From assembly GCF_021287045.1 (NCBI RefSeq), contig NZ_JAJTBG010000002.1:310001-374000 (forward strand): a stretch of 64,000 bases of DNA, read 5' to 3'. Origin of the DNA: Oryzomicrobium sp. Lineage in GTDB: Bacteria; Pseudomonadota; Gammaproteobacteria; Burkholderiales; Rhodocyclaceae. The number at the start of each line of letters is the position of its first letter. Positions within the stretch are counted from its first letter, which is position 1. Both the position numbers and the translations under genes were made by a program. This document shows, piece after piece, positions 1-64,000 of this stretch. The notes below the pieces were generated by a model. It searched no databases, was not told where the DNA came from, and was given only the letters and a program-made list of their open reading frames with translations.

Positions 1-124
1 GTTCGTGATCAGCCACGAAATCATCCCCGAATCCCACCGCCGCGGCCGGGAAACTCTGGCCACCCTGGGCCTGGTGGGCGGCTTCGCGGTGATGATGCTG
101 CTCGACACCGCTCTGGGCGCCTGA
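1..124 (+). CDS. ZIP family metal transporter, C-terminal end (partial)
   Basis: The window opens inside a plus-strand gene. The 40 visible residues begin with FVISHEIIPESHRRG, continue through a hydrophobic helix (ATLGLVGGFAVMMLLD) and stop at a TGA at 122-124. The HEIIPESHR motif followed by a final membrane helix is typical of the last two helices of ZIP-family zinc/divalent-metal importers. Only the end is present, so the substrate and the full length cannot be judged. Confidence 0.75.
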   Translation, partial: FVISHEIIPESHRRGRETLATLGLVGGFAVMMLLDTALGA

Positions 125-333
125 CCCAGCGAGGGCAGGGTAGGAGAGGCAAAAGGGCCGGACTTGCTCCGGCCCCTCAGTGAAACGCCGCGTCAGGACT
201 CGATCCTGGCGCGGCGTCGTTGCAGACCCGCATGGATGCTCGCTCTCCAGGGCCGATGCCCGGAAAGCAAGGCGGGGCGCGGGGTTTGGTTTTGGCGAAA
301 AGAGCAGGGCAGGGGAAGGGCGCCCCTCCCGGA

Positions 334-1035
334 TCAGCCCTGGACCGCCGCCAGTTCCGCCTCGCCCAGCCAGCGCCACTCGCCCTCGGGCAGATCGTCG
401 GGCAGGGCGAGGCCGCCCACCGCCACCCGGCACAGGGCCTCGACCCGGTTGCCGGCGGCGGCCACCATGCGCTTCACCTGGTGGTACTTGCCCTCGGTGA
501 TGGTCAGCAGCAGCACCGTGGGCTCCACCAGCTCGGCGCCGGCGGCCTGGGTGGCCTCGGTCTCGTCGTTGAGCCACACCCCGTCGAGCAATTTCTGGGT
601 AAAGGCCGCGTCGGCGGCGTGCTTCAGGCCGACCCGGTAGGTCTTGGGTACCTTGCGCTTGGGCGAGGTCAGGGCGTGGATGAACTGGCCGTCGTCGGAC
701 ATCAGCAGCAGCCCGGTGGTGTCGCTGTCGAGCCGTCCCACAGGCTGCACGCCCCGCTCCACCAGGGGCTCGGGCAGCAGGGCGAACACACCCTTGTTGA
801 ACATCGGGTCCCGGGAGCATTCATAGCCCTCGGGCTTGTTGACCATCAGGTAGGCCTTTTCCCGGTACTCCCAGGGCTCGTCGTCCACCTCGAAGCGCAG
901 CCCGACCGGCTCCACCTCCAGGAAGGGGTCTTCGATCCGCTCGCCGTTAATCGTCAGCCAGCCGTTGCGCACCAGCTGGCGGCATTCCTTGCGGCTGCCG
1001 AAGCCCTGGCTCTGCAAGAGACGGTCGAGTTGCAT
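334..1035 (-). CDS. rsuA: RsuA/RluB-family rRNA pseudouridine synthase (16S U516 type)
   Basis: A 233-residue protein with an N-terminal S4 RNA-binding domain (about residues 1-50, MQLDRLLQSQGFGSRKECRQ) and a pseudouridine synthase domain. The catalytic motif GRLDSDTTGLLL is present with the nucleophilic aspartate at residue 103, and YHQVKRM near residue 185 is the usual family motif. Enzymes of this family isomerise a uridine in ribosomal RNA, and length and sequence fit RsuA, which modifies 16S rRNA U516. The gene stands alone, convergent with the ZIP gene and divergent from flgB. RsuA versus the close RluE/RluB relatives cannot be separated with certainty by eye. Confidence 0.85.
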   Translation of the reverse strand: MQLDRLLQSQGFGSRKECRQLVRNGWLTINGERIEDPFLEVEPVGLRFEVDDEPWEYREKAYLMVNKPEGYECSRDPMFNKGVFALLPEPLVERGVQPVGRLDSDTTGLLLMSDDGQFIHALTSPKRKVPKTYRVGLKHAADAAFTQKLLDGVWLNDETEATQAAGAELVEPTVLLLTITEGKYHQVKRMVAAAGNRVEALCRVAVGGLALPDDLPEGEWRWLGEAELAAVQG

Positions 1036-1172
1036 GGGCCCACCTTGTCAAAACAAATTCGGGCCGCAAGCTTACCAACAAGCGCGGCTGACAGGGAGAT
1101 GACAGGCAGGGCCACTAGACTCGGCCGACCGTCATTGCCACCCATAGTCACCGTTACTCCGGCCGCACCGCC

Positions 1173-1619
1173 ATGTCCGATCCGATCACGGGCCCCGCCT
1201 TCATCCCGCTCGCCACCAGCGGTTCCGACAACCGCTTCCAGGAAGCGGCGCTGAATGTCCTGGCCAAGCGCCAGTCCATGATCGCCTCCAACATCGCCAA
1301 TGCCGACACGCCCCAGTACAAGGCGGTGGACATCGACTTCGCCGAGGCCCTGCACACCGCGCTGAACAACGTGCAGCGCAAGCCGGTGGAGCTCAACCTC
1401 ACTGCCACCAGCCACATCCCGGCCCACGGCAGCCCGGCCCCCATCGGCCAGACCCTGCTCTACCACCAGCCCTACCAGGCGGCGGTGGACGGCAACACCG
1501 TCGAAATGGACGTGGAACGGGCCAAGTTCTCCGAGAACTCGATCCGCTACGAATTCGCCGTGCAGCAGGTGGGCAGCGACTTCAAGGAAATGATGCAGAT
1601 GCTCACGTCCCTGACGTAA
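1173..1619 (+). CDS. flgB: Flagellar basal-body rod protein FlgB, stand-alone copy
   Basis: 148 residues with the flagellar rod signature near the N-terminus (ALNVLAKRQSMIASNIANADTPQYKAVDIDF, about residues 26-55), a variable middle, and a C-terminal amphipathic helix (RAKFSENSIRYEFAVQQVGSDFKEMMQMLTSL) that packs into the rod. FlgB forms the proximal rod next to the MS ring and lacks a cleaved signal peptide. It is normally followed at once by flgC and the rest of the flg operon; here the next gene is an OsmC-like protein and no other flagellar gene is in the window. Either the flg cluster is split in this genome or this is a second copy. Confidence 0.85.
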   Translation: MSDPITGPAFIPLATSGSDNRFQEAALNVLAKRQSMIASNIANADTPQYKAVDIDFAEALHTALNNVQRKPVELNLTATSHIPAHGSPAPIGQTLLYHQPYQAAVDGNTVEMDVERAKFSENSIRYEFAVQQVGSDFKEMMQMLTSLT

Positions 1620-1790
1620 GCCGCATCGCCATGACGCCGCTGCCGGTAGCAGCGCATGAGGCTCAATCAAACTAAGCCTCACCCCCGAAAAAGATCGTTT
1701 TACGCTCCGGCGCCGTGCCCCTAGCATGAACGGATCAGCGCAGGACGGGCCCACCACCCCGGTGGCCCCCGGCCCTGCAAGGAACCCGCC

Positions 1791-2240
1791 ATGTCCCAGC
1801 ACCACACCGCCATCGCCTGGCAGCGCGCGCCCCACGCCGCCGAGCCCGGCACCTACTCGCGCAACCACCTGGCCAGCCTCGCCGGCGGCCAGACCGTGGC
1901 CGTCTCGGCCTCCCCCGAATACAAGGGCGACCCGGCCTGCGCCGACCCGGAACAGCTGCTCCTCACCGCCCTGGCCAGCTGCCACATGCTCACCTTCCTG
2001 GCTATCGCCGACGTCCAGGGCTACCGGGTCGAGTCCTACCGGGACGAACCGGTGGCCCACCTGGAAAAGAACGAGGCCGGCCGCCTGGCGGTGACGCGCA
2101 TCGAGCTCAACCCCCAGGTTGCCTTCTCCGGCGACAAGCGGCCCGACGCCATGGCCCTGGCCCGTCTGCATGACGGTGCCCACCGCCACTGTTTCATCGC
2201 CCATTCGATCACCGCCCAGGTCACGGTCAACGCGGCGTGA
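1791..2240 (+). CDS. OsmC/Ohr-like family protein
   Basis: 149 residues. The first conserved cysteine lies in LLLTALASCHML (Cys64) and the second in HRHCFIAHS (Cys134), the two-cysteine pattern of OsmC-like peroxidases, with the DPEQLLLTAL stretch typical of the family. Members reduce organic hydroperoxides with a reactive cysteine, using lipoyl or thiol reductants; the HCFIAHS form belongs to the less studied YhfA/OsmC-like branch, so peroxidase activity is inferred. It lies 64 bases before the crotonase gene and may be cotranscribed with it. Confidence 0.8.
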   Translation: MSQHHTAIAWQRAPHAAEPGTYSRNHLASLAGGQTVAVSASPEYKGDPACADPEQLLLTALASCHMLTFLAIADVQGYRVESYRDEPVAHLEKNEAGRLAVTRIELNPQVAFSGDKRPDAMALARLHDGAHRHCFIAHSITAQVTVNAA

Positions 2241-2304
2241 CGCCAGCGCCACGCATGCCCATTACAACCGACCGGACCACGCCCCCACCCCAACGGAGCC
2301 CGCG

Positions 2305-3111
2305 ATGACCGCCCAACTTGCTACCCCACCCCTGCTGCACCGCGACGACCGGGACGGGGTGGTCACCCTCACCCTCGACCGCCCCGGCCAGTTCAACGCC
2401 CTGAGCGAGGGCCTGCTGGACGCCCTGCAAACCGAGCTGGATCGCATCGCCAGCGACCCGGCGGTGCGCTGCGTCGTCCTGGCCGGGGCCGGCAAGGCCT
2501 TCAGCGCCGGCCACGATCTGCGCGAGATGCGCGCCAGCCCCCGCCTCTCCTACTACCAGGCCCTGTTCAACCGCTGCGGCCGCCTGATGCAGAGCCTGCA
2601 AGCCCTGCCGGTGCCGGTGATCGCCCGGGTCCACGGCATCGCCACCGCCGCCGGCTGCCAGCTGGTGGCCAGCTGCGACCTGGCGATCGCCGCCGCAAGC
2701 GCCCGCTTCGCCGTCTCCGGCATCAACGTCGGCCTGTTCTGCGCCACCCCGGCGGTGGCCCTGTCGCGCAACGTCTCGGCCAAGCGCGCCTTCGACATGC
2801 TGGTCACCGGCCGCTTCATCGACGCCGCCACCGCCGCCGACTGGGGCCTGATCAACGCCGCCGTGCCCGACGACGCCCTGGATGCGGCCGTCGCCGCCAA
2901 GGTCGGCGAAATCCTGGCCAAGAGCCCGGCGGCGGTGCGCTACGGCAAGGCCATGTTCTACCGCCAGCGGCAGATGGCCCTGGGCGATGCCTACGCCTTC
3001 GCTGCCGACGTGATGGCGCGCAACATGATGGAGCCGGACGCCGCCGAGGGCATCGACGCCTTCCTCGCCAAGCGCGCCCCGCAGTGGCGTTCCCCGGACG
3101 CGTCGGCCTGA
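2305..3111 (+). CDS. Crotonase-fold protein, ECHDC3-like enoyl-CoA hydratase family
   Basis: 268 residues from the ATG at 2305, where the crotonase fold begins (an upstream in-frame start would add about 62 unrelated residues). AGAGKAFSAGHDLREM (about 60-75) contributes the first oxyanion-hole region and HGIATAAGCQLVASCDLAIA (110-129) the second. The two glutamates that activate water in classical enoyl-CoA hydratases are replaced by Gln119 and Gly139 (FAVSGINVGLFC). The GCQLVASCD and NVGLFC stretches match what I recall of ECHDC3-type proteins, a branch of unclear activity. It probably binds an acyl-CoA, but hydration is doubtful. Enoyl-CoA hydratase would be the automatic name. Confidence 0.8.
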   Translation: MTAQLATPPLLHRDDRDGVVTLTLDRPGQFNALSEGLLDALQTELDRIASDPAVRCVVLAGAGKAFSAGHDLREMRASPRLSYYQALFNRCGRLMQSLQALPVPVIARVHGIATAAGCQLVASCDLAIAAASARFAVSGINVGLFCATPAVALSRNVSAKRAFDMLVTGRFIDAATAADWGLINAAVPDDALDAAVAAKVGEILAKSPAAVRYGKAMFYRQRQMALGDAYAFAADVMARNMMEPDAAEGIDAFLAKRAPQWRSPDASA

Positions 3112-3189
3112 CTGACGGCCATGCCGGCATACGGACCGGCCGGGGCGCCACGCCCGCAGCGCCGGCCCGGCATCGCGTAGGATGCGGCC

Positions 3190-4290
3190 ATGTCCCGAAG
3201 CGCACCTTCTTCCCACCTGCCCAAGCCACCGCCGGATACGGCAACCGCAGGCGACTCCGGCAATTTCGCCGATTCTGCCGACTCCACCGGCCCCGCCTGC
3301 CGGGCCGATGCGCCCCCGCGTCAGCGGGAAGCGCCGCGCCGCCTGCCGCCGCTGATCGCCCTGTCCTACTTCGAAGCCGCCGCCCGCACCGGCAGCTTCG
3401 TCGAGGCCGCCCGGCTGCTGCACGTTTCCCCCGCCGCCATCAGCCACCAGGTGAAGGCCCTGGAGGCCCACCTGGGCATCGCACTGTTCGTCCGCCAGCC
3501 GCACCGGGTGGTGCTGACCCGGTCCGCCGAGGCCGCCCTGCCGCGCCTGCAAGAGGGCTTTGCCGCCCTGGCCGAGGCGGTGGAGCAACTGCGCGCCCAC
3601 GATGAGGATCAGGCCGTAGTCACGGTCTGCGCCGAGCCCCTGTTCGCCACCAAGTGGCTGGTGCCGCGCCTGCACCGCTTCTACGCCCGCTGCCCCGAGG
3701 CCGAGGTACGCCTGCAGGCCAGCTTGAGTTCGGTGGACTCCGCCCCCGGCGGCCCGGTCACCGCGGCCAGCTTTCGCCGTGCCGGCATCGACCTGTCGGT
3801 ACGCCTCGGCTACGGCCAGTACGCCGACCTGGAGGCCGCGCCCCTGCTCGATCTCGACCTGGTGCCCCTGTGCGCCCCGGCCCTGGCGCCGCGCCTGGTG
3901 ACGCCGGCCGACCTACTCGCCGTACCCCTGCTGTGCGACAGCACCCTGCTGCGCCCGGCGGAACGCTTCGGTTGGGCCGAGTGGCTGCGCGCTGCCGGGG
4001 TGGCGGTGCCCGCGCCGCTGCGCGAACAGCGCTTCGGCAACGGCCTGCTGGCCCTGGAGGCCGCCGCCACCGGTCAGGGGGTGCTGCTCGGCAGCGCCGC
4101 CCTGACCCAGGCCGAGCAGGCGGCGGACAAGCTGGTGGTGGCCTTCCCCCAGCCGCTCCGCGCCCCTGTCGCCTACCACGTGGTGTGCCCCCCAGGCGCC
4201 CTGGAACGGCCCATCGTCGCCGCCTTCCGCGACTGGCTGCGCGAAGAGCTGGCGCGGGATGCGCACGGGCCGGCGGCCGCAGCGCCCTGA
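3190..4290 (+). CDS. LysR-type transcriptional regulator (GcvA-like)
   Basis: 366 residues. A helix-turn-helix of LysR type is at about residues 53-112 (FEAAARTGSFVEAARLLHVSPAAISHQVKALE), followed by a periplasmic-binding-protein-like effector domain. The ALSYFEAAARTGSF start and the way the domain reads are like GcvA-type regulators. The first 50 residues are Pro/Ser/Ala-rich and unlike family members; the true start may lie downstream, although no clearly better start codon precedes the HTH. The DMT transporter gene follows 34 bases later on the same strand and is a plausible partner or target. Confidence 0.85.
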   Translation: MSRSAPSSHLPKPPPDTATAGDSGNFADSADSTGPACRADAPPRQREAPRRLPPLIALSYFEAAARTGSFVEAARLLHVSPAAISHQVKALEAHLGIALFVRQPHRVVLTRSAEAALPRLQEGFAALAEAVEQLRAHDEDQAVVTVCAEPLFATKWLVPRLHRFYARCPEAEVRLQASLSSVDSAPGGPVTAASFRRAGIDLSVRLGYGQYADLEAAPLLDLDLVPLCAPALAPRLVTPADLLAVPLLCDSTLLRPAERFGWAEWLRAAGVAVPAPLREQRFGNGLLALEAAATGQGVLLGSAALTQAEQAADKLVVAFPQPLRAPVAYHVVCPPGALERPIVAAFRDWLREELARDAHGPAAAAP

Positions 4291-4324
4291 CGAACGACCA
4301 TCAACCCCACCCGGGACTTCTCCC

Positions 4325-5176
4325 ATGCCCCCGCTGCGCCTCCTGCTGTTCGTCGCACTGGCCATGGTGGCCTTTGCCGCCAACTCCCTGTTCTGCCGTC
4401 TGGCCCTGCGCGAAACCGGCATCGACGCCGCCAGCTTCACCACCCTGCGACTGGTTTCCGGGGCGCTCATGCTGTGGCTGCTGGTGCGTCTGCGCGGCGG
4501 GGCCAATGGTGGAAAGCACGGCAGCTGGGCCTCGGCCCTGGCCCTGTTCGCCTACGCCGCCGCCTTTTCCTTCGCCTACCGTACCCTGCCCGCCGGGGCC
4601 GGAGCGCTGCTGCTCTTCGGCGCGGTGCAGGCCACCATGATCGGCTACGGCCTGTGGCGCGGCGAACGCCTCGGCGCCCGCCAATCCGCCGGCATGGCAT
4701 TGGCTGCGGCCGGTCTGGTGGGATTGCTGCTGCCCGGATTGTCCGCCCCACCGTTGCAGGGTGCCGTGCTGATGCTGGCCAGCGGCGTCGCCTGGGGGGT
4801 CTATTCGCTGCGCGGCCGCGGCGTCGCCAACCCGGCCGCCAGCACCACCGGCAACTTCCTGCGCGCCGTGCCCTTCGCCCTGGCCCTGAGCCTGGTCCAG
4901 CTTTCCAGCGCCAGCGTCGATGCCGCCGGTGCCGCTTACGCCGTGGCTTCCGGCGCCCTGGCCTCGGGCCTGGGCTACGCCCTGTGGTACGGCGCCCTGC
5001 CGATGCTGCGCGCCACCACCGCCGCCACGGTGCAGCTGAGCGTGCCGGTGCTCGCCGCCTTGGGCGCGGCGGCCTTCCTCGGCGAGGCCATCACCCTGCG
5101 GCTGATGTTGGCGTCGCTCGCCGTGCTGGGCGGCATCGCCCTGGTGATCCGCAGCCCGCGCCGGGGCAGCCGCTAG
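4325..5176 (+). CDS. EamA/DMT-superfamily permease
   Basis: 283 residues from the ATG at 4325, chosen because the first membrane helix (PPLRLLLFVALAMVAFAAN) begins immediately after it. About ten hydrophobic segments form two EamA repeats; the NSLFCRLALRETGIDAASFTTLRLVSGAL stretch and the C-terminal AATVQLSVPVLAALGAAAFLGEAIT are standard DMT motifs. Such proteins export metabolites or amino acids at the inner membrane. The substrate cannot be inferred. It follows a LysR regulator with a short gap, suggesting one unit. Confidence 0.8.
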   Translation: MPPLRLLLFVALAMVAFAANSLFCRLALRETGIDAASFTTLRLVSGALMLWLLVRLRGGANGGKHGSWASALALFAYAAAFSFAYRTLPAGAGALLLFGAVQATMIGYGLWRGERLGARQSAGMALAAAGLVGLLLPGLSAPPLQGAVLMLASGVAWGVYSLRGRGVANPAASTTGNFLRAVPFALALSLVQLSSASVDAAGAAYAVASGALASGLGYALWYGALPMLRATTAATVQLSVPVLAALGAAAFLGEAITLRLMLASLAVLGGIALVIRSPRRGSR

Positions 5177-5262
5177 CCGCCCTTTCCACTCCGATGGAAT
5201 AAAATCGCCGCCCGGGCCGCCATTGCCATGGCGGTGTTTCCTTTCACGGCCAGGCGACAAGA

Positions 5263-6234
5263 ATGACTTCCCAAAGCAACGGCGCATTCTCCGGCGCCGA
5301 TTCGCGGCATTCGTGGCGCGAGTACGCCCAGCGCATGAACCGGGTGATCGACCACATCGACCGGCACCTGGCCGGTACGGTGGACCTGGCCAGCATCGCC
5401 GATGTGGCCAATTTTTCGCCCTATCACTTTCATCGGCTGTTCCTCGCCTGGATGGGCGAAACCCTGGGGGACTACGTGCGGCGGCGGCGCCTCGAAGCCG
5501 GAGCCCTGATGCTGAACCACCAGCGCCACACGCCGGTGCTCAACATCGCCCTGGACGTGGGCTTTGGTTCCAGCGAGGCCTTTTCCCGGGCCTTCAAGCA
5601 GCACTTCGGCATGACCCCGAGCGATTGGCGCAAGAGCGCCCCCGCCCGCCGGGAGGCCAGCCTGGCGGCGCAACGCAATCCCGATCAGGCGGAAAGCAAG
5701 CGCGATCAGGTGCCGGGGGAGGGGAGCGGCCATGATGGCGAACCCCTTTTCGAGGAGCCCATCATGAACGTCACGATTGCCACCCTGGCCCCGGTACGGG
5801 TCGCCTATATGCGCCACATCGGCCCCTACGGCCCGAGCATCAGCCGCTTCTGGCAAGAGCAATTCCTGCCCTGGCGCCACGCCAATGGGCTGGAGCAGGC
5901 CTCCTGCTACGGCATCGGCTACGACGACCCCGACGTCACCCCGCCCGGCAAGTGCCGCTACGATGCCTGCGTGGTGGTTCCGGAGGAATTCGTCGCCCAT
6001 GCCCCCGTCAGCATCGCCACCCTGCCGGGGGGACGTTATGCCGTGGCCGATTTCCGTGGCGACGGCCCGGCCATCGGCGGCGCCTGGACCGAGCTGCTGC
6101 GCCGCTGGCTGCCCAGCAGCGGCATGCAGCCTGACAGCCGGCCGTTCTTCGAGTACTACCCGGCCGATGCCTACTACGATGCCGCCAGCGGCATCATGGA
6201 ATGCCAGCTGTGTGTGCCAGTGCGGCCCCTGTAG
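5263..6234 (+). CDS. AraC-family regulator with C-terminal GyrI-like effector domain
   Basis: 323 residues. An AraC/XylS DNA-binding domain with two helix-turn-helix units occupies about residues 24-118 (IDRHLAGTVDLASIADVANFSPYHFHRLF and ALDVGFGSSEAFSRAFKQHFGMTPSDWR). After a charged linker, residues about 168-323 form a GyrI-like small-molecule-binding domain. The architecture is that of Rob/SoxS-like regulators which sense lipophilic ligands. The HTH-first order places it with the AraC-GyrI proteins rather than classical AraC. It is transcribed alone and followed by a hairpin terminator. Confidence 0.87.
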   Translation: MTSQSNGAFSGADSRHSWREYAQRMNRVIDHIDRHLAGTVDLASIADVANFSPYHFHRLFLAWMGETLGDYVRRRRLEAGALMLNHQRHTPVLNIALDVGFGSSEAFSRAFKQHFGMTPSDWRKSAPARREASLAAQRNPDQAESKRDQVPGEGSGHDGEPLFEEPIMNVTIATLAPVRVAYMRHIGPYGPSISRFWQEQFLPWRHANGLEQASCYGIGYDDPDVTPPGKCRYDACVVVPEEFVAHAPVSIATLPGGRYAVADFRGDGPAIGGAWTELLRRWLPSSGMQPDSRPFFEYYPADAYYDAASGIMECQLCVPVRPL

Positions 6235-6257
6235 CTTTCTGCCGCGACCGTGAAAAG

Positions 6258-6291
6258 GCAACGGCCACGCCAATGCGGGCCGTTGTTGTTT
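6258..6291 (+). terminator. Probable rho-independent terminator after the AraC-GyrI gene
   Basis: An 8-bp stem CAACGGCC/GGCCGTTG (6259-6266 with 6278-6285) encloses an 11-base loop and is followed by a T-rich run (TTGTTTTG). It lies about 25 bases after the stop codon of the AraC-GyrI gene. Confidence 0.55.
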
Positions 6292-6407
6292 TGCTCAATC
6301 GGGTCAGGTTGCAGGCTGTAGACGGCCCAACGACGCGCCTCTCGCCGGCACTCATCGAACGCTGTGAAAAAGCGTCAGCCGGTGCATGAATACCGGGATA
6401 GCGCGGA

Positions 6408-6848
6408 TCACTCCTGGGCCAGGGCCGAGGGCGGCATCAGCCGTTGCACCCGTTTGCTGTACAGCTGGGCTTTGCGCGGAAAGCCGGAGTGGTAGGCCTC
6501 CACCGCCGCCCAGAGATCGCCATAGCGGGCCACGTAACCGGCCAGAATCCAGGCCGCCGTCTGGACGTTGGTGCAGCGGTCCTTGAGCTTTTCCCGGGTG
6601 ATCCCGAACTTGGCCAGGGTCGGCAGCCAGCCGGTGCCGATCTGCATCAGGCCGATGTACATCGTGCCGTTCTTGCTGCGGGCCACCGCATTTGGATTGC
6701 CGCCGGATTCGATTTTGGCGATGGCCTTGAGGACATCGACCGGCACATCGTGTTGTTCCGCCGCTTCTTCGAAGCAGGCCTGGGCTACCAGGGGAAAGCA
6801 ACAGAACAGGGTAAGCATCACCCGAAAAAACCATTGGCGCGGGGTCAT
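6408..6848 (-). CDS. Secreted lytic transglycosylase (SLT/IagB-like)
   Basis: 146 residues with a signal peptide (RVMLTLFCCFPLVAQA, cleavage near residue 24) and a single SLT domain. The catalytic glutamate is Glu47 in AIAKIESGGNPNA, and the downstream GLMQIGTGWLPTL and YHSGFPRKAQLYSKRV blocks are the standard lysozyme-like motifs. The short single-domain form resembles IagB/VirB1 enzymes that open peptidoglycan for secretion, pilus or conjugation machinery, but no such machinery is next to it. It acts in the periplasm. Confidence 0.85.
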   Translation of the reverse strand: MTPRQWFFRVMLTLFCCFPLVAQACFEEAAEQHDVPVDVLKAIAKIESGGNPNAVARSKNGTMYIGLMQIGTGWLPTLAKFGITREKLKDRCTNVQTAAWILAGYVARYGDLWAAVEAYHSGFPRKAQLYSKRVQRLMPPSALAQE

Positions 6849-7111
6849 GGGAGCTCCTCGTCAAGGTGTTGGTCACAACCCAGGCCGCGCAAGATGCAAG
6901 TCACGAAACTTGCCGGGCATGGTGTCGTCACCGCAGGGCGGGCGAACTCTTACCTATCTCGGGGATGCGCAGTGGGCCTTCATGGGATTTTTCTCCGGGG
7001 TGGTTGAGGGAAGAGAGTGATCCCGGAGCAAGCCATTGATAATAATGGAAAGTTTACTTTTTTTCCAGCACATCCCAGGGGCATCAAGGGTGAGCCACCC
7101 GCTTGCTCCGA

Positions 7112-7702
7112 TCACGCCAGCGGCAACCAGACGATGCGCCCCTGGCCGGCCTCGCTGAGCGCCACGACAAACGCATCGGCCAAGGTTTCGGCCAGGGTGA
7201 AGGCGAACTCGACCTGATCCCCGTGCCGTACCGCGTGCAACGTTGCCCCTGCGGCCTCCAGTTCCCGGCGCAACAGATCTTCGAGGGCGTAGGGCACCTG
7301 GCAGCACAGATCCCGCTTCCGGACGATGGCGACCTTCTCGGCACCGCGCAGCGCCTGGGCCACGCAATCCGTATAGGCCCGCACCAAACCACCGGCCCCC
7401 AGCTTCACACCGCCGTAGTAACGCACCACCGTCGCCAGTACCCCTTCCAGGTCCTGGTGGCGCAGCACATCGAGCATCGGCCGCCCCGCCGTGCCGCTAG
7501 GCTCGCCGTCATCCACCGCCGCCGACTGCCCACCGGCCAGCAGCGCCCAACAGACATGAGCCGCCCCCGGATGCTCGGCACGTAACCCGGTAACGATGAC
7601 TTGCGCCGTGGCCCGATCGGCCACCGGCTGCACGCAGCCGATGAAACGGCTTTTTTTGATCAGCAGTTCGCTGTGGACGGCAGCGGCAAGGGTTTGGGAC
7701 AT
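7112..7702 (-). CDS. IMPACT/YigZ family protein
   Basis: 196 residues. The N-terminal UPF0029 domain contains KKSRFIGCVQPV, AAHVCWALLAGG, DDGEPSGTAGRPMLDVLRHQDLEGVLATVVRYYGGVKLGAGGLVRAYTDC, which is the family hallmark; a short C-terminal domain of YigZ type follows. Members are related to the eukaryotic GCN1-binding IMPACT protein; the bacterial role is unsettled. It is a single gene upstream of the defence operon and belongs to the ordinary chromosome by composition. Confidence 0.85.
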   Translation of the reverse strand: MSQTLAAAVHSELLIKKSRFIGCVQPVADRATAQVIVTGLRAEHPGAAHVCWALLAGGQSAAVDDGEPSGTAGRPMLDVLRHQDLEGVLATVVRYYGGVKLGAGGLVRAYTDCVAQALRGAEKVAIVRKRDLCCQVPYALEDLLRRELEAAGATLHAVRHGDQVEFAFTLAETLADAFVVALSEAGQGRIVWLPLA

Positions 7703-7977
7703 CGCGGAAAGAAGGGGGTACCTGCCGTTGCGCTACTAATGCTGATCAATGACTGCTTCAGTAACCAACGTAGGACAGCTCCCGACCCATTCCGGACCTT
7801 CAGCTATCTGACTTGGTAACGTCAGCTTACTGAGCGCAGCAGACGTTCAGAGCATCTGCTAGACGCGAACTCCTCGGCCTTAGCTGCCGGTGGCAATTAG
7901 ATTCGCCAACGTCATATATGGAATGGGATCCAGACATAAGCATGACGTCGATCTAAAAAGGCCATCGTCTCTTATCG

Positions 7978-9822
7978 CTACTTGAGAATTAAAGCGATCA
8001 TCAACTTCACTCTCTCGACAAACCCGAGGTTGATTGGCTTATCCAGGTTTCCCCAGGCGTCTTCACACAGGCTCTGAATGTCACCCGTGTAGATTTGATC
8101 AAGGCGATCAGGAACCGTGAGACCCAGATTCGCAGCAAGTGACAAAGCAATGTAGTCACCAAACTCATGGTTTACCGCGCCCGGCAATTCACAAAATGAC
8201 TCTTTCGATCGATGTTGCCGCTTCCCGTGCTGCAACAAGGCGGAAATCAAACGAATGGCGTGGTAATCAAAGCTCCCGCCAGCTTTGTGCGCCAGCAGCG
8301 GTTCAAGCTGCAACGCAGGAATGGACAACATTTCGTGGATGTTCCACTCAAAATCATCGTTCAGATGATTCCATTCGCCAATCGACTTCAGATATTGCTG
8401 CAGGCAGCTGAAGGCCACTGACAGTTTTCCATGGGCGTAGCCATCAAACTCAGGCGAACTCGACAAAACGCGAAGCAGATTATCCAGCGCCACCCTCAGA
8501 TTCTCGTCGGTCTGCCGAGTCGCAAACGAGCGGCCATAAAACACGCGCTGCATGGCGGAAAGATACTGGCCTGTTGCGGACTGCGGAACAGCCCGGTGCA
8601 GCCAGTGCAGCAAGGGCATCAGGTCAATGAAGTCGCCAAGGAAATGGCTCAGGTCCATCGCCAGTTTGATGGGCGGTTCTTCCACCGGTAGCGGCTCAGG
8701 TGCAACACCCCGGTGTCGCAGTTCATTCTTGGCCAGACTGAGCAGGTTTTCGACAAGCTCATACCGATCTTTCTCGAACCAGATCGGGGTGATGCCCAGC
8801 TTGGCCAGCTCCGCGTTGCGCAGGGCGATCCCCGCGGGGGTCTCCGGGGCCTGCTCGATGGAGAAGTGCTGTTTGATCTCCTCCTCTTCGCCCATGTCTT
8901 CCCTGATCTTCCTGAATACCTGCACCGTTCGGTCATTACTCAGGCTACAGCCCAAAAAGAGCAGACTGCTGTTCTTGTAATGGTAGGCAAGCAGCTTGGG
9001 GATGGGTTTGTGCAAATTCAGGCTGCCGTTGCCATAGGCATCGTCGTATTGGTTCTTGCTGAGGATGCAGCGTCCCGGCTCGCGAATATCCCCGTGCAGC
9101 TTGATGACCGTGATCTTCTTCGGGTCGGGCTGCTCCAGCGCATTCAGGCCATTGATCACCTGAACCCTGCCGGCCTCGCCGGTTTCAAACGACTGCTCAA
9201 GCAAGCGATCATAGTTGGTGGTGATCACCGTATCCGTGAACAGCTCGGAGATGCGCCAGACCACATCGGGGATAGTGGGGTTGCGGGAGAATTCATCGCG
9301 AATTTCGTTGATGAACACCTCGCGGCCCCGAATAGCCTCGATCTCTTCCAGCACCGTTTCGTAAGCGCCGGCAGCCAACAGGTCTTCGATGCGTTCCGCA
9401 GCGATATGCGCTGTTTTTCCCTGGTGGCGCAGATGCTCCTTCCAGCTTGAAAACCCCGCCGATGCCGAAATGCCCGCCCCGACAAACGGCACCACCGCCC
9501 CGGCTGCCATGAGATCGACTAGCTGGACGAAGTGATCCACATTGCGCTGGAACCAATGGTCATCGCCAAGCTGCTCCTGAAACCAGGACTCGCCCAGCGC
9601 CTCGTGACGACAGACTTTGCGAAATGCCTGAAACGCTTCGTCGTAGCTTTTTCTATCCCCCGCAAACAGTGCCTTGCTGGGCTGGGGCAAAGCATCGACA
9701 CCGTAATCAATCCGGGCCCCCTGCCCTTCCTCGCTATCCAGCCACTCGTTGAAATCAGCAAAGTGCTGGTAACGATAATGCTCGTCTTCGTCGCACCAGA
9801 TTTTGTGCAGCGCCAGCGTCAT
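7978..9822 (-). CDS. SIR2-domain protein, last gene of the type I restriction operon
   Basis: 614 residues. A SIR2-like NAD-binding domain spans about residues 100-380: GAGIS at 115-119, TTNYD with Asn203, KLHGD with His243, and FLGCSLSND around 290-297. The Asn and His correspond to the catalytic positions of SIR2 NADases. The first 100 residues and the helical last 230 residues match nothing I recognise and may sense or bind partners. It starts 10 bases after the hsdS stop, and AGGA in that gap can serve as ribosome binding site, so it is part of the hsdRMS operon. Known SIR2 defence proteins (ThsA, DSR, SIR2-Argonaute partners) destroy NAD on phage infection; that activity here is inferred from motifs and context. 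Base composition is less GC-rich than neighbouring housekeeping genes. Confidence 0.85.
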   Translation of the reverse strand: MTLALHKIWCDEDEHYRYQHFADFNEWLDSEEGQGARIDYGVDALPQPSKALFAGDRKSYDEAFQAFRKVCRHEALGESWFQEQLGDDHWFQRNVDHFVQLVDLMAAGAVVPFVGAGISASAGFSSWKEHLRHQGKTAHIAAERIEDLLAAGAYETVLEEIEAIRGREVFINEIRDEFSRNPTIPDVVWRISELFTDTVITTNYDRLLEQSFETGEAGRVQVINGLNALEQPDPKKITVIKLHGDIREPGRCILSKNQYDDAYGNGSLNLHKPIPKLLAYHYKNSSLLFLGCSLSNDRTVQVFRKIREDMGEEEEIKQHFSIEQAPETPAGIALRNAELAKLGITPIWFEKDRYELVENLLSLAKNELRHRGVAPEPLPVEEPPIKLAMDLSHFLGDFIDLMPLLHWLHRAVPQSATGQYLSAMQRVFYGRSFATRQTDENLRVALDNLLRVLSSSPEFDGYAHGKLSVAFSCLQQYLKSIGEWNHLNDDFEWNIHEMLSIPALQLEPLLAHKAGGSFDYHAIRLISALLQHGKRQHRSKESFCELPGAVNHEFGDYIALSLAANLGLTVPDRLDQIYTGDIQSLCEDAWGNLDKPINLGFVERVKLMIALILK

Positions 9823-9832
9823 GTCCTGCTAC

Positions 9833-11551
9833 TCAGCCGATGGCCCGCTCGACGAGAGCGTCGGCGAGGTGGAGCTGGGTGGTTTGGGCGTCGCTAAGGC
9901 GGGATTTGAGCTGGTCGCACAGAGCCATCAACTCGTCGACTTTGGCGACGATTCGGTGTTGTTCGGCGAGCGGCGGAATCGCCACAACAATTCCATTCAT
10001 TTTTGCCTGATTCATCTTTGGCTGAGCTGTCCCAGTTACATATGGCTCAAGCGATATAGCGTTGATATACAGGCAAACGTACAGGAGTAACCCTTCTGAG
10101 TAACCATCAAGCACATGGGCATGATTGTTCACCCAATACTTCCCGTACGCCATGAAAGCGATTGGAGTAGAGCGATTTATCAAGTTCGCTCCGTCCTCAC
10201 CGATCAACAATAACGGCTTATCAAAAAGGTAGGCGTCAATTGCATCGATGACTCCGGAAGCGCCGTAGTAGTCGTATTCACCTCGCCGCGTTGCTCTCTC
10301 ATCTACTGACAATGGGATGCGCTCAGAATCTCGATTGATCAAGAGATTGCCAAAACGAATGAGCTTCCACCCAGCCGGGACCTTGAACGGCTTTTCCTCT
10401 TCTGCAATTGGTAGTTGCGGCTTGTCCTTCTTGATCTTGCCTTCCTTCACCAACTTTGCTTTCTCGGCGGCGATCTTCTTGAGCAGTTCGCTGGCGGGTT
10501 CGTCGTTCGGGTCTTGCGGGACGAGCTTGCCCATCACCGCCAGTTGCAGGATGGTTTGCTTGAGCTGGTCGATGCTCTCTTCAGTCACGAACAGCGTGTC
10601 GAAGTGGCCGGCGATGCGCTGCCAGGCGCTGGCAAATTGTGTGTGATCGGCAGCGCTGGTCAGCGCGTTCAGCAAGGTTTCCACCAGCGTTTGATGGGCG
10701 CCGAGGCTGGCGTCGGTTTGTTGCTCAAGCTGGTCGCACAGCGCCATCAGTTCGTCGACTTTGGCGACGATGCGGTGTTGTTCAGCGAGCGGAGGCACTA
10801 CCATCGGCATTATGGACAGTTGTCCCAGGTATATGCCCTTCTGAGCCGTACCCTTTGCGTGCACTTCGTAGTAATGGAGGCACGAGGGTGCAACAAGTTG
10901 CTTTGCCAGAAACTGAGGTGACAATCCGGATTTGAGAACTGCGACGCTGCGTTGAAGGACAAACTTCGGAGCGTCAGCCGGAACAACCGCTGCACGACCA
11001 ATCGAGGCGACAATGTTTAACAGCACATCATTTGGCTCGATGAGAGTCCTTTGATTTTCCTTCTGAAAGTCATCTTCCGAAACGAAGCGCGAAGGGTTCT
11101 GAAAGTCGATTTTGTTGTAGTTGATATTCTGACTGCTTAGCATCGCGTAACCGGTACCTGCATCGGCCGGTGGATTGTGTGAGCCGTCTGTTAGCTTTTG
11201 GCAAACTTTTCCTAATCGCTCCCACGCCCAAGTGTTGGGCACTCGGAACGGTTTTTCCTCTTCTGCGACAGGTGACAGCGGTTTTTCCTTCTTGATCTTC
11301 CCTTCTTTCACCAGCTTCGCCTTCTCGGCAGCAATCTTTTGGAGCAGTTCGCTCGCCGGTTCGTCGTTCGGGTCTTGCGGCACCAACAAGCCGCGCACAG
11401 CCAGTTCCAGAATCAGCTCGCGCAGCTTCTTGATGCCGTACATCTCGACCTTGCTGGAAGAGCCCCGGCCGGCGGTGGATTTGCGCTTGAGGGCGGCGGT
11501 CCACAGATCGAGGTGATCCGTGACCAGTGTTTCAACAGCGGCCATGCTCAC
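9833..11551 (-). CDS. hsdS: Type I restriction-modification specificity subunit HsdS
   Basis: 572 residues, two target-recognition halves. A near-identical block appears at residues 44-105 and 333-392 (LVPQDPNDEPASELL and AAEKAKLVKEGKIKK in both), and a second block (PPLAEQHRIVAKVDEL) at 253-275 and 526-548; these are the conserved spacer helices. The stretches between (about 106-250 and 393-525) differ and should be the two TRDs, each reading half of a bipartite site. It is translationally coupled to hsdM through an ATGA overlap at 11548-11551. HsdS fixes the sequence specificity of the HsdM/HsdR complex; the site cannot be predicted. Confidence 0.92.
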   Translation of the reverse strand: MSMAAVETLVTDHLDLWTAALKRKSTAGRGSSSKVEMYGIKKLRELILELAVRGLLVPQDPNDEPASELLQKIAAEKAKLVKEGKIKKEKPLSPVAEEEKPFRVPNTWAWERLGKVCQKLTDGSHNPPADAGTGYAMLSSQNINYNKIDFQNPSRFVSEDDFQKENQRTLIEPNDVLLNIVASIGRAAVVPADAPKFVLQRSVAVLKSGLSPQFLAKQLVAPSCLHYYEVHAKGTAQKGIYLGQLSIMPMVVPPLAEQHRIVAKVDELMALCDQLEQQTDASLGAHQTLVETLLNALTSAADHTQFASAWQRIAGHFDTLFVTEESIDQLKQTILQLAVMGKLVPQDPNDEPASELLKKIAAEKAKLVKEGKIKKDKPQLPIAEEEKPFKVPAGWKLIRFGNLLINRDSERIPLSVDERATRRGEYDYYGASGVIDAIDAYLFDKPLLLIGEDGANLINRSTPIAFMAYGKYWVNNHAHVLDGYSEGLLLYVCLYINAISLEPYVTGTAQPKMNQAKMNGIVVAIPPLAEQHRIVAKVDELMALCDQLKSRLSDAQTTQLHLADALVERAIG

Positions 11552-13041
11552 TGCGCTCCCGTGAGCGCAGCGGAGAGGATGTCCTTGAGCTGGTCGCGTA
11601 GCGACTGGATGTCCTGCTGCTGTGCCCGATACTGCTGCAGGAGTTCTTCAGGGTCGTGGCTGATCTGCTCGCCAACGTGCGGGTTCTTGATGTCGAGGTT
11701 GTAGTTGCGGGCGGCAATCTCTTCGAGGCTGACTTTCCACGCCTGCGGGGTTTCCACGCGGGCCACGAAGCCGTCGGCTTCCTCGCCCCACCAGGCGCAT
11801 TCGGTGGCGAATTCCTCGAACTGCATGGGGCGGGTCTTGTTGTAGCTGGTGACACCCTCGGGGTAGGGATGCTCGTAGAACCAGACGTCCTTCGTTGCCG
11901 GCCATTCGGCCTCGGGCTTCTTGGTGAAGAAAAGGATGTTGGTCTTGATGCCGGTGTAGGGATTGAACACGCCATTGGGCAGGCGGACGATGGTGTGCAG
12001 ATGGCATTGCTCCAGCAGCGTCTGCTTCAGGCGGGTCTTCATGCCTTCGCCGAACAGGAAGCCATCGGGCAGGACCACGGCGGCGCGGCCGTGACTCTTG
12101 AGCAGGCGGACGACCAGCGCCATGAACAGGTCGGCGGTTTCGCGGGTGCGCAGGGTCGCGGGGAACTGGTTTTCGACGCCATCCTCTTCCATGCCGCCAA
12201 AGGGCGGGTTGGTGATGATGACATTGACGCGGTCGGCCTCGCCGTAGTCGGTGTAGGCGCGTCGGCTGAGCATGTTGTCGTGCTCGATCTGGGTCGGGGT
12301 GTCGATGCCGTGCAGGATCATGTTGGTGGTGCACAGCATGTGCGGCAAGGCTTTTTTCTCGACCCCGTGGATGCTGGCAACGAGGACGGCTTCGTCCGCC
12401 GCGTTCTTCACGTAGCGGTTGCGCTTGTGGTCGATGGCGCATGCGAGAAAGCCGCCGGTGCCGCAGGCGGGGTCGAGCACGCTTTCGGCAAGCTTGGGAT
12501 CAACCCGGTCGACGATGAACTTGGTGACGGCGCGGGGGGTGTAGAACTCGCCGGCGTTGCCGGCGCTTTGCAGGTCTTTGAGGATCTGCTCGTAAATGCT
12601 GCCGAAGGTGTGGCGGTCTTGCGTGTTGTTGAAATTGATCTCGCAGATCTTGTTGATGACCTGCCGCATGAGGGTGCCCGACTTCATGTAGTTGTAGGCA
12701 TCCTCGAAGACGTTGCGGATGACCTTGGCGCGCTCGCCGGTGGGGCCGCTGACCGCAAGCTTGTTCTTCAGCGTGGGAAAGAGCTGGAGGTTCACGAAGT
12801 CGCCCAGCTCGTCGCCGGTCATGCCTTCAGGGTCGGCCGCCCAGTTGCGCCAGCGCAGATGCTCGGGCAGCGGCGACTTGTAGTGATCTTCGAGCAGTTC
12901 GATTTCTGCTTCGCGGTCATCGTAAATTTTGAGGAAGAACATCCAAACCAACTGGCTGATGCGCTGGGCATCGCCGTCGACGCCGACATCCTTGCGCATG
13001 ATGTCCTGGATGGATTTGATGATGCCGCTAACGTTGCTCAT
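11548..13041 (-). CDS. hsdM: Type I restriction-modification methyltransferase subunit HsdM
   Basis: 497 residues. An N-terminal helical HsdM domain (about 1-135) precedes an adenine-N6 methyltransferase domain with SAM-binding motif I DPACGTGGF (190-198) and catalytic motif IV NPPF (278-281). The EQILKDLQSAGNAGEFYTPRAV block is also diagnostic. With HsdS it methylates both strands of the recognition site to protect host DNA. It begins 16 bases after the hsdR stop. No interruption or missing motif is seen, so the modification part looks functional. Confidence 0.95.
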   Translation of the reverse strand: MSNVSGIIKSIQDIMRKDVGVDGDAQRISQLVWMFFLKIYDDREAEIELLEDHYKSPLPEHLRWRNWAADPEGMTGDELGDFVNLQLFPTLKNKLAVSGPTGERAKVIRNVFEDAYNYMKSGTLMRQVINKICEINFNNTQDRHTFGSIYEQILKDLQSAGNAGEFYTPRAVTKFIVDRVDPKLAESVLDPACGTGGFLACAIDHKRNRYVKNAADEAVLVASIHGVEKKALPHMLCTTNMILHGIDTPTQIEHDNMLSRRAYTDYGEADRVNVIITNPPFGGMEEDGVENQFPATLRTRETADLFMALVVRLLKSHGRAAVVLPDGFLFGEGMKTRLKQTLLEQCHLHTIVRLPNGVFNPYTGIKTNILFFTKKPEAEWPATKDVWFYEHPYPEGVTSYNKTRPMQFEEFATECAWWGEEADGFVARVETPQAWKVSLEEIAARNYNLDIKNPHVGEQISHDPEELLQQYRAQQQDIQSLRDQLKDILSAALTGAQ

Positions 13042-13057
13042 GGTGCTTTCTGACTAC

Positions 13058-15400
13058 TTAACTTGCTTGTTTGAAGAGTTCGGTTTCAAGGGCTTGCAAA
13101 GCTGCTTCGTATTGAGCCTTGCCGCCGAATACGCCGTTGATGATTTCCACGGGCGTGCCCAGCTGCTTGAAGGGATCAAGCTTGAGGACGTTGTTGTTCT
13201 CGATGCTGACGATGCCTTCGTCGGCGTATTTGTCGAGCAGGGCTTCCAGCACGGCGCGCGCCTGGTCGCCGTATTGGGTGAAGTAGTTGCGCTTCTTGAC
13301 GTTGTTTGCCCGCTCGGCTCGGGTGAGGGGCGGCTGGTCAAAGGCTATGTGGCAGATGAGGTCGAAGTCGCCGTAGTCCTTGCCCACTTCCTTGGCGAGC
13401 TTGGGCAGCTCGATGCCGTATTCGGCGAGGGCCTCGATGATAGCGGCCTTTTTCTTGCTGCTATTCCACTTTTGCAGGAAGTCATCCAGCGAGGTGAATT
13501 CCTGGCGGATGTTCTTGCGGCTGTAGTCGCGGTAGCTTTCGGTGACCATCTTGCCGTCTTCGCCATAGACCTCGACACGCTCGGCAACGATGTGAACCGT
13601 GACACCGCCGACGTGATACTTCTTGATGCCTTCGCCTTCTTCGCCCCCCGCTTCACCCTCTTCTCCGTCGCCTTCGGGATCGGGGGGAACGGGGTCGTCG
13701 TCAGGTTCTGGCTCGTAGATGACGACCGGTTCACCATCGAAATCCGGATCCTTGAAGAGCTCGGTGGCCTTCTTGAAATCCATGATGGTGAAGAAGTATT
13801 TGTTCTGCGATTCTTCGATGCGCGTACCACGGCCTACGATCTGCTTGAAGGTGGTCATCGAGTTGATGGTCTTGTCGAGCACGATGAGCTTGCAGGTCTT
13901 GGCGTCCACTCCGGTGGTCAGTAGCTCCGAGGTGGTGGCGATGACGGGGTATCTGCTTTCCGGGTCGATGAAGTTGTCCAGTTCGGCCTTGCCCTCCACG
14001 CTGTCGCCGGTGATGCGCATCACGTACTTGCTATTGGCTTTCGCCAGTGGTCCGGAAGCATTGACGATGGCCTTGCGCATGCGCTCGGCGTGGTCGATGT
14101 CTTCGCAGAAGATGATGGTCTTCTGGAACGGGTCGGTGGCGTTGAGTAGCTTCATGACGCGCTCAGCGACGAGCCGGGTGCGCTGGTTGAGCACCAGGAT
14201 GCGGTCCATGTCGATCTGGTTGTATTCGCGCTGCTCGATCTCGTTGCCGAGATCGTCTTTCATGCCGGGCGGCGGCGTCCAGCCGTGAATGTCCTTGTCG
14301 ATGTCGATACGCACCACCTTGTAAGGTGCAAGGAATCCGTCCTGAATGCCCTGCTTCAGGGAGTAGGTGTAGATCGGTTCGCCAAAATAGGTGATGTTGG
14401 AGGCGTACTTGGTTTCCTTGGGCGTGGCAGTCATGCCCAGCTGGATGGCACCGTCAAAATATTCGAGGATTTCTTTCCAGGCGGAATCATCGTTGGCGCT
14501 GCCACGATGACACTCGTCGATCACGATCAGATCAAAAAAGTCGCGCTTGACCGACTTGAATATCTTGTCTTCCTCATCGGGGCCGGTGAGTGCCTGATAC
14601 AGGCCCAGATAAACCTCGTAGGAAGGGTCGATCTTGCGATTGCGGATTTTGGTCATGACCGTGCCAAAGGGCTTGAAGTCGTTGACCAGTGTCTGGTCTG
14701 CCAGAATGTTGCGGTCCACCAAGAAAAGAATGCGTTTTGCCTTCTTAGCCTTCCAGAGACGGTAGATGATCTGGAAGGTGGTATAGGTCTTGCCGGTGCC
14801 GGTGGCCATGACCAGTAGCAGGCGTTTTTCGCCTTGGGCCACTTTTTCGATCACGCGGTTAATGGCTTCCGCCTGGTAATAGCGCGGCTCCTTGTTGCTG
14901 CCGTCATCGTGGTAGGGTTCGGTGACCAGGGATTCCTGATCGTCTGCAATGCCTCTGAAACGCTTGTAGCGCGCCCAGAGTTCCGCTGGCGAGGGAAAGG
15001 CATCCAGCCTGAATTCGGTTTCAGTGTCTTCGCCTTCGGCAGCCGTCTTGTTATGGCTGGCAAATCCGTCGCCGTTGGAACTGAAGGCGCAGGGTACGTC
15101 CAGGATTTCGGCATAGCCCAAAGCCTGCTGCAACCCATGGCTGATGGTGTAGTTGTTTTCCTTGGCTTCGACCACCGCTACCGGCACGCCTTTTTCCTTC
15201 TGGAGCACGTAGTCGGCGAATTTCTTCTTTTTCTTGTTGCGCGAGGATAGATTGCCGCGAACAACGACCGGCCCCGGGGTCAAGGTCACCTCACGGCGAA
15301 TCTGCGTCATCTCGTCCCAACCTGCCTGGACGATGGCCGGCGTGATGAACTTGGCCTTGATGTCAGACTCGCTGAGTTCCTTCTTCTCGTTGCTATCCAT
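13058..15400 (-). CDS. hsdR: Type I restriction endonuclease subunit HsdR
   Basis: 780 residues. The N-terminal nuclease motif is visible as Asp63 (FADYV) and EAK at 78-80, followed by the QxxxY-like QQALGY. The SF2 translocase motor contains Walker A ATGTGKT (199-205), DECH (295-298), GMTATP and, near residue 540, VGRGTR. An acidic Glu/Asp/Pro/Gly-rich linker around residues 575-605 precedes an EcoEI-type C-terminal domain. The protein translocates unmodified DNA and cuts when stalled. Short relative to EcoKI HsdR (over 1000) but normal for the EcoEI-like branch. First gene of the four-gene operon. Confidence 0.95.
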   Translation of the reverse strand: MDSNEKKELSESDIKAKFITPAIVQAGWDEMTQIRREVTLTPGPVVVRGNLSSRNKKKKKFADYVLQKEKGVPVAVVEAKENNYTISHGLQQALGYAEILDVPCAFSSNGDGFASHNKTAAEGEDTETEFRLDAFPSPAELWARYKRFRGIADDQESLVTEPYHDDGSNKEPRYYQAEAINRVIEKVAQGEKRLLLVMATGTGKTYTTFQIIYRLWKAKKAKRILFLVDRNILADQTLVNDFKPFGTVMTKIRNRKIDPSYEVYLGLYQALTGPDEEDKIFKSVKRDFFDLIVIDECHRGSANDDSAWKEILEYFDGAIQLGMTATPKETKYASNITYFGEPIYTYSLKQGIQDGFLAPYKVVRIDIDKDIHGWTPPPGMKDDLGNEIEQREYNQIDMDRILVLNQRTRLVAERVMKLLNATDPFQKTIIFCEDIDHAERMRKAIVNASGPLAKANSKYVMRITGDSVEGKAELDNFIDPESRYPVIATTSELLTTGVDAKTCKLIVLDKTINSMTTFKQIVGRGTRIEESQNKYFFTIMDFKKATELFKDPDFDGEPVVIYEPEPDDDPVPPDPEGDGEEGEAGGEEGEGIKKYHVGGVTVHIVAERVEVYGEDGKMVTESYRDYSRKNIRQEFTSLDDFLQKWNSSKKKAAIIEALAEYGIELPKLAKEVGKDYGDFDLICHIAFDQPPLTRAERANNVKKRNYFTQYGDQARAVLEALLDKYADEGIVSIENNNVLKLDPFKQLGTPVEIINGVFGGKAQYEAALQALETELFKQAS

Positions 15401-15815
15401 CAGGGGAATCCAAAGTTGGATGGGGCGTGGCTTGTTTGCGCCATCGGTGCGCTGCCGGGCTGAAAATTTTATCCGGTTTCTGCAATGTCAGCTTGGCGGC
15501 ATATTTCGCCCACTCTGTAAAATAGGTCGGTAAGTCCGCGGTGGCCGTGGAGTTCGTATTCAGCACTTGCCCTTAACGGCAGCGGCACTCGGTAAGCTGC
15601 CGTTCACGGCTTTTCTGGTTGAGCGGCGGGTAACCAGCGCATTGCAGCCTAATCCTGACCAGAGGCCCAAGGTCCGCTCTGGCCGAATAACAGCCAGCTA
15701 ATCTAGACAAAAAAACAAAAAAGGCCACCCTATGCGAGTGGCCTTTTTGTATGAACAGTTCCCAAGAAATCTAGACTTTTGGGAAAAATCTAGACAATCG
15801 TGGGATCCTACACCA
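15401..15815. other. Non-coding spacer between gyrB and the restriction operon
   Basis: No credible gene. The half next to hsdR should hold the operon promoter, but I see no convincing -35/-10 pair. The half next to gyrB contains three copies of AATCTAGAC (15700-15708, 15768-15776, 15787-15795) and a terminator hairpin. The repeats may mark the edge of the inserted defence operon or be a regulatory motif. Confidence 0.6.
15708..15750 (-). terminator. Rho-independent terminator of gyrB
   Basis: Read on the minus strand, AAGGCCAC/GTGGCCTT (15738-15745 with 15721-15728) forms a stem with a 9-base loop, followed by a long T-rich tract (TTTTGTTTTTTTG). It lies about 70 bases after the gyrB stop. 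Confidence 0.8.
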
Positions 15816-18353
<2,538 letters not shown>

Positions 18354-18375
18354 TTAAATCGCTGCACACGCCGGA

Positions 18376-19494
18376 TCAGATGCGCATCGGCATGACGACG
18401 TACTTGAAGCGATCGTTGCCCGGCAGGGTGATCAGGGCGCTGGAGTTGGCGTCGTTGAAGTGCCACTCGATGGTCTCGGCGTGAGTGTTGTTGAGCACGT
18501 CGAGCAGGTAGTTGACGTTGAAACCCACGTCCAGCGGCTCGCCGGCATAGGCCACTTCCAGCTCTTCCTGGGCTTCTTCCTGTTCGGCGTTGGCGGCGTT
18601 GAGCTTGAGGGCGTTGTCGGCGGCCACCAGGCGCACACCGGAGAACTTCTCGTTGGTCAGGATCTTCACCCGCACCAGGGAGGAGAGCAGGGTGGAGCGT
18701 TCCAGGGTCAGGGTGTTGCGTAGCTGGGCGGGGATGACCCGCTCGTAGTCGGGGAACTTGCCGTCGATCAGCTTGGAGACCAGCACCACGTTGCCGAAGG
18801 TGAAGCGCACCTGGTTGGGGGTCAGGGCCAGTTCCAGGGGCTCGTCGGAATCGGCCAGCAGGCGGTTCAGTTCGATCACCGTCTTGCGCGGCAGGATCAT
18901 TTCCTGGCGGGGCAGGCTGTCCACGCCGTCGCCTTGCAACGCCATGCTGGCGTAGGCCAGGCGATGGCCATCGGTGGCGACGGCGCGCAGTTCGCCACCG
19001 TCCACCAGCAGAAGCAGGCCGTTCAGGTAGTAGCGCACGTCCTGGGCGGCCATGGCGTACTGGGTCTGGGCCAGCAGCTGGCGGAACTGCTTCTGGGTGA
19101 CGGTGAAGGTGCGGGTGTCGCCGTCGGCCAGGGCCATGCGCGGAAAATCCTCGGCCGGCAGGGTCTGCAGGGCGAAGCGGCTCTTGCCGCCGCGCACCGT
19201 CAGGCGCTTGTCTTCGAGCACCAGGGAAACGTCGGTGCCTTCGGGCAGGGAGCGCAGGATGTCCTGCAGCTTCTTGGCGCCCACGGTCACCGCGCCGTCG
19301 GCGCCGTCTTCGGCCCCGCCGGTGGAGGTGGTGATCTGGATTTCGATGTCAGTGGCCAGCAGGGTCAGCTGGTCACCGCGTTTTTCCAGCAGCACGTTGG
19401 ACAGGATCGGCAGGGTGTGCCGCTTCTCGACGATGCCGGACACCGACTGCAGAGGCGCGAGGAAGGTCTCGCGAGACGCTTTTATGAGAAGCAT
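18376..19494 (-). CDS. dnaN: DNA polymerase III sliding clamp, beta subunit
   Basis: 372 residues, the usual length for DnaN (about 366). Three repeated clamp domains are evident; the start MLLIKASRETFLAPLQSVSGIVEKRHTLPILSN and the end FKYVVMPMRI are the family signatures. The ring-shaped dimer tethers DNA polymerase III to DNA. It sits between dnaA and gyrB in the ancestral order, with a 226-base non-coding spacer on the dnaA side that contains a DnaA box. Confidence 0.97.
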   Translation of the reverse strand: MLLIKASRETFLAPLQSVSGIVEKRHTLPILSNVLLEKRGDQLTLLATDIEIQITTSTGGAEDGADGAVTVGAKKLQDILRSLPEGTDVSLVLEDKRLTVRGGKSRFALQTLPAEDFPRMALADGDTRTFTVTQKQFRQLLAQTQYAMAAQDVRYYLNGLLLLVDGGELRAVATDGHRLAYASMALQGDGVDSLPRQEMILPRKTVIELNRLLADSDEPLELALTPNQVRFTFGNVVLVSKLIDGKFPDYERVIPAQLRNTLTLERSTLLSSLVRVKILTNEKFSGVRLVAADNALKLNAANAEQEEAQEELEVAYAGEPLDVGFNVNYLLDVLNNTHAETIEWHFNDANSSALITLPGNDRFKYVVMPMRI

Positions 19495-19720
19495 ATAAAT
19501 AAAACCCTAGTGATTAGTTAACCGAACGACAACTCTGTGGATAACGAAAAAAACGCCTTGATTATCCTTGGCTTAGGTCCAAAAAAACAGGGTGGAAAAC
19601 CTCTGTAGGACGCTGTGGAGCCAAGTGGAACAACTTTTCGGACGGGAAAAAACAGGAACTTCCCCCCATTCTTTCCACAGGCTTCCCGCCTGCTTGTCCA
19701 CGGGTCGCACTCTGCAAGCG
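19495..19720. other. dnaA-dnaN spacer with DnaA box and origin-like layout
   Basis: Contains a consensus DnaA box (TTATCCACA on the minus strand, 19536-19544), preceded 24 bases upstream by GATTAGTTAACC (19512-19523), and further on AAGTGGAACAA, CCACAGGCT and TTGTCCACG. The same elements occur in the same order at 26650-26820. The spacer should also hold the dnaN promoter. Confidence 0.65.
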
Positions 19721-21139
19721 CTAGCCCTTGAGCACCTGCAACAGCACGTGCAGGTCGTGGTTGAGCTGATTGTCCTTCATTTTCAGGTCTTCGATGGTGC
19801 GAACGGCATGGAGCACCGTGGTGTGGTCGCGCCCGCCGAAGGCGTCGCCGATGGCCGGATAGCTGTGCGGGGTAAGGTCCTTGGCCAGCCACATCGCCAC
19901 CTGGCGGGGACGGGCGATGATCCGGGTGCGCTTCTTCGAATAGAGATCGGCGACCTTGATCTTGTAGTACTCGGCCACCGTCTTCTGGATGTTTTCCACT
20001 GTGATCTGGCGATTGTAGGCGCCGATCACGTCCTTCAAGGCTTCCTTGGCCATGTCCAGGCCGATGGCCCGACCGTGGAACTGGGAATAGGCCAGCACCT
20101 TCTTTAACGCCCCTTCCAGCTCGCGCACGTTGGACTTGAGGTGCTTGGCGATGAAGAACGCCACCTCCTTGTCCAGGCGCACCCCTTCGGCCTCGGCCTT
20201 CTTTTCCAGGATGGCCACCCGCATTTCCATCTCGGGCGGCTCGATCTGCACGGTCAGGCCCCAGTCGAAGCGGGTGATCAGCCGGTCTTCCAGACCGGTG
20301 ATGTCCTTGGGGTAGGTGTCGCAGGTGATGATGATCTGCTTCTTCGCCTCCATCAGGGCGTTGAAGGCATAGAAGAATTCTTCCTGAGTGCGGTTCTTGC
20401 CGTTCAGGAACTGCACGTCGTCGATCAGCAGCACGTCCACCGAACGGTAGTAGCGCTTGAACACGTCGAACGACTTCTGCTGGTAGGCGCGCACCACGTC
20501 CTGGTAATAATCCTCGGCGTGCACATAACGCAGCACCTTGTCCGGCCGATCGGCCAGGATGCGGTTGCCGATGGCGTGGATCAGGTGGGTCTTGCCCAGG
20601 CCGGCGCCGCCGTAGATAAACAAGGGGTTGTAGTCGCTACCCGGATTCTCGGCCACGCGCATGGCAGCAGCCCGGGCCAGGTCGTTGGCCTTGCCCACTA
20701 CCAGGTTGTCGAAGGTGAAGGCGGCATTCAGCCGGGTCTTCTCATAACCGGTCTTCTCCCGGTTGGGCGCCTTGGCGGCCGGGGCGGGACGTGGGACGGA
20801 GGCGGGCAGTTCGCCGCTGTCGGCCCCCGCAGATTCGGCGGAAGTGGCGGTGGACGGGAGCGAAACCGCTGCCGGGCGGGGCGCCGGGGCGCTGCCCTGG
20901 CCGATCGACAGGTCGATGGAAACGTCGCTGTTGAAAAATTCCCGTCCGTATTCCTGAATGCGGCTCAGGTAGCGGTCGCGCACCCACTTCAGGATGAAGC
21001 CGTTGGGGGCGTACAGACGCAGCCCCTCGGCGGGGTCGGGGCCCGCTTCAAGCCGCAAGGGCTTGATCCAGGTGTTGAATTGCTGCGCCGGCAGCTCTTG
21101 CTCAAGCCGGGACAGGCAGGAAGACCAGAATTCGCTCAT
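19721..21139 (-). CDS. dnaA: Chromosomal replication initiator DnaA
   Basis: 472 residues with all four DnaA domains: N-terminal oligomerisation domain ([20 protein letters not shown]), a Pro/Ala/Ser-rich linker (about 95-130), the AAA+ domain with Walker [11 protein letters not shown] and [11 protein letters not shown], and the C-terminal DNA-binding domain with the signature [11 protein letters not shown]. It binds DnaA boxes at the origin and melts the neighbouring AT-rich DNA. First gene of the minus-strand dnaA-dnaN-gyrB set, divergent from rpmH. Confidence 0.97.
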
Positions 21140-21494
21140 TGAGTGCAGAAGGCACCCGGCCCGTGCAGGCTAGCGGGCCAGATAAAAACAGCGCCCGGTG
21201 CAGTTTCGCCGAGGCGAGGCTGCGCACCGGGCCGGGGGAGGAGGGGAGGGATCGCGGACAGCTGGCCCGGGCATCGGGCATTCAACGCGAAAGCCCTGCT
21301 GGAAAGCCATGGCGGTACCGAAAAGCAAGACCGGCGATGACCGGACCTGCCGCCGCCGTCCTCCGAAGATTGACCACCATTCTACCCGTTCCGGCCCGAG
21401 TTATCCACAGGGCAAAGATCGGGAACCTTGACAAGATGAGGCCAGCCCGGGTTTAATCACGCGTTTATCTTTCCCGAAGCATCAAGGACTTATC
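21140..21494. other. dnaA-rpmH divergent intergenic region
   Basis: No gene. It contains one consensus DnaA box (TTATCCACA, 21401-21409) and the rpmH promoter. This is the classical oriC position in many bacteria, but with one consensus box and GC-rich sequence elsewhere it looks weaker as an origin than 26650-26842. The box may instead autoregulate dnaA. Confidence 0.6.
21428..21457 (+). promoter_or_regulatory. Sigma-70-type promoter of rpmH
   Basis: TTGACA at 21428-21433 and TTTAAT at 21452-21457 are separated by 18 bases, about 40 bases ahead of the rpmH start. Strong promoters at this position are usual because rpmH-rnpA are highly expressed. Confidence 0.65.
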
Positions 21495-21629
21495 ATGAAG
21501 CGTACCTACCAGCCTTCCGTCGTGCGCCGTAAGCGCACCCACGGTTTCCTCGTCCGCATGAAGACCCGCGGCGGCAAGAAAGTGATCGCTGCCCGCCGCG
21601 CCAAGGGCCGTCATCGTCTGGCCGTTTGA
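21495..21629 (+). CDS. rpmH: 50S ribosomal protein L34
   Basis: 44 residues, beginning [19 protein letters not shown] and ending in the basic [10 protein letters not shown]-like tail (here [12 protein letters not shown]). Length and sequence are typical L34. The stop codon overlaps the TTG start of rnpA (TTGA), so the two are translationally coupled. Confidence 0.97.
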
Positions 21630-22126
21630 AGAAGCCCTTTGGCTTCCCCCGCGCCCGGCGGCTGCTGAAATCCGAGGAATTCACGGCCGTCTTCGACTTC
21701 CGGCGCGTGGCGCGAAGCCCGCATTTCGTACTGCACTATCTTGAGCCGGCAGCGGATCGGGACGCCACTGCCCCCGGTCAGCCCCGGCTCGGGTTGGTGA
21801 TCGGCAAGCGCCATCTGCGCCATGCCGTGCGGCGCAACCTGGTGAAGCGCATCGCCCGGGAAACCTTCCGGATGATGCAGGCGGAACTCAAGCCCCGCGA
21901 CTACGTGTTGCGCATGGCCGCCGTTCCCCGTTCCGGGCCGGCTCCGGCCCCGGTTCCAGGCAAGAAGAAATCCGGCAAGGGGCAGCCCGCCCCGGTGCGC
22001 CTCGACCGCCAGGCCCTGGCCAGCGAACTGCGCGGCCTCTTCGCCCGCAATCTGGTCCGCGACCGCGCCAAGTCCGGCATGTCTGGCAAGCCCGCCTCCC
22101 CCGACGCGCCATGCGCATCCTGCTGA
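21626..22126 (+). CDS. rnpA: Ribonuclease P protein component
   Basis: 166 residues from a TTG at 21626 that overlaps the rpmH stop. The N-terminal aromatic binding region ([17 protein letters not shown]) and the conserved RNR motif ([15 protein letters not shown]) are present. It assists the RNase P RNA in 5' maturation of tRNAs. The protein is longer than the usual 115-130 residues: a Pro/Gly/Lys-rich segment (about 103-123, [15 protein letters not shown]) interrupts the end of the core, and a tail follows. The 3' end overlaps yidD by 16 bases. Confidence 0.92.
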
Positions 22127-22320
22127 TCGGCCTGGTCCGTCTCTACCAGTATGCGTTGAGCCCCTTCCTGGGGCCTTCCTGCCGTTTCACCCCGTCCTGT
22201 TCCGAGTACATGGTCGAAGCCCTGCGGCGCCACGGCGCGGTCAAGGGCCTGTGGCTCGGCACGCGGCGGATCTGCCGCTGCCACCCCTGGCACCCCGGCG
22301 GCCACGATCCGGTGCCATAA
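22111..22320 (+). CDS. yidD: Membrane protein insertion efficiency factor YidD
   Basis: 69 residues. The [15 protein letters not shown] core and [15 protein letters not shown] end are the YidD signatures with conserved cysteines. The protein is thought to bind the inner membrane and assist YidC-dependent insertion. It overlaps rnpA and precedes yidC, the ancestral order rpmH-rnpA-yidD-yidC-mnmE. Confidence 0.95.
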
Positions 22321-22392
22321 TGGCGCCTCTTTTTTAACCCGCCTCCGGGCGGCCGATTCCCACCACACGGCTAAACAAGGCTGACAGGGCTC

Positions 22393-24030
22393 ATGGATAA
22401 CCGTCGTCTGCTCCTTTCGATCATCTTCTTCGTCTCCATCTTCATGCTGTGGGAGGCCTGGAACCGGCAGCACGCGCCCCAGCCCGTGGCGGGCAGCGCC
22501 GCCCAGGCGTCGGCCCAGTCCGGCGCGCCGGTGCCTTCGGCCAGCCTCCAGGCGGGCGTGACCGCTCCCGCCGGTGACGCGGCTTCCCAGTCCGCCGCCG
22601 AGAAGGTGACCGTCACCACCGACCTGTTCAAGGCCGAAATCTCCAGCCAGGGCGGCGACCTGGTGCGCCTCGAACTGCTCAAGCACAAGTCCGCCGACGA
22701 AAACGCCTCCCCGGACCACCGCCTGGTGCTGATCGATCCGGCCCACCGCTACGAAGCCCAGACCGGCCTGATCGGCGACAACCTGCCTACCCACCGCAGC
22801 ACCTTCAAGGTCTTGCCGGGCAAGCGCGAGATGGCCGAGGGCAGCGATACCCTGACCCTGTCCCTGGAAGCCGATACCGCCAACGGCGTGAAGGTGATCA
22901 AGACCTACACCTTCCACCGCGACAGCTACGTCATCGACGTGGGCTACGAGATCGACAACCACAGCCAGGCCGCCGTGGCGCCCCACGCCTACTTCCAGTT
23001 GCAGCGCGACGAGACCAAGCCCGCCGGCGAGGCCCGCATGGTCAGCACCTTCACCGGCCCGGCCTTCTATTCGGCCGCCGACAAGTACCAGAAGGTGGAC
23101 TTCTCCGACATCGAGAAGGACAAGGCCAAGCACGTCAAGACCGCCGACAACGGCTGGGTGGCCATGGTGCAGCACTACTTCGTCACCACCTTCCTGCCCC
23201 AGGGCAACGTGACCCGGGAGTTTTACACCCGCAAGGTGGGCAACGGCGCCGTCGCCGCCGGCGTGATCCTGCCGGTGCAAAGCATCGCCCCGGGCGCTAA
23301 GGGCGGCATCACCGTGCCCATGTACGCCGGTCCCCAGGTGCAGAGCGAGCTGAAGAAGCTGGCCGATGGCCTGGATCTGGTGGTGGACTACGGCTGGCTG
23401 ACCATCATCGCCGCGCCCCTGTTCTGGGTGCTGCAAGCCCTGCACAAGCTCACCGGCAACTGGGGCTGGGCGATCATCCTGCTCACCATCGGCCTCAAGC
23501 TGCTGTTCTTCCCGCTGTCCGCCGCGTCCTATAAGTCCATGGCCAAAATGCGCCAGGTGACGCCGCGCCTGACCCAGATCAAGGAGCGCTTCGGCGACGA
23601 CCGCCAGCGCATGAACCAGGAGATGATGGAGCTGTACAAGAAGGAGAAGATCAACCCCCTGGGCGGCTGTCTTCCCATTGTCGTGCAGATTCCGGTGTTC
23701 ATCGCCCTCTACTGGGTACTGCTCGGCGCCGTGGAAATGCGTCAGGCGCCTTGGCTGGGCTGGATCACCGACCTGTCGGTGGCCGATCCCTTCTACATCC
23801 TGCCGGTGTTCATGATGGTCACCATGCTGATCCAGACCAAGCTCAACCCCACCCCGCCGGACCCGATCCAGGCCAAGGTGATGTGGATGATGCCCCTGGT
23901 CTTCGGCGTGATGTTCTTCTTCTTCCCCGCCGGCCTGGTGCTGTACTGGACGGTAAACAACCTGCTGTCCATCGCCCAGCAGTGGTCGATCAACCGCATG
24001 ATGGGCGACGGCAAGGCGGCCAAGGCCTGA
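22393..24030 (+). CDS. yidC: Membrane protein insertase YidC
   Basis: 545 residues. The first membrane helix ([18 protein letters not shown]) is followed by an Ala/Pro/Ser-rich linker, a large periplasmic beta-sandwich domain (about 75-345) and the five-helix insertase core with [21 protein letters not shown]-type sequence, a basic cytosolic loop ([24 protein letters not shown]) and [10 protein letters not shown] at the end. It inserts inner-membrane proteins alone or with SecYEG; the ATP synthase c subunit encoded in this window is a known type of substrate. Confidence 0.97.
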
Positions 24031-24061
24031 CCGGCCCCCTCTGCCCCGCACCGCGGCGACA

Positions 24062-24096
24062 GGCCCCCGGCGACATTCGCCCCGGGGGCCTTTTTC
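24062..24096 (+). terminator. Rho-independent terminator after yidC
   Basis: Stem GGCCCCCGG/CCGGGGGCC (24062-24070 with 24082-24090) followed by TTTTTC. It lies between yidC and mnmE, so mnmE may be partly uncoupled from the upstream operon. Confidence 0.8.
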
Positions 24097-24121
24097 ATTG
24101 TTGTCATTGGAGACCAGCCCC

Positions 24122-25477
24122 ATGATGCCCAAGCGCGACGTCATCGCCGCCGTGGCCACCGCCCCCGGCCGGGGCGGCATCGGCGTGATCCGCATCTCCG
24201 GCCCCGATCTGGGGGCCTACGTAGCCGCCCTGGCCGGCCGCGACGTCCCGCCGCGCCAGGCGGTGCTCGCCACCTTCCGCGACGCCGCCGGCGCCCCCCT
24301 CGACCAAGGCCTGCTGCTGCACTTCCCCGGCCCGGGTTCGTTCACCGGCGAGGACGTGATCGAACTGCACGGTCACGGCGGCCCGGTGGTGCTGCAACTG
24401 CTGCTGTCCCGCTGCCTCGACCTGGGGGCCCGGCTGGCCGAACCCGGCGAATTTACCCGGCGCGCCTTCGAGAACGGCAAGCTCGATCTGGCCCAGGCTG
24501 AAGCCGTAGCCGATCTGATCGACGCCTCCACGGCCTCCGCCGCCCGTTCGGCGGTACGCTCGCTGCAAGGCGACTTCTCCCGGCAAATCCACGTACTCAA
24601 CGACGAGCTGATCGAACTGCGTGCCCTCACCGAGGCCACCCTGGACTTTCCTGAGGAGGAGATCGACTTCCTGGAGGCGGCCAACGCCTTTGCCCGCCTC
24701 GACGCCCTGAGCCAGCGCCTCGCCGCCATCTTCGCCAAGGCCCGCCAGGGCAAGCTGCTCCAGGGCGGCCTGCACGTGGTGCTGGTGGGCCAGCCCAACG
24801 TCGGCAAGTCTTCCCTACTCAACGCCCTGGCCGGCGACGAGCTGGCCATCGTCACCCCTATCGCCGGCACCACCCGGGACGTGGTACGCGGCACCTTGCA
24901 GATCGAAGGCATTCCCCTGCACGTGGTGGACACCGCCGGCCTGCGCGACACCGAGGACCAGGTCGAACAGATCGGCATCGCCCGCACCTGGAAGGCGGTG
25001 GACGAGGCCGACGTGGTGCTGCTGCTCACCGATGCCCAGCACGGCATCACCGCCGCCGAGGAAGCGATTCTGACCCGCCTGCCGGCCCACGCCATCCGCC
25101 TCACCGTGGAAAACAAGGTGGACCTGACCGGCGACGCGCCGGGCCTGGTTCCGGAAGGCCAAGGCAGCCAGCGCATCCGTCTCTCCGCCAAGACCGGGGC
25201 CGGCATGGCCGAACTGCGCCAGGCCCTGCTCGACATCGCCGGCTGGCACCCCCAGGAAGACGTGTTCATTGCCCGGGAACGGCACCTGCGGGCCCTGGCC
25301 GAGGCCAACCTGCACCTGGATGCCGCCCGCGACCAGGCCAAGCTCGTGCCTCCCCCCCTGGAACTGTTTGCTGAGGAACTGCGCCTGGCCCAGCAGGCCC
25401 TCAACAGCATTACCGGCGAATTCACCGCCGACGACCTGCTCGGCGAAATCTTCGGCCGCTTCTGCATCGGTAAATAG
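24122..25477 (+). CDS. mnmE: tRNA uridine-5-carboxymethylaminomethyl GTPase MnmE
   Basis: 451 residues from the ATG at 24122, about 9 bases after a GGAG ribosome binding site; an in-frame ATG also follows at 24125. The folate-binding N-terminal domain begins [23 protein letters not shown], the G domain has [14 protein letters not shown] and DTAGLRDT, and the protein ends in the obligatory FCIGK with the conserved cysteine. With MnmG (also in this window) it modifies the wobble uridine of several tRNAs. Confidence 0.97.
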
Positions 25478-25504
25478 TACCGTCGACGATTTTCACGTAG
25501 TTAC

Positions 25505-25535
25505 AAAAAAGCCCGCGTTTCTGCGGGCTTTTTTG
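25505..25535 (+). terminator. Rho-independent terminator after mnmE
   Basis: GCCCGC (25511-25516) pairs with GCGGGC (25523-25528), flanked by an A run before and a T run after (AAAAAA and TTTTTT), so it could work in both directions. Confidence 0.85.
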
Positions 25536-26004
25536 TTGCCGAACAGTGCAATGGGGCAGTGATTTGCAGGGAATTCACAATTTCCATCTACAGAAGAAAT
25601 GACGACTTTTACGGCTGGTTCGTTATTAACCTTGATTTTTCTCTGAAAAAAACAGTATCAGGCCAACCCAAAATTCTCACATCACAGTTTTCAGCCAATC
25701 CTCCCGACCGGCCTAAGAAGCATGCCAGAGTCTATCAAATAAAATACATTAAAAATAATCAACACAATGTTTTTAAAAGATTTTTTTATAAAACACGACA
25801 GAATTCGGCGTCTATAAAACGGGGAAGGGAAATCGAATCCCGAGCTGGTCGTCCGACACCAAATGCAATTCCTTCTCTTCGCTCATCGGCAGAGCAAGTC
25901 GTGGTGGCGTAAACGACTTTGATCCATCAGTGTTCCGGCAGGAAAAGAATTCTCTGCCGGATGTTCTGATCTGCCGTCCACCGGCGGCGGAAGGGGAAAA
26001 CACC
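25536..26004. other. AT-rich non-coding region before the DUF995-like gene
   Basis: A strikingly AT-rich stretch (about 25560-25810, richest at 25736-25800) in a GC-rich genome. A 117-codon open frame at 25559-25912 has no family resemblance and basic, low-complexity composition, so I do not call it. The stretch may be part of the origin region or a remnant of transferred DNA, and holds the promoter of the next gene. Confidence 0.5.
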
Positions 26005-26475
26005 ATGAAACCCAGCCCGATCGCCATTGGCTACGTCGCAACCGGAATTTCAGCCATATTCCTGCTGATCATCCCGTCGTTGGCCCTGGCCGATACCTCA
26101 GCCAACCTGACCTTGGGCGACCTGATGAACCAGGGCGCCGTCCAGCAATCCCGGGACGACCTCCTGTCGCTCCTGCCCGGTGCCAAGGTGAGCAACGTCA
26201 GCCGTAACGGCTCCGTGCGTCATTGGGAGAACATCGAGGGCAGGGAATTCGTTGCTTCCGCCACCAACCCAACGGCTGGGCTCAACTACGCCCGTTTCAC
26301 CGGCAAGGGCTCCTGGCGCCTTGGCGACAACGGCACCTACTGCGTCCACATCGAATGGCCGGTGACTTCCGAGCAGTGGTGCCACTTCATTTTCAAGCTC
26401 GGAAGCAAGTACTACACGGTCAGGTCGACCACTGATCCGGCCAGTCCGGCCTACGAATTCACCTTCGTTCACTAA
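26005..26475 (+). CDS. Small secreted protein, DUF995-like
   Basis: 156 residues from the ATG at 26005 preceded by a purine-rich GAAGGGGAAAA. A signal peptide (IGYVATGISAIFLLIIPSLALA, cleavage near residue 29) leads to a compact domain with GKGSWRLGDNGTYCVHIEW and SEQWCHFIFKLGSKYYTV; two cysteines in these blocks could form a disulfide. The pattern resembles the DUF995 family of periplasmic proteins of unknown function. It stands alone between two AT-rich spacers and is followed by a terminator. Confidence 0.7.
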   Translation: MKPSPIAIGYVATGISAIFLLIIPSLALADTSANLTLGDLMNQGAVQQSRDDLLSLLPGAKVSNVSRNGSVRHWENIEGREFVASATNPTAGLNYARFTGKGSWRLGDNGTYCVHIEWPVTSEQWCHFIFKLGSKYYTVRSTTDPASPAYEFTFVH

Positions 26476-26550
26476 CAACCCACGGTTTTGGAATTAGCGT
26501 TTTTCGTAGTTAAAAGCGCCGATCGTTCATTCATCTTCGTCGATCCTGCG

Positions 26551-26580
26551 AAGCCACGGAGGTTTTCCGTGGCTTTTTTC
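26551..26580 (+). terminator. Rho-independent terminator after the DUF995-like gene
   Basis: Stem AGCCACGG/CCGTGGCT (26552-26559 with 26567-26574) with a 7-base loop, followed by TTTTTC. Confidence 0.8.
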
Positions 26581-26649
26581 GTGCCGTTTCTGAAGGTGCC
26601 GGCTGTACATCGGTTTTCCTTATAGGATTTAAGTATGTAAACCGATAAA

Positions 26650-26842
26650 GATTAGTTAACCAAAGCCAAAGTCTGTGGATAACTAAAATTTGTACTGTAA
26701 AAACAAATCGTTGTTGCATTTTTTTGGGTGTGAGAAAGCTGCCCTGGGGGTTGTGGATAAAAGTAGAACAAGTTATCCACAGGCTGGCTTTCCTCTACTT
26801 ATCCATCTCTTGTGCACAGGAATCGAGTCGGTTTTATCCCCG
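26650..26842. other. Candidate replication origin (oriC) with clustered DnaA boxes
   Basis: Three consensus DnaA boxes lie within 110 bases: TGTGGATAA at 26674-26682 and 26752-26760, TTATCCACA at 26773-26781, plus near-consensus copies at 26799-26807 and 26834-26842. An AT-rich segment with T and A runs (about 26683-26727) could be the unwinding element. GATTAGTTAACC (26650-26661) precedes the first box at the same 24-base spacing as in the dnaA-dnaN spacer. No coding potential from 26476 to 26895. This is the densest DnaA-box cluster in the window. Confidence 0.7.
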
Positions 26843-26895
26843 GAAGACCGTTTCTGCTACCTTGAACCCCCTTCTTCCGCCTTCCTGAAGCAGTC

Positions 26896-27678
26896 ATGGA
26901 CCTGTTCGCCGACCTACCTGCCGTTCTTCTGCCCCTGCTGGCTGCGGCGTTCGTCGCCGGCTTGATCGATGCGGTGGTGGGCGGCGGCGGCCTGGTGCAG
27001 ATCCCCGCCCTGTTCACCGTGCTACCCGGGGAAACCCCGGCCACCCTGTTCGGCACCAACAAGTGCGCCAGCGTGGTGGGCACCGCCAACGCCGCCTGGC
27101 GCTATGCCCGCCGGGTGAGGATGCCCTGGGGCACTACCCTGCCGGCTGCCATGGCGGCCTTCGCCTTTTCCTTCCTCGGCGCCATGGCGGTGGCATGGCT
27201 GCCCAAGGAATCCCTGCGCCCCCTGATCCTGGCCCTGCTGATCGGCTCGGCGGCCTACACCTACTGGAAGAAGGATTTCGGTGCTCTGCATGCGCCAGCC
27301 CACGCCGGGTTGCGCGAAAAGGGCTATGCGCTGGCCCTCGGGGCGGTGATTGGCTTCTACGACGGTTTTTTCGGTCCAGGCACCGGCTCGTTCCTGATCT
27401 TCCTGTTCATCCGCTTCTTCGGTTTCGACTTTCTGCACGCCTCGGCAGCATCCAAGGTGGTCAACGTGGCCACCAACCTGGCAGCACTGGCCTTCTTCGT
27501 TCCCACCGGCCACTGGATTCCGGCCCTGGCTTTGGCCATGGCCCTGGCCAACATGGGCGGCTCCGTGGTCGGCACGCGGCTGGCCCTCTCCGGCGGCAGC
27601 CGCTTCGTACGCAAGTTCTTCCTGGTGGTAGTGGGGGCGATGATCGTCAAGTTCGCCTGGGACACCTTCACGCGCTGA
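26896..27678 (+). CDS. TSUP (TauE/SafE) family permease
   Basis: 260 residues, all membrane helices, with the family hallmark early (FVAGLIDAVVGGGGLVQIPAL, about 17-37) and its second-half counterpart (IGFYDGFFGPGTGSFLIF). TSUP proteins carry sulfite, organosulfonates or other small anions across the inner membrane. The GTNKCASVVGT segment is the subgroup often annotated as YfcA. Substrate is unknown. The gene starts just after the candidate origin. Confidence 0.9.
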   Translation: MDLFADLPAVLLPLLAAAFVAGLIDAVVGGGGLVQIPALFTVLPGETPATLFGTNKCASVVGTANAAWRYARRVRMPWGTTLPAAMAAFAFSFLGAMAVAWLPKESLRPLILALLIGSAAYTYWKKDFGALHAPAHAGLREKGYALALGAVIGFYDGFFGPGTGSFLIFLFIRFFGFDFLHASAASKVVNVATNLAALAFFVPTGHWIPALALAMALANMGGSVVGTRLALSGGSRFVRKFFLVVVGAMIVKFAWDTFTR

Positions 27679-27843
27679 ATCGGCCCGGCGGCACCGTTTC
27701 GCCACCTCGTCGCCAAGACCTCCGGGAGGCGGCCGCCGGGGCGATTTGCTATCATCCCGCGCTTGTCCCGCTTTTGGCTTCGCCGCACCAGTGCCGGATC
27801 GACCGGCCGTTTTCACCACAAGAAGGTTACGAGAGGAGAGACC

Positions 27844-28989
27844 ATGCGTCGTCTGACCCTGCTTGCCGCGACCCTGGCCGCGCTGGGCGCCAATCTGGCC
27901 CACGCCGACATCAACGTGGGCGTGTCCCTGTCCGCCACCGGGCCGGCCGCATCCCTGGGCATTCCGGAAAAGAACACCTTCGCCCTGCTGCCGACCACCA
28001 TCGCCGGCCAGAAGGTGAACTACATCGTCCTCGACGACGCCACCGATCCCACCGCCGCGACCAAGAACGTCAAGAAGCTCACCTCCGAGAACAAGGTGGA
28101 CGTGATCGTCGGTTCCACCACCACGCCGAATTCCCTGGCCATGGCCGACGTGGCCGCCGAGACCGAGACGCCGATGATCTCCATGGCCGGTTCGGCCATC
28201 GTCGTCGAGCCGATGGACGCCAAGCGCTACTGGGTGTTCAAGACCCCGCAGAACGACGCCCACATGGCCACCGCCATCGTCGAGCACATGACCACCCACG
28301 GCGTGAAGACCGTGGCCTTCATCGGTTTCGCCGACGCTTACGGCGAAGGCTGGTGGAAGGAATTCGCCAAGATCGCCGAAGCGCGCAAGCTCAAGATCGT
28401 CGCTTCCGAGCGCTACCAGCGCAACGACACCTCGGTCACCGGCCAGGCCCTCAAGATCCTCGCCGCCAAGCCCGACGCCGTGCTGGTGGGTGCCGCCGGC
28501 ACCCCGGCCGTGCTGCCGCAGAAGACCCTCAAGGAAAAGGGCTACAAGGGCCTGGTCTACCAGACCCACGGCGTGGCCAACCAGGACTTCCTGCGCGTCG
28601 GCGGCAAGGACGTGGAAGGCGCTTACCTGCCGGTGGGCCCGGTGGTGGTGGCTAACCAGCTGCCCAACGACAACCCGGTCAAGAAGGCCGCCCTGGAGTA
28701 CGTGAAGAAGTACGAGGCCGCCCATGGCGCCGGCAGCGTCTCCGCCTTCGGCGCCCACGCCTGGGACGCCTCGATCCTGCTCCAGCACGCCGTCCCGCTG
28801 GCGCTGAAAAAGGGCCAGCCGGGCACCAAGGAATTCCGCAAGGCCCTGCGCGACGCCCTGGAAGGCACCACCAACGTGGTCGGCTCCCACGGCATCTACA
28901 ACATGACGCCCCAGGACCACATGGGTTTCGATCAGCGCGCCCGGGTCATGGTGCGCATCGAGAACGGCACCTGGAAGTTGCAGAAGTAA
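27844..28989 (+). CDS. ABC transporter substrate-binding protein, branched-chain amino acid type
   Basis: 381 residues. Signal peptide MRRLTLLAATLAALGANLAHA then a periplasmic binding fold starting DINVGVSLSATGPAASLGIPEKN, the LivK/receptor-family pattern. GTPAVLPQKTLKEKGYKGLVYQTHGVAN lies in the hinge region. A GAGGAGAG ribosome binding site precedes the ATG. It feeds the membrane complex encoded directly downstream. LivK-family receptors also bind urea, amides or aromatic acids, so leucine/isoleucine/valine is only the default guess. Confidence 0.88.
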   Translation: MRRLTLLAATLAALGANLAHADINVGVSLSATGPAASLGIPEKNTFALLPTTIAGQKVNYIVLDDATDPTAATKNVKKLTSENKVDVIVGSTTTPNSLAMADVAAETETPMISMAGSAIVVEPMDAKRYWVFKTPQNDAHMATAIVEHMTTHGVKTVAFIGFADAYGEGWWKEFAKIAEARKLKIVASERYQRNDTSVTGQALKILAAKPDAVLVGAAGTPAVLPQKTLKEKGYKGLVYQTHGVANQDFLRVGGKDVEGAYLPVGPVVVANQLPNDNPVKKAALEYVKKYEAAHGAGSVSAFGAHAWDASILLQHAVPLALKKGQPGTKEFRKALRDALEGTTNVVGSHGIYNMTPQDHMGFDQRARVMVRIENGTWKLQK

Positions 28990-29001
28990 GCCAGCCGACC
29001 T

Positions 29002-29047
29002 CGGGGGCGGCGTCCGCCACACCAGCGGACGCCGCCCCCGTTGTTTT
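29002..29047 (+). terminator. Strong hairpin between the binding-protein and permease genes
   Basis: A perfect 16-bp GC-rich inverted repeat (29002-29017 with 29025-29040) with a 7-base loop, followed by TTGTTTT. It is likely a partial terminator or 3' stabiliser that raises binding-protein mRNA over that of the permease genes. Confidence 0.75.
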
Positions 29048-29106
29048 ACGTTTGAACGAAGCAAAGTAGCCACCGAAGCAACCAAGCTCACCGCAGCCGA
29101 CCGACC

Positions 29107-30144
29107 ATGGACTTGCAGATCCTCCTCCTCCTTGGCCAGGACGGGCTCACCAACGGGGCCATCTACGCGCTCCTGGCGCTGGCCCTGGTCCTGGTGTTTG
29201 CCGTCACCCGGGTCATCTTCATCCCCCAGGGGGAGTTCGTCGCCTACGGCGCCTTGACCCTGGCCGCCCTCCAGGCCGGCAAGGTGCCCGCCACCATCTG
29301 GCTGGCGGTGGCCCTCGGCGCCGTGGTCTTCGTCATCGACGCGGCGATCGCCCTGCGCGCCCGGGCCTGGCGCCGCCTGCCCGGCCTGGCCGCCCTCACC
29401 CTGGGCGTGCCCCTGGCGGTGGCGGCCCTGATCCACGGTCTGGACGCGGCCACCCTGGCCCTGCCGTTGCAAATCCTGCTCGCCCTGGCGGTGGTGGCGC
29501 CCCTGGGACCGCTCATCTACCGGCTGGCCTTCCAGCCCCTGGCCTCGGCGCCGGTGCTGGTGCTGCTGATCGTTTCGGTGGCCACCCACATGACCCTGAT
29601 GGGCCTGGGCCTGGTCTTCTTCGGCGCCGAAGGCTTCCGCACCCCGGCCTTCTCCGACGGCAGCCTGGAACTCGGCCCGGCCACCCTGCAATACCAGAGC
29701 CTGTGGATCGTCGGCGTCTCCCTGGTGCTGATCGTCGCCCTCTACCTGTTCTTCGGCCGCACCCTCACCGGCAAGGCCCTGCGCGCCACCGCCATGAACC
29801 GCACCGGTGCCCGGCTGATGGGTATTTCCACCACCCTGGCGGGCAAGCTGTCGTTCTTCGTCGCCGCCCTGATGGGGGCTTTCTCCGGCGTGCTGGTCTC
29901 GCCGGTGACCACCCTGTACTACGACTCAGGCTTCCTGATCGGCCTCAAGGGCTTCGTCGGCGCCATCATCGGCGGCCTCATCTCCTACCCGGTGGCCGCC
30001 CTGGGGGCGGTGCTGGTGGGCCTGCTCGAATCCTTCTCGTCGTTCTACGCCAGCTCGTTCAAGGAAGTGATCGTGTTCACCCTGATCATTCCGGTGCTGC
30101 TGTGGCGTTCCCTGACCACCCGGCACGTGGAGGAGGAAGAGTGA
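29107..30144 (+). CDS. ABC transporter permease, LivH type
   Basis: 345 residues, around eight to nine membrane helices. The N-terminal [42 protein letters not shown] and the C-terminal [28 protein letters not shown] match LivH. It is somewhat longer than usual (about 300), with extra sequence after the second helix. Its stop overlaps the next start (TGATG at 30142-30146), so it is coupled to the LivM-LivG fusion gene. Confidence 0.9.
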
Positions 30145-31913
30145 TGCGCCGCCACCTCCCCGTCGCCCTGTTCGTCGCCTTGCTCGCCTCCGGTCCCCTG
30201 TGGCTGCCCGAGTTCGGCGTCACCCTGCTCAACTACATCGGCCTCTACGCCATGGTCGCCCTGGGGCTGGTGCTGCTCACCGGCGTGGGCGGCATGACCT
30301 CCTTCGGCCAGGCCGCCTTCGTCGGCCTGGGGGCATACACCACCGCCTACCTGACCACCGCCCACGAACTGTCGCCCTGGCTCACCCTGGTGATCGGCTG
30401 GATCATCACCGGCGGCTTTGCCCTGCTGCTCGGCGCCATTACCCTGCGCCTGTCCGGCCATTTCCTGCCCCTGGGCACCCTGGCCTGGGGCATCAGCCTG
30501 TACTTCCTGTTCGGCAACCTGGACGACCTGGGCGGCCACACTGGCCTCACCGGCATCCCGCCGCTGAGCCTGGGCAGCCTGGAGCTCAAGTCCGGCGAAT
30601 CCCTCTACTTCCTCATCTGGCTGATCGTCCTGGCCTTCGTGCTGGTCACCCGCAACCTGCTCGATTCGCGCACCGGCCGGGCCATCCGCGCCCTCAAGGG
30701 CGGCGTGGTGATGGCCGAGAGCATGGGGGTCAACACCACCCGGGTGAAGATGGTGGTGTTCCTCATCGCCGCCCTGATGGCCGCCACCTCGGGCTGGCTG
30801 TACGCCCACCTGCAACGCTTCGTTAACCCGACTCCGTTCGCCCTCAACATGGGCATCGAGTACCTGTTCATGGCGGTGGTGGGCGGCGTCGCCCACGTCT
30901 GGGGCGCCATCGTCGGCGCCGGCCTGATCACCGTGCTCAAGCAGTGGTTGCAGGACCTGCTGCCCCAGTTGCTGGGCAGCGACGGCAACTTCGAGATCAT
31001 CGTCTTCGGCCTGCTCATGATCTTCATGCTGCAACGCGCCCGGGACGGCATCTGGCCCTTGGTGCTCAAGCTTTTCCACGGCCTGGGCGCCGCGCCCCGG
31101 GCCCGGGTCCTGCCCGAGGCCGAGCCCCTGGAGCGCCGCCCGGCGCGCAAGGCCGGCGAAGTGCTGCTCGACGCCCGCCAGGTGACCCGCCGCTTTGGCG
31201 GCCTGGTGGCCAACAAGGACATGAGCCTGTCCGTCGCCGCCGGCGAAATCCTCGCCCTGATCGGCCCCAACGGCGCCGGCAAGAGCACTTTCTTCAACCA
31301 GATTTCCGGGGTGGACACCCCCACCAGCGGCGAGATTTCCTTCCTCGGCGAACGGGTGGACGGGGCCGAATCCCGGCGCATCGCCCGGGCCGGCATGAGC
31401 CGTACCTTTCAGCACGTGCGCCTGCTGCCGACCATGACCGTGCGCGAGAACGTGGCCCTGGGCGCCCACCTGCGCGGCCACGGCGGCTACCTGGCCGCCG
31501 CCCTGCGCCTGGAGCGCAACGAGGAGGCCCGCCTGCTGCGCGAGGCCCAGCGCGCCCTGGAGCGGGTCGGCCTGGCCGACTACGCCGACCAGCCGGCCGG
31601 CAGCCTGGCCCTCGGCCAGCAGCGCATCCTGGAAATCGCCCGGGCCCTGTGCGCCGATCCCTGCCTGCTGCTCCTCGACGAGCCGGCTGCCGGCCTGCGC
31701 TACCTGGAAAAGCAGGCCCTGGCCGAGCTGCTCAAGAGCCTCAAGGGCGAAGGCCTGGGCATCCTCCTGGTCGAGCACGACATGGACTTCGTCATGGGCC
31801 TGGCCGACCGGGTGGTGGTGATGGAATTCGGCGAGAAGATCGCCGAGGGCCTGCCTGCCGAGATCCAGACCAACCCGGCGGTGATCGAGGCCTACCTGGG
31901 CGGCGTGGAGTGA
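30144..31913 (+). CDS. Fused LivM permease and LivG ATPase
   Basis: 589 residues from the ATG at 30144. Residues about 1-315 are a LivM-type permease ([52 protein letters not shown]). After a linker, residues about 340-589 are a complete ABC ATPase: Walker [11 protein letters not shown]-loop, [15 protein letters not shown] signature, [10 protein letters not shown] Walker B and [17 protein letters not shown]. The fusion places both components in one polypeptide, which together with LivH and LivF forms the importer. Frame is continuous, so this is not a sequencing join. Confidence 0.92.
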
Positions 31914-32662
31914 TGAGCGGCATGGAACAGAAGAACAAACCCCTACTCGAAGTCCGCGACCTGGCCGTGGCCTACGGCAAGGTGGAAGCCCTCCAGGGCG
32001 CCAACCTGACCCTGCGCCAGGGCGAGCTGGTCACCGTGATCGGCCCCAATGGCGCCGGCAAGACCACCCTGCTGTCGGCCCTGATGGGCCTGCTGCCGGC
32101 GCGGGGCGAGGTGACCCTCGACGGCCAGCCCCTCTCCGCCGACGTGGACGTGGAAGCCCGGGTCGGCCGGGGCATGATCCTGGTGCCGGAAAAGCGCGAG
32201 TTGTTCGCCGAGATGAGCGTCGAGGACAACCTGCGCCTGGGCGCCTTCTCCCGTCGCGCCGAGGGGCGCGCCGCCCGGGACGACACCCTGGCCGAGGTCT
32301 ACGACCTGTTCCCGCGCCTCAAGGAGCGGCGCGGCCAGGAGGCCGGCACCCTGTCCGGCGGCGAGCGGCAGATGCTGGCCATGGGCCGGGCCCTGATGGC
32401 CAAGCCCCGGGTGCTGATGCTCGACGAACCCTCCCTGGGCCTGGCGCCGCTGATCATCCGCGAGATTTTCCGCATCGTCGCCGAGCTGAAGAAGACCGGC
32501 GTGTCGATCCTGCTGGTGGAGCAGAACGCCCGGGCCGCCCTCAAGGTGGCCGACTACGGCTACGTGCTGGAAACCGGCCACGTCGCCCTGGAAGGCCCGA
32601 GCGCCGACCTGGCGGCGGACGAGCGGGTGGCGGCCACCTACCTGGGCGGCAAGAAGGGCTGA
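31913..32662 (+). CDS. ABC transporter ATPase, LivF type
   Basis: 249 residues from the ATG at 31913, whose first base is the last base of the upstream TGA. Walker [10 protein letters not shown], signature [15 protein letters not shown], Walker [14 protein letters not shown], and [25 protein letters not shown] identify the LivF branch. It powers uptake with the LivG half of the fusion. Last gene of the operon. Confidence 0.93.
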
Positions 32663-32720
32663 GGCCGCGGGGCCGCGGTTTCACGGTTTCGCTGCACGCC
32701 GTTCCCTTTGTATTCCCCGC

Positions 32721-32774
32721 GCAGGGCGCGGTATTCCGGATCAGGCGGTAACGCTCCGGAACACCGCGCCCTAC
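32721..32774. repeat. Long imperfect palindrome (REP-like)
   Basis: An 18-base arm at 32723-32740 (beginning AGGGCGCGGT) pairs with 32755-32772 (ending ACCGCGCCCT) with a single mismatch; the 14-base loop is GC-rich. No T run follows. The AGGGCGC...GCGCCCT form resembles dispersed REP elements of proteobacteria, but only one copy is in this window. Confidence 0.5.
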
Positions 32775-32870
32775 TTGCGTTTACGCGGTGCCATCGCGCA
32801 GAGCGAGCACTGGCGCGGGGTTTCGCAAGGGTGCCTTCGAGGTCAGCGCCAGGCGCGGAGTTCCGAGGGG

Positions 32871-34589
32871 TCAGTCCTGGGGTTCCGGGTCCGGCGCGGT
32901 GATCGGCGGCACCAGGATGCCGTACTTCTTGCCCACCCGCTGGTAGAACTCCCAGGCGGCGAACAGCTTGGGCGAGCGCGGGTCCCGTTCCCGGGCCAGC
33001 TTCAGGTAGCGCCGGCCGCGCAGGGCCATTTCCTCCTGCCAGCCCTTGTGTTCGAGCAGGGTGAAGATGGCGTTGGCGGCGTTGACCAGGAATTGCAGGT
33101 TGGGCACCCGCTCGGCGGCCTGGATGAGCAGGTCCACCGAGGCTTGCAGGTCGCCGCCCTGGGCGGCGCTGACGCCCCGGTTGTTGAGGGTGACGATCTC
33201 CTGGCTGACCTCGGCCAGCAATGCCTGGCCGGCCTCTTCCTTGCCTGCCTTCTCGAAGGCCTGGCGGATGTGGGACAGGGTGGCCGGGTCGTCGTGGTGC
33301 ACCGCCGCCAGCCGCTTCATCAGCCCGCCGCCTTCCTCGTCCTTGCCTTGGGCCAGGCAGGCCTGGGCCAGCTCCACCTGGAGCCGGCGCGAGGCGGCCT
33401 CGTGGCCACCCTCGGCCACCAGGGTGTCGTGCAGGGCCAGGGCCTGGTCGAGGTGCTTGCGCGCCCCGCTCTCGTTGCCCTCCTTGCGGCAGGCTTCCGA
33501 TTCGAGCACCAGGGAGGCCAGTTCGGCCTGCTTGTCGCCGCGCCGCTCCCGTTTCAGATCCTGGATCACCTGCCGGGCGGCGTTGACGTTGCCCTTTTCG
33601 ATCAGCACCTTGGACAGGTTGGCGTAGTCGTCGGCGCAGGCCAGGGTCGAACCCCGGGTCCGGGCCAGGGCGTTCTGGTAGGCCCGCTCGGCCTGGGCCA
33701 GATCGCCGTTGCGGCTGGCCACGTCACCCACCAGGCGTTGGCGTTGGGTGTTGTGGGGGGCGATGCGTCCGGCTTCGAGCAGGGTTTCCTGGGCGGTGGC
33801 CGAATCGCCCCGTTCTTCCTGCAACCGGGCGAGGAAGTCATAGGCGGCCAGGTATTCCGGGCAATCGCGCAGCAATTCGCTGAGCAGCGCTTCCGCCTCC
33901 TCGGCGGCGCCCCGGGCGTGCAGCGCCACCGCCAGCCCCATGCGCGCCCAGGGCAGGGGCTTGTCGGCCAGCACACGGCGGAACACGGCTTCGCCGTCGG
34001 CGTAGCGGCCGGCGGCATTGAGGGTCTCGCCCTGCAGGCGCAGTGCTTCGCCGGCGTGGGCCGGCTGGCTGGCGACGATGGCCTCGCAGGCGGTCACCGT
34101 GGCGGCCCAGTCGCCTTTTTCCAGGGCGGCGTAGGCGGCGGAGAAGATCTTTTTCTTGAACAGGGCCCGGGCCAGCCGGGCTTGCAGCTGGTCGGCGGTG
34201 AACGGCTTGATCAGGTAGTCGTCCGGGGTCAGCTCGGCCACCGAGGCCACGTGCTGGTAGCCCCGCTCGGCGGTGACGATCATGAACACGGTGGATAGGG
34301 GGATCAGGTGGCGGTGGCGCAGCTCTTCGAGCAACTGCTGGCCGTCCCGGCCGTCTTCCAGCACGTAGTCGGAAAAGATCACCCCGAACTCATGCTTGGC
34401 CACGTGGCGCAGAGTTTCCCAGGCCGAGCTGGCGCCGTGCACCTGGGTCACCCCCAGGGTCGACAGCATGGTGCGCAGGGCGTTGCGGGCGTTGGGGTGG
34501 CGGTCCACCACCAGCACGCGCAGGCGCAGCAGCTGGTCCTGTAGGGCGGCGAGCAGGGCGTTGGATTGTTGGATGGAAGGAGCGGCCAT
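32871..34589 (-). CDS. Response regulator receiver with TPR-type repeats
   Basis: 572 residues from the ATG at 34589; a start at 34640 would add 17 residues not needed for the fold, and neither start has a strong ribosome binding site. Residues about 20-145 form a CheY-like receiver (RVLVVDRHPNARNALRTML, phospho-acceptor Asp74 in IFSDYVLEDG, IKPF near 125). The remaining 420 residues are helical repeats of about 34 residues (for example AYDFLARLQEERGDSATAQETLLEAGRIAPHN), typical of TPR. No DNA-binding or enzymatic output is visible, so signalling is probably through protein contact. No kinase is adjacent. Confidence 0.82.
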   Translation of the reverse strand: MAAPSIQQSNALLAALQDQLLRLRVLVVDRHPNARNALRTMLSTLGVTQVHGASSAWETLRHVAKHEFGVIFSDYVLEDGRDGQQLLEELRHRHLIPLSTVFMIVTAERGYQHVASVAELTPDDYLIKPFTADQLQARLARALFKKKIFSAAYAALEKGDWAATVTACEAIVASQPAHAGEALRLQGETLNAAGRYADGEAVFRRVLADKPLPWARMGLAVALHARGAAEEAEALLSELLRDCPEYLAAYDFLARLQEERGDSATAQETLLEAGRIAPHNTQRQRLVGDVASRNGDLAQAERAYQNALARTRGSTLACADDYANLSKVLIEKGNVNAARQVIQDLKRERRGDKQAELASLVLESEACRKEGNESGARKHLDQALALHDTLVAEGGHEAASRRLQVELAQACLAQGKDEEGGGLMKRLAAVHHDDPATLSHIRQAFEKAGKEEAGQALLAEVSQEIVTLNNRGVSAAQGGDLQASVDLLIQAAERVPNLQFLVNAANAIFTLLEHKGWQEEMALRGRRYLKLARERDPRSPKLFAAWEFYQRVGKKYGILVPPITAPDPEPQD

Positions 34590-34855
34590 GAGGGCAAGAA
34601 CGGTTGTTTGGGCGGCGAACTTAAGGGATGTGGCCCGCATGATGCAAGGGACATGAATAAAGCATGACAGGTTCCTGGGATCGCCGCCGGACGGGAGGCG
34701 GACGCGGCTGACGGCGCAAGATCCCCAGAGGCGGGCGAAAAGCGGTTAAAATTCAGCCCATTGGCGCATTATCACGGCCCGGGCCGGGACGGGATGGCGT
34801 ATAATCCCAGCCCCTTTTCCGCAGTCCTCGTCCGCTCCGCCTGGAGTCCTTCCCC

Positions 34856-36790
34856 ATGCTGTACCCCGAATCCTTTGACGTCATCGTCGTCGGTGGCGGC
34901 CACGCCGGCACCGAGGCGGCCTTGGCCGCGGCCCGCGCCGGGGCCAAGACCCTGCTGCTCACCCACAACCTGGAAACCCTGGGGGCGATGAGTTGCAACC
35001 CGTCCATCGGCGGCATCGGCAAGGGCCACCTGGTCAAGGAAGTGGACGCCCTGGGCGGCGCCATGGCGGAAGCCACCGACGAGGGCGGCATCCAGTTCCG
35101 CATCCTCAACGCCTCCAAGGGGCCGGCGGTGCGCGCCACCCGCGCCCAGGCCGACCGGGTGCTGTACAAGCAGGCGATCCGCAAGCGCCTGGAGAACCAG
35201 CCCAACCTGACCCTGTTCGCCCAGGCCTGCGACGACCTGATCGTCGAGGGCGACCGGGTGGTGGGCGCCGTCACCCAGCTCGGGGTGCGCTTCTCCGCCC
35301 GGGCAGTGGTGCTCACCGCCGGCACCTTCCTCAACGGCCTGATCCACGTCGGCCTGCAAAACTACACCGGCGGGCGCATGGGCGACCCTCCGTCCGTATC
35401 CCTGGCCGCCCGCCTCAAGGAACTGAAGCTGCCCCAGGGCCGCTTGAAGACCGGCACCCCGCCGCGCCTCGACGGCAAGACCATCGACTTCGCCGGCATG
35501 GAGCCCCAGTATTCGGACGACCCGCTGCCGGTGTTCTCCTTCCTCGGCAACGCCGCCCAGCACCCGCGCCAGTTGCCCTGCTGGATCACCCAGACCAACG
35601 CCCGCACCCACGACATCATCCGCGACAACCTGGACCGCTCGCCGATGTACACCGGGGTGATCGAGGGCGTCGGGCCGCGCTACTGCCCGTCCATCGAGGA
35701 CAAGATTCACCGCTTCGCCGGCAAGGACAGCCACAACGTCTTCCTCGAACCCGAGGGCCTGGACACCCACGAGATCTACCCCAACGGCATCTCCACCAGC
35801 CTGCCCTTCGACGTGCAGCTGCAGATCGTGCGTTCGATCAAGGGCCTGGAGCGCTGCCACATCCTGCGCCCCGGCTACGCCATCGAGTACGACTACTTCG
35901 ACCCGCGCGGCCTCAAGTCGTCCCTGGAGACAAAGGCCATCGGCGGCCTGTTCTTCGCCGGCCAGATCAACGGCACCACGGGGTACGAGGAAGCTGCCGC
36001 CCAGGGCCTCTTGGCCGGGGCCAACGCTGCGTTGCAGGCCCTGGGCAAGGACGCCTGGTGCCCGCAGCGGGACGAGGCCTACTTGGGGGTGCTGGTGGAC
36101 GACCTGATCACCCGCGGCGTGTCCGAGCCCTACCGCATGTTCACCTCCCGGGCCGAGTACCGGCTGCAACTGCGCGAGGACAACGCCGACCTGCGGCTCA
36201 CCGAGACCGGCCGGCACCTCGGCTTGGTGCCGGATGCCCGCTGGGACGCTTTCTGCCGCAAGCGCGACGCCATCGAGGCCGAGCGCCAGCGCCTCAAGGC
36301 CACCTGGCTGCACCCGGGCAAGCTGCCAGCCGGCGAGGCCGAGCGGGTGTTCGGCAAGCCCCTGGAGCGGGAATACCACCTGCACGACCTGCTGCGCCGG
36401 CCCGAGGCCAGCTACGCCAGTCTGATGACCCTGCCCGGCGCCGCCGAGGGGCGCGCCGAGACGGCCCTGGACCCACAGGTGATCGAGCAGGTGGAGATCC
36501 AGGCCAAGTACCAGGGCTACATCGACCGCCAGCAGGACGAGGTGGCCCGCGCCGCGGCCTACGAGAGCCAGGTGTTGCCCGCCGACCTGGACTACGAGAC
36601 GGTGGTCGGCCTGTCCAAAGAAGTGCGCGGCAAGCTCGGCCAGCACCGCCCGGAAACCCTGGGTCAGGCCTCGCGCATCCAGGGCGTCACCCCGGCGGCG
36701 ATTTCGCTCTTGGTGATCCACCTGAAGAAGCTCACCGGCCGAAACGGTTCCGCCGGCCAGGGCGCCTCCTCGGCCCAGTCCGCCGCATGA
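34856..36790 (+). CDS. mnmG: tRNA uridine-5-carboxymethylaminomethylation enzyme MnmG
   Basis: 644 residues. FAD-binding start [21 protein letters not shown], the [15 protein letters not shown] motif with the active-site cysteine region, and the helical C-terminus used for MnmE and tRNA binding. It partners MnmE in modifying wobble uridines. It overlaps rsmG by four bases (ATGA), the classical gidA-gidB pair. Confidence 0.97.
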
Positions 36791-37434
36791 GCGCCGCCCG
36801 ACTGACCGCCGGGCTGGCCGCCCTGGGCCTGGACCTGGATGCCGCCGCCCAGGAAAAGCTGCTCGCTTACCAGGCCCTGCTGCTGAAGTGGAACCGCACC
36901 TACAACCTCACCGCCCTGCGCGACCCGGCCAAGGTGCTGCCCTACCACCTGCTCGATTCCCTGGCGCTGCTGCCCTTCGTCGGTGACGGTGACCTGCTCG
37001 ACGTGGGCAGCGGCGGCGGCATGCCGGGCATTCCGGTGGCGATCGCCCGCCCCGACCTGGCGGTGACCCTGGTGGACAGCAACAGCAAGAAGGTGGCCTT
37101 CCTCACCCAGGCGGTGATCGAGCTGGGCCTGCCCAACGTGACCGCCCGCTGCGCCCGGGTCGAGGAACTGGAGCGTCCTGGCGGCTATCCCCAGATCACC
37201 TCCCGGGCCTTTGCCGAGCTGGCCGACTTCATCGCCCTGACCCGCAAGTTGATCGCCCCGGGCGGGCGCTGGCTGGCCATGAAGGGCGTCTATCCGGCCG
37301 AGGAAATCGAGCGGCTCGATGCCGCCCGCCTGGGGGTCGAAGTGGCCGCGGTGCATCCGCTCGCCGTCCCCGAGGTGGAGGGCGAGCGCCATGTGGTGAT
37401 CGTGGTGCCGGAAGGCGCCGCCGCATCGGCGTAA
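36787..37434 (+). CDS. rsmG: 16S rRNA (guanine-527-N7) methyltransferase RsmG
   Basis: 215 residues from the ATG at 36787. The SAM-binding motif [16 protein letters not shown] and [14 protein letters not shown] are diagnostic for RsmG/GidB. It methylates G527 of 16S rRNA. Coupled to mnmG by overlap, and followed 76 bases later by parA. Confidence 0.96.
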
Positions 37435-37510
37435 CATGGCGTCCGGCATCATGACTACCGTATATACCGTTCAACCGCGCCCTAGGGGCGCCAACAGGGA
37501 GTAAGGCACC

Positions 37511-38302
37511 ATGCGCGTGCTGGCCATCACGAACCAGAAGGGCGGCGTCGGCAAGACGACCACCAGCGTGAACCTTTCCGCCTGCCTGGCGGCCCAGGGC
37601 CAGCGGGTGCTGATGATCGACCTGGACCCCCAGGGCAACGCCACCACCGGCAGCGGCATCTTCAAGCGCGAGGCCCTGCCTTCGGTCTATCAGATGCTGA
37701 TCGGCAACGCCACCCTGGACCAGGTGCGGATCAAGACCGAGTTCGGCTACGACGTGCTGCCGGCCAACCGGGAGTTGGCCGGGGCCGAGGTGGAGCTGAT
37801 CGAGATCGACCAGCGCGAAACCCGCCTCAAGTCAGAACTGGCCAAGGTCGCCGGCGACTACGACTACGTGCTGATCGACTGCCCGCCGGCCCTCAACCTG
37901 CTCACGGTGAACGGCTTGGTGGCGTCCAACGCAGTGATTATTCCGATGCAGTGCGAGTATTACGCCCTGGAGGGGCTGACCGACCTGGTCACCACCCTGC
38001 GCAAGGTGCGCGCCAACCTCAATCCCGCCCTGGAGATCGAGGGCCTGCTGCGCACCATGTACAACCCCCAGAGCACCCTCACCCAGCAGGTGTCGGGCGA
38101 GCTGGAGAGCCACTTCGGCGAGAAGGTCTACACCACCCTCATCCCGCGCAACGTGCGTTTGGCCGAGGCGCCGTCCTACGGCAAGCCGGTGATCGCCTTC
38201 GATCGGGCTTCCCGGGGCGCCCAGGCCTACATGTCCCTGGCCGAGGAAATGCTGGCGCGCCACGCCAGGGGCACCGGCCAGGGCCCGGCCGGGTTGCAGT
38301 GA
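37511..38302 (+). CDS. parA: Chromosome partitioning ATPase ParA (Soj)
   Basis: 263 residues. Deviant Walker A KGGVGKTT starts at residue 10, and DLDPQGNATTGSG and LIDCPPALNLLTVN follow. The short form without an N-terminal HTH is the chromosomal Soj type. It cooperates with ParB to segregate origins. A GGGAG ribosome binding site precedes the ATG. Confidence 0.97.
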   Translation: MRVLAITNQKGGVGKTTTSVNLSACLAAQGQRVLMIDLDPQGNATTGSGIFKREALPSVYQMLIGNATLDQVRIKTEFGYDVLPANRELAGAEVELIEIDQRETRLKSELAKVAGDYDYVLIDCPPALNLLTVNGLVASNAVIIPMQCEYYALEGLTDLVTTLRKVRANLNPALEIEGLLRTMYNPQSTLTQQVSGELESHFGEKVYTTLIPRNVRLAEAPSYGKPVIAFDRASRGAQAYMSLAEEMLARHARGTGQGPAGLQ

Positions 38303-38351
38303 GGACGGTGTTTCAGCCGCCAACCGACGAATTCAAGGAAAACGACGCCTC

Positions 38352-39194
38352 ATGAAACAAAAGGGACTGGGCCGGGGGCTGGACGCCCTGCTGGCCGGCG
38401 AACCCGCTGCCAAGGACGTGCAGCGCAGCCTCAAGGTGACCCTGCTGCTGCCGGGCAAGTACCAGCCGCGCACGCGCATGGACAGCGAATCGCTCCAGGA
38501 GCTGGCGGCCTCGATCAAGGCCCAGGGCGTGATGCAGCCGATTCTGGTGCGGCCGCTGCGCGACCCCCTGGGCGAAAAGTACGAAATCGTCGCCGGTGAG
38601 CGGCGCTGGCGGGCCTCCCAGTTGGCCGGGCTGTCCGAGGTGCCGGTGCTGATCCGGGAAATCCCGGACGAAGCCGCCCTGGCCATGGCGCTGATCGAGA
38701 ACATCCAGCGCGAGAACCTCAATCCCCTCGAAGAGGCCATGGGCCTGCAACGCCTGGTGGACGAGTTCGGCCTGACCCACCAGCAGGCGGCCGACGCGGT
38801 GGGCCGTTCCCGGCCAGCGGCGTCCAACCTGCTGCGCCTGCTGCAATTGCCGGCACCGATCCAGGATCTGCTGCTGGAAAGCCAGATCGACATGGGCCAC
38901 GCCCGGGCGCTGCTGCCCCTGCCTACCCCGGTCCAGTTGTCCCTGGCCCAGCGGGTGGCGAGCAAGGGCCTGTCGGTGCGCGAAACCGAGAAGCTGGCCC
39001 AGCTCGCCCTGCAACCGCCCAAGGAACCGGAGCCGCGCAAGGTGGATCGGGACCTGCTGCGCCTGGAAGAAGAACTGTCCGACGTCCTGGGGGCCCGGGT
39101 GGAAATCCGCGCCAACAAAAAAGGCACCGGCAAGGTGCATATCGCCTTCGATTCCCTCGAAGAACTGGACGGCCTGCTCGGCCGGCTGCGCTGA
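38352..39194 (+). CDS. parB: Chromosome partitioning protein ParB (Spo0J)
   Basis: 280 residues. KGLGRGLDALL start, the CTPase motif region GERRWRAS, and IENIQRENLNPLEEA with the following HTH (LTHQQAADAVGRSRPAASNLLRL) are canonical. It binds parS sites near the origin and loads SMC. I found no consensus parS palindrome in the window. Confidence 0.97.
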   Translation: MKQKGLGRGLDALLAGEPAAKDVQRSLKVTLLLPGKYQPRTRMDSESLQELAASIKAQGVMQPILVRPLRDPLGEKYEIVAGERRWRASQLAGLSEVPVLIREIPDEAALAMALIENIQRENLNPLEEAMGLQRLVDEFGLTHQQAADAVGRSRPAASNLLRLLQLPAPIQDLLLESQIDMGHARALLPLPTPVQLSLAQRVASKGLSVRETEKLAQLALQPPKEPEPRKVDRDLLRLEEELSDVLGARVEIRANKKGTGKVHIAFDSLEELDGLLGRLR

Positions 39195-39510
39195 TTTCAA
39201 AGCCGGCCCCGGCGGCCCCGTTTCAACGGGCCGCCGGGGCTGTGGATAACCTGCGTTTCAAACGCTGTTGGCGTTGCGTATAACGGAAGGCGTTTGAATA
39301 GGCGAAATCCAGCACCAGAGAGGGGCGTAGCCCTCTTGCTGCGTAGCACCAACATTGACGTAATAACGATCGCGTCTTATAGTAGACCGTCTTTGTGGCG
39401 ACCGTTGGCAAGGCGCGCCCAGCAGCGTTCGCGGTACGGGGAGTGCCGACGAGCGCCGAGCAGATGCAAGGTCCCGGTGGGTTTGCAGCAGGTGAGAAAA
39501 GGCGGCAAGC
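39195..39510. promoter_or_regulatory. parB-atpI intergenic region with hairpin and DnaA box
   Basis: No gene. A perfect 13-bp hairpin (39206-39218 with 39228-39240) closes parB; it lacks a T run. A consensus DnaA box (TGTGGATAA) starts on the next base, 39241-39249. The atp promoter lies at 39355-39383 and a leader of about 125 bases follows before atpI. Confidence 0.65.
39355..39383 (+). promoter_or_regulatory. Sigma-70 promoter of the ATP synthase operon
   Basis: TTGACG (39355-39360) and TATAGT (39378-39383) are spaced by exactly 17 bases, close to consensus. It is the best promoter visible upstream of atpI and would start the transcript near 39390. Confidence 0.75.
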
Positions 39511-39849
39511 GTGTTTCGGGTGATCTTTCTGCAGCTGGTGATGGCGAGTTTGACAGCGGTCCTCTGTGGCTGGTTCGTCGGAATCCGCGGTGCGGTTTCG
39601 GCGGCGTTGGGGGCAGCCGCCTATTTGGTGCCGTCCTTCCTCTTCGCCGTCCGTTTAGCCGTTTCCGCCCACAGGCGCGCGCCGAGCGCCGCCGGGTTCT
39701 TCTTGGGCGAATTCGTCAAGGTAGCCGCAACGATCGGATTATTGGCGCTCGCTGCCAAGGCCTACGGGGATGTGCACTGGCCCACCCTGCTGATCGGCCT
39801 GGTAGTCGTGCTGCAAGCGAATTTCTTGGCTATTTGGAAAACGTCCTGA
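39511..39849 (+). CDS. atpI: ATP synthase accessory protein AtpI
   Basis: 112 residues from a GTG at 39511, four hydrophobic helices (FLQLVMASLTAVLCGWFVG, VSAALGAAAYLVPSFLFAVR, VKVAATIGLLALAAKAYG, LIGLVVVLQANFLAIW). It matches the small AtpI proteins that help assemble the c-ring. Directly followed (one base) by atpB. The exact start is uncertain because ATG codons are lacking nearby. Confidence 0.85.
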   Translation: MFRVIFLQLVMASLTAVLCGWFVGIRGAVSAALGAAAYLVPSFLFAVRLAVSAHRRAPSAAGFFLGEFVKVAATIGLLALAAKAYGDVHWPTLLIGLVVVLQANFLAIWKTS

Positions 39850-39850
39850 C

Positions 39851-40708
39851 ATGGCAACCGGTCACGAAGCACATGCCCCCACCGCGGGCGAATACATCGT
39901 CCACCACCTGACCCAGCTCAACACCACGGGTCACGCCCAGCAGTCGGTCATCGACTTCTCGGTGATCAACCTCGACACTCTGTTCTTCTCCATCCTGATG
40001 GGCGTGCTCGGCCTGTTCGTGATGTGGCGCGTCGCCAAGAGCGTCACGTCCGGCGTTCCCGGCCGCATGCAGGCCGCCGTGGAGATCGTCCTGGAAATGG
40101 TGAATAACCAAGCCAAGGGCATCGTCCACAGCGAGGAATCCCGCAAGTTCGTCGCCCCCCTGGCCCTGACCGTGTTCGTCTGGATCTTCCTGATGAACTC
40201 CATGGACTTCCTGCCGGTGGACCTGCTGCCCAAGATCTGGGCCGGCGTCTCCGGTGACGAGCACGCCTTCCTGCGCGTCGTGCCCACCGCCGACCTGAAC
40301 GGCACCCTGGGTATGTCCATCGGCGTGCTGCTGGTCTGCCTCTGGTACAACATCAAGATCAAGGGCCTGGGCGGTTGGGTGCACGAACTGTTCACCGCCC
40401 CCTTCGGCAGCCACCCGGTGCTGTACCCGGTGAACTTCGCCATGCAGATGATCGAGTTCCTGGCCAAGACCGTGTCCCACGGCATGCGGCTGTTCGGCAA
40501 CATGTATGCTGGCGAACTGGTGTTCATGCTGATCGCCCTGATGGGCGCCGCCTGGGCCGGTACCGCCAGCGGTGCCGCCCTGTGGGTCGGCGGCGTCATC
40601 GCCGGCACCGTCTGGGCCATCTTCCACATCCTGATCGTTGCACTGCAGGCCTTCATCTTCATGATGCTGACCCTGGTGTACATCGGCCAGGCGCACGAAT
40701 CCCACTAA
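39851..40708 (+). CDS. atpB: ATP synthase Fo subunit a
   Basis: 285 residues. The proton-channel helix with the essential arginine is seen in SHGMRLFGNMYAGELVF, and the QAFIFMMLTLVYIGQAHE end is typical. Forms the half-channels against the c-ring. A strong hairpin follows before atpE. Confidence 0.97.
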   Translation: MATGHEAHAPTAGEYIVHHLTQLNTTGHAQQSVIDFSVINLDTLFFSILMGVLGLFVMWRVAKSVTSGVPGRMQAAVEIVLEMVNNQAKGIVHSEESRKFVAPLALTVFVWIFLMNSMDFLPVDLLPKIWAGVSGDEHAFLRVVPTADLNGTLGMSIGVLLVCLWYNIKIKGLGGWVHELFTAPFGSHPVLYPVNFAMQMIEFLAKTVSHGMRLFGNMYAGELVFMLIALMGAAWAGTASGAALWVGGVIAGTVWAIFHILIVALQAFIFMMLTLVYIGQAHESH

Positions 40709-40710
40709 AG

Positions 40711-40744
40711 GAAACGGGCAACCCCTGGGTTGCCCGTTTCTTTC
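40711..40744 (+). terminator. Hairpin between atpB and atpE
   Basis: A perfect 13-bp inverted repeat (GAAACGGGCAACC at 40711-40723 with GGTTGCCCGTTTC at 40728-40740) with a 4-base loop, followed by TTTC. It looks like a weak terminator or mRNA processing/stability element; the atpE gene downstream needs about tenfold higher protein output. Confidence 0.7.
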
Positions 40745-40790
40745 GGTGATCGATAACCCCTTTTTGTTTTCAACCTTTAACCCACTTTAA

Positions 40791-41048
<258 letters not shown>

Positions 41049-41093
41049 TCCCGGACTTCCCCTTCCCGTATCAATTCATAGGGAGTTGAAGCC

Positions 41094-41564
41094 GTGAATC
41101 TGAACGCAACGCTGTTCGCCCAGCTCGTTGTGTTCTTCATTTTGGCGTGGTTCACGATGAAATTCGTGTGGCCGCCCATCGTGAAGGCACTCGACGAGCG
41201 CGCGAAGAAAATCGCCGACGGCCTGGCTGCCGCCGAGCGCGGCAAGCACGATCTCGAGCTTGCCACCAAGCGCTCCTCGGACGCCCTGCGCGAAGGCAAG
41301 GAAAAGGCTGCCGAACTGATCTCCCAGGCCGACAAGCGCGGCCAGCAGATCGTCGAGGAAGCCAAGGAAGCCGCGAAGGCCGAGGCGGAGAAGATCATCG
41401 CCGCCGCCCGCGCCGAAGTCGCTCAGGAAGTCGTCCGTGCCAAGGAAGAGCTGCGTGCCCGTGTGGCCGAGCTGGCCGTGGCGGGTGCCGGCAAGATCCT
41501 GCGTCGTGAAATCGACGCCAAGGCTCATGTCGACATCGTGGCGGCGATCCAGAAGGACCTGTAA
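41094..41564 (+). CDS. atpF: ATP synthase Fo subunit b
   Basis: 156 residues from a GTG at 41094 with AGGGAG upstream. One N-terminal membrane helix ([23 protein letters not shown]) and a long charged Ala-rich coiled coil form the peripheral stalk. Typical proteobacterial length. Confidence 0.97.
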
Positions 41565-41569
41565 CGCGT

Positions 41570-42106
41570 ATGGCTGAAAACATCACCATCGCCCGTCCGT
41601 ACGCCGAGGCGGTCTTCCGCCTCGCGCGGGATGCCAAGGCTCTCGCTGCCTGGTCCGAGCGCCTCAAGGCGCTCGCCGCCGCAGCGCAGAATGCGGACAT
41701 GGTCGAGGTGTTCTCCAACCCGAGCCTGTCTTCTGAACAGCGTGTGCAAGTGACGCTGGCGGTGGTGGGTGAGGAAAAGAACGCCGAATTCGCGAACTTT
41801 GTCCGGGCGCTTGCCGAAAACGAGCGCCTCGCCGTCCTTCCGCAAATTTACGAGCTCTACGAGCAACTCAAGAGCACCGAGGAAGGGGTCAAGGAGGCTG
41901 TGATCCACAGCGCCTTCCCCCTGGACGACGCCCAGCTCAAGCAGCTGGTCGCCCACCTCGAGTCCCATTTCAAGTCCAAGCTGACCGCCCGCGTTGAAGT
42001 CGATCCCGAACTGATCGGCGGCATCAAGGCCGCGGTGGGCGACGAGGTGCTCGACGCCTCCGTCCGCGGCAAGCTGGACGCCATGGCCACGGCGCTCAAG
42101 AGCTAG
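41570..42106 (+). CDS. atpH: ATP synthase F1 subunit delta
   Basis: 178 residues beginning ITIARPYAEAVFRLARDAK, with a C-terminal RVEVDPELIGGIKAAVGDEVLDASVRGKL block characteristic of delta. It joins the peripheral stalk to the alpha3beta3 head. Five bases after atpF and nine before atpA. Confidence 0.97.
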   Translation: MAENITIARPYAEAVFRLARDAKALAAWSERLKALAAAAQNADMVEVFSNPSLSSEQRVQVTLAVVGEEKNAEFANFVRALAENERLAVLPQIYELYEQLKSTEEGVKEAVIHSAFPLDDAQLKQLVAHLESHFKSKLTARVEVDPELIGGIKAAVGDEVLDASVRGKLDAMATALKS

Positions 42107-42115
42107 GAGATTTCC

Positions 42116-43654
42116 ATGCAGCTGAATCCTTCTGAAATCAGCGAACTGATTAAAAGCAAGATCCAGGGCCTGAACGTGGGCGCTGAGACCCGCACTCAGG
42201 GCGTGATCGTCTCCGTGACCGACGGCATCTGCCGCGTGCACGGCCTGGCCGACGCCCAGCAGGGCGAAATGATCGAACTGCCCGGCAACACCTTCGGCAT
42301 GGCGCTCAACCTCGAGCGCGATTCCGTCGGCGTCGTGGTGCTGGGCGACTACGAGCACATCAAGGAAGGCGACGTTGCCAAGTGCACCGGCCGCATCCTG
42401 GAAGTGCCCGTGGGCCCCGAAATGCTCGGCCGCGTGGTCAACGCGCTGGGCCAGCCGATCGACGGCAAGGGTCCCCTGAACAACAAGCTGACCGACAAGA
42501 TCGAAAAGGTCGCGCCTGGCGTGATCTGGCGTAAGTCCGTGTCGCAGCCGGTGCAGTCCGGTATCAAGGCTATCGACGCCATGGTGCCCGTCGGCCGTGG
42601 CCAGCGCGAGCTGATCATCGGTGACCGTCAGACCGGTAAGACCGCTGTTGCCGTGGATGCCATCATCGCCCAGAAGGGCCAGGACATGATGTGTATCTAC
42701 GTGGCGGTGGGCCAGAAGGCCTCCACCATCGCCAACGTGGTGCGCAAGCTCGAAGAGCACGGCGCCCTGGAATACACCATCGTGGTCGCCGCCACCGCGT
42801 CCGAATCCGCCGCGATGCAGTTCATCGCGCCGTACGCCGGCTGCACCATGGGCGAGTACTTCCGCGACCGCGGCCAGGACGCCCTGATCGTTTACGACGA
42901 CTTGACCAAGCAAGCCTGGGCCTATCGTCAGATCTCCCTGCTGCTGCGCCGTCCTCCCGGCCGCGAAGCCTACCCCGGCGACGTGTTCTACCTGCACTCC
43001 CGCCTGCTCGAGCGCGCTGCCCGCGTGTCCGAGGAATGGGTCGAGAAGCTGACCAATGGTGAAGTCAAAGGCAAGACCGGTTCCCTGACCGCCCTGCCCG
43101 TGATCGAAACCCAGGCCGGCGACGTGTCCGCCTTCGTGCCGACCAACGTGATCTCGATCACCGATGGCCAGATCTTCCTGGAAACCGACCTGTTCAACGC
43201 CGGTATCCGTCCCGCCATCAACGCCGGTATCTCCGTGTCCCGCGTCGGCGGCGCCGCTCAGACCAAGCTGATCAAGAAGCTGTCTGGCGGTATCCGTACC
43301 GACCTGGCCCAGTACCGCGAACTCGCCGCCTTCGCCCAGTTCGCTTCCGACCTGGACGAGGCCACCCGCAAGCAGCTCGAGCGCGGCCGCCGTACCGTGG
43401 AAGTGCTGAAGCAGCTGCAATACGCGCCGATGAACATCGCCGACATGGCGGTGACCCTGTTTGCCGTGACTCGCGGCCACATGGACGAAATCGACGTCAA
43501 GCGTGTGCTCGAGTTCGAGAAGGGCCTGCACGGCTTCGTCCGCCAGAAGTACGCCGACCTGGTGTCCAAGATGGAGACGACCAAGGATCTGGATTCCGAA
43601 GGCGAGAAGCAACTCGTCGCCGCCATCCAGGAATTCAAGGCCGCCTGGGTCTAA
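42116..43654 (+). CDS. atpA: ATP synthase F1 subunit alpha
   Basis: 512 residues. Walker A GDRQTGKT, the [22 protein letters not shown] block and the arginine-finger region [14 protein letters not shown] are typical. Non-catalytic nucleotide site subunit. In-frame and intact. Confidence 0.98.
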
Positions 43655-43672
43655 TCCGTCGAGGAGAGCGTA

Positions 43673-44536
43673 ATGGCTGGCGGCAAGGAAATCCGCAACA
43701 AGATCAAGAGCGTCGAAAACACGCGCAAGATCACCAAGGCCATGGAGATGGTGGCCGCCTCGAAGATGCGCAAGGCGCAGGAACGCATGCGTCAGTCGCG
43801 TCCGTACGGCGAGAAGATCCGGCGCGTCGCCGCCCACCTCTCCCACGCGATCACCGAGTACAAGCATCCCTTCCTGATCAACCGCGATGGGGCCAAGAAG
43901 GTCGGCCTCATCGTGGTGACCTCCGACAAGGGCTTGTGCGGCGGGCTGAACTCCAATGTGCTGCGCGCCGTCCTTCACAAGATGAAGGAATGGGGCGACA
44001 GCGGCATCGGTGTTCAAGCCACCGCCATCGGCAACAAGGGCCTGGGCTTCTTGCAGCGCGCCGGTGTCGAAGTGGTGTCCCAAGTGGTCGGCCTGGGGGA
44101 TACCCCCCACCTGGAAAAGCTGATCGGCCCGGTCAAGGTGCAGCTCGACGCGTTCAATGAAGGCAAGATCGACCGCCTGTACATCGCCTACACCCGCTTC
44201 GTGAACACCATGAAGCAGGAGCCGGTGGTGGAACAGCTGCTGCCGCTGTCCGACGATACCGTCGGCACCGAGTCGACTCGCTGGGATTACGTGTACGAGC
44301 CTGACGCCAAGTCCGTCATCGACGAACTGCTGGTGCGCTACGTGGAAGCACTGATCTACCAGTCGGTAGCAGAGAACATGGCTTCCGAGCAGAGCGCCCG
44401 GATGGTGGCGATGAAAGCGGCGTCCGACAACGCCAAGACAGTGATCGGCGAGCTGAAACTGGTCTACAACAAGACCCGTCAGGCCGCGATTACCAAAGAG
44501 CTGTCGGAAATCGTCAGCGGGGCTGCGGCCGTTTAA
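43673..44536 (+). CDS. atpG: ATP synthase F1 subunit gamma
   Basis: 287 residues: [33 protein letters not shown] at the start and the C-terminal helix [41 protein letters not shown] form the rotary shaft coiled coil. Located between atpA and atpD as usual. Confidence 0.98.
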
Positions 44537-45967
<1,431 letters not shown>

Positions 45968-46044
45968 TCCTGCACGGACGCAACCGACCAGCCGCCCGCT
46001 CCCGGGGGTGACCCCGGCGAGCTGGGTCGGCGAGAGGACAGACT

Positions 46045-46470
46045 ATGGCATTGAGAGTTCACGTTGACGTCGTCAGCGCCGAAGAGCAGATCTACTCCGG
46101 CGAGGCGGAATACGTGGTGCTTCCCGGTGAAGCCGGCGAACTGGGCATCTGGCCGCGGCACACGCCGCTGCTGACCCGGATCAAGCCGGGTGCCGTGCGC
46201 ATCAAGGTGCCGGACGGCGAAGCCGAGGTGATCTACGTCTCCGGCGGCATGCTCGAAGTCCAGCCCACCATGGTCACCGTGCTGGCCGACACCGCCATCC
46301 GCGGTGCCGACCTGGACGAGGCCAAGGCTCTGGAAGCCAAGAAAGCGGCCGAGGAAGCCCTGCAGAACCGCAGCGGCAACATCGACTACGCCAAGGCCGA
46401 AGCCGAACTGGCCGAAGCCGTGGCTCAGCTGGCGACCATCGACAAGCTGCGCAAGCGCCGCGCTCACTAA
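46045..46470 (+). CDS. atpC: ATP synthase F1 subunit epsilon
   Basis: 141 residues: beta-sandwich start [42 protein letters not shown], and a C-terminal helical hairpin ending [13 protein letters not shown]. Regulates ATPase activity and completes the central stalk. Last gene of the operon, followed by a terminator. Confidence 0.97.
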
Positions 46471-46510
46471 GGTCGTGCCGGACGGATTTCCGCCCGGCAC
46501 TCCAAGAAAA

Positions 46511-46537
46511 AAGGCAGCCATTCGGCTGCCTTTTTTC
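46511..46537 (+). terminator. Bidirectional terminator between atpC and ubiJ
   Basis: Stem GGCAGCC/GGCTGCC (46513-46519 with 46524-46530) with A run before and TTTTTT after, serving both atpC and the convergent ubiJ. Confidence 0.85.
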
Positions 46538-46593
46538 GTTGCCGGCAGACCTATCACAAGGCTGTCGGCTTCAACCGCAACGTGAGTCCTGGT

Positions 46594-47319
46594 TCATTTG
46601 CTCCGGGACTGTTCGTTGAGGCGCTGTAGACGCTTCTCCAGCCGCGCCAGATCGTCGCGCAGCCGGTCCACGTCGTGGCCGAATACGGCAAGCTCGCCCT
46701 TGGCCGGCAGCAAACCCCGCTCTTCCACCAGGTATTCGGTGCCGTTGGCCAACAGCCGCTGGCCGGCCTCCCGCTGCCAGGTGACGGCCTGGCCGGCGAG
46801 CCGGCTTAAGCGATGGGCCGGAATGTCGCCAACCAGGCGAGCCAGATCGGCTTCCCCGTCCCAGCGCAGCTGGCGGAAGACGAAGCCAAGGGTCTCGGCC
46901 AGATCGGCCGCACCGCTCACCTGCACCCGGCCCAGCACAGCCTCCAGCCCGCCGCCCGGCAGGGCCGTCAGGGCGTCGCCGGGTAGGCGCAGGGTCACGT
47001 CCGCTGGAATGTCGGTGTCGTTCCCGGTCGCGGCCAGCAGGCCGTCGGCGCCGATCGAAAAGGGAAAGCGCATCCCGCCTCTGCCATCCGCCTGGCCGGC
47101 CCCCAGCACCACCTGGGCGTGGCGCCCGGCGAAGGGCCGGAGCCGGCCTGCCGCCCAGCCGGACTGGGCGATCAGGTGATTGGCGGCGGCGACGAAGAGC
47201 CGCGCGCCCGCCGGGGCGCCGGAAAACGGCAGCGGCGGGGCGGGGAACCGCGCCAGCACCGGGGCAACCAGGCTTTCGAGCACGGCGCGGGGCGAGGGGA
47301 ATGCGCTTCCTGTAGTCAT
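46594..47319 (-). CDS. ubiJ: Ubiquinone biosynthesis accessory factor UbiJ (SCP2 domain)
   Basis: 241 residues. An SCP2-like lipid-binding domain (about 35-140, with VTLRLPGDALTALPGGGLEAVLGRVQVSGAADLAETLGFVFRQLRWDGEADLARLVGD) is followed by a C-terminal coiled coil (LRDDLARLEKRLQRLNEQ). UbiJ organises the soluble complex of ubiquinone-modifying enzymes. It lies with ubiE, as usual, but ubiB, the customary next gene, is absent because the atp operon follows convergently. Confidence 0.88.
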   Translation of the reverse strand: MTTGSAFPSPRAVLESLVAPVLARFPAPPLPFSGAPAGARLFVAAANHLIAQSGWAAGRLRPFAGRHAQVVLGAGQADGRGGMRFPFSIGADGLLAATGNDTDIPADVTLRLPGDALTALPGGGLEAVLGRVQVSGAADLAETLGFVFRQLRWDGEADLARLVGDIPAHRLSRLAGQAVTWQREAGQRLLANGTEYLVEERGLLPAKGELAVFGHDVDRLRDDLARLEKRLQRLNEQSRSK

Positions 47320-47328
47320 GGCGTTGCG

Positions 47329-48264
47329 TCAGTCCAGCTGCTGGATGCCGGCGACGCGCCAGCCGCCGTCGCCGCTGGCCGGCTTGACCAGGTGCCAGAT
47401 TTCGTCGAAGGCCGTCGGCGGTGCATCCTTTTCCTCGCGCAGCAGGCCGTAGTAGCGCACGCTGGCGATGTAGCGGCTGCCCTCGTCGGCCACTTCCAGC
47501 AGGTTGGCGTTGAGCTGGACCACATCGGTGGTCTGGCTGGCGCTGCCGCGCTCGGCAAGCTGGGCGTTGACCACGGTGAACATCTCGGGGGTCAGGAAGT
47601 CCCGGATCTCGTCGATGTGGCCGGCATCGTTGGCGGCCTGGAGGCGGACGAAGTTGCGCTTGGCCACGTCGAGGAAGCCCGCGGCATCAAAGCCGGCGGG
47701 AACCCGGGGGGCTTCGGTCGCGGCAGCGGCGGCTTCGGCAGGGGCGCTAGCGGCACCGGCACTACCGCCAGGCAGGCTGGCTTCCGGGGCCGGGGCGTAG
47801 CTGGGGCCGCCCACGCCGGCGTACTGGAGCGGCTGCTCGTTGCGGGCCGGGGCCGCGCGGCGGGAGAAGATCAGGCGGAAGACGAACACCGCCGCCATCA
47901 CCAGCAGGGCGATCATCAGGAAGTTGGCCATGCCTTCGCCCATGCCGAAGTGGGACAGCAGGGCAGCGATGCCCAGGCCGGCCGCCAGGCCGGCGATGGG
48001 GCCGAGCCAGTTGCGCTTGGGTTGGGCGGCGGCCGCCGCTGGAGCAGGCTGGGCCGGCGTGGCCTGGCTGGGGGCGCGCTGCGGCGCGGTGGGTGCCGGG
48101 GCGGCACCCGGGGCTTGGGCAGGAGCGGTGGGGGTCGCCTGGCGCTGCATGCCGTAGGACTTGCCTCCCCCCAGCCGCTTGGCTTCGGCAACGGGACTCA
48201 CCGCCACCACGGCGATGGCGGCGGTGGCGATAACGAAGGACTTGAAGAAGGATGAGCGGGCCAC
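47329..48264 (-). CDS. Tim44-like domain membrane protein
   Basis: 311 residues. Signal/anchor helix (FVIATAAIAVVAVSPVAEA), a KRLGGGKSYGMQRQ motif after it, a Pro/Ala/Gln-rich stretch, a second membrane segment (MANFLMIALLVMAAVFVFRLIF, about 132-155), and a C-terminal Tim44-like domain (about 195-311, NFVRLQAANDAGHIDEIRDFLTPEMF). Such proteins are common in betaproteobacteria beside ubi genes; their role is unknown. The Tim44 domain is a lipid/protein-binding NTF2-like fold. Confidence 0.85.
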   Translation of the reverse strand: MARSSFFKSFVIATAAIAVVAVSPVAEAKRLGGGKSYGMQRQATPTAPAQAPGAAPAPTAPQRAPSQATPAQPAPAAAAAQPKRNWLGPIAGLAAGLGIAALLSHFGMGEGMANFLMIALLVMAAVFVFRLIFSRRAAPARNEQPLQYAGVGGPSYAPAPEASLPGGSAGAASAPAEAAAAATEAPRVPAGFDAAGFLDVAKRNFVRLQAANDAGHIDEIRDFLTPEMFTVVNAQLAERGSASQTTDVVQLNANLLEVADEGSRYIASVRYYGLLREEKDAPPTAFDEIWHLVKPASGDGGWRVAGIQQLD

Positions 48265-48364
48265 TAGGGTCTCCTCGGATTAATGATGGTCCGAATAGAC
48301 CATCAATCCGTCGTGAAATCAGTAACGATTAGTATCATCCCTTGCCCGGCGGTGACGCGCCGGG

Positions 48365-49117
48365 TCAGAAGCGGTAGCCGATATGCAGGGCCACCACGCC
48401 AAGGGTCAGGTTGTGGTACTCGACGCGGTCGAAGCCCACGCCTTCCATGATGCCCTTCAGGGTTTCCTGGTCCGGGTGCATGCGGATCGACTCGGCCAGG
48501 TAACGGTAGCTGTCGGCGTCGTTGGTCACCACCTGGCCGACCCGGGGGATCACCTGGAACGAATAGAAGTCGTAGAGCGGCGCCACCGGTTCCCAGACCT
48601 TGGAGAACTCCAGCACCATGACCTTGCCGCCGGGTTTGATGACGCGGCGCATCTCGGCCAGGGCCCGGTCCTTGTGGGTCATGTTGCGCAGGCCGAAGGC
48701 CACGGTGACCACGTTGAAGTACTGATCGGGGAAAGGCAGGGCCTCGGCGTCGCACTGCACCGCCGGCACGATCTGGCCCCGGTCGGTGAGGCGGTCGCGG
48801 CCCACCGCCAGCATCGAGGCGTTGATGTCGGAGAGCCACACCTGGCCGGTGGGGCCGACCCGCTTGGCGAAGGCCAGGGACAGGTCGCCGGTGCCGCCGG
48901 CCACGTCGAGGACCCGGTCACCGGCCTTGACGCCGCTCTTGCCGATGGTGAAGGCCTTCCACAGGCGGTGCAGGCCACCGGACATGAGGTCGTTCATCAC
49001 GTCGTAGCGGGTCGCCACGGAGTCGAACACGCCGGCGACGCGCTTGGCCTTGTCGCTTTCGGCCACCTGTTGGTAGCCAAAGTGGGTGGTCTTGTTGGTG
49101 GTATCGGTTTCGCTCAT
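48365..49117 (-). CDS. ubiE: Ubiquinone/menaquinone methyltransferase UbiE
   Basis: 250 residues. Contains [42 protein letters not shown], the SAM motif [12 protein letters not shown] and [25 protein letters not shown]. It performs the C-methylation of the quinone ring. Upstream is the DUF971 gene and downstream the Tim44-like gene, all co-oriented. Confidence 0.96.
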
Positions 49118-49202
49118 GGCAGTGCTTTCGACGGAACGGCGTCAGAAGTCGGAATTTGAAATTCGGGAAAAGGCTGGAAACGAGGATCGGCGGATCAAAG
49201 GA

Positions 49203-49640
49203 TCAGCTCTTGCAGCCGCAACTGCCGGAACCGCAGCCGCCGGCGGCAGGGGCACCGCTTTGCGGCAGGGGATCGCGGGACAGGCCGGCGGCGTCGAGCT
49301 TGGCCAGGTAGTCGGCCCACCAGGCCTCCTGGTTGGTTCCCAGTTCGTACAGGTAGTCCCAGGAATACAGGCCGCTGTCGTGGCCGTCGGAGAACACCGG
49401 CTTGAGGGCATAGCTGCCCACCGGTTCGACCCGTTCGATGCCCACCTCGCGTTTGTTGGCCTGGAGCGTTTCCTGGCCCGGGCCGTGGCCGCGCACCTCG
49501 GCCGAGGGCGAATAGACGCGCAGGTATTCATAGGGCAGCTGGAAGCTGCGGCCATCGGCGAAGGCGATTTCCAGCACTCGGGACTTCTGGTGCAGGGTGA
49601 TGGCGGTGGGCAGGGGGGTGTCTTTGGTCAGTCCGGCCAT
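49203..49640 (-). CDS. DUF971 family protein
   Basis: 145 residues. The DUF971 / gamma-butyrobetaine-hydroxylase N-terminal-like fold is visible as [42 protein letters not shown] and [29 protein letters not shown]. The protein ends in a Cys/Gly-rich tail [10 protein letters not shown] with three cysteines that could bind metal or iron-sulfur. DUF971 proteins are linked to Fe-S cluster work and here neighbour ubiE. Confidence 0.85.
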
Positions 49641-49786
49641 GGCAAGCTCGCGGAGAAAACGGCAATATCCCGTCCGCCGTGGCGGACCGGGGCGGTGGGG
49701 CGCCTATCTTAGCGCAAAGCCACCCTCCACCCGCCCCCCGGCTGTGCAAAACCGCTGGAAAAACATGGCACCTTCGGGCCGTGACG

Positions 49787-49804
49787 TTGTCACGAATCTG
49801 TCAC
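49787..49804 (+). promoter_or_regulatory. Pho box upstream of phoB
   Basis: TTGTCAC-GAAT-CTGTCAC matches the two 7-base half-sites with the AT-rich 4-base linker of the PhoB box. A TAATAG -10 candidate is at 49812-49817, at the distance expected for PhoB-activated promoters. Suggests autoregulation of phoBR under phosphate limitation. Confidence 0.8.
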
Positions 49805-49857
49805 GGGGCTTTAATAGACTGGCCGCCAATTATTCATGTAGTGAGCGAGAAACCGTC

Positions 49858-50550
<693 letters not shown>

Positions 50551-50568
50551 GGAAAGCCGGGCGCCATC

Positions 50569-51915
50569 GTGAAAACCCTCTGGTTCGGCGCATTCTTCTC
50601 CGCCCTGCTGCTGACCATGGTGGGGACCGGCGTGGGGCTGGCCCTGGGCACGGCCTGGGGGCTTGGGGTGGCACTGGTGCTCACCGTCCTGCTCGGCCTG
50701 CACCATCTGCAGCAGTTGCACAAGCTGATGGGCTGGCTGAAAGGCCCCCTGGATGCGCCGGTGCCCGAAGGCTCCGGGATCTGGGACAAGGTGTTCATCG
50801 GGCTGCACCGCCGGGTGCGCACCCGCAACGAACAGCAGCGGGCCCTGAACCTGGCCCTGGAGCGCTTCCGCCGTGCCGCCGAGGCCCTGCCCGACGGGGT
50901 GGTGATCCTGTCGCCGCACCGCCAGATCGAAGGCATGAACTCCAAGGCGGCGCTGTTCCTCGGCCTCAATCAGCGCACCGACATGGGCCAGACCATCACC
51001 AACCTGCTGCGCCAGCCGGACTTCAGCGCCTATCTGGATACCGGCGCCTTCGACGATCCCCTGGTGCTGCGCAACACCCGGGCCGACGGGGCCAGCCTGC
51101 AGATCCAGGTGGTGCCCTACGCCGGCGAGCGGCAGCTGCTGCTGGTGCGCGACGTGACCAAGCTGGAACGGCTGGAGACCATGCGCAGCGACTTCGTCGC
51201 CAACGTCTCCCACGAGCTGAAGACGCCCCTGACCGTGGTCGCGGGTTTCATCGAAACCCTCCAGGATTTGCACGGTTCCCTGAGTCCCGACCAGGTGGAG
51301 CATTACCTGAGCCTGGCCCACGACCAGTCGATCCGCATGCAGCACCTGATTTCCGACCTGCTCACCCTGTCTGCCCTGGAAACCGGCGGCAGCAACGCCG
51401 AGGTCGAGCCGGTGGCCGTGGCGCCCCTGCTCGAAGCAGTCCAGGCCGATACCCTGGCCCTGTCGGGGGGGCGGCACCGCATCACCCTGGAAATGGACGG
51501 CCCCAGCCACATCCTGGGCGCCACCACCGAATTGCGCAGCGCCTTCGGCAACCTGGCCTCGAACGCGGTGCGCTACACCCCGGAAGGGGGAAGCATCGCC
51601 CTGCGCTGGCAAAAAGTGGATGGTGCGGCCGGCGGGGATGGCGGCGCCGCCTTCGTCGTGGCCGATACCGGCATCGGCATCCCGCCCCAGCACATTCCCC
51701 GGCTCACCGAGCGCTTCTACCGGGTGGACCGGGGCCGTTCCCGGGAATCCGGCGGCACCGGCCTGGGGCTGGCCATCGTCAAGCACGTGTTGACCCGGCA
51801 CCAGGGCTGGCTGGAAGTGGAAAGCGAGCCCGGCAAGGGCAGCCGCTTCACCGCCAGGATTCCGGCGGCGCGCCTGGTTTCGGCGCCGGCGCCCGGCACC
51901 GCCCGGGCTGCCTGA
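50569..51915 (+). CDS. phoR: Phosphate regulon sensor kinase PhoR
   Basis: 448 residues from a GTG at 50569. Two N-terminal membrane helices (about 5-45), a PAS domain (about 100-200), the dimerisation/phospho-acceptor H-box with His215 (ANVSHELKTPLTV), and the HATPase domain with DTGIGIPPQH and GGTGLGLAIVKHV. It phosphorylates PhoB when phosphate is low. The usual partners PhoU and PstSCAB are not adjacent. Confidence 0.94.
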   Translation: MKTLWFGAFFSALLLTMVGTGVGLALGTAWGLGVALVLTVLLGLHHLQQLHKLMGWLKGPLDAPVPEGSGIWDKVFIGLHRRVRTRNEQQRALNLALERFRRAAEALPDGVVILSPHRQIEGMNSKAALFLGLNQRTDMGQTITNLLRQPDFSAYLDTGAFDDPLVLRNTRADGASLQIQVVPYAGERQLLLVRDVTKLERLETMRSDFVANVSHELKTPLTVVAGFIETLQDLHGSLSPDQVEHYLSLAHDQSIRMQHLISDLLTLSALETGGSNAEVEPVAVAPLLEAVQADTLALSGGRHRITLEMDGPSHILGATTELRSAFGNLASNAVRYTPEGGSIALRWQKVDGAAGGDGGAAFVVADTGIGIPPQHIPRLTERFYRVDRGRSRESGGTGLGLAIVKHVLTRHQGWLEVESEPGKGSRFTARIPAARLVSAPAPGTARAA

Positions 51916-51963
51916 TCCGCTGCCGCAGGCGAGGCCGGCGCAAGCCCGCCGCCGGCCGTGGCA

Positions 51964-53595
51964 TCACTCCGCCGCGGTAAAACTAACCCGCTCGAAATCC
52001 CCTCCCTGCTCCAGCAGCCGGGTCAGCCTGATCCGCCACTGGCTGTTGTCGGCGGCCACTTCCAGGTGGCGGCCGGTGACGTACCAACCCTTGGGAATCA
52101 CCAGGGAGGCCGCCTGGCCTAGGGCCGGCAGTCCCGCCAGAAGAAAGCCGGGCTGGTAAGGGTCCCGGTTCCCGCCGCTGGGTACCGGGCGCAGCGCCAC
52201 CGCCGTCGGCAGGCCGGGCAGCACCGCCACCCCCAGCACCAGTCCGCCGTCCCGGTCTTCCATCAGCCAGCTGGTGCGGCCGAGCAGGCAGTGGGCGCCG
52301 TCCGGAGGAACCACGGCGAGCAGTTGGTCGTGATTGAGGCGCAGTCCGGCGCGGTTGCGGTTGAGGCGGAATCCCGCAGCGGAGTGGTTGATGACCTGCC
52401 AGGTTTCGGTGGCCTGGGTGTCGTGGTGGGGCGTCCCGGCCAGGCCGGCGGCCGGTTCGACCTGCTGGCGGAACATATAGAGGCGTTCGAATTCCCCGCG
52501 CGAATAGACGGCCGCCGCCGGCTGGACGAAGGCGCGCCCCGCCAGCAGGCGGAAGATGGCGTCGCCGCCGCGACAGACCCGGGCCTCGCCGCTGGCGGGC
52601 AGGCGGCGGAAGCGGCGCGGTGCGGCGGTGAGGGACCAGGGGCGATGGAGCTGGCCGATCAGGTGGGCGCAGCGGTCGGCCATCATGTTGTCCCCCAGTC
52701 CCAGTTGAGCGGGCTGCACCCGCTGCGCCAGCTGGACCTGGGTCTGCTGCAACTGGGCCGTAAGGCGTCCGACGTCGAGCCGGCGCAGGCCCGTCCCCGA
52801 CTGGCCATCGGCCAGCGGCCGCACCCCGGCGTCGGCAAACAGGTCGACTGCGAAGCGGGGCAGGGCTTCGGTCTCCACCGCGTCGATCTGCACCAGGGGC
52901 GCCCAGCGCGAGGCCAGGCGGCGCACGAAGGCCAGGGCGCGCAAATCCAGCCCATAGGGGGCGGCCAGGTCGAGCAGCAGGGCTTCCACATAGGTGGCCG
53001 TGGCGTGGGTCGAGCCTCGGCCCGGGTCCAGGGGTTCGTCCACCGGCTGGGTTGCCACTCCCCACTCCTCGGCGCTGGCGTAGTAGCCGTGCAGATCGAG
53101 CCACAGGCCGGGGGGCGCTTCGCGGCGGGCCCGGTAGTGGTCGTACAGGGCATGGCCGGTGCAGTACAGGCAGCGCTGCAGGATCAGGGCCAGCTGCTGC
53201 GGCGACAGGGGGTCGTCGGCGGGCGCCACCTGGGCGCAATGAGCATAGGCGCTGGCCAGGCGATGCCAGTCCCCGGCAACCCAGGCGAGCACTTCCTGCT
53301 CCCGCTCGCCCAGGGGCACGGCCCGGTCGGTGAAGGTCCGGGCCATTTCCTCCTGCAGGTAGGTGAAGGCGATGCGGCCCTGTTCGAGCAGGGTCAGGTA
53401 GTCCGCCGCCGGCAGGGGGGCGTGGCGCAGGCTGTCCAGCAGCACGGCCAGGTCGTGGCGGGCCTGGGCCGGGTTGGCCAGGGGCAGGGCGGCCAGATGG
53501 GCCAGCCCCGCGTCCAGGGTGGGGATCGTGGGCAGGCCCGCGGGTTTCGGCGGGTTCGGGGAAGCGGGGTGGTGTGCGGTGAGTGCGATGTTCAT
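51964..53595 (-). CDS. Large protein with C-terminal PilZ-like signature (paralogue A)
   Basis: 543 residues from the ATG at 53595. Long helical N-terminal region with GLWLDLHGYYASAEEWGV and GLGDNMMADRCAHLIGQLHRPWS, and a C-terminal beta-rich domain with VINHSAAGFRL, which fits the N-x-S-x-x-G half of the PilZ c-di-GMP signature; a preceding arginine-rich motif is less clear. It may be an atypical (tPilZ-like) c-di-GMP receptor. Same architecture as the gene at 54308-55858. No membrane helices or signal peptide, so cytoplasmic. Function inferred only. Confidence 0.6.
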   Translation of the reverse strand: MNIALTAHHPASPNPPKPAGLPTIPTLDAGLAHLAALPLANPAQARHDLAVLLDSLRHAPLPAADYLTLLEQGRIAFTYLQEEMARTFTDRAVPLGEREQEVLAWVAGDWHRLASAYAHCAQVAPADDPLSPQQLALILQRCLYCTGHALYDHYRARREAPPGLWLDLHGYYASAEEWGVATQPVDEPLDPGRGSTHATATYVEALLLDLAAPYGLDLRALAFVRRLASRWAPLVQIDAVETEALPRFAVDLFADAGVRPLADGQSGTGLRRLDVGRLTAQLQQTQVQLAQRVQPAQLGLGDNMMADRCAHLIGQLHRPWSLTAAPRRFRRLPASGEARVCRGGDAIFRLLAGRAFVQPAAAVYSRGEFERLYMFRQQVEPAAGLAGTPHHDTQATETWQVINHSAAGFRLNRNRAGLRLNHDQLLAVVPPDGAHCLLGRTSWLMEDRDGGLVLGVAVLPGLPTAVALRPVPSGGNRDPYQPGFLLAGLPALGQAASLVIPKGWYVTGRHLEVAADNSQWRIRLTRLLEQGGDFERVSFTAAE

Positions 53596-53630
53596 GGCCG
53601 GTTCCTCGAACGGGTGGGGAATGCCCCGGG

Positions 53631-54077
53631 TTATGCCTTGGCCGGCTCCAGCTCGGCCTTCAGGGCCTCCGCCAGGGTGCGGTCGTCCACCGCTGGCCGG
53701 GGGGCCGGGGCGACGCCGTCGGTGCGCCGCGCCGCCCAGATCGCGCCGGGAAAGGTGGGGTCGTCGCGCCAGCGCGGAATGATGTGCCAGTGTAGGTGAG
53801 GCACCATGTTGCCCAGGCTGGCGAGGTTGACCTTGTCGGGGGCGTAGAGGCGCCGCAGTACCCGTTCGCAGGCCAGCACCGCCGCCATCAGGCGCTGCTG
53901 TTCGCCGTCGTCCAGGTCGCTCATCTCCCCCGCATGGCGGGACCAGATCACCCGTAGGAAGCCCGGGTAGTCGGGTTCCTCGGCACGGATGATGCGCCAC
54001 TCGGGGCTCTCCACCAGAAGCTGGCCTCCCGGAGTGGCGCACAGGGGGCAGGCGGACGGGCTGGCGGGGACGGCCAT
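53631..54077 (-). CDS. HIT-family nucleotide hydrolase/transferase
   Basis: 148 residues from the ATG at 54077. The histidine triad is His94, His96 and His98 in MVPHLHWHIIPRW, and ACPLCATPGG at the start may bind zinc. HIT proteins hydrolyse nucleotide conjugates such as AMP derivatives or dinucleoside polyphosphates. It is flanked on both sides by the paralogous PilZ-like proteins, 35 bases before paralogue A, suggesting cotranscription. Confidence 0.85.
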   Translation of the reverse strand: MAVPASPSACPLCATPGGQLLVESPEWRIIRAEEPDYPGFLRVIWSRHAGEMSDLDDGEQQRLMAAVLACERVLRRLYAPDKVNLASLGNMVPHLHWHIIPRWRDDPTFPGAIWAARRTDGVAPAPRPAVDDRTLAEALKAELEPAKA

Positions 54078-54307
54078 GGGGGCTCCTGGAAAGCGTGAAG
54101 TGGGCACCGGAAAAAGCCGGTGGATGCCGGCCGCGCCCATCGCGGACCGTGCCGGTCGGGGCCGGAGGATAGCGTGGGAATCACGGGAATGGCGGGGATT
54201 CCTCCCCGCCTACACGCCGCGGGCCGACTTGATACCTTTTTTCTATGCCTGGGCCGGCGGGGCGACAAGGGAATCCATCACGCCGGAGGCCGATCCGAGG
54301 GCGAAAG

Positions 54308-55858
54308 TCAGACCGGCTGGACGGCGGCGAGTTCGCAGTCCGCGCCGGCGGCGAGGACGCTTTCCAGGCGCCACTGCTGGCGCCCGTTTCCGGCCGCCGC
54401 CGGGGGCGGTACGTCGGCCAGGCGGCCGCGCCGGTAGGCGCCCCGGGGCAGAAGCAGGGCCGGCAGCTCGTTATGGCCGACCCATAGGGCGGGATGGGTC
54501 TCGCCCCCGTCGGCGAAGCGGGCGAGGACGCCGGCTACCGGGCCGTCGATGCGTCGCACCTTGACCGCCAGCCCGCCCCCCAGGGCCATCAGCAGGCTGG
54601 AAACCCGGCCGAGACCGAAGCGGCCGGCGGAATCCGCCACCGCCACCAGTTGGTCGTGGAAGAGGCGTTCCGGTGGCCTCGGGTGGAAGAGCCGCCAGGC
54701 CTCGGCCCCCTGCTCGATCACGCCCCATTCGCTGGCTTCTGGCACCTGGGGTGTGCCCTGGCTGCCGCTGCTGCCGAACACCACCAGCCGGTCGAAGTCG
54801 TTGCGGGTCTGCACCGGCCTGGCGGCATCCGGCGCCAGTTGGCCGAGGTGCCAGGCCAGGGCGGAGAAGGCGGTGATCAGTCGGGCCTGGCCCTGGATCG
54901 GTTCGGGCGCGTAGGCCCGGGCCAAGGCCTGTTGGGACCAGGGGGGACGCAGGTGGTCAAGCAGGCGGCTGCATTCGTCTGCGCCCAGTCCCTCGCCCAG
55001 GCCGAGTTCGGCCGGGCTGTGGCCGGCCTTGAGGCGGCTTTTCAGGCGCCGCAGGTGCTCGGCCAGGGGGGCGCTGTCCAGGACGCGCAGGGCGCCCCGG
55101 GCATCGCCATCGTTGCGGCCTTGCCTGCGCAGGCCCCGGTCGGCGCGCAGGTCGATCAGGAAGGGCGGCAGCTCGCCGTCCGCGGGCAAGGGCATCACCG
55201 GCGCCAGCTTGGCCAGGCGGCGCGCCCAGCGTTGGGTCTGGCGCTGCTCGCGGAAGCTCTGGGAGGCCGGCTTGGCCATGTCGATGAGCAGGGTGGCCAC
55301 GTAGTGGCGCATCGGCCCCACGGTGCGGCCCTTGCGGTCGGGCCAGGCCTGGGCGGCCACGCCGGCGGCTTCGGCCGCGGCGAAGTCGCCGTGCAGTTGG
55401 CGCCACAGCCCGGCGGGTGGCTCGCTGCGGGCGAGCAGGGCGATTTGCAGGGCCTGGCCGCGGTGGAACAGGGCGCGTTCGTAGGCCTGCGCCGGTTCGG
55501 CATGGGCCGGGGCGCCGACGGGTTGGGGGCCCTGGCTGGCCAGCCCGTCCGCCAGGCGCCGCCAGGCATCGGCGCAGGCGGCGAGCAAGGCCAGGGTCTG
55601 GGCGAGGACGGCGGTCTCGGCCTCGGCGAAGGGCAGGGGGCGGCCGCGCAGGCGCTTTTCCGCGTCTTCCACCACCAGGGCCAGGGGCGCTTCCGCGCCG
55701 TGCAGCGCCGCGAATTGGGCGGGAGCGGGCAGGGCGCGCGCCGCCAGGGCGTCCATGTAGGGGGCGAGGCGGCCCAGGGTGGCCAGGGGGTCGGCCAGGG
55801 GCAGGGTGGCCAGGTAGGCGGACGCGGCGTTGGGGGAGGTCAGGTCGGGCACGGACAT
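54308..55858 (-). CDS. Large protein, paralogue B of the PilZ-like pair
   Basis: 516 residues from the ATG at 55858; an upstream frame extension lacks family resemblance. It shares with paralogue A the N-terminal LATLPLADP motif, GLWRQLHGDFAAAEAAGV, GLGEGLGADECSRLLDHLRPPWS and a C-terminal VIEQGAEAWRLFHP region in which the N-x-S-x-x-G signature is lost. If A binds c-di-GMP, B probably does not and may be a partner or regulator. A perfect CRP-type palindrome is 45 bases upstream. Confidence 0.6.
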   Translation of the reverse strand: MSVPDLTSPNAASAYLATLPLADPLATLGRLAPYMDALAARALPAPAQFAALHGAEAPLALVVEDAEKRLRGRPLPFAEAETAVLAQTLALLAACADAWRRLADGLASQGPQPVGAPAHAEPAQAYERALFHRGQALQIALLARSEPPAGLWRQLHGDFAAAEAAGVAAQAWPDRKGRTVGPMRHYVATLLIDMAKPASQSFREQRQTQRWARRLAKLAPVMPLPADGELPPFLIDLRADRGLRRQGRNDGDARGALRVLDSAPLAEHLRRLKSRLKAGHSPAELGLGEGLGADECSRLLDHLRPPWSQQALARAYAPEPIQGQARLITAFSALAWHLGQLAPDAARPVQTRNDFDRLVVFGSSGSQGTPQVPEASEWGVIEQGAEAWRLFHPRPPERLFHDQLVAVADSAGRFGLGRVSSLLMALGGGLAVKVRRIDGPVAGVLARFADGGETHPALWVGHNELPALLLPRGAYRRGRLADVPPPAAAGNGRQQWRLESVLAAGADCELAAVQPV

Positions 55859-55902
55859 CGGGGCCTCCAGGGGGCGGGAAGGTCCGCAGGCGGATGGGGA
55901 AA

Positions 55903-55920
55903 GTGTGAAATATTTCACAC
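55903..55920 (-). promoter_or_regulatory. CRP/FNR-family operator (perfect palindrome)
   Basis: GTGTGAAATATTTCACAC is an 18-base perfect inverted repeat and contains TGTGA-N6-TCACA, the consensus of CRP-type regulators. It sits 45 bases before the start of paralogue B, where it could activate or repress the three-gene set. Confidence 0.7.
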
Positions 55921-55981
55921 AAATGGAGTTGGGGAGATTGTGCCGCCTTGCGCCGGGGAACGCCAGACGGGCGTCGGGGGC

Positions 55982-56011
55982 AAAAAAACGGGGCATCCAA
56001 TGGATGCCCCG
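55982..56011 (-). terminator. Terminator of the large flavin/Fe-S dehydrogenase gene
   Basis: On the minus strand GGGGCATCC/GGATGCCCC forms a 9-bp stem (56010-56002 with 55998-55990) followed by GTTTTTTTG. It lies about 30 bases after the stop codon. Confidence 0.8.
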
Positions 56012-56038
56012 CGAGTGGGTTTGGTTCCGGCCGGCGTC

Positions 56039-59000
56039 TTACAGCAGCACCCGCTCGATGCCGCCCTGGTTGGCCTTCTGCACATAGTCGGCCATCCAGT
56101 TGTCGCCCAGGGCGGACTTGGCCATTTCGACCACGATGTAGTCGGCCTCCAGGTTGGCGTCGTCCCGGTAACGGGAGAGGCCTTGCAGGCAGGACGGGCA
56201 GGAGGTGAGGATCTTCACCTTGGCGTCGGCATCGTCGCCGCGCAGGGCGGCGGCGCCCTTCTCGATTTCTTCCTGCTTGCGGAAGCGCACCTGGGTGGAC
56301 ACGTCCGGGCGGGACACCGCCAGGGTGCCGGATTCGCCGCAGCAGCGGTCGTTGAGGGGCACCGGGGCGCCCATCAGCGATTCGAGCACCTTGGCCGAGG
56401 CGTGGGTCTTCATCGGCGTGTGGCAGGGCTCGTGGTACATGTACTTCACCCCGCTCAGTCCCTCGGCCTTGACGCCCTTTTCCATCAGGTACTCGTGGAT
56501 GTCGAGCAGGCGGCAGCCGGGGAAGATCTTCTCGAACTCGTACTTCTGCAGCTGATCCATGCAGGTGCCGCAGGAGACGATCACCGTCTTGATGTCCAGG
56601 TAGTTGAGGGTGTTGGCCACCCGGTGGAACAGGACCCGGTTGTCGGTGGTGATCTTCTGGCCCTTGTCCTCCTCGCCGGCGGCGGTCTGCGGGTAGCCGC
56701 AGCACAGGTAGCCCGGGGGCAGCACGGTGGTGGCGCCGACCTCGTAGAGCATGGCCTGGGTCGCCAGACCGACCTGGGAGAACAGGCGCTCCGAGCCGCA
56801 GCCGGGGAAGTAGAACACCGCGTCGGATTCCTCGGTGGTCTTCTTCGGGTTGCGGATCACCGGGATCACCGCATCGTCCTCGATGTCGAGCAGCGCCCTG
56901 GAGGTGCGCTTGGGCAGGTTGCCCGGCATCGGCTTGTTGATGAAGTGGATCACCTGGGCCTTGATCGGCGCGGTGCCCAGGGTGGCGGGCGGATGCTTGA
57001 CCTGCTCCTGGATCAGTCCTAGGGACTTGGCCACCTTGTGCGCCAGGTTCTGGGCCTTGTAGCCGATGTCCATCATGCCGACCCGCATCGCCTTGATGGT
57101 GGCCGGGTCCTTGATGGTGAGGAAGGCCATGGCCAGGGCCTTGCCCGGGTCGGTGCGCTTCTTGCCCTGCTTGCGCAGGAAGTTGCGCATCGCCACCGAC
57201 ACGTCGCCGAAGTCGATGTCCACCGGGCAGGGCTTCACGCAGCGGTGGCAGATGGTGCAGTGGTCGGCCACGTCGTTGAACTCGTCGAAGTGGGCCAGGG
57301 ACACGCCGCGCCGGGTCTGTTCCTCGTAGAGGAAGGCTTCGATCAGCAGGCCGGTGCCGAGGATCTTGTTGCGCGGCGAGTAGAGCAGGTTGGCCCGGGG
57401 CACGTGGGTCGAGCACACCGGCTTGCACTTACCGCAGCGCAGGCAGTCCTTGATCATGTTGGCCACGCCGCCGATCTCGGACTTCTCCATGATCAGCGAC
57501 TCGTGGCCGATCAGGTTGAACGACGGGGTGTAGGCGTTCACCAGGTTACCGCCGGGCAACAGCTTGCCCTTGTTGAAGCGGCCTTCCGGGTCCACCTTGG
57601 CCTTGTAGTCGCGGAACGGCTGCATCTCCGCGTCGGTCAGGTAGTCGAGCTTGGTGATGCCGATGCCGTGCTCGCCGGAGATCACTCCGCCCAGGCTGCG
57701 GGCCAGGGCCATGATGCGGTCCACCGCCGCGTTGGCGGTCTGCAGCATGGCGTAGTGGTCCGAGTTCACCGGGATGTTGGTGTGCACGTTGCCGTCGCCG
57801 GCGTGCATGTGCAGGGCGACGAAGACCCGGCCGCGCAGCACGGCCTTCTGGGCCTCTTCCATCTTTTCCAGGGTCGGCCGGTAGACGTTGCCGTCGAAGA
57901 TGGTTTCCAGGGGGCGCTTCAGCTCCTTCTTCCACGACACCCGCACCGAATAGTCCTGCAAGCGGTGGAACAGGGTCGGGTTGGCCGCCCGGTTGGTCAG
58001 CTCGCCGGCATTGATGCCGAATTCGGCGAAGCGGGCCTCGGCCTCGGCCAGGGGCAGGTCCAGGTTGGCCAGCAGCCATTCCCAGCGGGCGCGCACCTGG
58101 GCTACGTGCTCCAGGGCCGCCTCGCGCCGGTCGCCGATCAGCACGTCCTTGTCCAGGGCCGAATCGCCGGCATTGACCGGCAGGTCGCCTTGCAGGAACT
58201 CGGTCAGGGCGTCGCACAGCTCCAGCTTGTTCTGGATCGACAGTTCGATGTTGATGCGCTCGATGCCGTCGCAGTAGTCACCCATGCGCGGCAGGGGGAT
58301 CACCACGTCCTCGTTCACCTTGAAGGCGTTGGTGTGCTTGGAGATGGCGGCGGTGCGCGAACGGTCGAGCCAGAACTTCTTGCGCAGCTCGGGCGAGACG
58401 GCGATGAAGCCCTCGGCGCCGCGCAGGTTGCACATCTTCACCACTTCCGAGGCGGCGGCCATCACCGCGGCCTCGTCGTGGCCCACCAGGTCGCCGATCA
58501 GCACCATCTTCGGCCGGCCGTGGCGCTTGGCCTTGGTGGCGTAGCCCACCGCCTTCACGTAGCGCTCGTCCAAGTGCTCCAGGCCGGCCAGCAGCACGCC
58601 GGATTGGGCGCCGGCGCCGCCCGGCTTGAAGTAGTCGGTGATCTCGACGATGGAGGGCACGGCTTCGCGCACCTGGCCGAAGAATTCCAGGCAGACGGTG
58701 CGGGTCACCGGCGGCATCTTGTGCAGCACCCAACGGGCGGCGACGATGATGCCGTCGGTGCCTTCCTTTTGCACCCCGGGCAGGCCGGACAGGAACTTGT
58801 CGGTGACGTCCTTGCCCAGGCCGACCTTGCGGAACTTCTGGCCGGGGATCTCGAGCAACTCCTCGCCCAGCAGGGTCTTGCCTTCCGCGTCGAAGCGACG
58901 CAGGCGGAAGGTGGCCAGCTCCTGGTCGTGGATCTTCGACATGTTGTGGTTGAGCCGCTCCACCTCCAGCCAGTTGCCGTCGGGGGTGACCATCTTCCAC

Positions 59001-59914
59001 CAGGCCAGGTTGTCGAGGGCGGTGCCCCACAGCACGGCCTTCTTGCCGCCGGCGTTCATGGCGATGTTGCCGCCGATGCAGGAGGCATCCGCCGAGGTCG
59101 GATCGCAGGCGAACACCAGGTCCGCATCCTCGGCCCGTTCCATGACGCGGCGGGTGACCACGCCGGCGCCGGTGCGCACCGTGGCGACCTTGTGGCCGAC
59201 GCCCGGCAGTTCCAGGTGCTCCACCGGACCCATGTCGATCAGCTTCTCGGTGTTGATCACCACCGAGTAGGGCGACAGGGGCACGGCGCCGCCGGTGTAG
59301 CCGGTGCCGCCGCCCCGGGGAATGATGGTCAGGCCCAGGGCGATGCAGTCGCGCACCAGGGGGCCGATTTCCTCTTCCGTATCGGGATAGAGGACGACGA
59401 AGGGGTATTCGACGCGCCAGTCGGTGGCGTCCGTCACGTGGGACACCCGGGCCAGGCCGTCGAAGGCGATGTTGTCGCGGCGGGTGTGGCGGGACAGGGA
59501 CTTGAGGGCCTTGCGGCGCAGCTCGCCGGTCTTGTCGAACCATTGCTCGAAGCGGTCCACCGCCTCGCCGGCGGCCACCACCAGCTTGCGCACCTTCTCG
59601 GAGCGGGCCGGATCTTCGTTCTCGGTGGCGCGGCGGCGCTTTTCCACCTCGCGCAGGCGGTGGCGCAGGGCGTCCACCAGGGCCTTGCTGCGCCCCGGGT
59701 TGCCGAGCATGTCGTCCTGCAGATAGGGGTTGCGGGTGACCACCCACACGTCGCCGAGGACTTCGTAGAGCATCCGGGCAGAGCGGCCGGTGACCCGCTC
59801 GCTGCGGAGTTCTTCGACGATCTGCCAGTTTTCCTCGCCGAGCAGGCGAATGATGATCTCGCGATCGGAAAACGACGTGTAGTTGTAGGGGATTTCGCGC
59901 AGGCGTGCAGTCAT
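56039..59914 (-). CDS. FAD-linked oxidase / Fe-S fusion dehydrogenase (D-lactate or glycolate type, DUF3683)
   Basis: 1291 residues. Order: N-terminal DUF3683-type domain (about 1-145), FAD-binding PCMH domain ([29 protein letters not shown]), FAD-oxidase C-terminal domain ([28 protein letters not shown]), a ferredoxin domain with two cysteine clusters ([12 protein letters not shown] and [14 protein letters not shown]), and two CCG cysteine-rich repeats ([10 protein letters not shown] and [10 protein letters not shown]). This is a D-2-hydroxyacid dehydrogenase fused to a GlpC/GlcF-like electron-transfer module delivering electrons to the quinone pool. D-lactate is the usual guess. Single gene. 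Confidence 0.88.
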
Positions 59915-60082
59915 GGAGGTGCGTGGCGTTCGCCGCAGTCCTTAAAAACAGGATTTTACAGTATTGCGCTGCGGAAAAACCGCGGCGGTCCCTGCGCCGG
60001 AGGCGGCAAAGCCCCTATCCATCATGGGGTTAACCGGGGCGGCGGGCGTTTCGGGGCAAGGGCGTCCGCCCCGCCGCCGCCA

Positions 60083-60541
60083 TCATCCCGCCAGCCAGCC
60101 GGCCCCCAGGGCCAGCACCCCGTAGCGGGCGGCCTTGCCGGCGGCCATGTAGAGGGCGCAGGCCGGCCAGGACAGGCGCAGCCAGCCAGCCACCAGGCAC
60201 AGCCCGTCGCCGATCAGCGGCGCCCAGGCCAGCAGCAGGCTGGCGCTGCCCCAGCGGTGCATCCGCGCCAGCCAGGCCGGCGAGAGGGGGCCGTCGCCGC
60301 GCTGCAACCGTTCCCAACGCGCCCCGTGGGGCAAGACCCGCCCGGCCGCGTAGGAGGTCATTCCCCCCAGGGTATTGCCCAGGGTCGCCACCAGCAGCGC
60401 CGCCGCCAGGGTGTCCGGGTGGGCGTAGGCGAACGCCAGAAAGAACGCTTCGGAACCGATGGGCAGCAAGGTGGCGGCCAGCAGGCTGACCAGAAACAGG
60501 CCGCCCAGGCCAACGGCCGGGTCGGAAAGCCATTCGAGCAT
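60083..60541 (-). CDS. YqaA/DedA-like small membrane protein
   Basis: 152 residues with about four hydrophobic segments. LLPIGSEAFFLAFAYAHPDTLAAALLVATLGNTLGGMTSYAAGR is the VTT/SNARE-associated family pattern of YqaA. DedA relatives act in membrane lipid scrambling and membrane potential. Function here is not known. Confidence 0.82.
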   Translation of the reverse strand: MLEWLSDPAVGLGGLFLVSLLAATLLPIGSEAFFLAFAYAHPDTLAAALLVATLGNTLGGMTSYAAGRVLPHGARWERLQRGDGPLSPAWLARMHRWGSASLLLAWAPLIGDGLCLVAGWLRLSWPACALYMAAGKAARYGVLALGAGWLAG

Positions 60542-60901
60542 GGAGGTGGGGCGGGGAAAAGGTGGTGGAAGGCGTGGGCGGCCCAGAGCGCGTCCGCCAC
60601 GAAAGTGGCCGGCATTATGGGCCGATCTGACAACCGGGCCTACTCGTCGCCGGTGCGTTTTGGAGCAGGAAATTGCGCTTCGGCGAACCTGTCATAAAAA
60701 TAAAACACGGATTTGTGCACCAAAATGGTGATTTTTGGCGTTATTAGCCGGCTTACTCTGACTTTATATATAGATTCTATGCCTTAGGTTGAATTGCCAG
60801 AGGGGGAGTCTTTAGCGATATTGCGCGGGATTTGGTGTTTGACGGCGGCGATTCCGCCGATCGAGCAAGCTGACCGGTTCCGATTTCCTGAACGGACTTC
60901 C

Positions 60902-61314
60902 ATGGCGACACCGTTGCCGCCGCATGTCGAGTTGCGCCCCGTTACTTCCGCCGACCTGGAATTCCTGTTCCAGGTCTATGCCTCGTCGCGCGATGAGGAG
61001 CGGGAGCTGGTCGGCTGGGACGAGGCCGCGTGGGAGCACTTTCTACGCCAGCAATTCGATTTCCAGCATGCCCAGTATCAGCGCAATTACGACCACCCGG
61101 CATTCGACCTGATTGTCGTTGACGGCCGGCCGGCCGGCTGTACGTCAATCGCCAGGTGGGCGACATCCGGGTGGTGGATATCGCCCTGCTGCGCGACTAC
61201 CGGCGCCTGGGCGTCGGCGGAGGGCTGTTGCAGCGCTTGATCGACGAGGCGGAGCGGGGCATCTACCTGTTCATGATCCGCCCCCCGATGGCCATGGCGG
61301 CAGGGCAGCCATGA
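60902..61314 (+). pseudogene. GNAT acetyltransferase gene, frameshifted at a GGCC repeat
   Basis: From the ATG at 60902 the frame reads a GNAT N-terminus (HVELRPVTSADLEFLFQVYASSRDEERELVGWDEA) up to VDGRPAG, then the frame is lost. In the next frame the sequence continues LYVNRQVGDIRVVDIALLRDYRRLGVGGGLLQRLIDEAERG, including the acetyl-CoA-binding RRLGVGGGLL, and ends at 61314. The break is at 61124-61137, three and a half units of GGCC. One more GGCC unit restores VDGRPAGRLYVNR exactly. It is therefore a broken gene, a phase-variable gene, or a sequencing slip. Confidence 0.8.
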
Positions 61315-61601
61315 GCGAAAGCCTGACCGCCGATGCCATGCCTGCCCATAACCATGCCGTGACGGTGCAAAACGGCAACGGCACCGTCACGTCTCCTGCA
61401 GGCCATTACTGGGCGAAAGGCGTGACGGTGGGAAGCCGTTCCGCGCCAGTGAGGACGTATTCCGGCCAAGCGGCCAATGGCGCCATGTCACCGGCACTGA
61501 TCGGTGTCAGTGGTGAAGGCCAGGCGCATGACAACGCCCAGCCTTACCTCGTGCTGAACCTATGTATCTGCCTAGTTGGAGATTTTCCGGCACGTCCCTG
61601 A
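61311..61601 (+). CDS. Truncated phage tail collar / microcystin-dependent (MdpB-like) protein
   Basis: 96 residues from an ATG overlapping the stop of the GNAT frame (ATGA). It has only the C-terminal half of the tail-collar family: MPAHNH near residue 10, GEGQAHDNAQPYLVLNLCICLVGDFP at the end. The usual N-terminal collar domain of about 80 residues is missing and MSESLTADAM runs straight into the C-terminal part, as if a segment were deleted. GNAT genes beside MdpB-like genes are a recurrent arrangement. Likely degenerate. Confidence 0.75.
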   Translation: MSESLTADAMPAHNHAVTVQNGNGTVTSPAGHYWAKGVTVGSRSAPVRTYSGQAANGAMSPALIGVSGEGQAHDNAQPYLVLNLCICLVGDFPARP

Positions 61602-61654
61602 TACCGGGGACCGAGTCGCCGCCTGAATTACCGATCGTTGCTGGAGAACACGTA

Positions 61655-64000
61655 GTGTCGTCAAGAATGTCGCTTGCCATGCGCCTGCTGCGCATCCTGT
61701 TGTTGCTGCTGTCCGTGATGGGAGCCACGTCGGCCGGGGCTGTGGTGCAAACCGGGCCGGTCACGTTTGGTCCGCCCTCGCCTACGCTAGGCTTCCCCTT
61801 TGAAGTACTTGATGGCAGCGGGCTGCGGTTCTACAACACGTGGTTTCTAGACAGCGATGCCGGGGCGAACTACATCCCTCCCCATCCAGGGCCGTATGCG
61901 ACGACAGACTGCGCCGGTACCTGCTACGGCACAAGCGCCAACCCTGCGCGGATCGGCACGATTTCCGGATATGACCATTTCAATATTAGTTCACTGGAAA
62001 TATCGAGCCCGGGGACTAACAGTTCCGTCACGATCACGGCCTACCTCAATGGCGCGATTGTGGACGGCAAAGTCATTTCGCTGACCAGTGACACCTACAG
62101 TTTCAAAACGGTCCAGCTGGATTTCACCAACATCAATGAGCTTCGGTTCGCCGCAGATGGCGATGGTTTTATAAGCATCGACAACCTGATGGTGTCGCCC
62201 AATTTTCCAACCCTGGCCATGACGCCTGCCGCTGGAACGCTCACGGCGGGAGCCATGGGGGTTGCCTACAGCCAGACTTTTGCTGCCAGTGGCGGCTCGT
62301 CCTATGTGTATTCCATTAGCGCCGGAGCGCTGCCCACTGGCTTGAGCCTCAATACTGCCAATGGCGTCGTTTCGGGCACCCCTAGCTCAAGCGGGACGTT
62401 CTCATTCACCGTGACGGCTACCGACGTTACGACCGCGACGATCAGCCAGGTCTATTCCCTGACGATTGCACCTCCCGGGATCAACATAACCCCGGCCACC
62501 ATACCCGGAGGCACCGTGGCGACGGCCTACAGCCAGTCGTTTTCGGCGAGCGGAGGTACCGGCCCTTATACCTATACAATCATCAGCGGCAGCCTGCCGG
62601 CGGGCCTGACCTTGAGTTCCGGCGGTGTACTGTCGGGCACGCCGACAGCGGGCGGAACCTTCACCTTTGCTGTGCGCGCAACCGACAGCAGTGGCGGAAC
62701 GGGCCCCTATTCCGGGACCAGTTCCAATATTTCGTTGACCATCGCTGCACCGACCCTGGGCTTTTCTCCGGCAACCCTGCCGGCGGCTACGCCGGCCACC
62801 GCCTACAGTCAGCAGATCAACGTCAGCGGCGGCACGGCGCCCTACAACAGTTTTGTCGTGGCCAGTGGCAGTCTGCCGCCGGGCTTGACCCTCAACGCGA
62901 CCGGCCTGGTCAGCGGAACGCCGATCGCGGCGGGAAATTATTCGTTCACCGTCAGTGCCAGCGACAGCAGCACAGGGTCCGGGCCCTACAGCGGAACCAG
63001 CGGCACTATTGCTGTGACCGTCAACGCCCCGACCCTGACCCTGTCGCCAACCTCGTTGCCGAACCCGATCCGGAACACGGTCTACACCCAGACGCTCACG
63101 GCGGGCGGCGGCGTGGCCCCCTATACGTTCAGTGTGTCCAATGGCAGCCTGCCGCCCGGCTTGAGCCTGGCTACCGGCGGCACCCTGTCCGGGACGCCGA
63201 CGGCCGAAGGCACCTACAACTTCACCGTCCAAGCAACCGACAGCACCGGCGGCACCGGCGCGCCCTTTTCCACCCTCCGTACCTATTCGGTGACGGTCAA
63301 TCCCCCGCTACCGATAGTCAATGCGGCGAGCGCCACGGTGGCGTACAACAGTTCGGCCAATGCGATCACGCTCAACATCACCGGCGGCGCCCCGAGCAGC
63401 GTGGCGGTGGCGAGCGGGGCCAGCCACGGCACGGCGGTGGCGTCGGGCACCAGCATTACTTACACGCCGAATACCGGGTACTCGGGCAGCGACAGCTTCA
63501 CGTACACGGCGACCAACGCCAGCGGCACGTCGGCGCCGGCGACGGTGACGATCACGGTCAATCCCCAGTTGCCGGGTGCGGGCCCGGTGAACGCCACGGT
63601 GGGCTATAACAGTTCGGCCAATGCGATCACGCTCAACATCACCGGCGGCGCCCCGAGCAGCGTGGCGGTGGCGAGCGGGGCCAGCCACGGCACGGCGGTG
63701 GCGTCGGGCACCAGCATTACTTACACGCCGAATACCGGGTATTCGGGCAGCGACAGCTTTACCTACACGGCCACCAATGCGACGGGCACGTCGGCGCCGG
63801 CGACGGTGACGGTCACGGTCAATCCCCAGGTGCCGACGGCCGGAGCGGTGAGCGCCACAGTGGCCTACGGCAGCGGCGCCAACCCGATCACGCTCAACAT
63901 CGGCGGCGGTATGCCGACCAGCGTGGCGGTGGCGAGCGGGGCCAGCCACGGCACGGCGGTGGCGTCGGGCACCAGCATTACTTACACGCCGAATGCCGGG
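61655..64000 (+). CDS. Large secreted Ig-repeat protein (3' end outside window)
   Basis: Open frame of 782 codons from a GTG at 61655, 8 bases after GGAG; an ATG at 61667 is an alternative. Signal peptide LRILLLLLSVMGATSAGA, then an N-terminal domain (about 30-183). Four putative Ig (He_PIG) repeats of about 92 residues follow from residue 185, each with AYSQTF, LPxGLxL and SGTP, and from residue about 552 another Ig/cadherin-like repeat of 87 residues (SITYTPNTGYSGSDSFTYTAT). The final repeats are near-identical at DNA level with a 261-base period. Likely surface-exposed or exported; C-terminal anchor not visible. Confidence 0.85.
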   Translation, partial: MSSRMSLAMRLLRILLLLLSVMGATSAGAVVQTGPVTFGPPSPTLGFPFEVLDGSGLRFYNTWFLDSDAGANYIPPHPGPYATTDCAGTCYGTSANPARIGTISGYDHFNISSLEISSPGTNSSVTITAYLNGAIVDGKVISLTSDTYSFKTVQLDFTNINELRFAADGDGFISIDNLMVSPNFPTLAMTPAAGTLTAGAMGVAYSQTFAASGGSSYVYSISAGALPTGLSLNTANGVVSGTPSSSGTFSFTVTATDVTTATISQVYSLTIAPPGINITPATIPGGTVATAYSQSFSASGGTGPYTYTIISGSLPAGLTLSSGGVLSGTPTAGGTFTFAVRATDSSGGTGPYSGTSSNISLTIAAPTLGFSPATLPAATPATAYSQQINVSGGTAPYNSFVVASGSLPPGLTLNATGLVSGTPIAAGNYSFTVSASDSSTGSGPYSGTSGTIAVTVNAPTLTLSPTSLPNPIRNTVYTQTLTAGGGVAPYTFSVSNGSLPPGLSLATGGTLSGTPTAEGTYNFTVQATDSTGGTGAPFSTLRTYSVTVNPPLPIVNAASATVAYNSSANAITLNITGGAPSSVAVASGASHGTAVASGTSITYTPNTGYSGSDSFTYTATNASGTSAPATVTITVNPQLPGAGPVNATVGYNSSANAITLNITGGAPSSVAVASGASHGTAVASGTSITYTPNTGYSGSDSFTYTATNATGTSAPATVTVTVNPQVPTAGAVSATVAYGSGANPITLNIGGGMPTSVAVASGASHGTAVASGTSITYTPNAG
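63306..64000 (+). repeat. Tandem 261-base coding repeats
   Basis: Three copies of an 87-codon unit; the shared ATCACGCTCAACATC falls at 63365, 63626 and 63887, exactly 261 bases apart. Copies 1 and 2 are almost identical over about 190 bases. The array continues beyond the window. Confidence 0.9.

What the first reader, a model, noticed from the sequence alone, without database searches (positions are those of the whole stretch)
7978..15400. Type I restriction operon with an attached SIR2-domain gene
hsdR, hsdM, hsdS and a 614-residue SIR2-domain protein are co-oriented with gaps of 16, -4 and 10 bases, so they form one operon. The SIR2 domain keeps GAGIS, Asn203 and His243. Type I systems are known to carry anticodon nucleases (PrrC, RloC) as a second line if restriction is blocked; a SIR2 NADase in that role would be an analogous guard. 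Its first 100 and last 230 residues are unassigned and could sense the HsdRMS complex or a phage anti-restriction protein.
Basis: partly seen in the sequence, partly recalled or inferred. Interest (0 to 1): 0.75.

Follow-up and report, generated by a model that had tools for sequence, protein, structure and literature searches.

The report
NADase gene wired into restriction operon
A bacterial DNA-cutting defence operon carries a fourth gene for a probable NAD-destroying enzyme, and the relatives found sit in the same place in such operons, which suggests a built-in second, self-sacrificing line of defence against viruses.

Summary
Observation confirmed: hsdR-hsdM-hsdS plus a 614-codon SIR2 gene on one strand, gaps 16, -4, 10. 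The SIR2 core matches ThsA in sequence and fold; Asn203/His243 align with the ThsA residues needed for NAD+ cleavage. All 16 close homologues found (window included) lie directly behind hsdS or its remnant; five distant ones lie between hsdS and hsdR, the slot of the anticodon nuclease prrC; none of nine TIR-flanked ThsA-type controls is hsd-linked. HsdR and HsdM motifs are intact in 12 of 12 complete operons checked; SIR2 is under purifying selection and has changed RM partner at least once. Elsewhere the slot behind hsdS holds other defence-like genes or nothing. Here the unit is an 8.05-kb insertion between gyrB and yigZ. Best reading: an NADase suicide effector coupled to the type I complex; trigger untested. 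Sir2 genes in type I RM operons, with PrrC-like coupling, were predicted in 2012 (PMC3506569), so the general idea is not new; no experiment on such a gene was seen in eight literature listings. New variant of a known kind.

The parts
13058..15400 (-). hsdR, EcoAI/FtnUII-type restriction subunit, 780 aa, PD-ExK-like, Walker A, DECH and motif VI present
11548..13041 (-). hsdM, N6-adenine methyltransferase subunit, 497 aa, DPACGTGGF and NPPF present
9833..11551 (-). hsdS, specificity subunit, two Methylase_S stretches, 572 aa, GTG start overlapping the hsdM end by 4 bases
7978..9822 (-). SIR2-domain protein, 614 aa, 10 bases behind hsdS; probable NADase effector
9508..9822 (-). residues 1-105: N-terminal domain, helical in the model, no Pfam match; conserved in the 12 other aligned rows that have it, and found in G488 and G333
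8698..9507 (-). residues 106-375: SIR2 core; GAGIS 115-119, N203 (codon 9214-9216), H243 (codon 9094-9096)
7978..8697 (-). residues 376-614 plus stop: C-terminal extension, low-confidence helical model, absent from 4 of 15 judgeable close homologues
7721..15770 (.). 8,050-bp insertion between gyrB and yigZ; the four genes are the only ones I count in it; same-genus genome G001 has 57 other bases there
15718..15748 (-). terminator-like hairpin between gyrB and hsdR

Best explanation
The fourth gene encodes a SIR2-fold NAD+ hydrolase that is the abortive-infection effector of this type I restriction-modification operon. The Hsd complex methylates host DNA and cuts foreign DNA as the first line. 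The SIR2 protein, made from the same operon, stays inactive and is switched on through the state of the Hsd complex during infection; it then destroys NAD+ and stops the infected cell. The 0.55 covers two triggers: failure or inhibition of restriction, as for PrrC (about 0.32), and engagement of the complex on unmodified DNA (about 0.23). Shown here: gene order, recurrent linkage, NADase-type fold and catalytic pair, intact RM motifs, purifying selection. Inferred: NAD+ hydrolysis by this protein, physical coupling to Hsd proteins (perhaps by the N-terminal domain), the trigger, and the abortive outcome.
For: 16 of 16 close homologues directly behind hsdS or an hsdS remnant; hsdR and hsdM also found in 13 of 16 (L007 and L009 start at contig edges, L006 is degenerate). 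Five of five distant relatives lie behind hsdS and before hsdR; next to hsdS in four of five, with overlaps of 4 or gaps of 0-2 bases. 0 of 9 ThsA-type controls have an hsd match in the stretch held; all nine have a TIR neighbour. N203/H243 face ThsA N112/H152; fold hits are ThsA, KomC, DSR2, FAM118B. dN/dS about 0.18-0.20 for SIR2 against L002, L003, L005. HsdR and HsdM motifs intact in 12 of 12, so SIR2 is an addition and not a substitute for a dead nuclease. prrC holds the same position, hsdM-hsdS-prrC-hsdR (PMC3014915, passages).
Against: No experiment. Gene order cannot show physical coupling. SIR2 and RM genes have been re-paired (window and L004: SIR2 87% identical, HsdR 77%), so SIR2 is not tuned to one Hsd complex. 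SIR2 is less constrained than HsdR (dN/dS 0.05-0.07) and HsdM (0.10-0.11) in the same pairs. L006 keeps SIR2 without cognate hsdM. Most EcoAI-like operons lack this gene (3 of 34; 0 of 8 plasmid operons opened). L014 has an in-frame stop in the N-domain. 11 of the 13 loci are from MAGs, and the window, L002, L003 and L005 are near relatives of each other, so the 16 are not 16 independent events.
Confidence: 0.55

Rival explanations
1. Independent SIR2 defence gene sharing the operon: like DSR or ThsA it recognises a phage component or signal through its own N- or C-terminal region and depletes NAD+, needing only expression from the RM operon.
For: Other defence-like genes occupy the same slot: NucS-like PDC-S11, Abi_C-like, AAA plus nuclease, DUF262 pair, a SIR2 of PADLOC's SIR2 model in G238. 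SIR2 and RM genes have been re-paired and SIR2 persists without hsdM in L006. A degenerate N-domain fragment lies away from hsd genes in Methylomonas LW13. SIR2/HerA systems sit between or behind RM systems in Streptococcus thermophilus (PMC11514479, passages).
Against: Linkage in 21 of 21. Among profile matches at E <= 1e-15 in 398 Pseudomonadota and 296 Bacteroidota genomes, the non-linked ones are ThsA; with the clade-2 query the three plasmid records at E <= 1e-25 are all linked. A freely working defence gene should also occur alone.
Confidence: 0.27
2. Direct co-effector (a sub-model inside the 0.55 of the best explanation): the HsdRMS complex, when it binds or moves on unmodified phage DNA, activates SIR2 as a parallel effector, as short pAgo does with SIR2-APAZ, whether or not restriction is blocked.
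For: Same positional evidence; DNA with cleavable sites is also a positive effector of PrrC activation (PMC3014915, passages).
Against: Would risk suicide at unmodified host sites; no test here.
Confidence: 0.23
3. SIR2 is a latent toxin and the Hsd proteins are its antitoxin, so loss of the operon harms the cell (addiction).
For: PMC3506569 proposes immune components as reversible inhibitors of attached toxins (passages).
Against: L006 keeps a 614-codon SIR2 frame with no hsdM beside it and hsdR/hsdS reduced to a fused remnant; the genome shows only 33% and 31% identical HsdM matches, on another contig. One MAG only.
Confidence: 0.1
4. SIR2 has a non-NADase role, such as ADP-ribosylating or deacylating an Hsd subunit to tune restriction.
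For: Some SIR2-fold enzymes are deacylases or ADP-ribosyltransferases (established knowledge); PMC3506569 offered ADP-ribosylation or nuclease activity.
Against: Best sequence and fold matches are the defence NADases ThsA, KomC and DSR2.
Confidence: 0.07

Closest known systems
PrrC anticodon nuclease in the EcoprrI type IC operon
   Same: Extra effector gene behind hsdS in a type I operon; order hsdM-hsdS-prrC-hsdR equals the clade-2 order M-S-SIR2-R; presumed second line.
   Different: Unrelated protein: PrrC is ABC-ATPase plus HEPN RNase (PMC3710099); here a SIR2 enzyme. The window operon is R-M-S-SIR2 of EcoAI/FtnUII type, not IC.
Sir2 genes in type I RM operons predicted by Makarova et al. 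2012 (PMC3506569)
   Same: Same association and same coupling hypothesis in general terms.
   Different: In the text I saw: one figure panel and two sentences, no counts or anatomy; Sir2 was called a nuclease or possible ADP-ribosylating toxin.
ThsA (Thoeris)
   Same: SIR2 core aligns at residues 91-330 (2.8e-14); N112/H152 equivalents kept.
   Different: No STALD/SLOG domain, no TIR partner; hsd genes instead.
SIR2-APAZ with short pAgo; DSR1/DSR2; SIR2-HerA; KomC
   Same: SIR2 NADase effector, in several cases joined to a separate partner (PMC10952713, passages).
   Different: Partner here is a type I RM complex with intact motifs; Dsr NCBIfam scores 14-16 bits against a cut-off of 1400.
PARIS (AriA/AriB)
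   Same: Described as an RM guardian in a 2025 review (PMC12707154, passages).
   Different: No SIR2 domain (recalled).

Membership tests
Type I RM system, EcoAI/FtnUII kind | HsdR, HsdM and two-domain HsdS with catalytic motifs | tested here: met
Type I RM system, EcoAI/FtnUII kind | Site-specific methylation and restriction | not testable with these tools
   needs methylome and plating tests
SIR2-fold NADase effector | SIR2 core with Asn and His of the NAD site | tested here: met
   N203/H243 face ThsA N112/H152, positions counted in the printed alignment; invariant in 14 of 14 rows; fold hits
SIR2-fold NADase effector | NAD+ hydrolysis | not testable with these tools
   no assay
Thoeris (ThsA) | C-terminal STALD/SLOG domain | tested here: not met
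   no STALD match in the window protein; present in the 4 of 4 genome controls scanned
Thoeris (ThsA) | adjacent TIR (ThsB) gene | tested here: not met
   neighbours are hsdS and yigZ
DSR1/DSR2 | full-length Dsr equivalog score | tested here: not met
   14-16 bits against 1400
PrrC-like RM guard (works like) | effector gene embedded in a type I operon behind hsdS | tested here: met
   21 of 21; one of them with a further gene between
PrrC-like RM guard (works like) | latent in association with Hsd and activated by an anti-restriction protein | not testable with these tools
   needs pull-down and challenge
PrrC protein family | ABC-ATPase plus HEPN RNase domains | tested here: not met
   only SIR2_2 found

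The most novel reading that the evidence does not exclude
Type I RM operons have a plug-in effector socket behind hsdS. Different suicide or nuclease effectors (SIR2, PrrC, Abi_C-like, NucS-like, AAA plus nuclease, DUF262 pairs) are swapped in and out of one slot and read the same Hsd-complex state; the ~105-residue N-terminal domain of the SIR2 family is its adaptor to that complex. Type I RM would then be a general infection sensor with exchangeable death effectors.
Probability: 0.2. Interest if true: 0.75.

Novelty: new variant of a known kind. Interest (0 to 1): 0.5.

Why it matters
If true, one of the commonest bacterial immune systems carries its own NAD-depleting fail-safe, as PrrC does for tRNA. 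It would explain part of what phage anti-restriction proteins face and would make the 2012 immunity-suicide coupling hypothesis testable in a compact four-gene cassette of about 7.4 kb that can be cloned whole into a laboratory strain.

Tried and rejected
Thoeris membership was rejected (no STALD domain, no TIR neighbour). DSR membership was rejected. Replacement of a dead HsdR nuclease by SIR2 was rejected: nuclease-like motif, Walker A, DECH and motif VI are present in 12 of 12 operons checked. A shared N-terminal domain among the slot genes was sought and not found (blastp); the N-regions of clade 1 and clade 2 alone do not match significantly (E 0.12), although the whole proteins align from residue 18. 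The N-domain profile found only the three known orthologues in 398 genomes; the A1 profile also hit a 48-residue N-domain fragment with a stop in Methylomonas LW13 (G493, E 8e-11; no Hsd match in the 14 kb around it). Two weak hits among relatives (G065 E 2e-6, G095 E 9e-4) have no Hsd match in the stretch held and were not counted as family. No relatives in phage records or viral contigs. In E. coli genomes only a 204-base hsdS stretch matched. I first read the G251 slot gene as SIR2 by eye; Pfam shows RhuM. Of 21 next ORFs behind hsdS, 11 were counted as slot genes and 10 were not: G149, G154, G443, G084, G433, G209, G434 and G265 were not scanned; G455 and G427 were scanned without a Pfam match. 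The AlphaFold model is weak outside the SIR2 core (mean pLDDT 58, C-region mostly under 50), so no fold is claimed for the flanking regions.
Full report
Observation. The window carries, on the minus strand, hsdR (13058-15400), hsdM (11548-13041), hsdS (9833-11551) and a 614-codon SIR2 gene (7978-9822), with gaps of 16, -4 and 10 bases. HsdR belongs to the EcoAI/FtnUII family (1149 bits, cut-off 550); HsdM and HsdS are clear Pfam members and SIR2 matches SIR2_2 at 102 bits. G+C is 0.54-0.61 in the four genes against 0.636 for gyrB and 0.675 for yigZ. The same-genus genome G001 has gyrB (2841-5330) followed by yigZ (5453-6040); its alignment to the window ends at window 15771 and resumes at 7720, so 8,050 bases replace 57, and the four genes are the only ones I count in them. 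Of 100 other genomes in the relatives search none has an orthologue; two have weak hits. The unit was probably acquired as a cassette.

The SIR2 protein. phmmer against the PDB finds ThsA first (2.8e-14, residues 91-330). In the printed alignment to 6lhx, N203 and H243 face ThsA N112 and H152 (positions counted by me). Ka et al. 2020 (PMC7272460, passages read) report that N112A and H152A abolish NAD+ cleavage, with a caveat on oligomerisation for H152A. N203, H243 and the GAG of GAGIS are invariant in 14 of 14 rows. The AlphaFold model is moderate in the SIR2 core and poor elsewhere (mean pLDDT 58.2); the leading Foldseek hits are ThsA, KomC/HAM-SIR2, DSR2 and FAM118B. PADLOC's best model is ThsA, only over residues 98-328. 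So it is a SIR2-fold enzyme of the defence NADase kind, with an unassigned N-domain and a C-terminal extension that 4 of 15 judgeable close homologues lack (L012, L013, L014, G488).

Linkage, close homologues. A scan of the genome collection with SIR2 peptides alone gave 13 loci, by title from Zoogloea, Rhodocyclales, Betaproteobacteria, Thiobacillus, Azoarcus, Acidithiobacillus, Methylophilaceae, Methylomonas (2), Gammaproteobacteria, Flavobacterium and Ignavibacteria; 11 of 13 are MAGs. tblastn placed hsdS, or in L006 its C-terminal remnant, immediately upstream in 13 of 13; hsdR and hsdM were both found in 10 of 13, L007 and L009 starting at contig edges and L006 being degenerate. A profile search of 398 Pseudomonadota genomes at E <= 1e-15 gave 7 genomes: the window's own, G488, G333, G193 and three ThsA (G427, G242, G310). 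G488 and G333 are orthologues behind hsdS with hsdM and hsdR, hsdR and SIR2 both cut by contig ends in G333. That makes 16 of 16 with the window.

Linkage, distant homologues. A second clade, 28-33% identical to the window protein over the matched stretches, occurs in G193, G659 and three plasmids (Photobacterium damselae pPHDD1, Vibrio maritimus, Ketogulonicigenium vulgare p3). All five lie behind hsdS and before hsdR; hsdM is seen in four, hsdS of G659 being at a contig end. SIR2 is next to hsdS in four; Photobacterium has one gene between, and G659 has a YhcG nuclease between SIR2 and hsdR. In 296 Bacteroidota genomes the matches at E <= 1e-15 are G490 (the genome of L013), G659 and one ThsA, G564. 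The clades align with 100% probability over residues 18-368. A clade-2 profile in 374 Pseudomonadota genomes found only G193 and the window's own at E <= 1e-25.

Controls. Four genome ThsA (E 1e-19 to 1e-22 to the profile, against 7.5e-31 for G193) carry STALD and a ThsB_TIR neighbour; five plasmid hits (H1, H18, H20, H26, H30) have annotated TIR neighbours. None of the nine has an Hsd match in the stretch held. G427 has an EcoAI-like HsdR on another contig. Of 30 plasmid records hit by the window protein I opened eight: three hsd-linked, five with TIR; 22 were not opened. With the G193 protein five plasmid records matched: the same three at E <= 1e-25, and H34 and H35 near 1e-5, not linked. 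With the Photobacterium protein 66 records matched; besides those already named I opened H40 and H50, neither in an hsd operon, though H50 has a methyltransferase gene about 6.5 kb away. Fisher on 21 of 21 against 0 of 9 gives 7e-8, post hoc and ignoring relatedness.

The converse. Of 398 Pseudomonadota genomes, 34 have an EcoAI-like HsdR at E <= 1e-150. For the 33 besides the window I held the loci. Seven gave no HsdS match behind HsdR, five had no next ORF or ran off the contig (among them G333, whose SIR2 start is seen), and 21 had a next ORF. This SIR2 family sits there in 3 of 34 (window, G488, G333). Others: Abi_C-like in G197, G181 and G224 (only G181 scanned, 20.3 bits, below the cut-off of 24); NucS_C-like in G358 (above cut-off), G319 (below cut-off; PDC-S11 540 bits), G296 and G466 (by similarity to G319); DUF3800 in G126; a 255-aa gene plus an AAA protein nearest PtuA in G332, 85 bases behind hsdS; and a SIR2 of PADLOC's SIR2 model in G238. 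Eight annotated plasmid operons with close HsdM (8 of 14 records opened) show AAA plus nuclease, a DUF262 pair, a hypothetical gene plus MqsA, SymE 220 bases on, a small gene 197 bases on, and in three nothing listed close; that gene table is incomplete. The slot is optional and variable. Several junctions of different genes keep a gap of 9-10 bases.

Selection and exchange. For SIR2, window against L002, L003 and L005, dN/dS is 0.18-0.20; by region 0.10-0.15 (N), 0.12-0.17 (core) and 0.22-0.27 (C); HsdR 0.05-0.07 and HsdM 0.10-0.11 in the same pairs. Window and L004 are 87% identical in SIR2 but 77% in HsdR and 81% in HsdM, although SIR2 is the faster gene between close pairs, so SIR2 and RM genes were re-paired. 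HsdR and HsdM motifs are present in 12 of 12 operons checked; four HsdM pieces (L002, L003, L005, L008) were cut by me at approximate ends, and the L008 piece runs past its stop, so its dN/dS failed.

Mechanism. [quoted passage not shown] Whether it guards against inhibition, is fired by engagement on foreign DNA, or senses phage on its own is open. L006, with SIR2 intact and no cognate hsdM found, speaks against an obligatory Hsd antitoxin but is one MAG.

Literature. Makarova et al. 2012 (PMC3506569; passages and the first part of section 4) state that type I and III RM systems encompass toxin-like domains including Sir2, and that Sir2 enzymes are linked to type I RM; they propose coupling by analogy with PrrC. 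A 2024 paper notes SIR2/HerA systems between or behind RM systems in Streptococcus thermophilus (PMC11514479, passages). A 2023 review lists Sir2 systems without type I RM in the passages I saw (PMC10952713). A 2025 RM review names PrrC and PARIS as RM guardians and holds no 'Sir2' (PMC12707154, word search and passages). Also seen in passages: PMC7251935, PMC3710099, PMC3874165. I saw no experimental study of a type I RM SIR2 gene in the listings of searches, some of them capped; most subscription journals and bioRxiv are not held. Hence: a published general prediction, here with a defined family, linkage counts, domain anatomy and testable rivals.

Noticed in passing
L006:8238-9785: Thiobacillus MAG: one open frame fuses an HsdR motor stretch to the HsdS C-terminus, hsdM is not beside it, SIR2 is intact; a natural deletion derivative or an assembly fault.
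   Followed up: partly
L002:7170-8231, L008:7304-8287, L038:8100-9140: Further accessory genes in such operons: YhcG/DUF1016 nuclease in L002 (between hsdM and hsdS) and L038 (between SIR2 and hsdR), RhuM-Fic in L008 (between hsdM and hsdS).
   Followed up: partly
L010:11794-16589: KAP ATPase, an unassigned gene, QueC and TatD genes directly behind SIR2 in Methylomonas sp. LW13, the layout of QatABCD as I recall it.
   Followed up: partly
L029:1388-5188: A 1266-residue SIR2_2 protein lies divergently beside the M-Ymh-S-SIR2-R operon, so two SIR2 genes flank one RM locus.
   Followed up: partly
L028:6675-6887 (G493:C1 near 25665-25808): A degenerate fragment like the SIR2 N-domain, with a stop, away from hsd genes in Methylomonas LW13, which also has the complete operon.
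   Followed up: partly
L087:4116-5315: A RhuM frame behind an RM locus begins with a SIR2-like string (VVFFCGAGISYP), possibly a SIR2 remnant.
   Followed up: no
L014:9956-11140: The SIR2 frame of the Ignavibacteria MAG is interrupted by one in-frame stop in the N-domain.
   Followed up: no
L084:12112-13449: A SIR2 of PADLOC's SIR2 model (562 bits), not of the window family, sits behind an hsdS-like gene in G238: perhaps independent recruitment.
   Followed up: partly
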